Source: Arctopsyche grandis
Taxonomy: Eukaryota; Arthropoda; Insecta; Trichoptera; Hydropsychidae
DNA length: 64,000 bases
Assembly: GCF_051622035.1 (NCBI RefSeq)
Contig: NC_135367.1
Location: 10,576,501-10,640,500 of the forward strand
Reading direction: 5' to 3'
Shown here one piece after another: positions 1 through 64,000 of the stretch. The notes beneath the pieces were generated by a model. That model did no database searches. It was not told the DNA's origin and was given only the letters and a program-made list of their open reading frames with translations. Made by a program: the position numbers and the translations under genes. Position 1 is the stretch's first letter. Each line of letters begins with the position of its first letter.

Positions 1-165
1 TACTTTTGGCGGACTATCGTCGAAAATAGTCTCAACTGGTGATAAATCAACGCTGAAGATGTTGTAGAATTTTTGAATTTCAGACAAATTTCTGAATGTA
101 TTAAAAATCTATAGAATACCCCGATTTATATTTTATGTATAACACGAATATTTTAGGTATAACAT

Positions 166-538
166 AATATATATATAAAAACAGACGGATGTATGTATGT
201 ATGTTTGTATGTGCGGATGCGTGGATATACAACCAATCAGAGTCACAGAGGCGCACAGCCAATCACAGTAGAATGGTCGAGGAGACGCGGGGAAGCGGGG
301 AAGTGGGGGTAGGTGTGGAGTGACACATACAAACATACACGAAGACACACATACACACACACATTCATTCATCATTTCGAATGGGTTGGATCGGCGAGCG
401 TGTAATGCGCGCACTCAACTTTTTACGATTAATACGTGCGCGGGCGCGCCTATAAATTACCTTACATTATATTTATTTTAATTCGTATGCCAATTCCTTT
501 CCGAAACCACCCATTGAAATCAACAGGCACAACACTAG
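166..538 (+). mobile_element. Probable Helitron-like element
   Basis: It starts with a TATATATAAAAACAGACGG-type 5' end and finishes GGCACAACACTAG followed by T, the CTAG|T form of Helitron 3' ends. A degenerate version of the CCC-TTGA / TCAA-GG hairpin seen at 18248 lies just upstream. The 5' boundary is approximate. Confidence 0.4.
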
Positions 539-600
539 TTTTTATCTACATTATTTATACACATCTACCTATATGTATGTATATATATATATATGTATAT

Positions 601-1015
601 ACCAGGAAGGCCTAACAGGTAGACCCCAATGCGCCTTCCTGGTCAATTCCAAACATCGATATACAATAATTTTAACAAAGCATCACAGAGACATGTATAA
701 ATAAATTTTGACAAATTTTTGATAATAACTTTTTTCTTATAAATCGTCGAATTTTGAGATGCTGAAAAACTCTTGAGACATTTATGCACAAATTTGCAAC
801 ATTTTTATACGAATCAGCGAAATTCTAGATGTTGAAAACTCGAAAATTGTGAGAAATTGGTAAAGGTAGCCAATTTGTTGGAACCATTTCAATGAAAATC
901 AATTAAACGACCGACCTGGAGTCACAAACCAAGGTCTGGCCAGCAGCAACCAGTGGGGTTCGAACACATGACCACTACGTTCGAAAGTATGAATGCTAAC
1001 TTGTTGTTCAAGCGT
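601..1015 (-). mobile_element. tRNA-derived SINE, copy 1
   Basis: On the minus strand the tRNA-like head has an A-box region near 1008-992 and a B box near 966-956 (complement of GTTCGAAC). The core ends in a hairpin with an 11-bp stem (ACCAGGAAGGC at 601-611 and GCCTTCCTGGT at 633-643). Confidence 0.65.
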
Positions 1016-2245
1016 TATTCGTCTCATTTAAATGAGATCGGACATAAATTGCGAGGCGTAGATTACAATTGACACATTTTCATCTAAACAGAAGCAATGT
1101 ATTTTCTAAACAATAGAGGAATTGATGTCATTTTGATTATTTTTCATGTGAATTGCCACAATAGGAGTGTTGAAAAAATTCAAGGTTCAAAAAACAATTA
1201 AACTTCGGTTAATGTCAAACATTGGAAAATTTTGTTGCCTATTCAATGCGACTGAAAAATAAATAAATAATGAAACCTAACCTATAATCCTAACTCATTG
1301 GGCAAAATAAAGACAAAAGTCTTTTAGCTTTTTATAATTATTATCATCCCATGAAATTTATCACTCTTGTAACATATACAAGTGCTTTAAAGAAATCGCA
1401 ATAAATTCTGCGTAGCTTATCGCCAGAGTTTATTGCACTGTATAAAAAAAAATCATTTTATCAAAATTTAATATCACTCGACATATGTATGTATGTATGT
1501 ACTTAACACATTAAAACAGATAGTGCGCTCTCTATCTTTACAACATAATATGACATATGAATTTTATATTTACTAAATAAAATATCGGAGCGGTCAAAGT
1601 GGTTTCGAAACAATTTTCATCATATGTGAAAATTAATCTATCTATCCGTTTTTACACAGGCAAATGTTAAACGAACAAAACAGATGTGTCTCCACAAAAA
1701 AACTACTATCTCTCGAATATAGGTCACACAATGTATTATATTTTTCACGGCGTATATAAAAAGGAATTAAATCAATTTATCGTGCAAATCTGTTAAGAAA
1801 GCGACCGTGACCTGCATATATTTGATGCAAATATAAAACTATTCATATATATGCACGAATATGCTAATACGTTAGAAAGAGAAAATTAAGTATCTAGATA
1901 ACTTACATATTATGTGTTTATATGCACATTCAAATTGCGATTGGAGCTCTCTCGAAAAGAACAAAACTGGTTTTTTAGTGACAGTAGTACATTTTATAGT
2001 ACCCATAAGGTTTCTTTACGAGTAGAGTTCTATTCGAACGCATAGTCAATTTTCCCTTCGTAAAGTTGCGTAAACTCTATTTGGTCAATCTAAATCCGTA
2101 TACAAACGAGTGTAATTGCAACATGTAATTAGGCTGTAATCGGTGGCGTAACTGAAGGGTCAGCAAAATCAAAAATCGCTGACAGGCATTGGCTCAGCCT
2201 TAAAAATTTTATTGAAATCGGCATATAATAAATTCATTACATATA
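1016..2245. other. No gene recognised
   Basis: AT-rich DNA with TATG microsatellites (1483-1500) and an (AAAT) run at 1258-1270. GGTGGCGTAACTG at about 2142 resembles the terminal repeat of the hAT element at 3138, but no partner end was found. Confidence 0.6.
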
Positions 2246-2773
2246 TCTAATACTAGCTGAACCCGGCATGCGTTGCAATGCCATAATAACGCATGAAATT
2301 CCCGTTCCCGTTCCCGTTCTCGTTCTCATTCTCGTTCCCGTTCCCATTTGTCGGAAAAACGCAGGCAGCGAACACATTTGAAATAACATTTGCGTTGCAA
2401 TGACACTCATTCCCGTTTTTCCCGTTTCCGTTCCCGTTTTTTTCCGTTTTTTTTTCACGGTAATCTTCCCGGACATGCATACAACAAATCCTGAAAGTTC
2501 CATCGTAATCGGTTCAATGGTTTAGGAGCCTATTTGAGGCACATACACAGACATTCATTTTTATATACATACATATTGATATAATTTCGAAAGAGATTTT
2601 GTATGTACGTAAGGTTTGGTGGGAGTATCGAAAAATATCGTTGAATATTTTTTTTGGATTCAAATAAATTTAATAAAAAAACTTAATGTTGAAAATGAAT
2701 GTTTATTATTTGATTAGCCATGTTTAAGCTGTTTATATTACAAATACTGAATGAAGCCGGGTAAAACCACTAG
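2246..2773 (+). mobile_element. Helitron-like element family A, copy 1, split by another Helitron
   Basis: The left piece TCTAATA (2246-2252) and right piece 2580-2773 join to the 5' sequence TCTAATATATAATTTCG shared by the copies at 7021 and 40133. The 3' end is a short hairpin near GAAGCCGGG, then ACCACTAG and T. The gap 2253-2579 is the element described next. Confidence 0.7.
2253..2579 (-). mobile_element. Helitron-like element family B inserted in family A
   Basis: On the minus strand it begins TCAATATGTATG at 2579 and ends with a GGCAT/ATGCC hairpin, GGGTTCAGCTAG and T at 2253. The insertion lies between A and T with no target duplication, as expected of Helitrons. It carries a CCCGTT-type minisatellite (2299-2347). 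Confidence 0.65.
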
Positions 2774-3137
2774 TATTAAATAAAATTAACATTAAATATC
2801 CAAGAATTGACATTTATCAAAAATTATTATCTAGCTTGAATCGTATATCGTATTTACATTAAGAAGTTAAAAATAAACGTGTTCGTTAGTTAGCGTATCT
2901 GCGTCTTGTGTGAAATAGGAAAGACGTGGTACCGCCCGCACAACTAGGTGGTAATTTTAATTTTGTTTTACACGTCTACTTTATTTACTAATTGAAATAG
3001 GAATAGGAATAGGTCTCTTACAGTAAGTTTTAGACTTAGTAATATTGTAGCGTGGACGTGTAGATCGAATTTCGGGTTTTTGAGATCGGAGTGAAAGACG
3101 CAGTAGTATGGTAGAGGTAGTTTATTGTTCTCGATCC
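2774..3137. other. No gene recognised
   Basis: AT-rich sequence between two transposons; no coding or repeat signal supported. Confidence 0.5.
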
Positions 3138-3904
3138 CAGTGGCGTAACTACTATGTAGCGGGGGTAAGCTATGCTTAAGGGCCCACGGAGATAGGGGAC
3201 CATAAATCGACAAAATAACTGTTCAAATTAAGACACGTATTATCGAAATGCAGGTAGTGAAAAACTATTTCGGTTTTTGTTTTACCTAGGAAAATTATTA
3301 ATATGCCGGAAAATATTACAGACCATTGTTTGAATCTCAGAAAAAAATATCTAAAAGTTTTCTCAGATCAATTCGAATCTCAATTTACACATGTACTTGC
3401 ATTAACAAAGAAAAATCTTTCTGAAACAATAACCATAAGGTGATTTTCAGAATTCCTTATTACCAAGTATAATTGTTTGGAGAGTGATTTTTCAGAAGTA
3501 TATACCACATTCATGTTATTTTCTTACTCTCCCGTAACTATGGCTAGTGTAGAAAGAACATTCAATAAATTAAAAATAATTAAAGATTACAAAATAAATT
3601 CGATCGGTCAAACCAGACTCAATGAACTATCTTTGCTTACAATTGAGCACAAATAAGCAGTCAAAATAGACCTCAAACAACTAATTAATGTTTTTAAAAA
3701 CAGTGAGGTTCGAAAGAAGAAATTTTAAAATAGGCGATTTAAATTAATAAAATTATATTATGTACCTACATATTAAAAATAATTATATTTATATTAATAC
3801 TGCGTTGCAAAACCAAAAATTTGGTATTTCGATTTAAAAATTCGATGGGGGGGAGCCTTTGATGATTTTTGCTTACGGGCCCAAAATTCCCAGTTACGTC
3901 ACTG
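3138..3904 (+). mobile_element. Internally deleted hAT transposon
   Basis: Terminal repeats CAGTGGCGTAACT at 3138 and its inverted form CAGTTACGTCACTG at the right end define a 767-bp element. The flanking octamers CTCGATCC and CTAAATCC match at 6 of 8 positions. Bases about 3520-3656 read LPVTMASVERTFNKLKIIKD and ELSLLTIEH, the C-terminal dimerisation region of hAT transposases of the ZMYM/P52rIPK-like group. The rest of the transposase is missing. Confidence 0.75.
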
Positions 3905-4162
3905 CTAAATCCGTTGATTTCCCAGCTCCGAATGAAGCACGGACCAAAATCGCCAAATAAGGGTACTCTCCGCACAGAGAGATCATTGGTCGATGCGTCG
4001 TGAGACCTTATTGGTTGTTGTATACGGCTCGTTTATACGCTGAGGCCTTTTTGGCACGAACGCGAGTCAGTGGTCCACGAGGATCAATTACTTTATTTAT
4101 ACGTTACAATACTTAATTAATTAATAAATGTCATTATAGTTTTAAGAAAACTTTTCATATCA

Positions 4163-4614
4163 TAAATATAATAATTTTTGCCTGGAGAAGAAGATATTCG
4201 ATCAATGTGTCTTGCCAGTGATGAATTTCGGATGCGAAACTTGGGCATCGAGCACCAGAATGCTGCATAAAGTCCAATTCAATCAAAGAAGTATGGAACG
4301 CTTTATGCTCGGCATACCGAGAAGATAACGAAATACGTGGATGATATAATAAAGAAAGAAAAGAGATTTTAATGGCAATGGACCACGTATCTAGAAGAAC
4401 GGCGATAGATGGATGAGGAAGTGCTCGAATGGTACCACATATAATGTAAAAGTATCCAGGGGAGGCCACAGGGGAGATGGGTGAATGAAATTTTTAAAAA
4501 TGTATGGGATGAGATTGTTGATAGTTTCCCAAAACAAAGAGGAATGAAGGCGTGTTGGAGAAATTTACATCCGGCAGTGGATGGCGAATGGCTGTAAATG
4601 ATGATGATGATGAG
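4163..4614 (+). pseudogene. RTE-like non-LTR retrotransposon, decayed reverse-transcriptase C-terminus
   Basis: Frames contain KIFDQCVLPVMNFGCETW, RSMERFMLGIP and, further on, VWDEIVDSFPKQRGMKACW, the post-RT tail typical of endonuclease-reverse transcriptases of the RTE type. Stops and frameshifts break it. It ends in a TGATGATGATGATG tail at about 4597-4612, as RTE elements do. Confidence 0.7.
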
Positions 4615-5522
4615 CAAATTGACACTACTGAATAAAAAGCTTCAACTCTTTTGAATGAGCCCTTCATATATAGTGGGTGTGTAGAAGAAAAGCGCAGTAA
4701 AATCATAAAATTACACAATTGTATAAAAACCATGCAAGCAAATCGCTGTTTATTATTAGCGTCGATTTTATAGACCTCATTCTAAATCTGAAGAAATTCA
4801 TTATAGCGAAAACAAACACGTCTTTGAAGTTTCGCGTGAAAAAATGAGCAAATTATCCGTAAACAAAACATCGATTATGAAGTATTTGAAGATTAGCTCC
4901 TAACATTGAATAGAGGTCAAAAAAAAGTCACTCATAAATATTATTAAAATGCGCATATACATAACAAGTGCCATTAAATATCACATAATTTTTATGCAAT
5001 ATATTTTTAAAAAATCATGCATATGTATATATGTACATACATATATCATATATGATATATGCATAATGTTATATGCAATATAATAGTACATATGTATATG
5101 ACAAAAATCTTTCTCGGTGCTTTAACAATGGTAATCAGTAACGATGTGAGTAATTAATGATAATCATGTGTGGGTGGCTTTGTGCAATATACATACATAT
5201 GTGCATACATATGTGCATACATATGCACATTGCACATTTCATTTGTCGTTCCAGTTCATTATCTTCGTTGGAAAATTGTTGACAAATTGCCGCTATTTTC
5301 CATTGTAAAATTGATTGAAATGTATGTATGTACATATTTAGTTTACATACACACGAAAGTTTTTCTAAGCTATATTTATAAAACAATAAGCATTCCAATT
5401 AACGTTATCACAAGGATAAACACATGGTTGGTTGTGATATTAATTGTTGTCATTTTGAGTGTAAATAAGTTACTGTTATGTTTATAGTTGTTAAATAATT
5501 CGGATTTTAAAAAAATATAATA
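4615..5522. other. No gene recognised
   Basis: AT-rich, with ATATGTACATAC/ATATCATATATGATATATG palindromic microsatellites at about 5020-5100 and 5190-5235. The open frames here derive from these repeats. Confidence 0.6.
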
Positions 5523-5815
5523 TTCAGTGACCTATCAACAAAAGGGTCAAAATGTATAATTTTTGTATTGAATCAAAACTGAAATTAAAATTTTTGATAG
5601 ATAAAGAAAGAAATCACATTCATATGGCGTCGATCCGTGGGGAATTTTTTATATATTAATTAAAAATATAATTTTTCAGTGACCTATCAACAAAAGGGTC
5701 AAAATGTATAATTTATGTATTGAATCAAAACTGAAATTAGAATTGTTGATAGATAAAGAAGGAAATCGCATTCATATGGCGTCGATCCGTAGGGGATTTT
5801 TTTAATGTTTTGAGG
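5522..5815. repeat. Tandem duplication, two units of 152 bp
   Basis: CAGTGACCTATCAACAAAAG occurs at 5525 and again at 5677. The two units run in parallel to CATATGGCGTCGATCCGT and differ at only a few positions. Confidence 0.85.
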
Positions 5816-6672
5816 ATTGATCCGTATTTAATTTAAGCTCTACATATCCTGGATAGATCTTGAAATAGACTTTCCCAATGTTAAGTCACAATTTGTAGTT
5901 TATCAAACAGTAAATAATGTTGTTTTCGTCAAGTTGTTTTTTTTTGTTTGTTCAAAATACCTGACTTAAAAATATGAATGTTTTCTTCGTTCTTACTTTT
6001 TATTTACATGTGCAAGAAAATCGACTGAAACGATAAAATATGCTTGCAACTCTAGAACATGGATATATAATTTTCTATTTTGTCCAATATCATAGCAAAT
6101 TTAGGGATACTTTCTAAACTGTTCCAAAAATATTATATAAAAACTTTACTCTTGTAAATGTATGAAAAAATTATTTTATTATTTCTTCACACCAATTTTC
6201 ATATTACGAAAAATTGTGTTTTCCATCATATTATCGTAGGTTTTTGAAACTAAACGTTTCATGCATATATTCAAAACAAAAACGCTGTTGAAATTTTGAA
6301 ATTTTCTCCTAACAAAGCATGCTTTTCAATTTCATCTTTACCTCTTTTTAAATTCTAACAAAAGGGCTCGACTGATTCAATATTGTGACAAGTGACTAAA
6401 ACAGTGCGTATCTGTTTACAAACAAACGTGTCGGCGTACAAATTTCAAAACATACATACATAATATTACGATGCACGTGTTTAGGATTTCACTGTGGCCA
6501 AAATTCGTTTGGTAAACATTGTCGATACGCAATTGTCGCGAAAAGTGGGAAAACCTCCGGGGCGCGAAATTCAAATTTGAATTGAAAAATCGCAAAGTTG
6601 ATCGACAATCAATGAAAAGCTGTAAGAGGTGTAAAATATGTTACGTTTTAGAGGTGACGAGAGTGACCCTTC
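5816..6672. other. No gene recognised
   Basis: AT-rich sequence grading into a GC-richer patch (about 6480-6600) with ATTCAAATTTGAAT palindrome at 6569. No exon can be supported. Confidence 0.5.
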
Positions 6673-6792
6673 TTGAAGCCCTTCGCGGTTGAACGTAGAA
6701 TGCGGAATGGCGATCTAGACAACGCCACCCCCACGTCCGACCCGCGCAAACGCTTGCACGATACTGACATCAAAATCGAGATGAGATGGTCT
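6673..6792 (+). other. Isolated GC-richer open segment, possible exon or relict
   Basis: A short segment reads MRNGDLDNATPTSDPRKRLH and DTDIKIEM with coding-like composition inside very AT-rich DNA. The DPRKRL piece faintly recalls the N-terminus of Nova/pasilla-type RNA-binding proteins, but that match is from memory and weak. GGGCGCGAAATTC lies upstream near 6560. No good donor follows, so a decayed fragment is possible. Confidence 0.22.
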
Positions 6793-7020
6793 TTCACTGT
6801 CACAACTTGCATACAATACGGCGATCAACTACGCGTGCAAACCGTTTCGCCAGTATACAACATGTCAATTATACGTGCAATAAACTTATTGTATGTACTT
6901 AGAAACAACTATTATAACTTTTGATCACGAGGATTTAATTAAAAAAATTAGTACACTGTTACATTTACGGACTATTTTTGTGCAGTTTTCAGTACTTTGT
7001 TTACTATTAACTAATTGTAA

Positions 7021-7213
7021 TCTAATATATAATTTCGAAAGAGACTTTGTACGTTAGGTTTGAGTGGGAGAATCCGTGACGTTAAATTTAGTAAAAAAAC
7101 AAATGTATATTCAAATAAATTTATATAAAATAAAACTCTTTAAATAAAATGATTACTATTAGATTAGCCATGTTTAAGCGGTTTATATTACAAATACCAA
7201 GCGAAGCCACTTG
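7021..7213 (+). mobile_element. Helitron-like element family A, copy 2
   Basis: Begins A|TCTAATATATAATTTCG and shares TTTAAGC-GTTTATATTACAAATA with copies 1 and 3. The 3' end has lost the GGGTAAAAC stretch and reads GCGAAGCCACTTG then T. Confidence 0.65.
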
Positions 7214-8884
7214 TATAATATATTAAGGTACGATCTATTGGTTTGAATGCATTATTTTAATGACTATCGTTTGTCAAACACGCTCCTGTAATGTTTAGTC
7301 TTAAAGTTGATCCCACTCAGTGACAAAAACAATTGTCATGGAGTTGGCCCAACAACAATTAGGGACATAAGAAATTGAGGTAAACGGGCTACATCCTAAA
7401 TGTAAATTGCTACCAGGATAACCGCCGGTACGAAAATCGCTCGCGCGGATTTCCTGTCGCACGAAAATTTGTCGCACAGGAAAATTGCTGAACAGAAAAG
7501 TGCCTAAATATTTCTCAACGAATGTTTTTTATACGAGATTTGGGCAGTTTTGAGCAATATTTGGGCAGTTTTCTGCTAAAATATTGCTCAATATTTGGGC
7601 ACCGAACCGAAATTGAAGTATTACTAAAATAGTAACACTTAAACTTATTAAAATGGTGGATAGCGTAAGAACAGTACGAGTAAAACGAAAACTATCTATG
7701 TAGATTGTCTACATTTTCCAATCAGTCATATCAGTCAGATTTAATTTAAATTTATATATGTACAAGTTAAATACCATAGGTGTCGCTCAGGAACAACATA
7801 AATATAAATTTATATACACTCACTCGATATCGAAAATTTTCAAAATATTCGTATTAAATGAGTTAAATTATTGATAATTTCTAGGTTTTCACTTTTAGTG
7901 TTAAATAATGATATTTTTTAATAATTTAATCACAAAAATATACCAGAAATATAATGCAAATCAATTAACAATTATGATACTCTTTGTATAGGATAAATTA
8001 CATTTTCAAGGTTCTCAAAATTTTTAATTCAAGAAGTGAATGTTAACTTAGTAACTTAAATTATGGCAACGAAAAACATAGCACGTATATTATAAGTTTC
8101 ATTGATAAATATAATGATACCTGTGGAATTCAACAAATATTATCAGATGGATTTACCCATAGCTCAATTTGAGCTCTAGCTGTTGTTGTTAACCTTTTTA
8201 ATTAATTACAAACTACATTTTGCAAAAAAATTAAAACCATTTAGACTCTTTGGAATTCATTGATATCAATACATAGTACATAAAACAAGCTTCCATTGAT
8301 GTGAATGATTCTAAAAAGACAAATAAATAATACACATGTATATATAATAGTAAAATGAGCGAAATCCACCAACAAATTCTACAAAAGTTACAAGGCAGTT
8401 TACATACAAATCTGAATGCAACAATAAAATGAAAATGAAAGTAATACATTTTTCAAAATATATATGTAAGTATATCACATTTAGAAAAAAAAGTTTTATG
8501 ATTTTGGTCAAAAAAACCACTAATCTAAATTGACGTCGACTTGTAATAAGATACCAAATAGATAACGCGTCATGATTATATCTATTGTTTTTATTTTTAG
8601 AATTAATACTAAGTATTTGGGGGATGTTATAACGTGATATTGATATTATCAAAAACCTTCGATTGTGATTAAATCTATTACATCAAATGTTAATATTTTT
8701 TTTCATTATAGTCATATTTTTTATACAATTAAAGCATAACATAAATATGTCATTCAAAAGTTATTAACATATTCTTTGTTCCAGTGATGGACGTTCGTTG
8801 ATTTACACTAAAATGCGTGCCACTTAAAGAGAAATGGAATATTGTATTTATTTCATATGAAATATTTTTTCTATATGTACATAC
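7214..8884. other. No gene recognised
   Basis: AT-rich. A GC-richer patch at 7420-7500 with repeated TCGCACGAAAA / GTCGCACAGGAAAA words may be a decayed transposon end, but no structure could be completed. Confidence 0.5.
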
Positions 8885-9815
8885 TAGGGTTTCTGATTTC
8901 CCGGACTTTTCCAATTCCCGGGACACGGGACGGAGCCCGGGATCGTTCCCGGGATTCCCGGGATCCCGGGACACATGTAAAATACTTTTTTTATTTCAAT
9001 TTAATATATTTTTTATTAATAAAAAAATATTTATTTATTTACACAACAATACATAATATATCTATTAACTTGAAAAAATGTTATTATAAAAGTGAAATTA
9101 TTTAAAGTAGCTTCTTACGAATACTAAAATATTTAAATGAGAATCCGTAAATCTAATTCTAGATTTGGTACAAAAATTTCCAGCAATGGAAAAATCTCTT
9201 TTATTTTTGGTCGAAGTTGGTTTTATTGTTAAAAGGGACGAAAACAATTTTTACTAACCTCTTCTTATTTTAATTTATCGGTTTTTTCTTCTGTCAGCAT
9301 GTATATTTTAATATATTTTTTAAAGTCGAGGTTATTTTTATTTACGTTATTTTGTATATTTTGCCTTTGATAACTCCTTATTTGATTCTTCATTCATCGT
9401 CAAACACAATTGTTTCATCTTCATCCGAATCTAAAAGAGTTTCTTTCATTGTGGAATCGTCAATACAAGGATATACTCGCTTCATAATAGTTTCACCGTA
9501 GGATATATGTACATTCGCTTTTATAACAACATTTAAAGAATGTTTTGTTTGGTATAAAATCAGAATTATTTAAAATTTGTGTTAAAAAAATCATTTTTAG
9601 GCTTCTTCTTTCTTCGATTTTAATTTTTGAGAATATTTTACGATTCTTTGTGTATTTGATTTATTATTTCCCTTCGTGCAGTCGTGAAAATGTTTTATGT
9701 TTTCAAGATTTTTTTAAATACAATTCCCGAGATTAAAGATAAGAATTCCCGGGACACAGGACAACAAAAATTCCGTGAATTCCCGGGAATGTCTGTCATC
9801 GGGTCAGAAACCCTA
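8885..9815. mobile_element. hAT element with CCCGGGA-rich subterminal repeats
   Basis: Terminal inverted repeats TAGGGTTTCTGA at both ends; flanking octamers GTACATAC (8877-8884) and GTTCATAC (9816-9823) match at 7 of 8 positions. Both subterminal regions are dense in CCCGGGA (8898-8972 and 9727-9790). The interior keeps a minus-strand acidic fragment near 9385-9510 (ETLLDSDEDETIVFDDE) that may be transposase remnant. Confidence 0.75.
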
Positions 9816-9857
9816 GTTCATACATACATACATATAAAAAATACGGGGAGTAATTAC

Positions 9858-9959
9858 TAGACACCGGAGCCTGAGGGGGCCGTGTATTGTTCAAAGGTTG
9901 TAAATGCATTGTTAAAGGTTTGCCGAACAATGAATAGCACTGTGACTATCCTACCTCTA
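9858..9959. mobile_element. Short hAT-type MITE, copy 1
   Basis: 102 bp flanked by perfect 8-bp duplications GTAATTAC (9850-9857 and 9960-9967). Ends TAGACACCGGAGCC and CTACCTCTA; shares TGTAAATGCATTGTTAAAGG with the copy at 18891. Confidence 0.8.
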
Positions 9960-10269
9960 GTAATTACATAGAACTTTGATATGATATTAAGCTTCAATCT
10001 TTCAGACAATACACCTGCCGTACATATAGTTTTGTATTACAGTTGGAGAACCAGTAATCATGCTTCGATGATATCCAATCTCCATATCTTCTTCATTAAC
10101 AAAATAAAAAATTATAGCAAATAACTCAGTGTATCAGGTGAACGTTTCATAGTCGAACGGTAAGATTTTTAACGTTCGACATTTTGTAACTCGTAAAACC
10201 ACATTTTTCGTTACTTTTTAGATTTAGATAAATAAGTGCAATTTTTCAGATTGTCCACACGTCAACGAT

Positions 10270-13200
10270 ATGCTAAAATTGCTCGTTTTTCTGTCGGTGC
10301 TTTTCATAATTGGACAGGCATCGCCTACCGAAAATAATGTCGACCGAATACTGAAAAATTTGAATATGGATAACGATACGATGACTTTTGCGGATCTGCC
10401 ACCACCTGATAATCTTGCATTTACATTGAACGAAGATGAATTTGAAGATTATCTGGATTTCTGGCTGAGCAGGCAATATTCCGAAAAACGGGCAATCAAC
10501 CCTTTGGCAGAAAGAGGTAAATTTATTTACATACTGTAATATAAACAGAACCCAATCCAATACAGCAGTCAATATTTGATTTTTTGATTCGTATAGAGAG
10601 ATAGCTTTCTTCATATTCATAGTCATGTGTAACCATTCTAACGAAACGGATAATTCATTATATTTTTATTTTCCATGAAATGGCTAAATAGGAGAAATAA
10701 TAGTCCTTGGCCATGCTAATATGAAATTGCCCTATGATATTACTACGCAGCTTTATCCTCAATGGTGCTCCTATTTACAACTCATGGGGACATTGATTAA
10801 AAGATAATATTACTTACAATATTTTCCGAATCTAGTTCCCAAATAGCCACCACAGGTGGCTCTATGGGAACTGGATATAGAAAATATTGTAAGTAATATT
10901 GTTGGTGTTGACGGCCCCAATGACTATTATTGAAATTATATATATTATATACTGCTAAATTTCGGTTCCATGATCATTGCGCGCTTGCATTCAGTGGCGC
11001 TCGATCGTTGATGTAAAAACTACAAACATCATCATGCCAAATATCATCAAACAATCATGTATAGTTTATTAGTTGTGTTGTGTTGTTCTAATCGTGTTGG
11101 CGTGATTTGAGCGCGATTTTTGTAAGCGCGCAACGGTCTGGTTACAGTGCAATCCAATATATTGCAATTTAAAACATAAATAAAAACAACTAATTTTTTG
11201 TGGCTTTTAAATGGTTTTAGGAAGATTAGGAGATTATGTTTATATAGATTTTGGCATCAGATTATTCAGTTATACTGAATACATTATCATCATTTGGAAA
11301 CTTTTATTTGACGAAGAACCCAAGGCAATTGACATGTTGTTGAAAAGATTTAACTTTAAGTTCAGTAAAAAAAAACTGTAGGTATGTAATAGCATTTATA
11401 AGTTTAAATAAATAAAATTTGTTGTAAAAATATCCACTTGCTTCATTTTGATCAATATATCAAAATAATACGAATTAAACAAATTTTAAAAAAAGTTACA
11501 TAAAAACCAATGTCTTAATGGCACCGAATCAATGATACAATAACCAATCAATTTGAGAAATATTTTTGAAGAAATTAACACGTTTTTATTTTGGTCTTTG
11601 GCGCCCCAGATGACTGCCTGCTTAACCTCGGGCTGGCTCTAGGTTTAACCTTTTGCACGCCAGCGACTCACATGTGAGTCGCGAATCGACTCACCTGGTA
11701 TGCCAGCGCTTCACGGGCAAGTCGCGTCGATTTCTCTTCCAAAACATAATATTTAATGTTAATAATGGTTTTACAAGTACCATCTATGGTGTAAATATAA
11801 AACCGATGATTTGAATTTTTTGAAATTCTTAAAAAGAAATTCATCAAATGTCATCAGGGCTGTTACTTAATTAATTATACCGAGAAATCTGAAACGTCCA
11901 TAAGTTTTCGTGCATGACATGTATCACTCATATGCATCCAAGGTCACACCAAAATTCCAAGAGCTTCGAATTACGTGAGTCAGATCATTTTATTCCTTGT
12001 TTAATTCATTTAAAAATTCTGGCGTACAGGTATATATCAAATATTTTGCGAGTGGCAGCCTACTAGTAAAGTATATAAATTATATAAGAAAAATCTCAAA
12101 AAATAAATGGCAAGCTATTACAAAGAATCTATTTACAGACAGATGTTCTAATATATGTATAATATTCATTTTCAATAGCTCCGTGTACAGTAGCAGTCAA
12201 CAGTCTGACCGAGCCTCAACCAGTATTCGTGCTAGGAAACAGTTTGAAAGTTCCCAGTGGAACTTCTGGAAACTTAGTTTTCGGAGACTCTGAAACTCTA
12301 ACAGTTGCATGCGCGGGAACTGGAAATAAATTAGTTTCTACATCAGCGACTCAAAATCCTGTTCAAGCGGTAATTGAAATTGTACATATTTTCTTTATAT
12401 TTCCTCTACTCCCGGACATGATGTTTTGATTTTATATTACAGACAGTAGTATGTCAATCTGGCACGTCTTTTACTGGTCCAGGCTGGCTGTCGGGCCAGA
12501 CGACTCTTCCGAATGTGAAATGCTCCAGCCACGTTCCGTGGGTTGAAACCAAGATCAGTGGTACTTGTGCAGCCGGCCAAGGTGTTAAAATTAACGTGGC
12601 TGTCCAATCAAATACGGCCAGCTATGTAATAATAACAGCCTGCTTCAAAGAATCAACTTCGGAAGCCCTGTATGTAGAATATGATCAAAATTTGGAAAAC
12701 AATGCCAACCAAGCCAACGTTGCACGACCTGATTTCCAACGTAAGTACATACTCTTCCTATGTCTTGCAAAATAATCATAAAGTAAATGAAAGTATTAAT
12801 TTCAGTGAGATCTAGAACCATTCACAGCTCATTTAAAATAAATAAATAAAGATTATTTGTGGTATGTTTCATATATTTCAACCAGAGGGTCAATGGTATC
12901 CTGGATTGGCTGTCAACACTTTGTACACCCAAGCTTCTCAGAAAGCAGCTATTGCATCTCTGGTCGGATCAGCTCTGGCAGATCAATACATAACAAGTAC
13001 TTCATTCTTGGCTAGAGGGCATCTTGCTGCAAAGACAGACTTCGTCCTGTCTCCATCCCAACGTGCTACCTTCACATTCATAAATGTTGCCCCTCAGTGG
13101 CAGCCTTTCAATGCCGGCAATTGGAACACTTTAGAACAAGTACGTTAAAAAATATGTATATTTATTTACATTTGTACAATATTCACTACTATTTTAAAAT

Positions 13201-13702
13201 TTGAATTCAGAACTTAAGAGCACGTATCGCAAATACTGGTAAAAGAACACGCGTGTACACTGGTACATGGGATATATTAAAGCTGAGAGACAATTCTGGA
13301 ACACTGCAAAGCATTTATCTCAATCCTTCAGCGAAAAAAATACCAACCCCTCTTTGGTTTTATAAGGTATCTTTATTTTTTCTTTTAGCCCATACATACA
13401 TATGTTCATATAGATATATACATACATATATGTACTATGAATGTAAATTTTAGGTGGTTCATGAGCCCAGTACGAACAGGGCTACTGCATACTTGGGTAT
13501 GAACAACCCTCATTTGACATTAGCAGAAGCTAAAAGTATGGCATTCTGCACTGATGTTTGCAATGGAAACAGTCAATTCAGTTGGTTGAATTGGAAACCA
13601 GATAATATGGGACTCGGTTTTTCGATATGTTGTGACGTCAATGATTTCAAAAAAACTGTCAATCATCTGCCTAGTTTTACGGTCAGCGGATTGTTATATT
13701 GA
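10270..13702 (+). CDS. Secreted DNA/RNA non-specific endonuclease (insect dsRNase type), copy 1
   Basis: Six exons splice in phase: 10270-10516, 12179-12369, 12443-12740, 12886-13139, 13211-13366 and 13454-13702. Together they give 1395 nt, or 464 aa. Residues 1-18 (MLKLLVFLSVLFIIGQAS) form a signal peptide, followed by an acidic propeptide-like stretch. The C-terminal half is the NUC domain: SFLARGHLAAKTDF carries the RGH motif with the likely catalytic His near residue 291, and FINVAPQWQPFNAGNW carries the metal-binding Asn near residue 312. Family knowledge: these enzymes are Mg-dependent secreted nucleases; insect members digest dsRNA and DNA in the gut or haemolymph. The usual DRGH is ARGH here. 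Cysteines in the last exon (FCTDVC, ICCD) suit an extracellular protein. A broken paralogue lies 1.7 kb downstream. Substrate preference is inferred, not shown. Confidence 0.9.
10806..10900. repeat. Long hairpin inside nuclease intron 1
   Basis: The arms at about 10806-10852 and 10855-10900 are near-perfect inverted copies (for example TTACTTACAATATTTTC against its complement) with almost no loop. This is a roughly 95-base palindrome. It may be a fold-back MITE, but no target duplication was recognised. Confidence 0.65.
11648..11770. mobile_element. Possible piggyBac-type terminus with palindrome
   Basis: TTTAACCTTTTGCACGCC is followed by the perfect palindrome GCGACTCACATGTGAGTCGC, similar in layout to the piggyBac MITE ends at 29878. 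No matching right end was found, so this is a solitary end at best. It lies in nuclease intron 1, which otherwise holds no recognised gene. Confidence 0.3.
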
Positions 13703-13791
13703 ATAAGTAAATAATATTGACATTTACTTTGCCCGAAATTCTACATGTTTCTTTCTTGGTTACTATAAATATGAAATTATTACATGCTTTA

Positions 13792-13797
13792 AATAAA
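13792..13797 (+). terminator. Polyadenylation signal of nuclease copy 1
   Basis: AATAAA lies 90 bases after the stop codon of nuclease copy 1. The corresponding position in copy 2 reads AAATTTCAA and has lost the hexamer. Confidence 0.6.
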
Positions 13798-13799
13798 TG

Positions 13800-14876
13800 T
13801 CTGAAAAAAATTGCATTATTTCATTAACACTGTAACGATTCTTTTTGGTTTAATAACCAATATTATCGCTTTTACATTTTATTCTGAATATAATAAAATG
13901 TAAAAGTGATAAAACGATTTTGAATTAATGCCCAAAGAAGACGTGTTTTAATTACTAAATGGACAGTGCGCCTTTACAATTCTTCTTTGAATGGTTCTGA
14001 ACTTCTAAAAAAATCTAATCAGTACAATAAAACCTCGGTTTTTCCAGTTTAATTTAGAATTAAGTAGATTCGAATACCAGAAAACTTGGAAAATTGAAAA
14101 TAGAAAAATATAATACTGGACCATATATGTATGTACATATGTATTTCTGTACATACATACATATGTATTATATTAGGTATCCAGACGATAAATTTTGATT
14201 GATTCTGATTCTGAATTTGTAAAAAAATCTGATTAATTCTAATGTAAAATCTCAATTTTTCCGGACAAATGGGAGTGAAGAATCTTAGCTCTATAAATAC
14301 TCAGCAATTCAAGAAAAGAATTCAAAGATTTGCTTTCAGAAATGGTAAAACCACACATGTCAGTTAATAAACACAATAGGGTAGTTAGAGATGATAATGG
14401 CTATTAAAGTGTTCAATTTCGGTAGTTAAATTATCATATCTGGTACATTTTAATTCTGCCCAGAGTAAAATTTATAATAAATAATCATTTCCTTTGAAAG
14501 TATGCAATCATTGAGTCGTGATCAGAACCAGATTACATATACGTATTTCGTGTAATAGAGACATCTAACAGTAAAACACAAACGTATCAAATTTTGAAAA
14601 GAATATATTCAATCACAACTCAAGCCTGTCATACTTCTAGTATGACATTCAAATTGAAACTTGGTATGGCTTAATGAAATGCTTATACATATATACGACG
14701 AAAATATTTTTTTAAATTTTTAAGATGATTCACAGTAGTACCTCCCCTTAATGGTGTCCTCTTTTTACTAACCTCTTCTTTTTTGAATGTTTTTGGATTC
14801 AATTATCTCCCAAGCCCCTCGACTGATCAGACTAAACCTTTTTATCGTGTAATAGAAATGATAAATTTTATACATT
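13800..14876. other. Nuclease 3' flank, no gene
   Basis: To about 14140 this matches the DNA downstream of copy 2 (to about 17985), for example AACCTC-G-TTTTCCAGTTT, so the duplication unit includes about 450 bp past the stop. The rest is AT-rich with ATACATATGTA microsatellites. Confidence 0.6.
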
Positions 14877-15271
14877 TGTTACGTACGCCGCGGATTAAGC
14901 GAATAGAATCCCAGAGACTGTGTGACCGTTCAAGGATTATCTGTAACGGATATCTGTTAACGGATTAACTAAGTGCATACCGTGCGACTGGTATAAGTGG
15001 TTTCAAGGATTAGCGACAGGCTAAGTGGAGATAAGCTAAACAATGATTGCACTTCTCATACCGTGGGAATACATATCCGAATACGTGACTATACAGTAGG
15101 TAAACAGATTAGACGTCCTGAGAGATCTACCCCTTTTAAGGCGGTACGTAGGCGATATCATGTCATTCTGGACTGAGCACTGCCAGTACGTGTATCTCCT
15201 TAATCATCAATAAATGCTGTGAAACGACTGTTGGCCTTTTACTTGGATCCTCCACCCACCCCTACGCAACA
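14877..15271. mobile_element. Solo LTR, copy 1
   Basis: Begins TGTTACGTACGCC and ends TACGCAACA (TG...CA). Flanked by 4-bp duplications CATT at 14873-14876 and 15272-15275. No internal retrotransposon sequence lies beside it. It sits about 110 bp upstream of the first exon relic of nuclease copy 2. Confidence 0.8.
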
Positions 15272-16012
15272 CATTTATATTTTTCAAACACTTAAATATT
15301 TTTACGTCAACTGAAAGTAGTACTTTATCTCTAAAGTTTTCAGATTTTTTCCTATAGTCCTATCACTATCTTTCAGGTACCTATCACTACTCTGGAGGAA
15401 CCACAACCAGTGTACTTATCCGGTAATAATTTAACGCATCCCACAGGATCTTCTGGAAACTTAGTCTTCCAAGATTCTGAAAATTTAACAGTTGAATGCA
15501 TGGGAGCAAACAATAAATTAGTTCATGCTTCCGAAACTCGACCTTCTAAACAAGAATTAATAAATTAAAATTTTGTTATAATTTCTAAATCTTTTCACTC
15601 CTGGTTCAACTCAACTGATGTATTAATTTTATATTACAGACAATAGTATGTAAATCTAGCAAGTTCTACAGTACGACAGGATGGCTGCCGAAGTCAACAG
15701 CAATACATTTCAATAAAATAAAATGCGCCATGAATATAAAGTCAGTTGAAAAACTTGGTAAAAATTGCGCATCCGTTGAAGGTCGTGAAATTTCAGTGAC
15801 TATTGACAATTTTTAAATAATGAAAGCCTGCTTCAAACAATCGACTTTAGAAGCTCTATATGTAGAATATAATCTAAACATGGAAAACAATATCATAACC
15901 ATCGTTAAAAGGCCAAACTTTGACCGTGAGTTCTCTTCTTATATTACTTTCCAGTAAATCTTGGCAGTAGGCAAACTCTAAACCTCGATTTTTATTAGTT
16001 GAACTGCTTTGT

Positions 16013-16151
16013 TATCGTACATCCTCACTTAATTTGCGCGAGCAGGATACAACAGGAACAAGAGGAACAGGCTTTTCCTCCCGTATCCTGCGCGCGCACA
16101 TTAAACAAGGCTGTATGACAAAAAGAGAGATAATTTTACCGCATGCCACTG
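16013..16151 (-). mobile_element. hAT-type MITE, truncated copy
   Basis: Matches the complete MITE at 58560-58720 in reverse orientation, with the terminal CCGCATGCCACTG intact at 16139-16151 and about 35 bp missing from the other end. It lies in intron 3 of the broken nuclease. Confidence 0.65.
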
Positions 16152-16289
16152 ATATATTATATATACATAGTACCGTTTACCATGCACCCTTTTTATCTTT
16201 CGACTTAAGATCTTTCGATTTTCGATCTTTGCCTTCCGATTTTTGCTTTTTCGACCTTTTTACTTTCGGTTCCGTGAGGTAGACCTAAA

Positions 16290-16470
16290 AACTACCTACC
16301 TACCTACATGTAAACAATATAAAACACTAATAGAAAAATTACTTAAATAAATTTTCAATAGATGGCGGTAAATTCTCTGTCAAAAGGAAACATTGGTGCA
16401 AATAGTATATATAGAAGCTTTTTTCTTTTGTTACTGAATTCGTATATACGTTTTGGCAGTGATTTAGCTG
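16290..16470. repeat. Interspersed repeat with CTAC tract, copy 1
   Basis: CTACCTACCTACCTAC then GTAAACAATATAAAACAC and TTTTCAATAGATGGCGGTAA also occur at 44746-44915. A GTAG-type tail on the opposite strand would suit a non-LTR or SINE 3' end; class unresolved. Confidence 0.55.
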
Positions 16471-18119
16471 TAACGTACATACATATGTATGACGAATCAA
16501 AACGACTATTATATTACGGCGAGCGTTATCTCAGACACACATACAGAATAGCGATATTATTTATATGATTACAAAATAATTATTTAAGTTAGCAAGTTTA
16601 CAAGTTTTATTGATAAATTTAGGTGCCGTAAGTGATAGATCGTGGATGCAAAATATCTCGTTTACAAATTTAGTCTAGATATTTCTCATAATTGTTTTGA
16701 TACACATACTCCATTTTTTTAAAATGAAAAATAGATAAAGGTAATCTATCGAATATTGTATCTTATGTATCATGCAGAGCATGGATGGTATCCTAGATTG
16801 AATGTCAACAAATTGTACTCTATAAAGACTCAGCTTTCAACTTTTACCACTCTGATCGGAGCCACTCAAGCCAAAAAATATCTGACGAGGACTTCATTTT
16901 TAAATAGAGGACATCTTGCTGCAAAATCGGATTTTGTCTTTGCTCCATCCCAACGTGCCACATTCACGTTCATAAATGTTGCTCCACAGTGGGGGTCTTT
17001 CAATTCCGGCAATTGGCAGACTTTGGAGAAAGTATACTTTCCTATTTATTTTTTGCATTCTCACTATTAGCAATGTTATTTGTGAAAATGTCTTCAGAAT
17101 TTGAAGAAACACATCTCATATAGTAAAATAAATACTCGCATATACACTGGAACGTGGGACATACTGAAGTTGAAAGACGGTGCTGGAAAACTGCAAAATA
17201 TTTATTTATCTCCTACGAAAAAAATACCGGTACCTCTTTGGTTTTATAAGCTACATATCTATCTTATTTTCTTTTAGCCCATACATACATATGTATTTTC
17301 AAATGGATAGATATATAGACTATGGATATATATTTCAGGTGGTTCATGAGCCCAGTACGAACAGGGCTACTGCATACTTGGGTATGAACAACCCTCATTT
17401 GACATTAGCAGAAGCTAAAAGTATGGCATTCTGCACTGATGTTTGCAATGGAAACAGTCAATTCAGTTGGTTGAATTGGAAACCAGATAATATGGGACTC
17501 GGTTTTTCGATATGTTGTGACGTCAATGATTTCAGAAAAACTGTCAATCATCTGCCTAGTTTTACGGTCAGCGGATTGTTATATTGAATAAGTAAATAAT
17601 ATTAACATTTACTTAGGCCAAAATGTTACATGTTTCGTTCTTGGTTACTATAAATATGAGTTTATTACATGCTTTAAATTTCAATTTTTTCTTTAAAAAA
17701 ATTGCAATATTTTACTTGCACTGAGACAATTCTTCTTGGTTATTAGGATTTTCACAATTTAAATGCGATAAAACGATTTTGAATAAATATCCATAAAAGA
17801 AATATTTTTTTTACCAAATAGACAACACTCCCTCACAATTCTTCATTAAGTGGTTCTGAAATTCTGAAAAATCAGAACAAAAAAACCTCCGCTTTTCCAG
17901 TTTCATTAAAATTAAGTTGTTTGACACCAAAAAACTTGGAAAATCAAGAATAGAAAGAGATAATAATGGACTATATGTATATGGGATCCATGAATGTGTG
18001 CGGGAGGATATTCAAAGTCAAAGTATTTACGCAACTCGTTTAATGTCTTCGCTTCGGGCTCGACCAGCGAGTGACGCCTAAGGCCTGCCAACTTAAAATA
18101 TTCTCATTTATACCAACCT

Positions 18120-18283
18120 ACATGTATATGATTTTTGAATTGGTGGATACGACTTCGGATGTGACTTCGGTTCAGATTTCGGTTCAGATTTCAGTTCCGA
18201 CTTCAGTTACTATAACGATTACAATGAATATTGTTGTTATAATATCAACGGGCCCGTTGAAATATCAACGGGCACATCGCTAG
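18120..18283 (+). mobile_element. Helitron-like 3' end with 9-bp hairpin
   Basis: GCCCGTTGA-AATA-TCAACGGGC forms a perfect 9-bp stem at about 18252-18273, followed by ACATCGCTAG and T. Upstream are TTCGGTTCAGATT short repeats. The 5' end is not defined. Confidence 0.5.
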
Positions 18284-18882
18284 TATAATATATAGCTTAA
18301 GTTGTCACTTGACTTCGCCCATATACATAGATCATATTACATATGTTTCTTTTTTGATTGTGAAAAACTTCCGTAAATTGCAATAAATATAAGTATATTA
18401 TTACATACTTACTTTGAATAAATGTATGTGTCTATGTATGTATTGATTGTACTATGTATCAAACATGCAGGTTTTGTCGTGTTTTTGGTACTTTTTTTGA
18501 AAAATCGAAAGAGAGTAAACTGCCACTTCTGATTGGCAGACGCTTACTAAATTTTATAAAGTATGTAACTTGGTATTATACTTAAACTTCTAGATATGAA
18601 ATTTCAGTACAATAAACCAAAAGGTTTCTGAGAAAAACATAAAAAAAAGATTCTCTAGAGTAAAAGTACTACTTCCGGTTAAGGTAAAAATATTAAGGTA
18701 TAAAATTTATAATTTCTCTTACACAACTTAAAAATTAGAAAAAAATTTCCATCATATATGTACATATGTAGATCAGAATTTCAGTAACCGATACTACATA
18801 ATTGTCAGTTTGTTAGGGCTAACGGTGTTCAAAAAATCCTTAAAATACACAAACACATTCAAACCTAGTTAAAACCTGGTCA
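18284..18882. other. No gene recognised
   Basis: AT-rich sequence; no coding signal or repeat structure supported. Confidence 0.5.
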
Positions 18883-18890
18883 GTCATTAC

Positions 18891-19023
18891 TAAAGCCCGG
18901 ACCCAGAGGGTGCCGCGTATTGTTCAAATGTTGTAAATGCATTGTTAAAGGTTTGCCGAACCTTTTTTACAAAGGATTTACAACAATGGAACAATGAGCG
19001 GCAACTTGGCTATCCTACCTCTA
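18891..19023. mobile_element. Short hAT-type MITE, copy 2
   Basis: 133 bp flanked by perfect 8-bp duplications GTCATTAC (18883-18890 and 19024-19031). Ends TAAAGCCCGGACCC and CTACCTCTA. Confidence 0.8.
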
Positions 19024-19309
19024 GTCATTACAACCGAGGTCTACTGTACGCAATTAGACAGATTAAAAGCGGAATTGGTGAAAAAAGGATTTTTTTTGTA
19101 TTGTAAAAACACGCGACATTTCTTTTCAATTTACCAAATAGATTGAAATCAGTAAAACCCAATATGATTCTATTTTCAATAGTCAGTTGTTTTTTGTATA
19201 CGGTTTTTCCACTGCCATTGAAATTATCTTGAAGAAAATACATTATTGCGGTTATTAATCAAGCGAACATTATCTCAATAATTACTAGCATTAAACTTTG
19301 GTTAAAACT

Positions 19310-20491
19310 ATTATTTGGTTAATTCTATTATTTGCTGATGATATGAAGATTTTCAAGAGAATAGACAACCGAAATGATGCTTTGGCCCTACAAGATGATT
19401 TGTTCAGGCTAGAGGCTTATTGCAGCATAAATAAGTTGGAAATTAATGTAGCAAAATGCTCCTGCATAGCCTTCACCAGAAAACTATGTCCAGTTGACTT
19501 TCCTCATTCAATCAACGGACATAGACTCACAAGGGTATCGGAAATTAGGGATTTGGGAGTCTTTTTAAACTCTGATCTATCCTTTAGTAAACATATTGAC
19601 AATGTTGTAGCTCGAGCGTCGAAGGCCCTCGGGTTCGTCATCCGGTCCTCCAAATGCTTTACTTCTATTAAATCATACAAAATACTATATTGTGCATACG
19701 TAAGAAGTATTGTTGAGTTTGCATCCCAAGTTTGGAACCCAGAGTACTCTGGTGCAAGAGACAGATTGGAGCGCATTCTGAAGAGATTCTTGAGGTACAT
19801 CAGTAGCCGTTTTGGATTATCCTATACTTCCTATGAAGATGCTTGTAGGTGTCAGCATCTACTTCCACTTGTCAAAAGAAGGGAGATAGCTGACATCTCA
19901 ACAATTTTGAACATCCTTAACGGCTCGATCGACTGTCCTCAATTATTGAGCAAACTATCATTGCGTGTGCCAAATAGAATGACTAGATGTAATGAGCTCC
20001 TTTACATACCTAATACTTTTTCTAATTATGGAAGAAGCTCATTCATCTGGCGTGCAAGCTCCACCGTCAACACACTAATTTTAACAATTTCTATGTTTGA
20101 CTTATTTAATATTAATGCTATACAAGCTAGAGTGATTATTGCAAATTTGTTTTTCGATGATTAATTTTATTGAAAATTTACGATTGTGATTATGAATTTT
20201 TATTTTGATGTATTTATTTTGTCTTTTTGTTTTTTGCTATATATTATATTATTTTTATTATTTCATAATTTTTATCATATTATTATTCTTATTATTTTGA
20301 TATTTTTATTATACTGTTATTTCTATTTTTTTTCTTTTTGTTTTCTCTAACTATCTTACTCTATTATCATTTTTGTTTCTTATTTTAAATGTTTGAGCTT
20401 TTCTTTTTTTTACCTATATGTGAAAATTATTAATGGTTTACTTCTATGTAACTTAATAAACTGTAAATTTTCCAAATAAATAAATAAATAA
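19310..20491 (+). mobile_element. 5'-truncated jockey/CR1-like non-LTR retrotransposon
   Basis: One open frame (to 20164) starts at LLFADDMKIF, the catalytic box of reverse transcriptase, and continues with NKLEINVAKCSCIAF, IRDLGVFLNSDLSFSKHI and YVRSIVEFASQVWNPEY, the RT thumb and C-terminal region. Everything 5' of the FADD box is missing. An AT-rich 3' UTR ends in AAATAAATAAATAAATAAAA. The intact frame suggests a relatively young insertion. Confidence 0.85.
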
Positions 20492-21045
20492 AACGTTCTT
20501 GAAAGCAAAAGATACATGGAAAATTTAAGCAGTTTGTCGAATTCGATCATTGATGATCTAAATTTGATTTTAAAACGTGTATAATCTGTGAGAAGACGAT
20601 TATTTTATTATTGGCTTTTCAATTTCATTGAAATTATCTTAGTATTCCTTATCAGTGCAAAAGATGCATGACGGATTCAAGTACTTTGTCAAATTCCATT
20701 ATCGATGATCTTATTTTTAATTTTAAAATGTGTGTAATCTGTGAGAAGATAGTGGTTTTAATATCGGATGAGTGGTTATTTTCATGCGGTTTTCCATTAT
20801 TGTATTATTGTAAACATGTTTTTCTGTGGTATAATGGCACATCCGTGTAAATAATCTAGCGCTAACCCATTAACTCTAAGCAAAGGATGTGAATGAACAA
20901 TTCAATCATTTGAAATTTCTTTACCCAAAATCCCAACACCATTCCAATTTTATATTAAACAAAGATTATTATTTTTAGACATCACTCTTGAATATTTTTG
21001 GATATTTAAAAATGACGTTTATTATAAGATTGATCCAGTGTATGT
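20492..21045. other. No gene recognised; internal duplication
   Basis: AAGATGCATG-AAATT and CATT-ATGATCTAA-TTT-ATTTTAAAACGTGTA-TAATCTGTGAGAAGA-style segments occur twice (about 20508-20600 and 20657-20750), an old duplication of about 150 bp period. No gene. Confidence 0.5.
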
Positions 21046-21169
21046 ACATGCTCGATGGTTTACCAATTGAGAGGTCATGGGTTCAAATCTCGGCCAGAAT
21101 CGAAAAAATAATTCGATCTTCTCTCTGATTATGAGTACCCACGTTATTTTTTTTTATCTTTTAATTTAT
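21046..21169 (+). mobile_element. Short tRNA-derived SINE head
   Basis: GCTCGATGGTTTACC and GAGAGGTCATGGGTTCAAATC look like tRNA A and B boxes. The element directly abuts the 3' end of the opposite-strand SINE that follows. Confidence 0.5.
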
Positions 21170-22083
21170 ACCAGGAAGGCCTAACAGGTAACTCCAATGT
21201 GTCTTCCTGGCCAGAAAAATTGTACATTTAATACAAATATTATTAGTATTATACAAAGTACATAAATACTGATACGTACGCCGCGGATTAAGCGAATAGA
21301 ATCCCAGAGACTATATGACCGTTCAAGGGTTATCTGTTAACGGGTTAACTAAGTGCTTGCACTTAGGACCAACGGATATCTGTTAACGGATTAACTAAGT
21401 GCTTGCACTTACTTCCAGGATTATATCTGGACTCTAAGTGCATTTAGGCTAAACAATGACCGTTATTAGTCCTTTCTCAGAATCGGTACGGGGAGACCTA
21501 ATGTCGTGGGAATACATATCCGAATACGTGACTATACAATAGGTAAACAGATTAGACGTCCTGAGAGATCTACCCTTTATAAGGCGGTACGTAGGCGATA
21601 TCAGGTCATTCTGGACTGAGCACTGCCAGTGCGTGTATCTCCTTAATCATCAATAAATGCTGTGAAACGACTAAGGCCTTTTACTTGGATCCTCCACCCA
21701 CCCCTACGCAACAATACATATCAATTAATATCCACAGAGACATCTATGGTCAAATTTGTAAATTTGCAGCATTTTCAACAATTCATCGGAATTCAGTAAA
21801 TAGATATGAATTAACATCTACAGAGACATTTATGATCAAATTTGTAAATTTGCAACATTTTATACAATTCAACGAAATTCGAAATTGCTGAAAACTCGAG
21901 ATTTTGCGAGAAAATGGGCAAGGAAGCCAATTTGTTGGAACCGTATCAATGAAAATCAGATAAATTGGCAAACTCTGATAGGAAACGATCGACCTGGAGT
22001 CAAAAATCACAACCAGTGAGATTTGAACCCGTGACCAATCTGTTCAAAGCATTATTGTATGTTAACCACTAGTCTATTCTGCT
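21170..22083 (-). mobile_element. tRNA-derived SINE, copy 2, split by a solo LTR
   Basis: Minus-strand SINE: A box complement GTTAACCACTAGTC at 22061, B box complement TTTGAACCC at 22022, 3' hairpin at 21170-21211. The sequence is interrupted at 21270-21713 by an LTR, and resumes exactly where the uninterrupted copy at 59641 predicts. Confidence 0.75.
21270..21713. mobile_element. Solo LTR, copy 2, inside a SINE
   Basis: Begins TGATACGTACGCCGCGG and ends TACGCAACA. It is flanked by perfect 4-bp duplications ATAC (21266-21269 and 21714-21717). It is 49 bp longer than the LTR at 14877, with an internal duplication around GTTAACGG-TTAACTAAGTGC. Confidence 0.85.
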
Positions 22084-22385
22084 AGTTTATATTATATGTG
22101 CTGGTTATTCGTATCGTGATTGTATTTCTTCCAATAAAATAAGTAAAAGAAAAACAACCACCTTTTCTTATGACCCTTGATAACTTAGTTTAAAACATAA
22201 AATAATGTCATCTTTCTCCAAAAGTATATGAAAACATTGAATTTCCAACTAAAAGACATGAAATTAAAAGTTTGTGATAATATGGCAAAATAATCTAAAT
22301 TAAAGATCAAAGTGTACCCATTTTAAAGTGGTGTACATTCGTTTCAATCCAGCAGCAAATGGGTTAAGATATCCTTATCTATCAC

Positions 22386-22441
22386 TATAAAACTGCAGCC
22401 TGACAGTGATCCAAATCATTCACTGCTGTTCTATCTCATTG
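22386..22441 (+). promoter_or_regulatory. TATA promoter and non-coding exon 1 of the kelch-like gene
   Basis: TATAAAA is at 22386-22392 and an initiator-like TCATT about 31 bases downstream. This predicts a start near 22419. A short leader exon then ends at 22441 before GTAAGT; its acceptor is TTTTTCAG at 22560. Confidence 0.5.
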
Positions 22442-22589
22442 GTAAGTCTAACTTTATAATGCTTAGCACTTATAGTTCTACCGTATTTATGATGTACATC
22501 AATTTATGATGTTTCAATACCGTTTTACCGTATTTGTGATGTTTCAATTTTGTTTTTCAGGAGAAATCTAAGACAAAATCAGAATCAAG

Positions 22590-25500
22590 ATGTTCGTAGT
22601 GAAGGCCAAGTCCGATTTCGGTGCAAAACGAGTGGCATATTTGTATGATGCCATGAAACAAGATAAGAAATGCGACACCGGTTTTACTGTTCGAGGCCGA
22701 AAGTATCTTTATTCGAATCCAAAAATATTTGAAATCCAAATTGTTTTGTCAGTTTAAATGATCATTTTTCATAATTGCAGCTTTCCCGCGCACTTGATCG
22801 TACTAATGGCGTGCAGTGAATTCTTTGGGACAAATGAAGGTCAAGTGGAGGACATCTTTTCAGATTTTGACTTTGAAGTCATCGAAGCAATCCTGAAGTA
22901 TTGTTATACTGGAGAAATAAGTACGATTTCATTATTATCTAAAATAATCAATTCGAAATGCGTGTTTTGTCTTTAAATGTAATCTGAAATATAACTTTAG
23001 GTATAGACGACCATCACGTCGAAAAATTAATGGAGCTTGCCAACCGACTTGATGTGAAAATTCCAAAGCAATTCAAAACAGTCAATCTTTCAAACTGTCT
23101 GGAAGTTTTGAAATCAACGGGAGATTCCGAATTAATAGAAAAAGCAATGGATTTGACTCTGGAAAATTTCGAGACAGTGAGTGTTGATTACATATATAAA
23201 AAAAAATATCACTTTTATGTTTTCCAATTCCACTTCTGTTTTAGCTGCACAAAACACAAGATTTTCTTGAACTGCCAGCCTCCAATTTGATCGAAATCTT
23301 GAAATCGGACGATTTGATAATGCCTTCTGAAGAAGACGTATTCAACGCTGTGAAATTGTGGATAAATCATGATGATGCGAACCGTAAAAATGAATTGGCC
23401 CAGCTAATGAGATCCGTGAGGTTATCCTTGCTCTCGATGGAGGTATTTGAGATTCATTGAATGTTACAGTTTAAAAAAAAACAAACCATTCGAATAGTGT
23501 GTTACTTTTTCAGTTTCTTGTAAACGAAGTAATGCAGTTTTGTAATTCGCGTGAAGAGTGTACGATCCCTCTTAGACAAGCAATTCTAGACAAGAACAAT
23601 AGTTCTGCAATCCAAAGAGAGACTCCTCGTAGAAAAAAAGAAAAAATAGCACTAATCGGAGGGGATGATATAAATGTGAGTTTTGTATCTCAAGTATAGT
23701 ATTTTCATCACATTGTAAATTAAATATTTTATTGCCTAACGTGTTTTCAGATGGCAAATACAATCGATATATTTGACGGACTTAGGAAAAGTTGGACTCT
23801 ATCCGAAGAAATTGGAATTAATAAAACATATTTTGCGTCTGTTATCGTTGGAGATCGGATCGTTATCATCGGCGGATTAAATTCTTCATCTGAAATACTG
23901 GCTTCAGTAACGTTTTCCGGTGTTGTTAAGTACCTGGTTAGAGAAATCGGAATATAACAAATTTATTTGTTTTCAGGTGGAGTACATTGATTTGAAAAAC
24001 GGCCAGAAACATCCATTGAAGCCATTAAATCGAGACCGTACTAATTTCTCAGCGGTGACACTTCGTCGCGATTCTTCCACAGATGTCTACGCCATTGGTG
24101 GTTTTGGTGATGACTATTTATCTTCAGTGGAAAGGTAATTAAATTGCAATCATTTCATCAGATCGATTGAAAGAGAAGCTAACGTTTATTGATTTCGATT
24201 AGGTGGAACAGCGAGACTGGGGATTGGGAAATCATTGCTCCATTGCTGATGGCTGTTTTTTATCATAGTGCTTCTGTCATCGACAACAAAATATATGTAA
24301 CAGGCGGGCGTACAGTTGAAAATGGAAAAAGAATATCTACGGATAAAGTCCAAATGTATTCAGTGGAGAACAATTCTTGGACTTACCGCGCTCAGATGAT
24401 TCAGGAAAGAGAAAGACATTCGGTGAATATCAATTATTTTATTAACAACTATCGTAAATAATATAAAAGTCTCCAAAATAAAATTAACTTAATGTTGATT
24501 ACACCATTTTTATTATGTTTCACTTCGTTAATTGTTCCGTCAATATTCCTACATTCTTCCGATCGGTTTGAAACTTTGCTATCATTTTGCGCGGTTGGTT
24601 TACCGATGGTGAAAAATAATCGTAATAACTAAAGGGCGGATTAGGGAGCCTGCTTTTTCCAGGAATCAGGGCTTTTTTGGTCTATTTACAAACAGGGTGC
24701 AAAAAAAAGGTTTGGTGAACCTTTAACATAGCACCGCAAACAATTAACAATGAACGGCAAGCTTCCAATCCGCTCACTAGTAATAACACGTTTAAAGTTC
24801 TGTTCATACCTAGTCAGCACGTACCGACTTCAACAGGTATCCGGACGTACGAAAAGTATTCTTTGGTACATTTTGTATGGGTATATTCATACCAACCGTC
24901 ACGTTTACGCCACGGCAGGCTTGGAGCAGTACACGACATTTCCTGTTCATACCTTACAGCAACATCCGTCAACGTATCGTATCCGTTTTTTGGCCATCGT
25001 GGAAATATACATGTGAATTACGTGCCATGAGTCTGCCGCTTTGCTGTTTTGGACCAATAATTATCGATAGTGACAGTTGACAGCTGTTCAATCTTTCGAC
25101 ATGGTTTTGGCGCAAATATTTAAAAAATATTTAAATTTTTTACGGAAATATTTAAAAAAAATTTGTCCATCATCCACAAGCTCCTTATACAGTGTCCAAA
25201 ACTCTCCTTCGGTGTTTCTATTTTTTAACATGGGATGCACATCAAAACGCCTCCGTGCTTTTTTATTGCCTTCTTGAGCTTCTTCTTCCAACAACAACGC
25301 GATTATACATAATTTTTCGTTCGATAAATGCCGAAACATTTTTGCTGACTTGTATTCTGACGCGTAGCTACGAATGCACGTGTATGCATTCATATTGTAA
25401 GTACTCGACAATACGACGTAAGCAATATTGCGCCGTATCGTCATGGCCTGTAATGTATAAGTAAACCGATTTTGCCTTGCAATCGGCCAAAGTGCTGTGA

Positions 25501-26162
25501 ACGTGACGTGACCGCGACGTGTAGGTAGATATGAATAGAAATGTAATAAAATGACATATTTGAAACGGAGTCGTGCAGTGCTGAAGCCGTGCAGTGCTGT
25601 TAAGTATGAACAGACCTTAAGAATGCAAACATTTTTGATACGATGACATTTAGTGGCCAGTATCCTTGTTTGTTTGACTTTCCGCCCCCCTTGAAATGTT
25701 TAAATTGTTTAAACGCCTATAACTTTATCTTTTTCACATTATAAGTATGTATCTTATAAAAATTATAGAGCGTCACATTCAATGGGAAACTTTTCGTCGC
25801 TGGTGGCATTATCCAACAAACTCTTACTGATTTAGACAGTGTCGAGTATTACGATCCGAACGCAAATCTGTGGACAGCATTCACCAAACTACCAAACCCT
25901 GTAGAAGGAAACAGTATCTGCTGTTTCCAAAATAAACTTCTTAGCATGGGTGAGTTTTTATATAACTTAATTTGAATTTATAGGCGTTAAATGTGGAATT
26001 AATTTATTATCTTGATTTTCAGGTGGAAACGATGGAAAGATTAATTTAAGTGGTGTTTGGGAATACGATGAGACGAGCAAAACTTGGAAAGCGTCAAAAA
26101 GTCTTAGCGTAAAGAGACGTTATGCGGTTGCACATTTCATTCCATATGATTCGATGATTTGA
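22590..26162 (+). CDS. BTB-BACK-kelch protein (kelch-like, CUL3 adaptor type)
   Basis: Ten coding exons: 22590-22702, 22781-22920, 23001-23176, 23245-23442, 23514-23675, 23751-23906, 23977-24134, 24203-24422, 25769-25949 and 26023-26162. They sum to 1644 nt in frame, or 547 aa. Order of domains: BTB about residues 15-110 (FPAHLIVLMACSEFF), BACK about 115-240 (LPASNLIEILKSDDL, EEDVFNAVKLWI), then about six kelch blades marked by diglycines (ALIGG, VIIGG, YAIGG, YVTGG, FVAGG, LSMGG). Family role: BTB binds CUL3 and the kelch propeller selects the substrate for ubiquitylation; here this is inferred. Most introns are about 70 bases, but the one between exons 9 and 10 is 1.35 kb because two transposons sit in it. 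An AATAAA hexamer is at 26193. Sequence is diverged from the best-known KLHL proteins, so no gene name is given. Confidence 0.88.
24630..24779. mobile_element. Short hAT-type MITE, copy 3, in kelch gene intron
   Basis: 150 bp flanked by perfect 8-bp duplications GTAATAAC (24622-24629 and 24780-24787). Terminal repeats TAAAGGGCGGATTAGG and its imperfect inverse CCAATCCGCTCACTA. Confidence 0.85.
24796..25617 (-). mobile_element. PIF/Harbinger element with transposase remnant, in kelch gene intron
   Basis: Terminal repeats AGTTCTGTTCATACCTA and (inverted) AGGTCTGTTCATACTTA, flanked by TAA duplications (24793-24795 and 25618-25620). A minus-strand frame at 25444-25088 contains ARRRFDVHPMLKNRNTEGEF and WTLYKELVDDGQIFFKYF, the N-terminal part of PIF/Harbinger (HARBI1-like) transposases. 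The catalytic domain is missing, so the element is non-autonomous. Confidence 0.85.
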
Positions 26163-26192
26163 TCGACTGCAGCTTTTTTTGTATTACTTGAA

Positions 26193-26198
26193 AATAAA
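26193..26198 (+). terminator. Polyadenylation signal of the kelch-like gene
   Basis: AATAAA lies 31 bases after the TGA. It is followed at 26203-26345 by an alternating purine-pyrimidine TATG/TGTG tract. Confidence 0.55.
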
Positions 26199-26202
26199 AT
26201 AT

Positions 26203-26345
26203 GTGTATATATATGTATGTATGTATATGCGTATATGTATGTGTATACATTTGCGTGTGCATGTATGCATGCGTGTGTGTGTATAAATGTGTATGTATGC
26301 GAGTGTATGTACGTATGTGAAGGTGTATGTATGCATGTATGCATT
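26203..26345. repeat. Imperfect TATG/TGTG microsatellite
   Basis: About 140 bases of alternating purine-pyrimidine sequence (TATGTA, GTGTGTG, GCATGTATGCAT) begin directly after the kelch gene polyA signal. Open frames on both strands here are products of the repeat. Confidence 0.8.
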
Positions 26346-27487
26346 AGTCTTATTTTTTTTCGAATTTTTTTATATTTCATTGTAATTTATTTTATATTTT
26401 TGTTTCTTTCTCCATTTTCATTATGTAAAATGTTCAATTTTTTCTTGACCGTAAAATAAATATGCAAGTTCAAAATTTAACATAAAATAATCATTAAATA
26501 TTTTTTTTGCAATATTTGAATTTTTAATGTATCTGCCTTTTATCTAAATATTTGAATAAATACATAATATGCAACAACTTCTCAGAATATATTTCATTTT
26601 TCTGTGAATATTTAATGTTTATTTTTCAATTTATTAATTCGCTTCAATAATGAATTGCACTCTCGTCGACGCTGGACTGTGGTGAGGTCCCTTCGTAGCC
26701 CTCATGCTTTGCATGACTTTGCTATGAGGTAGATCGACATAAAAACATCTGACTATTGATTCTGTAGGGACCCTACGACAAGATCGAGTTTGGGTCACCA
26801 TCCTGTGAGTTGAGACCGATTCGACTATGTTGATGGAGCTACTTTATTTCCTTCCCACCCGTCATATTAAATAGTATCTACAAACATTCCTTCGTTTCAC
26901 TTCAACCCACCATATTTCCAATGAAGACGGCAAAAGCAAAAAATGGTAAAAATTGCGCATTTTTTACACGCTCAACAAAAAGTAGTACCATATTCAAATT
27001 CAGTAGGCGTAACTAAATAAAAAAAACCATGTGAACTTAATAAGAGGTAAACAAAAATTGATTAATCTCCACTCTGGAAATATTTTTTATTGCTGTTATT
27101 ATAAAATTGTCTTCGATTATTGCCATTATTGGTATGCGTATCAATATATCTCAAAATTTTTTTCGCCGCGAAAATGTTAAATTTCGTCGTCGTCGTCATC
27201 GTCAGCACCGAAAACAACAAATGTGAGCTTCTGTCAAATAGGGGAAAAAGCGAAATTGAAATACATAAATTAACAAACCGGGACTATGAAGTCTTATGTT
27301 CTTTTCTCCGTTTTTCTATCCTATTTTTTTTAACATTCAATTATTTTTATTCGATTAATATCCCAAAAGTCCATAAGTAAAGGGAAATATAAATAACCAA
27401 CGAGTACGCAAGTACGTTATGGCCAAATTAGGAGGATACAATGGCGCTCGTATTTGACATTAGTTTGACAGTTGTGTATTGAAGGTT
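26346..27487. other. Intergenic, no gene recognised
   Basis: Between the kelch gene and TFB2M. Mostly AT-rich; a GC-richer patch at 26660-26870 (GAGGTAGATCGACA, GGGACCCTACGACA) looks like a repeat fragment but has no defined ends. No obvious TFB2M TATA box. Confidence 0.5.
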
Positions 27488-30400
27488 ATGAAGCGCTTGT
27501 TTACATCCGTGTGTGGGGCGACGAAGCAGTCGAGGGTGGGAAGGGTGGGAGGGGTGGAAGGGGTGTCGGGGGTGAAGCTGGAGGGCGCAGAACCCCTCCT
27601 GAATAATCTGTTGCGCATGCGTCGAAGCACCCCCGAGGTTCTCTACGTTGCCAGCGAATCGGCTGCCAAACGGCTTATAAGCCATCTCAAACCATGTCTG
27701 GAGAAATCTACCCCGGAGAATTTGCTAGAAATTAATCCTGGCTTTGGCTATTTAACCAAGGAACTGCTTGACCTTCATTTTCCAAAGATTAACTTATACG
27801 AAACTTCTTCAAACTATGAACAATTTCTAATGGTATGATTCTGATCAAAACGTCTATTAGTAACGATCGACTTTATGTAAAACAACAAAAATGAAAATTT
27901 CATTTTTGGTTTTGTTTATTTTTGCCTCTAACTCTCCAAAAACCGATGTGACCATGACATATGTAGTTCTAAACGATTCTATGGTTCTAACAAATTTGCA
28001 TTCAAATTTGCAAAAAACATTCATCTTTAGATGTGTAGACTGGGGTCATCATTGTAGACAGTAAAACATAGATAAAGTAAAAATAGTTGCAGGTGCGATT
28101 GTTCAGATCACGTCATGGTCACCATTATGGGCAGGTGAGGTGTGTTGACCGTATCCCTCCCTATTAAAACACGGTTGTGTTTTGAAGAGGATCGTTTTAT
28201 TTACATATGTTCAGTTTATACAAGAGTTTATTTTGTACAGTGTAAACGAGGAGAAGGAACTAGTTGCTCTGCTCCTGGTGGCTTGGCTGGATGAGTCCAC
28301 TGTGCGGGTTTATACATATATGGTAGTCCGATGGTGGCCGTGTGCAAATGTCCTTGTCCAGAGGTCGCGTGGTGTAGCTGCACTTAGGGGTCGTGTGCAA
28401 ATAATGTCGTTCACATTCCGGATCGTTTCCCGTTTGCTAGCATATGTGGAATGTTCACAGCGTCTGCATGTCACCGTTCTTGGTTTTGGTTTGATTCTTA
28501 GTACCTATTGTTCTGCAACCTCTTGACATAATTTGTTTTGCAGATAAAACGTGGGATATCGTGCAGTTACAATGTATTCCTACAGATGGTTTATTACTCA
28601 CGCTAATATTTAACCAAATTATTTCAGAAATTCGGCTTGGCCCAGAATAGCCTAGTTCAAAGTACCAATTATATCTAAACCGCCACTGCCTACCTATTTT
28701 ATTACTTATGTATATGTACATTTATATTGTTATTCGTTGATTCGACTGAAACTTTTCAGAAACTACAAAAACAGTATCCCAACAGGCTACAATATAAAAT
28801 AGAAGACTTTTTCGGAATGTGGAGAATGTCCTTCTTAGACAAACTAGACAGTGGAAACCGCATTGAAAAGTTATTTGATTCAATCGAAACTAAACCTTGG
28901 GAAAGCGGTAAAAACTAAAACATTTTATTATATTCATTTACGTTATATATGTATTTTTAATATTATTTTCAGAGTGCATCATAACAGGGATCGGATGCAC
29001 ACCTTCTCTTTCTTTCGTAAAGCACTTGATTATGTCAATCATATTTCAAAACTCTCTCATATCTTTGGGAAGACCAGAATTTTATTTGCTAATGTCTCCG
29101 CTGGATTATATCGTTAAGTTAAATATGATGTACATACATATGTGATAAAAGTTGGCTCAAAATATGCACAGTTAATAAGTTTGTTTTAAAATTAACAGAG
29201 TTTGAAAATCGTTGATGAAAATACCGTTAACTATAGAGCTACACCCGTCGTATTCAACACATTATTCGAACATCAAATGATAACCAAATTACCACGTAAA
29301 GATTACCTGCCTCAACACGTAATTAAGCCAACTAAAGTAAATACAAAAAAAGCAGAGGTATGTACATATGTCTTACTCAATCTTCTAATCGGATACACCG
29401 ACAAGTATGCATTTCCTTTCTTAATTTTTACAGCTTATCAATTCGGAGAAAGATTATATTTATTTAGTTCACATTTGTGCCAAAGAGAAGCTACCCTGTC
29501 CTAAAGAAAATCTACCATTATTTTGGTACTTTTGTAAACATCATTTGCGCAATCGCGAGTATCGCATCATACCTAAATTGGAGTAAGTTTCCACTGTCGA
29601 TGTTCTTCAAAAACAAACGTAACCATAAATCATATAAAATTGGAATGAAATATTTTTCAGAGAGTGGATCCCCGGTTGTGGAATTTGGCTCATCACCGAG
29701 CAAAACCCACCAGGCACGTCTTTACAAACATTACCCAATGAAAACGATGAAAAATTGCCACACATCACCATCTTCACACAATTTCAAGATCTTTCAGTTG
29801 GACAAAAATTAACATTATTTAAAAAGTCAATATCTATTTTTATATCCACTTAATATATAAAACGAAAGTTGGATTAACCCTTTGAATGCTGACCAACGCC
29901 GATCAGCATTTTGCCAACAAGTCCATAGGCCTGAAAAACGCTGATAGGCATTGTATTTTAGCATGTAGGCATGTACATGTATTTTAGGCATGTACAAAGT
30001 AAACAAGAATACTACCCGCTAAGCCTTTCCAGGTAGCATTAAAAAATGCATTGAATATGGGTCGTTTAATCCGTATCAATGTTTATAAAGTCTGGTTTAC
30101 ACCGGAATTTCTGAATTTATAACCATAGCAGAATTTCCCGATGGAAATCCCTAACTACTGAGTGTTTCAGATTGTAGCTTGGCATTTAGATTGTGAGCAT
30201 TACATTTTAACAACAATGAAGAAGATGGAACTAGTTTTGGAAAAATACATTCATTAACAGACTTCTTTTGTTTATTTTATATTGTTGCAAGATATATTAG
30301 AGTCTAAACACACCATAGAAAACTCGAAATCCTCGGCGGTAGTGATCTAGGGTTTGTTTGGGCTAGCTACAATTTTTATACCTCCTTTCTATTGGATTTC

Positions 30401-30700
30401 TAAATAATTCTAGTTGGAAATTTTCACCGTAGTGAGCATTCAACAGAAAATACGTCAGCACTCAAAGGGTTAAACGAAATTTCTCGAAATGAAGAAAAGT
30501 AGACTTATGCACTTTTAAATATAACAGCTCATATCATATGTATTGAATTTTATTGTTATAGATTCATATCCTGGCCGGAATTCGAACAGTCACCATTCCG
30601 AGATACTTTAGAAAATCACATACATAAACAATACAATAATTACGACATCGACGTAAAGGAGGAAAATATAGAAACGGAAGAAGAATCTCAAGAGTCTTGA
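27488..30700 (+). CDS. TFB2M: Mitochondrial transcription factor B2 / rRNA dimethyladenosine transferase family
   Basis: Seven exons in phase: 27488-27832, 28760-28907, 28973-29112, 29199-29357, 29434-29582, 29661-29825 and 30562-30700. They total 1245 nt, or 414 aa. The first ATG gives a basic, Ser/Arg-containing N-terminus (MKRLFTSVCGATKQSRVGR) suited to mitochondrial import. LLEINPGFGYLTKELL at residues 79-94 is the KsgA/Dim1-type SAM motif I in the NPGxG form seen in TFB2M. Later segments DFFGMWRM, EFYLLMSPLDYI, ATPVVFNTLFEH and the C-terminal LFKKFISWPEFE fit the family, which melts mitochondrial promoters together with the mitochondrial RNA polymerase. The last donor (AAAAA-GTCAAT) is weak, and the intron after it holds a piggyBac MITE. 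Intron 3 uses GTTAAG. The gene is convergent with aftiphilin. Confidence 0.85.
28030..28560. other. TFB2M intron 1, uncharacterised GC-richer segment
   Basis: Intron 1 (27833-28759) is 0.9 kb, much longer than the other introns. Its middle is less AT-rich than the flanks. It contains antisense AATAAA-type signals around 28190-28230 and resembles an inserted retroelement piece, but no termini or target duplication could be defined. No coding motif was seen. Confidence 0.3.
29878..30469. mobile_element. piggyBac-type MITE in TFB2M last intron
   Basis: 592 bp with terminal repeats CCCTTTGAATGCTGAC and (inverted) CCCTTTGAGTGCTGAC, flanked by TTAA at 29874-29877 and 30470-30473. No transposase frame. 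Confidence 0.85.
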
Positions 30701-30738
30701 GGATTATACAAATGTTAAGTTTGGTTTGATGCGTTGTA

Positions 30739-30744
30739 AATAAA
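30739..30744 (+). terminator. Polyadenylation signal of TFB2M
   Basis: AATAAA is 39 bases after the TFB2M stop. About 65 bases further, TTTATT at 30807-30812 is a polyA hexamer for the opposite strand, so the two convergent genes could end within about 100 bases of each other. Confidence 0.55.
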
Positions 30745-30799
30745 AATCAGTAACCACTATGTATATTTAAATAAAAGAAAAATGATTTTTATATTAGCG

Positions 30800-32825
30800 T
30801 AAAACTTTATTTACATATTTATAAATATTATTAAGTTTACACAATATACATACATATCGAATATGCACACTCACTCTTCATTCACAATACTAACACGATT
30901 CATTAGCATAAATAAAAGCTCATATCTGGTCTGAACAGTGTCAATATATCCAACAGCATCCTGAATTTAAACAAAAGACGTAAGTGCACATAAGTAAATT
31001 TATATAAAATTTTGCATAAATGATTTAATAATAAATTATAGAAATGAAAATAAACATATTGCAACGCTGTTCGGCGGATCGAAATACATACATACATACA
31101 TTTGAGTACCCTATGATCCGAACACTGGTCTTTATAAGTAGTATGATGATCAAATTATATTGTCCCCCTAATCGGTACGAACAAAGTGTCTAATAAATTA
31201 CTTAAATAATATTTTCTAATGTGTTTGACACAATTTACAAAGAAAACGGACACGTAAGAATTAATAATAAATAAACAATGTGTACTGGATTTAAAAATAA
31301 GTATTAATATAAATTGTATTAGCTAATTAACCAATTTTAAATACGTTGGTTAATAAAGGTGAATAATTGTATTACACATCCAAACTACTATTCTAAACAA
31401 AAATGTTTACATATTTTGACTGCATGTGTCGCATATAACAATAAAATTTACCAAAACCTTTCAACTACGTATCTATTATAGAATTAAATATATTTCTTTA
31501 AATATTGAAAACATATGTATATATATATATATAAATGGAATGCTTTTAATTTCAATCATGTAAATAAATTTAAAAAAACTATCACACTTTAAATATGTAG
31601 TAATAATATTAATATTAAAAAATACCACAATTATTAATCTCACAACGTTTATGTGCGAGTGCACAAATAAATAAGAAATTTACAATAATTCAACTACAAT
31701 ATGGAAAATCAACTTTTAACAGATTTCAAATGTAAATATTTAATTGCACGGTTATTTAAGATCAAACATCGAGTATTATTATATAAATTAAAATATTTAA
31801 ATTGTATTTCGGAAACATATTGTATTAACTTATTCTGAATTAGAATTAATTACAATAAATAATAGGATTGCACTGATTTTAACGTCATTGTATTAAAAAT
31901 CCAACAAGTCACTACAACAATCGAAGCTCAAATGAGATATTTAACAAAATGTGAACTAACACCAGATTCGTTAACAATTCTCAAAATATTAAAAGCCTAC
32001 TGAAAATTCATGTAAATTTGGCTTTCAAAATACTATAATCGTAGTACAGAATAATAATAAATAATTTCAATATCTACAACAAAATTAAGTAACAATGCCG
32101 TGAGTCTTCGTAAAATACTGATAATAAAATATGAGCAAATCATAATTTCATTTGACGATAAGTATATTTCATAAGAGAATAAAAACGTAAATGAATCAAT
32201 AATATAATATATGCTTAAATACACAATTTTTTTAACTATGAATGGTAACTCGAGATGATAAATTAATTTACTCTTCAAATATTATTATACAAAAATAATA
32301 CATACATACATATCTTACACGCACCGAAAATTCAAATAATTTCAAAACAATTTGGCAACAGGGTGCAGTTTTTACTTAAAATGTCTAACTTATGTACAAT
32401 AATAATCTATTTTGGTCCGTAAATAAGAATTATAATTGATACAATCGTCTCTATGTGTACTGTAATTTATATTGTTTTCATAATGCAAAGTTCATGTACA
32501 AATTTTCTCATATACATATTAATTGAAATGTATCATAAAAAATGACATTTCAATGTGTGTACTCTTTTGTTTCTTCAGAACATTTATATTTGAAAAGAAC
32601 TGCACCTGCATATGAATCCATTATTTATAATATGATAAATAAAATAATCCAATGTAACAATTGCCGAATACAACATACACATGATCGTAAAAAGAAATCT
32701 GCACACTTCACGTCTCTCAACACACTCTCGGCTAATTTTAATAAGAGTATTTATATATATATATATTATACATGCATGTACGCGTGCGTTCAAGCAATGT
32801 TTTCATTGCTATGGTCAACGAAATG
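30800..32825 (-). other. AT-rich stretch, probable aftiphilin 3' UTR
   Basis: Two kilobases without a coding signal or recognised repeat lie between the aftiphilin stop and a minus-strand AATAAA (TTTATT at 30807-30812). A long 3' UTR is inferred; an earlier polyA site or plain intergenic DNA is equally compatible with sequence alone. Confidence 0.35.
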
Positions 32826-35800
32826 TTATAAATTTTGGAAATGGTTACTATAGTTCCTATTGGTGTTGGTCTTCGACGAGACGTACGTCAAGTTTGGTAA
32901 AATGTTCACGTTTGGCGGCATGCTACTTTGAATCGCCGTTTTCGATTTGGCGGTTGGCAAGTTTGAGTTTTTATACGAGTAGGACGGATTGTTGACTGTC
33001 GACTGCGAGTGAATGTTCTGACTGATCGTTTTCAATTCGTTGGTGTTCTTCGACGGCACCGTGCTGCTCACAAAGTCGGACCAGTCGACGCTGTCGTCCA
33101 TCGACGGATTGGATGAATTGGCGATTCCGAAGCCGTTGCACGACAGCATGTTCGGCATAGTCGGCTTCGTCGACGAATGCTGACTGGCCACCGGCTTCGT
33201 CGAGACGAAATCCGACCAGCCTTCGTCGTCGTTCGACGGATCGACGCTCGAAGAGTTGCTAGCTTTGGTGTTTTCTTTTACTTCGCTGTACGATTTTATC
33301 GAATCCACCGGATTGAATCGAGCTAGATCTTGAAAATCGATGCCGGGATTTGGCCAGTTGATTTGGGAGTAATTTTCTAAAGACAGAGGTTGCAGTATCT
33401 GTTGCGAGGAACTTTTCGAAGAGTACTCTTCGGTTTGGCGACGCGCATACGTTGGCTCCAACGGAGGTTTTTCATAAGAATTCAACGAGTAATTCACAAC
33501 GGGTCGCATATCGTTTTTGGCTTTACTAGGTCCATTTTCGAAAATTGTCAACGACGGCTGTAATGCGATTTCTTTATTCGGCACGTTGTTTGGGAAAGGT
33601 ACAAACTTGACACTTTGAAAATCGTCAAAATCGTCTACATTAGATCCATTATTCGTAGGCAATATATTTATATTTGACACATTGGATATGCTCTCTTTAG
33701 TTGTTATCGAATTTGTTGAAAATTCTGTAAAATCAACAGAAAAATCACTTTGGTTAATTCTCGTATGTTTCTCGTTAGGTTGCATCTGAACTGGCTCAAC
33801 GGAATCTGCTACATTAGCATCGCTGACAATTTTCGATTCCTTTAAAATGAACTGAGTCGATCCTAAAGGTAAATTTGGCAAAGATGACAAATCGGAAAGA
33901 GCATCCATGAAACCATTATCGAGCGTGTTCACATTGGTAGTGGATACCGGCAAAGAAATATCATTTAGATCAGAAAAGTCATTGAAATCAGAAGATTTCA
34001 CTTCGCCAGGCGCTGGCCAATTTACAATGGGAGCCATCGGAGACAACTTAACAGGCTCTAATAAGTTCGTATTTGTAAAATGGGTTCGAGTAGAAGCCGC
34101 GATAGCTTCGGCTGATTGGAAATCACCAAAATCGTCAGGCTCATCCTTGACCGGAACGTTTAAAATTGCATTACCCTTATCGACAGCAGCGATTGTACTT
34201 AACGAGTCCACTTTAAATGCATCTTCCTTAATATCGGCGTAAACATTGTCACCGGTCGAGACAATATCGCCGGTCTTGTGTGATTGAAAGTCGTCAAACT
34301 CGTCAAAGCTTTCGTTGTGAGTAACAACAATCTTATCGACGTCACTCGTCTTGAAGTCGTTACTCGGTGGATCTTGGAAACTATTGAAATTTTCGTCATT
34401 ATAATGAATAGTGTGAGACCAAGGTGTTTCTGAATCTGTCGGTGTGAATATGTGAGTATCTGGCAGGTTGATTTTACGTCCAAAATTCAATACAGTCGGA
34501 TGAGACGGTTTGTCGGTCTTCGGCTCTTCCGAAGGAGTTTGAGCTTCAAATGCATGTACTACATTTGAGAGGTCATCCCTTTCGCTGCAAGCTGAAAAAA
34601 AACAAAATAATTAAAAAATAATAATAAAAACAACAATTCACTCAATAACTTACATATGTATAGAAATATTATTGGGAATATTTTATTACAGACAAACAAA
34701 TGCATAACAATGATGTGTAATAAATACGTTTTTCATCGTTGCACTTACCGTTTGTGAAAAGATCGCTAATTTTAAAATGTGCAGATTGACCAGAGGTCAT
34801 TTGATCCAAAGTTGCCATGAGGTGTTCTAAATCTAGGAGGAGGGATTCAGCGTAGGAAGCTGGATGAGGTGAACGAACATAACGAAATGGGAACCGTACC
34901 AAGAGCAGCATAATCAAATAATTTAAAATATAAACGAAAACCAACCATAATGATAAACAAAACAAATAGGCAATAAGTTGAAGAGTATCCATTGCATGTG
35001 AGACATGTAAGAAAAACCACAATAATCAACAATATAAAATTTCATGTCAACATAATACTGTTATACTTTTCTTCAATTGCGAATAGTTTTTGACGAAGCG
35101 GATTCGAGCACTTACATGCTTGTAAATCTGCACTAGTCAGGCTTGAACCATTCTCCCATCCGAAGTCCTTACCGGGCAACGCTGGAGATGATTGAGCGTC
35201 GCCGACGTTTGTCAATTTACGCTCAGAATATTGCTCCGAGATCGGCTTGATCGGCTGCAGAGGATTACTGCCTAAATTAGCGGCAAATCTCGGCATATTT
35301 ACATTCCACTTTGGTCCGAATAACTGGAATGATAAAACCATCAACAAACAAAACCAAAATAAATAAAAAAAAGTGTACCAATCAGAAGAAAAGAACACTT
35401 ACAATGTTTCTAGAATCAATTCCTAAGCTTTTTAACAAAGATTTTTGACTAGCAGAATTGTTCCATGGAAACAGATAAGATTGTTCCGTTTCACAGTTGA
35501 TAAGATGGTTCCAACTTTCACCGAGGACCGTCTTCAATTCACAATTAGATTCTTTCGATTCTATATCACATTCAAATACATTCTCCTCACAAAAAATATT
35601 ATTAACTACTAAATTAAACTTATCACCAGCTGTCGATTCATTTTCAGATAAAAGTTCGCTCATTTTAAAATCATCATCATCTGTAGTTGTTGTTTCGGAC
35701 ACTGCTGTTTCGTCGTTTCTTACGACAGGATTGTAAGTATCGAAATCTCCGAAATCGTCGTCGTCATCAACATCATTAACAGGTGGTGTAGAAGAGAAAT

Positions 35801-37612
35801 CATTGACTGGGCTATTATTATCGACGATAAAGTCCATTTTTTCATTAACGTCACATTGTACATCATCAATATTTGCAGTCTCAAGAGGCGGGGGGCATTG
35901 AGAAGTATTCAATGACCCACTCAATATGTCTTTTATATCGCCACTTTGGAATGTTGTAAAATCTTCAAAATCGCCAAAGTCGTCATCGTTCAAATCATCC
36001 TTTTTTTCTGCTAACACGCCTAAATCTAGGTCACTGTCGGTTTCGTTAGACTTTTGCTCACTCAATTCATTCCCGCTATTTAAGTCATCGCCAAAGTTGA
36101 GATCAAGATTTGTAATTTGGTTTGTACTTTCAGATTCAGGAATGTGATTGCTGGCGTTTTGATTCCAGTCTACGACAAAGTCGTCGGTTATAATATCAGT
36201 ACTGTGAGTATTTTCTATAGAACATACACAATTACGCTCTGAACAGTTTCCGCATACAGTAAATAAATCAGTGGTTGGAATTTCTGATGAAATGGCTTCT
36301 TCGACTTCGACGCGGTTATATTTTTCTACAATATCGAGGAAAATATCTTCGATAGGTAGTGATTCGTCTGATTTAATTTCACTATTTACAATATCATCTG
36401 GTTCATTTTGGGGCGAGTCATGAGGAATTTCCAGAGCGACGTCGACGTCGCTATTTTCTTCATTCGGAATAGAAACACTTACGTCAGATGACGTTTCGTG
36501 CGATCTGGAATCTTTTTCAAACGCGTCAGGAGTTTGCCCTTCGTTAACCTTAGGTAAATAATATGAAGTTTCGGGTGAGCTGTTGAGAGTCGATGAACTG
36601 AAAAATGTACCGAAATCGTCAAAGCTCGCATTGAGGCTATCTTCGACGGATTCTTTCCCATTTTGAAAGTCAATTTGTAGACTATCTAATTTCAAATCTA
36701 AATCTTCAATATTGTTTTCTTCTTCGGAATCGTTCTTAGCACCATCGCGGTTGACTTGCAGACTTTCTATAAACTTGGGAAACGGCTCTTTCTGTTGACT
36801 TTCATTTTGGATCATGAGAGTCGGAGCATTTTCGTCCGAAGGCGTATTAACTTTTTCTTTGCTCAATACTTGTGATGGGTTAGCGTCAACACTCTCCGAT
36901 GATACCTTTTCAACATAAGTGCAATCAAATGAAAATCTCTCAGGCTCGAATTGATTGGAAGGTGAATGTGACGAATCTGAAATTATAATAAATGAAAAAT
37001 AAATATCACGAATCAAATGTCAAAAGTGAGAATTTACTACGATTTGAAATACATATACATAATATTTCATAAATCCACCAGTTCAATGACCTTTCAAGAA
37101 TAATATCGAAAATGGTCTTAAAAATAAATTTAATATTCTCCAAAAATATCAATTTCCAAAAGATTTTATTGGAAAAAATATATTAAATTATAATACAAAA
37201 TCAATTTCATACAAATTTGTATACAAAATTGTTGATTGAATACAAAAGTAAGGCATCAATGTAAAACATTAACAGCATATAAGTCAAGGACAAATCAAGC
37301 ATAGTATTGCTTTATACGATCTTGATATATCATCGTAAATACTCGATTTAAAACTTTAATTTCAAAATGTAAAATAAATGCGCGTAAAGCACACTATTTA
37401 CTGTGTCAATTTATATGATGCGAATACAAGTGTGCAAATACATATGGCAATATTGATGCAAGGGTGTGATGTGTGATGTGTGATGTGTGATGCAGTTGTA
37501 GGGAACCTGTGCATTGGAAAGTGAACTCGTCTTCGTCGAGGTCGAGGTCATCGTCGCAATGGTCGGGTGGAGGCGGAGTGCTGCTGACGAGCGGAGGCGG
37601 AGGCACCGACAT
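32826..37612 (-). CDS. AFTPH: Aftiphilin, clathrin/AP-1 associated trafficking adaptor
   Basis: Minus-strand exons in order: 37612-37507, 36976-35403, 35323-35116, 34859-34749 and 34591-32826. They splice in phase to 3765 nt, or 1254 aa. The start MSVPPPPLVSSTPPPPDH leads into an acidic region. Exons 2 and 5 are long, acidic and disordered, with repeated DDFGDF, DDFDDFQS, DEFDDFQS, SDFNDFSDL and WSDFVS motifs of the kind that bind AP-1 gamma-ear or AP-2. Exons 2-3 join to give SLGIDSRNI-LFGPKWNVNM-PRFAANLG, the hallmark clathrin-binding-box domain of aftiphilin at about residues 553-580. Exon 4 holds LLLDLEHLMATLDQMTSG. Family knowledge: aftiphilin acts in endosome/TGN trafficking with p200 and gamma-synergin. 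The domain sits mid-protein here, with about 625 residues after it. Unspliced ORFs alone would split this gene into four. Confidence 0.9.
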
Positions 37613-37860
37613 GGCGTTTCAGTTTCCGTTTCCGTTCGAAGTTGGCGTTTGAGTTGGCGTTGGCGTTGGCGTTGGCGACCGCTTACGAAGTGCACTCGGA
37701 CACTCTGGAGTAGCCCCAGAGACTGTGCCTCACATAACCGGGGGCTGACGCTCTGTAGGGCTCCGCCACCCAATCCACAACCACACTACCACCACCACCA
37801 CCAACTAATCTACTCCCCACACTGACACTTCACCGAGCCACTGACACGACACTTGTGTAC
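37613..37860 (-). promoter_or_regulatory. GC-rich upstream region of aftiphilin
   Basis: The 250 bases upstream of the aftiphilin ATG are GC- and CpG-richer than the surrounding DNA, with GTTGGC and ACCACC short repeats. This suits a 5' UTR and TATA-less promoter. No TATA box was recognised. Confidence 0.35.
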
Positions 37861-39239
37861 TCACTATTACGGCCATAATCTTGATACGATACGTATCCAT
37901 ACTTTTGCACAATTTTTCAATGCCCGGTTGACGGGAAATTATTATTATACTCAAAAACAAGAACACAATCGAGAGTTCCAAAATTATACCATAATGTCAC
38001 AAAGTTTTTATTTTTTAAATTTTAAAATGCGAATGTCCAATGACTGATAAAGTGCTTTTCCTTCCATTTGTTTACTATATATATTTGCATATTCAAAATA
38101 TTTCAAGGTTTCTTTTCAGATAACTGCATAAAATTGTTATAAAGTTTTCAATTTTTAGTCGGATTTAAAAAAAAATGATGACCAAGTAAGAGAGCATGTT
38201 GTCAAACTGGTTCGACGAGTCGCAAGAAGCGGTTAAACTGGAGCTTTAATTATCTTTATGTACTTACATCAGTCATTTTTACCTCATCGTGTATAAGCTT
38301 TAACATTTGTTGTATGGCGAAAACCAATGCAATGACAGAACTAGTGAACTTTTTGTGACAAATCCATAATATACGTTTTATAGTTTTCGAGGTTCAGTGA
38401 TTATTGATCACAAAGAGCTCGCCCAACAGTCACTAAAATCTCTATAATGGAACATCTGGCTCGAGTGCCAAATATTCCATATACGCGATTTTCATGGCAA
38501 AAATTGTCTTTGGGCGATCGTAGTGTGACTAATAATAATCCAATTACCGGTTTTCGATCAAAGCATACATAAATATATACATATTTCTAGTCAAGTTACA
38601 AAATTATATATATTTATTATACATTTGTTCACAAATATACATTTTTATTAATAGCTTAAATATAATATATGAATTTATGATTTTTAATTAATGATTCAAA
38701 TTATTAGAGCGCTATCGTAATAATTTTCATTTTGTTTTAATTGCGAATAAGAGAGTGAGTAAATTTTTTTGATAATAGAGAGAGATTGCTAGCAAAAGAT
38801 TTGCACAAAGAAAATTGCAAATAATAAATCAAGAGAAAACGAGCACTGATTAATCCGAAAGCTTTTAATATTGCAAATAGGGATTTCGTCACGACTTTCA
38901 ATCAATTGACTCCTGATAGCCTAGCGAGTTGACCTCTTCATTTATTTAAAGAGTATTTGTCAGTATACGCGGCGACTTTTCAACAATAGAGAGCGAATTC
39001 GTTAACATAGCAAATTGCTATTAGTAATAATATAGTAATGTTGCTAGACGCCAGCTATCTTTGTTTCTTATTCCACCTGGAGCTAATACTATGTAAATCC
39101 GTTAAGCTGCTATCGTCGTCGAACCTTGTCTTCCTACCATTTACTGCGTGTTGTAAACTAGTGAGATTTAAACGGACACGAAACCTCTACAAAACGTTCG
39201 AACATTGTTTATAAGTGTGGGTGAGTAACCCAGTGCTGC
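37861..39239. other. No gene recognised
   Basis: AT-rich intergenic DNA upstream of aftiphilin; no coding motif or complete repeat was identified. Confidence 0.5.
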
Positions 39240-39570
39240 CAACTTAAAACCATACAATAATCTTTTTCACTTGCCATGTCCCCCTAGAACGTCGGTAACT
39301 ATAACCCATCCATATTCTATCGGTGGCTGCTCTTAATAGGGCTCAAATTCTAAGGCCGTACTAATGTGGAATATTCTTCAACCATAATGTTTTCCGCTGG
39401 CCCCGACTACGTTGGCCTACGATCTTTCCCTGGATTATTAGGTGTGAGATTTCTGGCTCTCCATCACATGACCAATTCGACATATTTTCCCATCAGGGTC
39501 AGCACCTCAGCATTGGTTCTATACGCCAATCATAACATTTTCAGCGACCTTCTGTGTACGGACGCTCACA
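39240..39570 (-). pseudogene. RTE-like non-LTR reverse-transcriptase C-terminus, minus strand
   Basis: Minus-strand frames read IIQGKIVGQRSRGQRKTLW and then RAATDRIWMGYSYRRS, the post-RT block (normally QGK-xGxRGxGRRR-xWxxN ... RAA) of RTE-type elements. Stops and frame changes are present. A different lineage or different decay state from the fragment at 4163. Confidence 0.65.
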
Positions 39571-40132
39571 CATGCTGAAGCTCAGCGTAGAGACTGCGGT
39601 GTGGAGCTCCCTCAATGGTGTCTCCAATCGTCGATGATTCTTATGTGATGGAGTGCATGTGATGGATTGGTGGGAATGGAATGCACAAATAAAAGAGGTC
39701 GTGTGTTTTTATAGTTTTTATTCCGTATACAGTGTACAAAAAGCAAAGAAAAAGGGGGAGTGAGCGGCGAGCTGAGGCCTTCAGCCCTATGATTGAGGTT
39801 AAGTACTAACCCCAGCCAATTTTGAAAGGAAGAAACAAATCAAAACTTCCCACTATGTTCACAACGAATACAGTCTGAGAGACCCTTTCGTCGTAGAACG
39901 AGACGGTTGTCCAGCAATATTGCACAAGAACAACCGTACATCACCGCTCTATATAAAAAAAAACCAAATTGTACATAGCCAAGTACAAAATAAACAACAA
40001 CGCATGAACACACAAAGGTGCACATGAGTTAGGAACCACGAAAGACATAATTAGATAATTAATAATCAGAAAATTAGTCTGAACATTCTGCATACAATAA
40101 TAAGCTGAAATCGTAACATCGTAAAAGTCTAA
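39571..40132. other. No gene recognised
   Basis: About 39680-39780 may be a retroelement piece (antisense TTTATT signals, GTATACAGTGTACAAAAAGC also faintly echoed in TFB2M intron 1). Nothing definable. Confidence 0.4.
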
Positions 40133-40363
40133 TCTAATATATAATTTCGAAAGAGACTTTGTATGTAAGTATGTAAGTATCTTTCGTTGGGAACTTCGTA
40201 AACAAAACAAAGTTTCTATGTCGAAAATTAAATTGGTTGAATATTATATTTTTTTCTATCCAAATCAATTTAATAAAAAACCAAATGAATATTTACTATT
40301 ATATTCTCCATGTTTACGCTGTTTATATTACAAACACTGAGCGAAGCCGGGTAAAACAACTAG
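40133..40363 (+). mobile_element. Helitron-like element family A, copy 3
   Basis: A|TCTAATATATAATTTCGAAA at the 5' end and GAGCGAAGCCGGGTAAAAC-AACTAG|T at the 3' end. The 3' hairpin is CCG-(A)-GC / GC-CGG in the family consensus. 231 bp, non-coding. Confidence 0.7.
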
Positions 40364-40439
40364 TATGCAATAATAGAGAACGCTAAATCTCTATGTAATC
40401 CAAAATAGCATGTACCACAGGTTTGAATCATCAATTAAA

Positions 40440-40714
40440 AATGGATGAACTCGACGCGGTGAATAATTGAGAAGGCCACGGGTGGCGACGAGTGAAAGTG
40501 TGCGAATCGGCGATGGTCGTAGGCGGTGTTGTTGTGTTTAGACAGGGCGGCGGGTAGCGGCGCACTCGCTCATCACTCGCTGATCGTCGCTCGCTGATAA
40601 TCATCGTCGTCACCTTCGCCGTCACCGTCACCGTCACCGTCATCGTAAACACCAAACAGTGCGGCTGCGGCTGTCCCCGTCACTGCAGCGATGGCGTCCA
40701 AGGCTTCGTCTGAC
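40440..40714 (+). CDS. Candidate first exon of an unidentified gene (partial)
   Basis: A GC-rich island contains ATGGCG at 40691 in good context, followed by MASKASSD and then GAC-GTGAGT at 40715, a near-perfect splice donor. If real, the plus-strand gene has about 250 bases of 5' UTR from roughly 40440 and a first intron extending right, where I found no second exon. The opposite strand also has an open frame here (MDTRAKLTSDEALDAIAAV then a Gly-Asp run), so the strand is not certain. I do not recognise the protein. Confidence 0.35.
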
Positions 40715-41466
40715 GTGAGTTTCGCTCTCGTATCCATTCTCATATTCAAACTCAAACTCCCAACCGATTTAAAACGACCCCCCCCTCTCCCCCCCCCCTC
40801 CCACCGCTCCACACCGGGCACGCCCTTCTGACACCTGACACTTGATACATCACACCTCACTCCTCACACACATGCCAACCTGCCGATGCGGAACATGCAT
40901 TATTTATCCCGATAATTTACATCATTGCAGCCACCACACGAATGTCTCATTTCGTTTCGACAATTGCATGTTTTCCGTTTTTGTTTGTTATTACTGTAAC
41001 CGATCAAAATGCATCATCGTCCGTTTTTTTCTTCATATATATATACATTTAATTTGTTCGTATTATGTATGTTTTTCCGTGTGCATATTTTCCCACACTC
41101 GCAGGTCAGACTGGACACACCCCTCCAATTAGAAAATCGATTCTTAGTCATCCTTTCGTTCGTTCGCCGGTTCCCTTCGAATGTATTGCACCGTTTTTGA
41201 TATTGTGCAATCTGATTAAAATGCTGTAAATTTTCTCTAAATGCTATTACGAACGTTGATAGCCATCTTTATGGCTATATTCAATGCCGTCCGTTTACTA
41301 TACCAGTCGTCTGTTATTATGACTAATAATTTGTATTGCATATTTAATTTGGAATCGGGGTTGTATTTCAAATTTTTCTTTTGTATGAATCCGGCAGAAA
41401 TATTGTATTGCAGAATGAAATTGGATCGTTGGATTGCGACAGTTTTCAATATTTCCTTATATAATA

Positions 41467-41690
41467 CTAGTGGTGCTATCCGGCTTCGCTCGGTAAATGT
41501 AAATGAAATGAAAACCATGAAAAATGTTCATTTGTTATTTTATATTAAATTTATTTGAAACGAAACAAATCGACCGACCAATCACAAACGTTTTTGATCA
41601 AACCAACCAATCAGAAACGACTTTGACTTTGAGCCAATCAGAGACGAATTACTGACGCCGTTTCGATTTTTTATATAATATTCTTTATTA
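41467..41690 (-). mobile_element. Helitron-like element family A relative, copy 4
   Basis: Minus-strand 3' end TACCGAGCGAAGCCGGAT then CACCACTAG|T at 41467. The interior has repeated CCAATCA motifs (GACCAATCACAAACG, CCAACCAATCAGAAACG, GCCAATCAGAGACG). The 5' boundary is approximate. Confidence 0.55.
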
Positions 41691-41699
41691 TATTTAACA

Positions 41700-42715
41700 G
41701 TAACAACTTAAACTGTAATTATAGAAATTATCAAAACAAGGTTTTAGCTTCTTCAATGAAGCTTAATTTCCATTAAATTGTATTTCCATATAATGTTTTT
41801 TGAAATATTTGAAAATGACGCCAATAATTTCTTAATGAAAAATGTAAGAAATGATAATGCTAGAAAGGTTTTCTTACATTTTTTTCCGTATCAAATTTAA
41901 ATTTCAAGTTGTCTTACATAACCCATATATATATACATACAAGGAATAGAAGGGATTTTTTAGATAATTTTCCGATATTTTTTAAATAATTTTCCGGCCA
42001 TTTAATATACAGCTTCGTTCCGCTATAGCGTTTTTCATTTTAATTTATATAAAAAAAAATCTTCAGAGTATCAAAAATTTTTATCAAATTGATGGATAAA
42101 ATGCATTCAAAACAGCCTATGTACTATTCACCGATTGTATGTATCTCTTTACTGAACTAGTCCCCAGAGTATTTTTTGGCATTTACAAATTACATTATAC
42201 ATGTGTAATAATGATGATAGTAAATTACAATATGTTGTTGCTGTTTGCTTTTATCAAATCGTATGAGTCAATTTAATATCGTACATATAAAAAAGACTCA
42301 TTCATATGAGTTAGTTCCGTTAGGCAGAACTACATACATACATATGTCGAAGTAGTCACACCTCCAATCGCGACTTTTACACATACCAGATATGTGGAGT
42401 CGTTAAATTAAAAAACGCGATTCCGACTCCGACATTTAATTTTTTTTTCTGTAAGATGTCTGAATTTTTGTACGAATATTTTCTCATACAATAAATACAG
42501 TCTTAATTTCACCAAGGCAGGATAATATACAGGCTAATATAGAATGGCGCAATGTATAAATTTTTATTTAGGAATACATAATTGAATTCTTCAATACATA
42601 ATTAAATAATTTGTATGAATTATTCAATATATCAATTGATAAAAATAGTCAAAAATAAAATCGAGGCCATTTCCACCACTTTTATTAGAATTTTAAGTCT
42701 TAATAATTACGATCA
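41700..42715. other. No gene recognised
   Basis: AT-rich; no coding or structured repeat signal supported. Confidence 0.5.
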
Positions 42716-42970
42716 GGTACGCGGCATGTGTTTTATTTAGATAGTTACGCAAGTAAAAAAAAACCACTAGCACGCCCAATATATGCTATTGCAATCAAGG
42801 CCAAAACTCACCCCTTGGGGTGTTTTCGGTGATATTTTATCCTTGTATTTTGGTATGGTTCTGATAGTGATCGATAATGGTGATTCCCATATTTGAAGAA
42901 ATGTAGGAGAAACTTGTCGAAATAATAAGATCGTACGAATTAATAATGAAGACACGCCCATTCGCAGCTG
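42716..42970 (+). mobile_element. GGTACGCGGC repeat family, copy 1
   Basis: Shares GGTACGCGGC and AGGCCAAAACTCACCCC with 55165, 57040 and 57351; the best-delimited member (57351) looks Harbinger-like. The ends of this copy are not intact. Confidence 0.5.
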
Positions 42971-42983
42971 GAGTCATTAATAA

Positions 42984-43152
42984 CTAGTGGTTTTACCCGG
43001 CTTCGCTCGGTATTTGTAATATAAACCGCTTAAACATGACTTAATCTAATAGTAAACATTTTATTAAACTTATTAGAATTTAACGTCACGTATTGTACCA
43101 CCCACACCTTACATATGTACATACAAAGTCTCTTTCGATATTATATATTAGA
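42984..43152 (-). mobile_element. Helitron-like element family A, copy 5
   Basis: Minus strand: A|TCTAATATATAATATCGAAA at 43152 and ACCGAGCGAAGCCGGGT-AAAACCACTAG|T at 42984. 169 bp. Confidence 0.7.
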
Positions 43153-43319
43153 TGAGAAAAATACAAAAATGGAAACACTGCTTTTCAAATATACATACAT
43201 AAATTTATAATATAGAGGTACCAAACTTATATACTGTGGTGAATCAAACATGAACCCTTTATGATAGCTAGTAGGTGCATAATTCAATATTCATATACTT
43301 ACTCGATATATTAACGACT

Positions 43320-43880
43320 TCGACTCCGGCCGAAGGTTTCGTATGTGTAGAAAAGTGGTACACTAAATGGGGTGCAGTGAATGGGAGGAAATGTGCATGA
43401 ATGTATGCATGTAGCTCCGAGAGAACGAGCTCCCATGTCTGCAGGTGTGGTCCAGGGACCAAGCGTGCAGTTCCAGGTTGCTCGTGGCCAAGTTGGGGGA
43501 GGTATCGAGGAGGGAAGGAAGGGGAAAACACCGCACATAGGTAGGGCGGCCACTATTGTTTAGCCTTGCATGGCGTTTAGCGCTCTTTAATATATCGGCC
43601 GCAATTTCAATTGAGAGCATCCGCATTAGAGACGGAGCAGTTTTACGAGTTGCGCGCCATTCTGCGACTTCTCCGGCGACCTCACACTCGGAAGTCGTTA
43701 CGTCGGCCTCTCCTGAGGACTCTCCTCGCGAGACCCCAATTGAGGCGTCGTCGTACTCTTTTTCGACCCCCCCCCCCCCCCCCCAAGACTTTTTTCAGAT
43801 CCGAGATCCGAGTCGAACCGGCCAAGTCCTCTCACAAAAGGACAAATCTCTTGGGTCTCTGGATGCATATTGAACTTCGA
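43320..43880. other. GC-rich island with an 18-base poly-C run
   Basis: A stretch clearly GC-richer than its surroundings, with a C run at 43767-43784. Overlapping frames on the plus strand (one with SHSEVVTSASPEDSPRETP before the poly-C) look protein-like in composition but have no supported splice sites or recognised domain. It could be a promoter island, an exon or a repeat. Confidence 0.35.
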
Positions 43881-44011
43881 CCGCCTCTCTGATAATAATG
43901 CCACGTGATTAATATGTCGAAACTCTACGATGCTAATGTTCACTATTGAGACTAGTTGGAGGCCTTTGAAACTTCTGAGCAATCGTTCGCATTACAATTA
44001 TACTTATTAGA

Positions 44012-44230
44012 CTAGTGTTGTACCCGATGACATAACATCGCATGGGTGTTGGCATCAGAGAAATGTAATAATAATAGAAGGGCCCTTATGAATAAATAAT
44101 TGTTGTCAATATTACGCCGTATGTCTCTATAAATACGCTGCAATGCACGGAATACAATCGGATCAATTGACTTATAAAAATGTATCCCATGTTGTTTATT
44201 GTGTGTTTTTGAATGCATTTATATATTTTA
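44012..44230 (-). mobile_element. Possible Helitron-like 3' end
   Basis: Minus strand: CGATG-TTATGT-CATCG hairpin then GGTACAACACTAG|T at 44012. The 5' end was not identified. Confidence 0.4.
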
Positions 44231-44407
44231 TATTTTCTTCTTCTCTTATTTTATTTTATTTTAATATTGTTTTTTTTTTTAATGTATTTTAATTTTTCTC
44301 ATTTTTTTATTGCATTTATGTATAATTTGTAAAATATGTTTATTCAAACCCCTTGGGCCTATCGGCTTTGCCGCCTCCCCCAAGTATATTAAATAAATAA
44401 ATAAATA
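44231..44407 (+). mobile_element. 3' end of a non-LTR retrotransposon
   Basis: T-rich 3' UTR, then a hairpin with stem CTTGGG (44352-44357) and CCCAAG (44379-44384), and an AAATAAATAAATAAATAA tail. Layout matches the end of the LINE at 19310. Confidence 0.5.
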
Positions 44408-44745
44408 ATTGTGCAATTTTTACCGATGCTTGCCCATCTTGCGAATAATATAAACAAACAGAGAAGTTTTTATCGGACGTACGTCGAGCACCGAGCATCA
44501 AATACGACTGATGCTAAAATTATTTAGGATTTTCTGTGGATAATCGTCACTTGACAGCAATATGACGCCTAAAGCCACTTCTATTAATATAACATTTCTC
44601 TGGTTGGCATATTAAGTTGTTAAATAAAAAACTAATTAAAAGACATGTGTCGTCGGTCATGTGTGCGATCCCCTCGCGGTCGAATTTTTTCAAATACCTT
44701 TTATATATGTATTTAATATTTATATTTAATTGTTTAAATATAACT

Positions 44746-44915
44746 GCCTACCTACCTACCTACGTGTAAACAATATAAAACACCAATATAAAAAATAATT
44801 AATTAAATAAATTTTCAATAGATGGCAGTAAATTCTCTGCCAAGAGGAAACATTGGTAACCAACAGTATATATATATAAGTTTTTTATTTTATTATTGTA
44901 TTCGTATATACGTCG
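44746..44915. repeat. Interspersed repeat with CTAC tract, copy 2
   Basis: CTACCTACCTACCTACGTG, GTAAACAATATAAAACACC, TTTTCAATAGATGGCAGTAA; partner of 16290-16470. Confidence 0.55.
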
Positions 44916-46931
44916 AGTATTAGTGAAAAATGGTTCAGTATTAGTGAAAATGGTTCAGTTCACTATTGTCAAGTTCTTAGAAAAACCATGTTTTTTGCTC
45001 TCTTGCTTTGAACACTAATGGCGGGTCTATTGTTATTTGAAAAGTATCCATCGACGTCCTAAGCCTGGTAATAACCAGAGATCGGCGTCCAAGTTGCTTT
45101 TACTCACAAAATATGGATCACTATTGTCAACCATTTTTGCTCTCTTGCTTTGTAGGACAGAGGTTTAAATTTTTTTGCGAAAAACGTATGAAATCCCATA
45201 AGTTACTACAAAAGATGAGATCGGAGAAGTGGAAGAGGTCAAAAATCAGCTCACAAATTTCGGACGCTCGAAAATTTCATCCAACTAACCGAGTGAAGCT
45301 AATTAAAAGCTTGAAATTATTCCAATGATGTTCACAAAGAAGAAAATGTAATAACTTGGCTATTATATTTCCATTTCTATGCTAGGGCGTATTTTGTTCG
45401 GAATTGAAATTCTGATCAGTTTCTTGGTAGAATCAAGTAAGTTTTTCAAGTTGTAATTTTTTCTGATATATTGAAATGGTCTAAAAAACTTCAGATTCAG
45501 AAAATCTTCATCGTAAAGCTACTGACTACATACTTCGCTTCACTTTGCAAAGTATAATACATTTCATCAGTACTTTTGGAACCGTCTTGAGGAATTCCCA
45601 CTAAATCAAAATTTCAGCTCATGAATCATGTCGGGAGTTCGGATTGGAGCAGTAGTAAATCTTCACAACAAACGCTCCGACGATTTGAAACTTTTCGGGG
45701 GATTCGAGTGCTGCTCATTATTATAATGGGTCTTTTTTTTTTTTTGCTCACTTTTCCTTCCTGCCGTTTTTCAGCTATTCCTTTCTTTCACTCGTGTCCT
45801 TTTCTTTGCGCCTCACTCTTCTACGTCGATCAATATCTTCTATGTATATGGTTGATCATTTTTATCTCTTATCTGCCGAGCAGTGATTATGTGTAGTCGC
45901 CACACACTTTACATAAATGTCTCGCAATTGAACCATAGGAATGTGGAGTAAGTTGATTGCGGTTAAAAACATCAGGGCAACGCACTGCGCCTAATTGAAT
46001 CGTTCTCGTACGAATCGCCAATATCTAATTAAATAAACACGAGCGCTTTTCAAGTGTTAAACGATTTCTATCGCCGTTTTACTTATTACATTGCCACTAA
46101 CAAGCGATATTTAGTATTGCAATAGCCACATTTAGTGTGTTGTCACAAGAAAAATTTGCATGTCGTGTTTCGAACGTTTCGGAACAGTTTTTTTTATATG
46201 CACCCACATATTATATATTGTTTTTTTACGTTGAATTTCTATTTGGGATTTTTTCTGGTGCATTTTTGCACTTGCACCGGTGCAGTAGTCGCGCAATCGC
46301 GTCGACCGACCTCGTAGGATTTTACGACCTTGTTCGGTCTGCTGATCTACAATTTCTATGCTGGATATACATATATCGGCTGAGCACGTGCTCGCAGTCG
46401 CTCTAAACCTTTTTTTGAATCTCTAGAAATATTTCGTAATGCTAAGTAATTTCGGTCGGTCTTGCCGGCGGTTAAAAATGCACCGTTCGATGAAGATTTT
46501 TATTTTAATTGGACCGTTTTAACATCGGTCGAATATGGAAATTGCACAATTTTTAAAATTGTATATTATGTAGTGACAATTTTCTACGAATAGACATGTA
46601 TTAGCAATTAGCAATAGGAAAGTTAGCACGCTATAGTACAATTTATAACTTTCCATTTCCTTCAGATTTCACTCTTCCTAATGTTGAAATTAATGCATGC
46701 ATGTATTTTGGATCAAATTCAGTTTAAAAAGTTAGCATTAATAATGTAAAGGTATACATATTTTACTCTTATGACTGGATAATGGATTAGGGCAATATAG
46801 TTTTGAGGCAATATATGGTTATTGTTAACTTTGTAGCTAACCATTTTTTTCCATTTCATTCAGCACTGTTGGAACGCGTATTGTTATTTGGTATTGCCAT
46901 AATGACAACCCGCCCTATAATTTTGACAGTA
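44916..46931. other. No gene recognised; repeat fragments
   Basis: Holds a minus-strand fragment of the ATGACAGCTAGCTAT family near 45205-45330 (CACTCGGTTAG on the complement). A word around TATTGTTATTTG recurs at about 45029, 46885 and 51165. No coding exon supported. Confidence 0.5.
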
Positions 46932-47354
46932 TTTTATTATTATTATTTATTTATTTAAAGTTAGGACCATTGTGGAATTATGTACAGTAATTCTTATGCA
47001 CCACAATGCTCGTAAATATAACAGAGAAGAAACAACAAAATATATGAATTACGCAGAAATAAAATATATATACAATACATAAAAAACAATAGCAGCAAAA
47101 CTTCAAACAATAATAGAAGTAGTCACAAAACATATAATAATAGTTAAATAAAAGAACAAAAATTGGGAATGTGTTGCATCAACAGTTAGCTCCTATATAT
47201 GTATGTATATATAAGAACCAGCCGTGAATACAAAACATCCCCGCGAGGCCCGAATAGAAGAGATAAGATCAAAATTCACTAAAACATCACCATCCAATGA
47301 TCTGCGCTCATTATTATGAAAATAATAATGAGCGCATGCTACCAGACAAATAGG
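46932..47354 (-). mobile_element. Non-LTR/SINE 3' end on the minus strand, with 125-bp repeat unit
   Basis: On the minus strand it ends in a hairpin (CATTGTGG / CCACAATG at 47008-46968, with inner AATTA/TAATT) followed by a TAAATAAATAAATAATAATAA tail at about 46957-46932. The segment 47230-47354 recurs at 48931-49040 and contains an ATGAGCGCA / TGCGCTCAT inverted repeat. Confidence 0.5.
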
Positions 47355-48530
47355 TATTCATGGAAATATCGTATTCATGGAAAATGGATATATGGATATA
47401 TGGATATTTCATTAAAAAGCCGGATATCTCTTGGAATAGGAGCCTGGGAGGAGAACTATATATTTATGTATTATTCGAGGAACAGTTTTACATGTTAAGT
47501 TCCCAGTAGATGATACAATTTTACCTATCGCTTTCGTTGCTTAAATAGAGCAGACTTAGGGCAGGCCGAAAATTTCCGCAAAACCCTTTTATAGAATGTC
47601 ATTAGCATATTTGAACAAATATCCCTCGTGACGCACTACATACAATCGGATATGTACGTAATTATGTATGAATTCCAGACACTCGAGAAGAACTCGAATC
47701 GAATTGATGGATTCGAATTACAATTGCTACCGGTGTTCAATTCACTTGTATTAGGATCTGGATCGCATTTTATACACGCAAATCCTACCTAGGCTGTCGA
47801 ATGTTCCAGATTCGACCGCAGAATATGTATATTTTACGTATGACAGTCCACGTTTTCTAGGTGTACAGTCACACGCGTAATTTTAAAGTGAGCATTGTGT
47901 AATTGCGGTAAGAGTCATGCGCGTGACGCTGACACCACCTACAATCTACATCCTCTGGGTCGTAATGGGACACGACAGGAAACATTCATTGCTGGATTCG
48001 CGTTCCAGAAGATCTTGACACACAAACGACACACGTCTTCTGCCACCACCAACACACATAATGATATACATAATATATCAATCGTGTGATTAACTAGACA
48101 CGGTTCACACAAGTCGTGTTTCTTTTCAACGGCAATTATCCTGTGGAATGCTGGAGCAGCAGTTCTGGGTCACTCGCCATAGACCTGTCAAAAGTTGGAT
48201 CTCGACTGTTGGATTGGCGCAGATTAATCTGCCAGTTTGAGGTGATTCTATCTAACCAGTCGAATACTGACTGTCGTATGTAGTTAGTAATTTTCAGCTG
48301 AAGTTACTATTTATATTTAAAGTTTTGGAACAAGGTAGAAATAGTCGAGTCATATCTTATGAAGGATCAGTAACTGAAGATGCAAGTTTCAGATAATAAT
48401 CGCTTGGTCCTTCGAAGAAACAAAACTGTACATGTGTATACTTGAAAATAAGTCAGAATGTCCTTTATAGTGGAAAGGTAACTCTTCAATAATTATTCTA
48501 CAACCCATCTGAAAGGATATCCCTTTGAGT
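47355..48530. other. No gene recognised
   Basis: Mixed composition; no supported exon or complete repeat. Confidence 0.5.
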
Positions 48531-49131
48531 GCTGTCTTTTCTGCTGAAAATTTCCAACTATAATTATTAAGAAATTGTAGCTAATCCCTAATACCCTAGA
48601 TAACTACTTTCGAGTTTTGTAAAGATGTGCTTAGACTCTTTAATATATCTTGCAACAATATAAAATAAACAAAAGAAGTCTATTAATGAATGTATTTTTC
48701 CAAAACTAGTTCCATCTTCTTCGTTGTTGTTAAAATGTAATGCTCACAATCTAAATGCCAAGTCACAATCTAAAATACTCGGCAACTTGGGATTTCCCTC
48801 GAGGAATTCTGCTATGGTTATAAATTCAGATATTCCGGTGTAAACCAGTCCTTATAAACATTGACACAAATTACACGACCCATGTTCAATGCATTTTTTT
48901 CCAATGCTACCTGTAATGGTTTGGTAATGTACAAAACATCCCCGCGAGGCCCGAATAGAAGAGATAAGATCAAAATTCACTAAAACATCACCATCCAATT
49001 ATGAAAATAATTATGAGCGCAGGCTACCAGACAAATAGGTTAAAAATAATCTCGAGGTGGAAAATATCGTTGTTTATTTTTTTGCATACTCAAAAAACAA
49101 CGCCCATCGGCGTTTTTCAGCATTCAAAGGG
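48531..49131. mobile_element. piggyBac-type MITE, copy 2, reversed, with altered interior
   Basis: Same family as 29878 in the opposite orientation: ends CCCTTTGAGTGCTGTC and (inverted) CCCTTTGAATGCTGA. Flanks are ATAT on both sides (48527-48530 and 49132-49135) rather than TTAA. The unit 48931-49040, shared with 47230-47354, replaces part of the interior. Confidence 0.7.
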
Positions 49132-49199
49132 ATATACATAGTACAGGATTATGTTTTAAATTTAATCCAAATCTTGTTAGGAATTGTATCCTACCCAAG

Positions 49200-49530
49200 A
49201 ACGCATCGAAGCGGGATATTTTTACAAGCTTTTTATTAGTTTCACTCGGTTAGTTAGATGAAATTCCTAACCGTCGGGAATTTGTGAGCTAATTTTGAAC
49301 CACTTCCACTCTTCCGATCGCTTTGTATTTTACCGATATTTTATTTTTATTTCACCGATGGTGTGATTCTGCCCCTGTCAAAGAAACGAAATGTCTCCGA
49401 TTTGGTCGAAAACGAAACCATAGAAAATTACATAAGAATCATCTGTCATATCGACGTAATGACAGCTGGCTATCCAAACGCGCCTTTCTACCGCCCCTAC
49501 ATATTAACTTCACAGGCTATATACATATAG
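49200..49530 (+). repeat. ATGACAGCT repeat family, copy 1
   Basis: Shares GAACCACTTCCACTCTT, ATGACAGCTGGCTATCC and TTTCTACCGCCCC with 50625-50815 and, inverted, 61800-62060. Class unresolved. Confidence 0.55.
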
Positions 49531-50624
49531 TTGAACGGTTACTATCGCTGAAATTAGTAGTAGTTTTGGACCATTCTGTGAATCACTGCTAAACGAGGGG
49601 CATTTCAGTTTGGACTGACGTTTTCAAAATGCATCTATTCATATTGAATGCATGTTCTCGATTTCGAAAAGTTTGGCAGCCTCTGGCAATCGTCATTGCG
49701 GCAGAACGTGTTAACGATACGCACGGCCTCATCTTGAACCGAGTTGTTTCTTTGTAAACACCACGCTTCGGCATAATAATACACAATTGATCCACATCTG
49801 ACTGTCATTAAACGCTAGGGACCACCTAGGTCACACTACATATGTGTATTCACGTTTTATTGTTCACATGTAAAATAGACATGATTATTACAATCGTTTT
49901 CATTAGTTTCGTTTTGGTCGATTTCGATTTTAGATATTGTATGCCCTATGTGCACACCGATTTCGAAATGGTCGTATACCTACATATGTATTGTCATTGC
50001 TGTGGTATGAGTTTCTGAGTCCGGATCCGGACAGGTGAATTGTCGCTGGTGTGGTTGATTTAGTTTGTTGGAGATATCGCAGTTAATAGATAAGGGGAAT
50101 TGCTCTGCGTATAGATGTGCTAGTTTATCTTAGCAGGTGGCGTAACTCTCTCAGAAAGTTGTAGGGTTGTCACTAGTAGCTGTAGGGAGACATATTATTA
50201 AGTAACTTAATTCGTTTCTAGATATAATTATTTTGAATATTTATGTACACACACATATTCAATAGTTTTGATAGGGCATTTCAGCTAGCTTAGAATGCCT
50301 TTCGTCATTTTATTCATTATTATTTTAAAATAAATCAAATATCAATTTTGGTAGTCAGGTGTATCAAGAGGAAGCCTGGGCTTGAGGGGGGACTCATTTT
50401 ACAATTAAAAAAAAATCCCTTTTTTCGACGTATTAAATAGTTATGAAATAATTGGAGCCCTTCAAATGGTACGGGCCCGGGAAGTTGTCCCCTCTCGTCT
50501 GCCCTGGATACAGTACCACATATTTAATATTTAGGCTAACGATTCACCTATTTTTAAGTAGCGGGTCTTCTTTTATTTATTATCTTCAATATGTTAGTTC
50601 AGTGACTTTTCTGTCCGTCGTGAT

Positions 50625-50815
50625 CTGATTTCGAACCACTTCTACTCTTTAGATCGTTTTGATATTTTACTGAATTGCGAGGGGGGGGGGGTAGCTAGCA
50701 TAATAAGATAAATCATTCACGAACTCATTAAAAATTACATTGGAATCTTGCGCCAGATCGAAGCGATGACAGCTAGCTATTCAAACGCGGCTTTCTACCG
50801 CCCCTTTGCAACTCA
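50625..50815 (+). repeat. ATGACAGCT repeat family, copy 2
   Basis: GAACCACTTCTACTCTTTAG to GACAGCTAGCTATTCAAACG and TTTCTACCGCCCC. Contains an 11-base G run at 50681-50691. Confidence 0.55.
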
Positions 50816-53800
50816 CTACTCCGGTTTAATAATTGATCAGTGGTAAAAGTTGCTATTTTCTCTCTCATCTCATGTAAACTCAAAATTGTATACTAACACG
50901 TGTACGTTTTTAATAGATTATTAATATTTAGAGGTAGGCAACTATTTCTAAATCTATTTCGCGTAGTCTGAACCGAGTATTGGCTGTCGACTTTTATAGA
51001 GTGTGTTCTATATTACACGTATGTATATTTATCAATTATATGTGATAATTAGACAGCGGAGAGTGATTAGGGCAATCTGTTGTTAGGTCGTTATGGCTGT
51101 TGTTAACTCGGTAGAAAACCTTTTTTTTTTTGCTCTCACCTCCAGCACTGTTGGAGCGTGTATTGTTATTTGTCATTACCCTAATGAGTATCCATCGCGT
51201 AGTGATAAATTGATCTTCATTATCTCTTTTTTAACCGAGGCAAAGCGATAAAAGTTTGTTTTCAATAATTGTCAATCCTTAAGTTTAAAAAAATAAACCC
51301 AAAAATATGTATTGATAATTTCCATTACCATTCCTGTTTATCTATACGCCCATTGATAAAAGTTGTTAGTTCAAACACCTGAACTTTGAATTTGACATTA
51401 TCTCAATTATGTAATACATACATTGTCACTTTATATGTAGAGTTTATACACATACGATATCCATTTCCAAGTGTGCATTATGTAGATAAAACCGAATATT
51501 TCGCGTTGCAAATTCTACAATTCCATTGACCCATTTTAGCAATGATTCGTGTGCCGAACGACGGAATGGAAATTTTCACCGACGAAAAGTATTCATACAT
51601 TCAATTTTTGATTACATTACCGAAACGACGAACGGATGACATTGAATGACTTGTACAGAATCGACACATAATTACGCACGACCACACATTTTTTCGATAG
51701 CTCGCACAAGCTGTCAAAGTTCAAGGAAAAACGCTTCAGATAAATATTGGCTCGGAAACCTGCTCAGATAGCGATGCCTCGCACATGCTCGGAACAATTG
51801 ATTAAAATTAACCAAAAAAAAAAAAAAGTTAACACTTCGTATAAACAATTTACCGGATTTAACTGCTTGGCAGTTGATGGGGGGCGGTATTCTTTTGGGT
51901 ACCTGCCCGATAGTGATAATGTCGTGTCGAATTATTTATTATTGTTTATCGTGCAGCTTTCGCCGCCGCCGATCGCACCGGAAAATACCGGAAAATGTAG
52001 ACCAGATAAAGCAAATTAAACGAGCTGAAATAAAAAATAATAAAAAAAAACAAGTAAATATAAGAGATGCGTCATAACAACGCTGGGTCAGCTGGTCGGG
52101 GGAACTCCGCACGTTATTGGGTCAACGGTATTGGTTTATGAACAGTCATTGAATGATTTTCGATCTTATTCAAATGCCAAAGTTTTTCAAAGTTTATTTA
52201 AAAAAATATGTACGTTTTTCATAGACTATATATTAGTCTCGGAGTTGCCCGGTCGACCTTTTGTAATTAATCGGTTTAGTCTTTTAGTATACAGACCTAT
52301 CGGCTTATCAGTGTTTTTAACTTATCTAATAAGTTACGAAAAAAATCACGTTTTTTTAGATACCGGAGTGGAGACCAATCAATCTTTACTAGTTTGACCC
52401 ACTGAATTTGAATATGAAAGTGATTTTCGTTGGTTTGCTCTCGTTTATGAGATATGTCTTGAACTCAAAATCTAGTATTGCTGCGCCAAAAGGGAGCATT
52501 GGAATCAATAGTCGGATGTTTTTCGTATTGATGTGATTTTTTGTTGATCTAAAATACTTATCTAACGAATTTAAAAAATCATAATTATGCTTATTTTTAG
52601 TTATAATTATAATGTATTTTTTACACTACCTTAACAAAGATTTATTTTTTATCTCGATAATTGCTTTTTTTTCTTAAGTTTAATTATTGTACTTGTAGAC
52701 TGCAAAGGTTAGGTTAGGCGTTAAATATTTGCTTTTTTTTGCTGCTGGAAAATGTATAGTAAAAAATTGGGAGTGCCACAAATTACGTAACTGGATAATT
52801 CTTAGGTCCTTCCCAAAATCCAACTAGAATGCTTTTGGGATTATATATGGATAATTCTTGGGTCCTTTTCAAAAGTCAACTAGAATGCTTTTGGGATTAT
52901 ATATGTATGTATATTAAAAACCTTCATTTGCTTTTCTGCCAAAAAATGTTTACTTACTTCGATATTAAGCCTAAAAAACTCGACCGTGTGAAAATTTGTG
53001 AAAGTGAAAATATCGTAAATCAATTCTGAAATTTTTAGAAATAGAAGAACTTACCGGTAGCCAAAAACTTGTATTTTCTTAAGGTAAACCTATTGTTTTG
53101 AGAAAGAGAGGTAGAGATACTACATATGTAGCTCCGTGTTAAGAAATCTTAACGTTTCTATTGGTTTATAACATTATTTATGTAATTCAACTTTCTACAT
53201 TTCTAATGCCATCCCCATTAATTTGCTTTAATCAATACTTATGTACTAAACAACATCAAACTAATGTCTGTGTGCTGCATTAAATTGAGTGTAGGTCAAG
53301 GTATTTTGTATTATCTTTTTGGTAAAAAAATATATCTGTATGTATGTATATTGTCAATCGAAATTTCGAGTTTCTAGCCATGCGATAAACGGTAATCTAA
53401 AAAAAACCAATGCCACTGTCATGGGTTGTTGAATTCCGCATCTGCTCCGATTTGAGCTTCGCTAATCTCATTGTGAATGAATTGAAACATGGGACCAGTT
53501 TCAACGAAAACATCTTATGCTAATTCCTGCCATTTGTTTACTCGAAGAAAAAAACCGGTCAGTTTATGATACACAACAAAATCGTGCGTAAGTATAAGTA
53601 TCAAGTGTTTCAAATAACAAAATGTGTTTACCGAAGCAATATCTGTCCTATATGTGTCGAGAGCTATGTATGTAGTTATACATAGATAGTATGTAGTTCC
53701 TCACTTAATCTACTAAGTGTGCTAAAATCATAAAGAGATAAACTTATATCTAATCACTTTTTCCTTGGAACGTTCATTCGGATAGCAAATATCAAATTTA

Positions 53801-55164
53801 TTTCTTATACTAGTATGTATATACATATTGCTGTTTTTCTTTTTTTTTAGATCAAATCTCATTTGCATATGCGTACTAACTAGATTAGTATTATCGTTCT
53901 ATCTCTTCTAGACGTTATTCCGTACTTCTCCTCGACTTAAGTCCTTCACGGTACTTTTGCAGTCTGGGCTTCCTCCTCTCGAAGATTACTCTTCATTATA
54001 AAGTGCGTTATTTAAAACTTGAACTTAACGCTTCCTCTGCTCTTCGTGGGTGTTCTCGCTTCAATCGCTTAAATGAGGATGTATTTTCGCCACTTCTTTG
54101 CGTTTCCTTCGTCCTGTGTGCTACATAGATCGTGTAAAGATCGACCCAAGGAAATTGCCATGCTGTCATCACATCGATATATTTCAATCTTCGCACGAAG
54201 CATAGCCCAGACGTTGCACTTAAAATCTCCTGTTAATTAGTTTCGCATTGTTCTAAAATGTGAGTGATCTTTGTCATCGTTTTAAACTCGAGTCGACTTC
54301 CCAATCTGTCGATGCCTGGTTTAACCCTTTCGACGACCGTGACATCAATTTTTACGCGGTTTTGCATTCATTATAAAAACAGCAAACGATTTGAATAATC
54401 GTTCACGGTGATCGATTGCGAATATTATTAAAATATTTATGACACGACACATACATATGTACATGTGTGTACTAATAAAAATTGTTATACGATCGTAACA
54501 ATCGTGCATTGTTAATACTTTTTTTTTGTATACGGCTCATTTTACAATCTATCATACGTATATACAACGGTGGGGTTTTTGATTTGTTGAATTATTTTTA
54601 TTTTCCTTAATTGGTTAATTCCTATTGATTTTCGGGTGAATCATTTGAACCTTCTCGTCTCGAAACAGTATTTGTTTGTTCAGTTGTCGTTACGAGGTAT
54701 ACATATATTATCAATAATGTGCAAACAGTATTCGAAAACTTCCACATACAAACTGTTTGAGCACCATTCATATAGTGGAATCGTTGGAAATATTTATAAA
54801 TTCACAGTTTGTCTGTCATAGTCGTCGTTGTTGATTCTGTGTTTTTTTGTGCCGAGCTAATGACTTGTATATTCAAAACATCTCTTATCACATTCTTCGG
54901 TGTGTGTTTGTATGTAGCGAGCACGTTTCTCAGTTTTACCTCTTCTTATTCACCCTTCTGTTTATTTTGTTATAGTTAATCATTTCGATTCGTTAGAATT
55001 ATATAGGCACTTGTCATTATTTAACGTTCGAAGTAATTTCTTTTTTATTTGCATCGATTTTTATGTACAATCATTGCGTTTGGCAATTGAATTGAAGCGA
55101 ACTTGACTTAAAAAAAGTATTATGTAAACCTCGTAAATTTAAGTACAGACTAGATCGTTTCAGC
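50816..55164. other. No gene recognised
   Basis: Over 4 kb with no supported exon. TTTAACCCTTTCGACGACCG near 54320 resembles a piggyBac terminus but has no partner. AATTCTT-GGTCCTT repeats at 52790-52890 form a short tandem duplication (two units of about 60 bp). Confidence 0.5.
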
Positions 55165-55340
55165 AAAGAGGCGTAAAGGTGCAGAGACATATAGAATGGT
55201 ACGCGGCACGTGTTTTATTTTAGATAAAACACTGCACGCCTGATCTATGCTGTGACAATCCAGGCTAAAAATTACACCCTATAGTGTTTCCAGCGTTTTC
55301 CGTCTCTGCAACGAAAGTGACTTGATCGAAAGTCCAACAA
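55165..55340 (+). mobile_element. GGTACGCGGC repeat family, copy 2
   Basis: TAAAGGTGCAGAGAC then GGTACGCGGCACGTGTTTTA and CACGCCTGATCTATGCTGTG; left end resembles the Harbinger-like copy at 57351. Confidence 0.5.
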
Positions 55341-57030
55341 CCAAGATTTTTCGCGATTTTTATGACAATATGTGAAATAGTCCGTTTACCGTGCATACAC
55401 ATGAAGAGCGGGTAGTATTACCATACATATGCATATATGTAGTACCGTTTACCATGCATACATTATTTTCGATCTTTCGGCTTTCGACTTTCGTTGCAGT
55501 AACCCAGACCCTGTTTTCAGTGATATTTTATCCTCGCGGTGGTTGGCATTATCGCAACCACCAAGCTATGCTGCTGGTTTTCTCGCAATTTCATTATGTT
55601 TTTTATTTCCCCTTCTCGCTGTTTTTATTTCCGCTTTCTTGAGGAACATATCTAACGCGTTATAAATAAATTGACTATTTATAAAAAAAAAAAAATCATA
55701 ACTAAAAATAATTCATCGTTATATTATGAAAATTTTAGTCTCCCATGAAATATTCTAATTTTAAATTTAGGCAGTAAGGAGAAAGGGTGAGCATCTTGCT
55801 TTAACATCTTTAGCTCAACGAGCTAAATACGTGGTGGTGCAACGTTTCCTAACACGCTCAGCCGCATAAATCCAAAATACTCTCCTGTGCGTAAATACAA
55901 TTTCACTGCAATAACTTATCATATTACATACTTTAATAACATTAGTCCATGACACCTTCAAGTTTTTGCAACTGGAAAGGAACGAGACGAGCTCATCGCA
56001 TGGAACATACTAGAAGTAACCATTCTGCAAACTGAATGTGTGCCCGCTCTTCGTATAACGTCAAGTGGGCAATCACATAAAACCAGACAGGCAGATAGAT
56101 AGCTCTAATCTAACCATTGCATCAGTTAGATTAGAATCAACTTTCGAATCATAGCTGTTATTAAACAGTTTTTTTGTTTGTTTTTGCAATAATCAATCTA
56201 TTCAAGGCCCACCGGTTACATCCCAGTTCGAACAATAGACACTTACCGGCATACCAGTTCTATTTTTCATGTATTGTTTATTATGCACATGCTTCGAAAC
56301 TCACCGAAGTGCTAACAGGCCCATCGTGTGTCGCATTCGTAACCTCAATATTTCAATATCAGTCAATAAAGAGATTGTTAATTGGTGTCGTTCTCAATCG
56401 GTTGCATCCTGCGGTGTCCGCTACTTATCTAAACTTCTGGGCTATGCTTAAATTTCTACTAAAACACTGAAGGCTGAATCGTGTGGATCATTATGTAAAC
56501 ATTGGTTAGAAATGATTTTCAGTTTGCTTGAAAGTTACTTTGACTGAATTGAAATTTAATCGAAAGATTTCTGAGAATCTTACTTAAGCGTTTCATATTA
56601 TGTTTTTGTATGCATATTTTGGCAAGATAAACTGTTATGGCATTTGGACTTGCATAACTTATTATTGTTTGTACGACTGAATCTATTTGGCGTGCATTTG
56701 CCTCTGCAAAAACGTACTTTATATACAGCTCTAAGTCATATACAAGAATTCTAACCTATAACTTTTTCGTTCTTAGAGGAGAATAGGTTTTACATTAAAT
56801 TGTGCAAATTTTGATTTCAAATGCAATACTAGAATAAAAAAAATAGCGTATAATAAAATTTATTAAAAATTGATCAGGGATCGATACTACTTTTTTTTTA
56901 TATTTTGATACATTCTTCATGTGTATTATGTAGACTAAGATAAAATGCCATAAGATCGACTTCGGTCCTCAAACTCAGAAGTTTTTTTTGACGCACAGAA
57001 GTTTTTTTTTATAGTTTTGCACATGTAAAA
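55341..57030. other. No gene recognised
   Basis: Contains TAGTACCGTTTACCATGCA (about 55440), also flanking the MITEs at 16151 and 58560. No exon supported. Confidence 0.5.
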
Positions 57031-57034
57031 AAAT

Positions 57035-57300
57035 GCTAGCACGCTTGATCTATGCTGTTGCAATCCAGACCAAAAATCACCCCTAGGAGTGTTTTTGGTA
57101 ATATTTTATCCGTTTATGCATAGGTTTGACAGTGATCAATAACGGTGATTCCTATATTTGAAGAAATGTAGGAGAAACTTGTCGAAATAATAAGATAGCG
57201 CGAATTAATGATGACATGAATATACACCTCTCATTGCTTGAGTCCACGCACGTGTCCCATGCCGCACATATGGGAAATTTCCACCTGTCAGGCTCATTCA
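57035..57300 (+). mobile_element. GGTACGCGGC repeat family, copy 3, truncated
   Basis: GCACGCTTGATCTATGCTG through TTTGAAGAAATGTAGGAGAA and AACTTGTCGAAATAATAAGA, matching the 42.8 kb copy closely; left end missing. Confidence 0.55.
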
Positions 57301-57350
57301 AACGCATTTCCACCACTTTAATTAGAATTTCAGATCTTAACTCTCGTTAA

Positions 57351-57618
57351 GGCGCAGACACGGAGTGGTACGCGGCACGTGCTTTATTTTTTACAAGGCT
57401 TTTATTTATTAACAGTTTTGCACATGTAAGCACGCCTGATCTATGCTACGACAATCCAGGCCAAAACTCACCCCCAGAGTGATATTTTACCCGTGCTTTG
57501 ACAGATTTGACAGTGATCTGATAAGATCGTACAAATTAACAATGGCATGAGGATATGCTCATCACAGCTAGAGTCTACCTAGGCTTGCCGTGCCGTACGG
57601 TTCAGTTTGTTTGCACCC
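57351..57618 (+). mobile_element. Harbinger-like MITE, best-delimited GGTACGCGGC copy
   Basis: Ends AGGCGCAGACACGG and (inverted) GGGTGCAAACAAAC, with further matching GTACGCGGCACG / GTACGGCACGG. Flanked by TTA at 57348-57350 and 57619-57621, the 3-bp duplication typical of PIF/Harbinger. Confidence 0.6.
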
Positions 57619-57621
57619 TTA

Positions 57622-58384
57622 GCCATTTAAAGCTAAATACGTCCTTAATGTTTTATTTTTAGAAACCTCCTTTACGTTTCACTTACGATGACAATAATTC
57701 AGAGGACTTTTTATTATTGTTTTCTTTTGGATGAGGACATTGACGATGAACTTGTCGTTAACGTAGAGTTATGAAAAGATTATTCAGTTTATTAAATTGT
57801 AGTACTAGAAGTTTCGACTTTTTAATGAACGTCTCTACAGTACTAACTGCACTCGGTTGCATAATTGGATCACACGTCACAGTTCAATACACAATGTTGT
57901 ATACGGAGGAATTCTTTCGGAACGAAACACGTGTCTCGATCGTCACGTGCCGCGTGTATTTTTCTTGTTATTATTTTTTTGTTTTGCTTCTTCGAGATAT
58001 GTATCAATTGTTTTTCATTGCCAGTCCTATGGCAAGTCGTGGCATATGTGCAACGCTAGTCATTGTCCCCCTCCGGGCCGTTACACAATGACCCGTTTGT
58101 AATGACGTTACCTTCCTCAATCCCATTTCCTCTCGGTTATTGACGATTCGACAATGGTCACCGGCTGCCATTGATCGTTTTTCGCACAATGGTCAAGAAT
58201 CTGAATGCATAATCAGCGGAAAATCGTGGCTCTCGTGTAATCGCGACCCAATCAGCGGAGCGTATTTGCATACGGCGGGCGAATCTGTCAATGATCCGTG
58301 GCAATTTTGAATTGTATCCTTATCGCGATCGAATCGTGCCGACACCATTCTCAAGAAATTCTTCATTTCATGCCAGATTTTCTA
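57622..58384. other. No gene recognised
   Basis: No supported exon; frames present are short and lack splice context. Confidence 0.5.
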
Positions 58385-58456
58385 ATGATTCCTATATCGG
58401 AAGGCAAAGATCGAAAATCGAAAGATCAAAAAAAGGGTGCATGGTAAAGGGTACTA

Positions 58457-58720
<264 letters not shown>

Positions 58721-58728
58721 ATATATAT

Positions 58729-59640
58729 GTATACTAACCGTTTTTCATATGTATGTATGGTAAACGAACATTTTCGACTTTTTCACTGTCTACTTTTCAC
58801 GGTCACCCGTATGGTTGTTTTTGAAAATGTCGAGAGTGGAAGTCCCTCAGTTTGCTCTCCATTTGCTACGATCCTTTGACTTTGAAAACCCTAATTAAAC
58901 ATTGGAAAAGCGATTGCATGAACAAGCAAGTCATCGATATCGTGAATTAAGTGTGAATGAATACAAATTGCCTGCATAATGTGTCGTTAGCAAATATTCT
59001 TTATTAAATTCGCGATAACACTTTGCAATCATAATGCATTTGCACAATTAATCATACCTGACAAATAAGGTACGTATATATACTTCATACTGTACAAGCG
59101 TTAAAAATTGTAATTAAAAAAATCTTGAATAACCTAGATGGAGTTTTGGTCTGTTGAAAAATCTCCTTGACTGTTAATGAGTTAACACTTTTCGTACCGA
59201 AGATTTCCGCCGACGCAATTTCGTCCTGTCGTATATCTTCTCAATCCTTTTTACGATCCTTACACGCGCGCGCGTACCTAATTTTCTTATACAATTTACA
59301 CAATTCACAATTGGTCCCCATCCGTTCGTTCAGCTCTACGCTTTTTATATTGTTTAATAACGAGCTTGGACCTCTCTTCCTGGTCCATATTGTTACTGAT
59401 CGTACACCTCCTTGAACCCTTTCGTGCCAAAAAGTCACACATCTAATCCGATTTCATATGAACGACACAACCTTTCTAAAAGTTTTCGACTTAAATCCGG
59501 ATGAATGTCATATCAATAGGGGAACTGGTGGCTTGAACCACTTTCACCTACATATGTATATTAAAGTAGCGCATTTGATTTCGAACATTGACTGTTCCCC
59601 TTTTGATGAATATTTTTACAATTTCCAGAACATTGAACCA
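58729..59640. other. No gene recognised
   Basis: AT-rich; no coding motif supported. Confidence 0.5.
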
Positions 59641-60070
59641 GCAGAATAGACTAGTGGTTAACATATAATGCTTTGAACAGAGTGGTCACGGGTTCAAATC
59701 CCACTGGTTTCTACTGGCCAGACCTTGAATTGGTGACTCCGGGTCGATCGTTTCCTATCAGAGTTTACCAATTTATCAACAAATTGGTAACCTTACCCAT
59801 TTTATACCATACTCGAATTTCGCTGCATTGTATAAAATGCTGCAAATTTACAAATCTGACCATTAATATATCTGTGAATGTTAATTGATATGTATTTATT
59901 GAACTGTTAAAAAAAATGCAGCAAATTTACAAATTTGACCATAGATATCTCTGTGGGTGTTAATTGATATATACATATTTCTTTTGTATAAATTTACAAT
60001 GTTTCTGGCTAGGAAGTCGCATTGGGGTTACCTGGTAGGCCTTCCTGGTATAGATTAAAAATAAATAAAT
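59641..60070 (+). mobile_element. tRNA-derived SINE, copy 3 (most complete)
   Basis: tRNA-like head with A box GACTAGTGGTTAACATA and B box CACGGGTTCAAATCC, a core with a roughly 90-bp internal tandem duplication (GCAAATTTACAAAT-TGACCAT occurs twice), a 3' hairpin (AGGAAG... CTTCCT at 60011-60047) and a tail AAAAATAAATAAAT. Confidence 0.75.
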
Positions 60071-61799
60071 CTTTTTAATGCGTTTTCTGTTTTTTCATTA
60101 AAAAAGAAAAGTACAGCTGAAGAACTGAATAAGATATTTAATATTGATTTAAATTAAATTTATAGTTCATAAGTAGTACAATGTAATACTAATACTATAT
60201 GTAATGTGTCAAATATTGGATTTGCGTATAAATACGCTTTTAACTTTTGACGTATTTTTCAATAATACGTATTTTTTGTAGTATTTGGAAGACCGTCAAC
60301 TGAGACTGTTAGCATTAAGAACCGCTTTTCGTTTAATTCACTCAAATTGTTTATTTACAGTTTATAAAGAGTTGAATCCCTATAAATATTGACATTCCAT
60401 AACCTTGACAGCTTTTTATACCTAATTATTACTTTTATTTCATTTAATTTTCCTTAAAGTGTAGCTCATATTTTTGGTTAAGGACGATATTTCCACCCAC
60501 CAATTTTTTTTTTTATCTTCTTAAGTTCATAACAATGTTATGATGAAGTACGTATCGTCACTTGAATTTAAGTGCGCTACATAACATGCACTAAAGTGAT
60601 GAATTATTACCTGTACTATATTTCATTTCATTTAGCTCGGTAGTCAAACTATAGATCTCAATTATTATGGGTCAACGAGACTACACGTTTCCTTCTAGCG
60701 AGAAAATCTTAGCTGAAAAATAAGAATCGCGTATTTTTCTTCCTGCTGTCAAATTAACGTAAATGTGATATAGTAACGTATTCAATATTGTCAACAACAA
60801 GTTTCATGAACGTGATATCATCTCAGAACGTTTTATTTGAGTTGTTAAACTTAACCTTCGCCGAAGGCTTTAACTGCGTATATTTTATTGCTTTATTAGA
60901 CAGATTGTCCCGATCATATTCAGTTCCAACAGTTGCCTTTTTCATTAGCGACAATTTTTTTGTACAACGTTTTCCTCGAAAATATATATCGTAATCTTTG
61001 CTTATGCGTACACTTAGCTCTCTGCGCGTGTTTTCTTATTTTTCCGTTTTCCACGTCGAAGGTCGCCTTTGACGACGTCCTACGAAATGGCTTTCTAGAA
61101 CGCGAAATATACGCCAAAACTGGGACATTAATGACCGACTCCGTGTCGGCTCGATAAAGTGGTTTATTCGCATAATCGAGGACGCCGTATAATAATTGTA
61201 TTATGAACGCTATTCATCTACACAACTGGACAGGTTTTTTTTTTAAATCGCAACCGTTGCAAAGAGAGTGACTTGTGCGCTTTCATATGAATCAATTGGA
61301 CTTTTTGAATTAAGCTCCTTATTTGGTTTTTGTTCTGTCATCGTGTTAACTATACGTTAAAACTATTGATTTTAAATCTTTATGGTTTAATCAAGGTTTA
61401 AGTGATTATACGCATACTAAACTTGGAAGGTTTCCATCGATTTTTCCACCCTAGACTTAACCTCACCTTGCCTTTACGAACCCGTTCTGTATATATAAAA
61501 TTATACGTTTCTACTCTTCGCGGTTTATTTTGCTCGTTTCTATATACGGCTTTCCTTATTATGCTTGAAGGTAATGAAAATTTAATACGTGGAACTTGCC
61601 TCGATGTATCTTGCCACATATGTAGTATAGTTAAGCCCTTCGTCAGTATTTAATTAATACCTTAGAATATTTTACTGAAACTTGTATCAAATAATCTATT
61701 AGTGAATTAAAAACGTATATGCGAAAGTATAAAAGCTTGTCATGTTACATATATCCATATAAAAAGTAACTTGTAACACTGTTTAATTGAGTTGTGAAG
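60071..61799. other. No gene recognised
   Basis: No supported exon or delimited repeat. Confidence 0.5.
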
Positions 61800-62060
61800 A
61801 AACGGTACAAATTCGCGTTTGGATAGCTAGCTGTCATCGCTTAGATCTGACACGAGATTCAGATCTAATTTTTAATGAGCTCGTTAATAATTTAACTCCT
61901 CTAGCTTCATGTCGGAGACATTAGCTTTCTTCAATGTTAGATAACTCCCACATGTCGGTAAAATATCAACGCGATCTTAAGAGTGGAAGTGGTTCAAAAT
62001 CAAATCACAATTTTTGACGGGCAATGATTTCATGGAACAGAGTGAAGCTTATAAAAAAAG
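61800..62060 (-). repeat. ATGACAGCT repeat family, copy 3, inverted
   Basis: Complement of the 49.2 and 50.6 kb repeats: GGATAGCTAGCTGTCATCG and AAGAGTGGAAGTGGTTC. Confidence 0.55.
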
Positions 62061-62192
62061 GCTTGTTTTTTTTATTGTTTAATTATTATTAAAATAAATT
62101 CATATTTGTTTTCAATCAGTTCGTTATACTAAAGCGTCTGCTTTTACAATGCAAAAGTGGCCTAGTACACTAAAATTCGTGCTTGTATGTAG

Positions 62193-62611
62193 TTTTATTT
62201 ATTTATTTCATCGAACAAGTACACTCGCCTTTACAGATCGCTCTAAAGCGACGAGTGTACTTATACAGATACAATACAATCAATATATGTATGCACATAG
62301 GCATTTATACAAATGCTAATTCATACAATCATCCACAATGACATCTATAGAGAAATTTTTGCAGTATTTTTATATAAGGCGAACCTCAAAACGCTGAATA
62401 ACTTGATATTAGCAATAGAGATAGGAAAGGGGATGGCAATTTTACGGGAACGGTTTCAATGAAAATCAGAAAAATTGCCAAACGCTGATAAGAAACGATC
62501 GACCTGAAGTCACAAACCAAGGTCTGGCCAGCAGCGGGACTCGGGTGGGGCTCGAACCCATGACCAATTTGCTCGAAAGCATAATATGCTAACCACTAGT
62601 CCACGCCGCTG
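62193..62611 (-). mobile_element. tRNA-derived SINE, copy 4, different 3' hairpin
   Basis: Minus strand: A box complement GCTAACCACTAGTCC near 62587, B box complement GGCTCGAACCC near 62549. Core matches the other copies (AACGATCGACCTG). The 3' end has a perfect 11-bp stem AAGTACACTCG / CGAGTGTACTT (62217-62262) unrelated in sequence to copies 1-3, then a TTTATTTATTTATTT (AAATA) tail. Confidence 0.75.
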
Positions 62612-63526
62612 GTTCAAATCGTATCCGCTGAATTCGTATGATCCGAATCCGTAGATGCCATTTATAATAATTTTAAAAACTGATATCATTTACGATACAA
62701 ACAAGTCAAGTGCATCAAAATTACATTACACCGATGAGAATTTTCTCCAATTTACTTTTTAACCAGTGCGAATCTTAAGATGAAATACGACGTCGCGAGA
62801 TGATAACGCTTTATTTCCAGTGATCAGTTCAAAGTGTAACCTTTCTTACATTTTGCTCTCATTACTTTATTTTACTATAGCGTACTCACTTCAGATTTCT
62901 GAAATTTGGCGCGTCGCGTCCTTTCGTCACTTCACGATGGCATGACGTCGGCTGCGCTGGAAGATCATCACTCTTCTTCTGCACGGCGATATTTATATCT
63001 ATATATTCATAAGCGTATTCGCGGCCAGAATGCGATTGTGAATTTTTTTCTCTCGAGACGTCGACGATGTCTAGTTGCGCGAAATAGGTCGGTCTCGCAG
63101 CGGCTGGCCGAGACCGCTTTTGGACCAGAGCCACGCTCCCGTTTGGCATCCGCTGAAATTTTCATATATATTTTTGCGGATATATCCAGTTAGCGCGTGT
63201 ATTCTGCTCATGTACACTATATACGTGTATGAATTCAGCCACATCCGATACAACTCACGCACGTCAATTCCACGCCTGAAATTATTGGCTCGATGTTGCT
63301 ACATACTCATGTACGTACGTCGAGGCGGTCTTGCAACTTTGCCCTGTACGTGCGAGATAATTGGATTTGAGGGTCTGGTGAAACTGCGGGTTTTTGACCG
63401 AGGTCTTTGAGATTACGAGTGTAACAGGCCTAAATATAGAACTGTCAAATTGGCTGATTTGAGTCCTCTGACGGGTTATAAGCTGTGTATTGCCTCGGTA
63501 GGCGAGTCATTTCAATTAATAGCGAG
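62612..63526. other. No gene recognised; GC-richer patch
   Basis: 62900-63350 is GC-richer and contains the inverted pair GGTCTCG / CGAGACC around 63090-63116. It may be a promoter or exon region of an unseen neighbour, but no frame has supporting splice sites. Confidence 0.4.
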
Positions 63527-63870
63527 CAGCATAACTCGGTGGTTATCGTTAATTCTAACGACTGAGAGGTCCCGGGTTCGAGCACTGTTTTGACCTCGAT
63601 TGAAAGGAACCATACGCCATATGATTCCAAGTATTTCTGCGGTGCTGCTGGTCAAACTTGGATATTTGTGATTCCAAGTTGATCGCTTTTTATCAGAGTT
63701 TGCCAATTTATCTGATTTCATTGTTGAAAAGGTTCCTCGCCGCATTGGCCGCCTACCATCTACTTGTCACAACTATTGAATAGAATTTCAAATTAATAAT
63801 GTATAATAAAAAATATGCACGAGTATGGCCATAGGTGTAGCTTTGGGGCAACCTGGTAAATATATTTTTT
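63527..63870 (+). mobile_element. Diverged tRNA-derived SINE, copy 5
   Basis: Head CTCGGTGGTTATCG and B box CCCGGGTTCGAGC, then the family core words TATCAGAGTTTGCCAATTTA and CTGATTTCATTG. The 3' hairpin is not clear. Confidence 0.6.
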
Positions 63871-64000
63871 TATAAAAAGAAAAAAAAAACAAAACTCATA
63901 AGATGAATGTCGTTATTGTATATTTCATTTTACGATGCAACGTCGTTGTTGTATATTTCATTTTACGACTGTTTGCAGTAGAGAAAATAATAAGGGCGCA

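What the first reader, a model, noticed from the sequence alone, without database searches (positions are those of the whole stretch)
13400..17660. Last exon of a broken nuclease duplicate overwritten by gene conversion
The two nuclease copies differ strongly over exons 2-5, and copy 2 carries a stop and two dead donors. Yet the final 249-bp exon differs at one base only, and the preceding intron shares GCCCATACATACATATG. Similarity drops again in the 3' UTR. A short, recent conversion tract from the live to the dead copy (about 17260-17660) explains this better than uniform divergence.
Basis: partly seen in the sequence, partly recalled or inferred. Interest (0 to 1): 0.7.

Follow-up and report, generated by a model that had tools for sequence, protein, structure and literature searches.

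The report
Gene conversion in a broken nuclease copy
A working nuclease gene sits beside an old broken duplicate, and the last exon of the two is almost letter-for-letter identical although the rest has drifted far apart, best explained by one copy having been pasted over the other fairly recently: a clear but ordinary case of gene conversion.

Summary
Copy 1 is an intact six-exon gene (10270-13702, 464 aa, Endonuclease_NS). Copy 2 (15377-17587) has no exon 1 that I could find in the window, a stop in exon 3 and lost donors at exons 2 and 5. Exons 2-5 are 66-73% identical; the last exon is 248/249. Fourfold sites: 29/29 in exon 6, 46/69 in exons 2-5. Special constraint on the last exon fails its control; no third close copy was found. 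Interlocus gene conversion is the best explanation. Live-to-dead is likelier but unproven: no related species is held. Two details: the left edge falls on the intron-exon junction (13452-13458), and the 3' flank (298/376) is somewhat more alike than fourfold sites, hinting at older conversion. Conversion of a pseudogene is well known; the modest oddity is the divergence (about 20-35%) of most of the surrounding sequence. Interest is low.

The parts
10270..10516 (+). Copy 1 exon 1 (ATG, hydrophobic signal-like N-terminus)
   Evidence: signal peptide judged by eye, no predictor run
12179..12369 (+). Copy 1 exon 2
12443..12740 (+). Copy 1 exon 3
12886..13139 (+). Copy 1 exon 4, with the RGH motif of the nuclease domain (motif name recalled)
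13211..13366 (+). Copy 1 exon 5, ends in intact GT donor
13454..13702 (+). Copy 1 exon 6, coding part with stop
13452..13718 (+). Conversion tract in copy 1 (266/267 to copy 2)
15377..15553 (+). Copy 2 exon 2, donor GT lost (limits approximate)
   Evidence: limits from homology to copy 1
15640..15925 (+). Copy 2 exon 3, in-frame stop near 15814
   Evidence: limits from homology to copy 1
16778..17031 (+). Copy 2 exon 4, open frame, matches Endonuclease_NS
17098..17250 (+). Copy 2 exon 5, donor GT lost (reads CT)
17337..17603 (+). Conversion tract in copy 2, holding exon 6 (17339-17587)
13378..13405 (+). 28-bp identical run in intron 5 (copy 2: 17267-17294), separated from the tract by diverged sequence
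   Evidence: p 0.048 against permuted background
13719..14135 (+). 3' flank homologous to copy 2 (to about 17985), 298/376 identical; no homology beyond

Best explanation
A secreted Endonuclease_NS gene (insect dsRNase type) was duplicated in tandem long ago, apparently from exon 2 onward. Copy 2 drifted, lost two splice donors and gained a stop. Much later, repair of a break in one copy used the neighbour 3.9 kb away as template and copied about 267 bp: the coding part of the last exon, the two acceptor bases before it and 16 bp of 3' UTR. Live copy 1 was most likely the donor and dead copy 2 the recipient. Shown: the plateau, its edges, the lesions, no other close copy found in the assembly. 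Inferred: the repair mechanism, the direction, the age and that the gene is an insect dsRNase.
For: Plateau 266/267 between 27/42 on the left and 63/72 on the right; longest stretch with at most one mismatch 267 vs maximum 70 in 5000 permutations, twice the log-likelihood gain over uniform divergence 127.5 (sites of 12870-14135). Synonymous change: exon 6 0 of 48.2 sites, fourfold 29/29; exons 2-5 pS 0.467, fourfold 46/69 (Fisher p 1.3e-4). Control, another tandem pair in the genome (C10): exon 4, 5, 6 equivalents 52/90, 28/51, 41/78 aa, no last-exon plateau. Exon 6 DNA matches 2 places at E <= 0.001, both on C13; its protein matches 7 places at E <= 1, the 5 others at 29-35%. Lesions mostly predate the tract: 0.12-0.23 expected since, 3 seen, P 0.0002-0.0017 at K = 1/267. 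Tract length lies in the 200-300 bp range of experiments (PMC3924818, passages).
Against: Conversion is reported to occur mainly above 80% identity, at a low rate below (PMC3924818, passages); outside the tract the exons are at 66-73% and most of the 3' flank at 73-79%, only 13719-13790 at 87.5%. At the upper confidence limit of K (0.0207) the lesions could have arisen after conversion (P 0.027-0.14). No outgroup, no population data, no reads.
Confidence: 0.86

Rival explanations
1. Recurrent conversion (a variant of the best explanation, not exclusive of it): the 3' end of the pair was kept alike by repeated conversion since the duplication, and exon 6 is the last remnant of a shrinking homogenised zone.
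For: Identity falls in steps on the right: 266/267, 63/72, then 60/82 and 175/222; the 3' flank as a whole (298/376) exceeds fourfold sites of exons 2-5 (46/69), p 0.028. It would ease the low-identity problem.
Against: The step between near and far flank is not significant (p 0.074); intron 2, outside the zone, is also at 55/70; identity of gapped non-coding sequence is inflated (shuffled controls 0.61-0.65). The left edge is abrupt.
Confidence: 0.3
2. Conversion in the other direction, dead copy 2 to live copy 1 (also a variant).
For: Exon 6 is open in both; exons 2, 4 and 5 of copy 2 each have a frame free of stops, so its exon 6 could have been intact too. Copy 2's exon 4 is slightly closer to the C10 paralogues than copy 1's (37/83 and 33/83 against 32/84 and 32/84), so copy 2 is not a strongly decayed sequence. 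GC3 does not discriminate.
Against: A broken copy without constraint is a poorer source of an intact exon, and the change had to be tolerated in a working gene.
Confidence: 0.25
3. Conversion templated by a cDNA of copy 1, since the left edge lies on the intron-exon junction.
For: Left breakpoint interval 13452-13458 contains the exon start 13454.
Against: One event; the 42 aligned bases of intron next to the tract are only 27/42 identical, so loss of homology explains the stop equally well. No processed copy showed in the searches with exon 6; a whole spliced cDNA was not searched against the genome.
Confidence: 0.06
4. Strong sequence constraint on the last exon.
For: The last exon stays an open frame in a dead gene.
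Against: 0 of 48.2 synonymous sites changed; against the two C10 paralogues copy 1 has 25/78 and 25/78 in exon 6, 32/84 and 32/84 in exon 4, 14/51 and 17/51 in exon 5, and the C10 pair shows no last-exon excess.
Confidence: 0.02
5. Assembly error or gap fill at copy 2.
For: No reads were available to test it.
Against: No N in the window; the sequence on both sides of each tract is copy-specific and the tract carries one difference of its own.
Confidence: 0.05

Closest known systems
Interlocus (ectopic) gene conversion between tandem duplicates, including gene-pseudogene pairs (e.g. GBA1 and its pseudogene, the GSTT2 pair)
   Same: Short near-identical tract in neighbouring direct repeats; about 270 bp
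   Different: Most of the surrounding sequence here is 20-35% diverged, more than in those pairs (GSTT2 duplicates 99.4% alike, PMC3375281, passages; GBA1 pair 'high sequence identity', PMC12075325, start of abstract in a listing)
Insect dsRNase family (Endonuclease_NS, e.g. CmdsRNase, 464 aa)
   Same: 464 aa, Endonuclease_NS domain in the C-terminal half, hydrophobic N-terminus; several Endonuclease_NS places in the genome (10 matching stretches on five contigs)
   Different: Species unknown; no activity data; not compared by sequence with any named dsRNase (only with passages about them: PMC8999895; PMC9117646)

Membership tests
Interlocus gene conversion tract | Stretch of identity longer than chance given background divergence | tested here: met
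   267 vs maximum 70 in 5000 permutations
Interlocus gene conversion tract | Silent sites share the identity | tested here: met
   29/29 fourfold sites in exon 6, 46/69 in exons 2-5
Interlocus gene conversion tract | Definable edges | tested here: met
   left 13452-13458, right 13712-13729; left edge abrupt (27/42), right edge milder (63/72)
Interlocus gene conversion tract | Gene tree of the tract disagrees with that of the flanks across species | not testable with these tools
   the tool states that the genome has no relatives held
Pseudogene (copy 2) | Disabling lesions | tested here: met
   one stop, two lost donors; no exon 1 found in the window
Insect dsRNase | Endonuclease_NS domain | tested here: met
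   PF01223 E 1.5e-38, residues 199-446
Insect dsRNase | Signal peptide | tested here: inconclusive
   hydrophobic N-terminus, by eye
Insect dsRNase | Degrades dsRNA | not testable with these tools
   needs an enzyme assay

The most novel reading that the evidence does not exclude
Conversion between copies that were only about 65-80% identical over most of their length, ended exactly at a splice junction because the template was a spliced cDNA (RNA-templated repair) and not the neighbouring gene itself.
Probability: 0.05. Interest if true: 0.55.

Novelty: new member of a known kind. Interest (0 to 1): 0.22.

Why it matters
It is a clean example that a dead duplicate can look young in one part, so dating such duplicates from one exon misleads. 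If a sister species showed that flanking identity was already this low at the time of the event, it would add a data point on how diverged sequences can be and still convert.

Tried and rejected
Special constraint on the last exon: rejected (only the two C10 paralogues were aligned, not those on C1, C3, C9 and C11). Third donor in the genome: none found, with the tool's caveat that counts are lower bounds. Direction from base composition: uninformative (GC3 0.362 vs 0.343 in exons 2-5, 0.402 in exon 6). Direction from the one difference (K/R): both aligned C10 paralogues carry another residue there. The 28-bp intron run as part of the tract: weak. Intron divergence as a clock: shuffled controls give 0.61-0.65 identity, and intron 4 (41/64) is no better than that. 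NCBIfam gave no match for the two exon 4 frames; PDB sequence search of the exon 4 frame gave none, of the whole protein 10 distinct sequences at E <= 1, best CG8862, E 2.1e-5. Literature, as searched: 'dsRNase + gene conversion + insect' 0 papers; 'dsRNase + gene duplication + tandem' 2, neither opened; 'gene conversion + pseudogene + conversion tract + last exon' 3, one opened for passages; 'retroconversion + cDNA + gene conversion + exon' 0. PMC3924832 was seen in passages only and carries no claim here.

Full report
What is there. The window lies in a 475.7 Mb genome of 189 contigs, eukaryotic by its introns. Copy 1 is an intact gene: exons 10270-10516, 12179-12369, 12443-12740, 12886-13139, 13211-13366, 13454-13702, with AG acceptors and GT donors at each intron, 464 aa, and the Pfam Endonuclease_NS domain at residues 199-446, E 1.5e-38. 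Length and layout fit the insect dsRNase family (CmdsRNase, 464 aa with signal peptide and endonuclease NS domain: PMC8999895, passages). That the organism is an insect, and that the gene is a dsRNase, is inference.

Copy 2 (15377-17587, same strand) aligns from exon 2 to about 17985. No exon 1 was found for it in the window (best chance-level matches E about 0.05). Each remaining exon has one frame that follows copy 1, and the gaps in the codon alignment were made on the protein level; exon 3 has a stop near 15814, the exon 2 donor is gone and the exon 5 donor reads CT. dN/dS of 0.45 over exons 2-5 averages both lineages; together with the mostly open frames it suggests that copy 2 was a working gene for part of its life.

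The plateau. Aligned identity is 119/176 in exon 2 and 182/278 in exon 3; 186/254 in exon 4, 37/66 in intron 4, 110/153 in exon 5, 27/42 in the last part of intron 5, 266/267 in 13452-13718, 63/72 in 13719-13790, 60/82 in 13791-13904 and 175/222 in 13905-14135. Some figures depend on the aligner: exon 5 117/149 and intron 4 41/64. Over the 1212 aligned sites of 12870-14135 the longest stretch with at most one mismatch is 267 bases; 5000 permutations reached 70 at most; the best single-tract model gains 127.5 in twice the log-likelihood over uniform divergence, with the left edge at 13452-13458 and the right edge at 13712-13729. The shared intron motif lies in a 28-bp identical run set apart from the tract by 42 aligned bases at 64%; a run that long is seen in 4.8% of background permutations.

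Is it conversion? Silent sites say so: 0 of 48.2 synonymous sites differ in exon 6 and all 29 fourfold sites agree, against pS 0.467 and 46/69 in exons 2-5 (Fisher p 1.3e-4). Protein-level constraint cannot do this. Nor is the last exon specially conserved: against the two C10 paralogues copy 1 has 25/78 and 25/78 in exon 6, 32/84 and 32/84 in exon 4, 14/51 and 17/51 in exon 5; those two, a tandem pair themselves, have 52/90, 28/51 and 41/78 in the exon 4, 5 and 6 equivalents. No third close copy was found: exon 6 DNA hits 2 places and the protein 7, of which the 5 others are at 29-35% identity; the tool's counts are lower bounds.

Age and direction. One difference in 267 bases gives K 0.0037 (95% 0.0001-0.0207). 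On that scale 0.12-0.23 disabling changes (stops and splice-site bases only) would be expected in copy 2 since the event; three are seen, P 0.0002-0.0017; at the upper limit of K the P is 0.027-0.14. So copy 2 was probably already broken, which makes copy 1 the likelier donor. This remains inference: base composition and the single difference do not discriminate and no relative is held. Against a long-dead copy 2, its exon 4 is if anything slightly closer to the C10 paralogues than copy 1's.

Mechanism. Direct repeats 3.9 kb apart and a tract of 267 bp fit repair-templated copying. Experiments give mostly 200-300 bp tracts; conversion is mainly seen above 80% identity, at a low rate below (PMC3924818, passages). 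Most of the sequence here lies below that, so either exon 6 was more alike before the last event (recurrent conversion; the 3' flank at 298/376 exceeds fourfold sites, p 0.028, though fourfold sites could be counted only in conserved codons and gapped flanks are inflated) or this is one of the rare events.

Verdict. The finding is right in substance and ordinary in kind.

Noticed in passing
window 14877-15271 and 21270-21713: Dispersed repeat, 76% identical over 460 aligned columns, one copy between the two nuclease copies.
   Followed up: no
window 16015-16169 and 58687-58541; 16292-16451 and 44748-44913: Intron 3 of copy 2 is enlarged (about 850 bp against 145) and holds segments repeated elsewhere in the window at 88% and 86% identity, probably transposon pieces.
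   Followed up: no
window 19295-20161: Long open frame resembling the end of a non-LTR retrotransposon reverse transcriptase (by eye).
   Followed up: no
window 13863-13912: Short inverted repeat (50 bp, 84%) in the 3' flank of copy 1; the copy 2 alignment has gaps there.
   Followed up: no
L003 and L004 (contig C10): A second tandem pair of Endonuclease_NS genes in which the equivalents of exons 4-6 form one uninterrupted open frame, unlike the window pair.
   Followed up: partly
L003 3546-3609 and L004 1-64: These two fetched loci overlap on contig C10 (4516662-4520270 and 4520207-4523734), so the 100% match of 64 bases is the same DNA, not a repeat.
   Followed up: yes
window 5511-5804: Direct tandem dimer of a 152-bp unit, 93% alike.
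   Followed up: no
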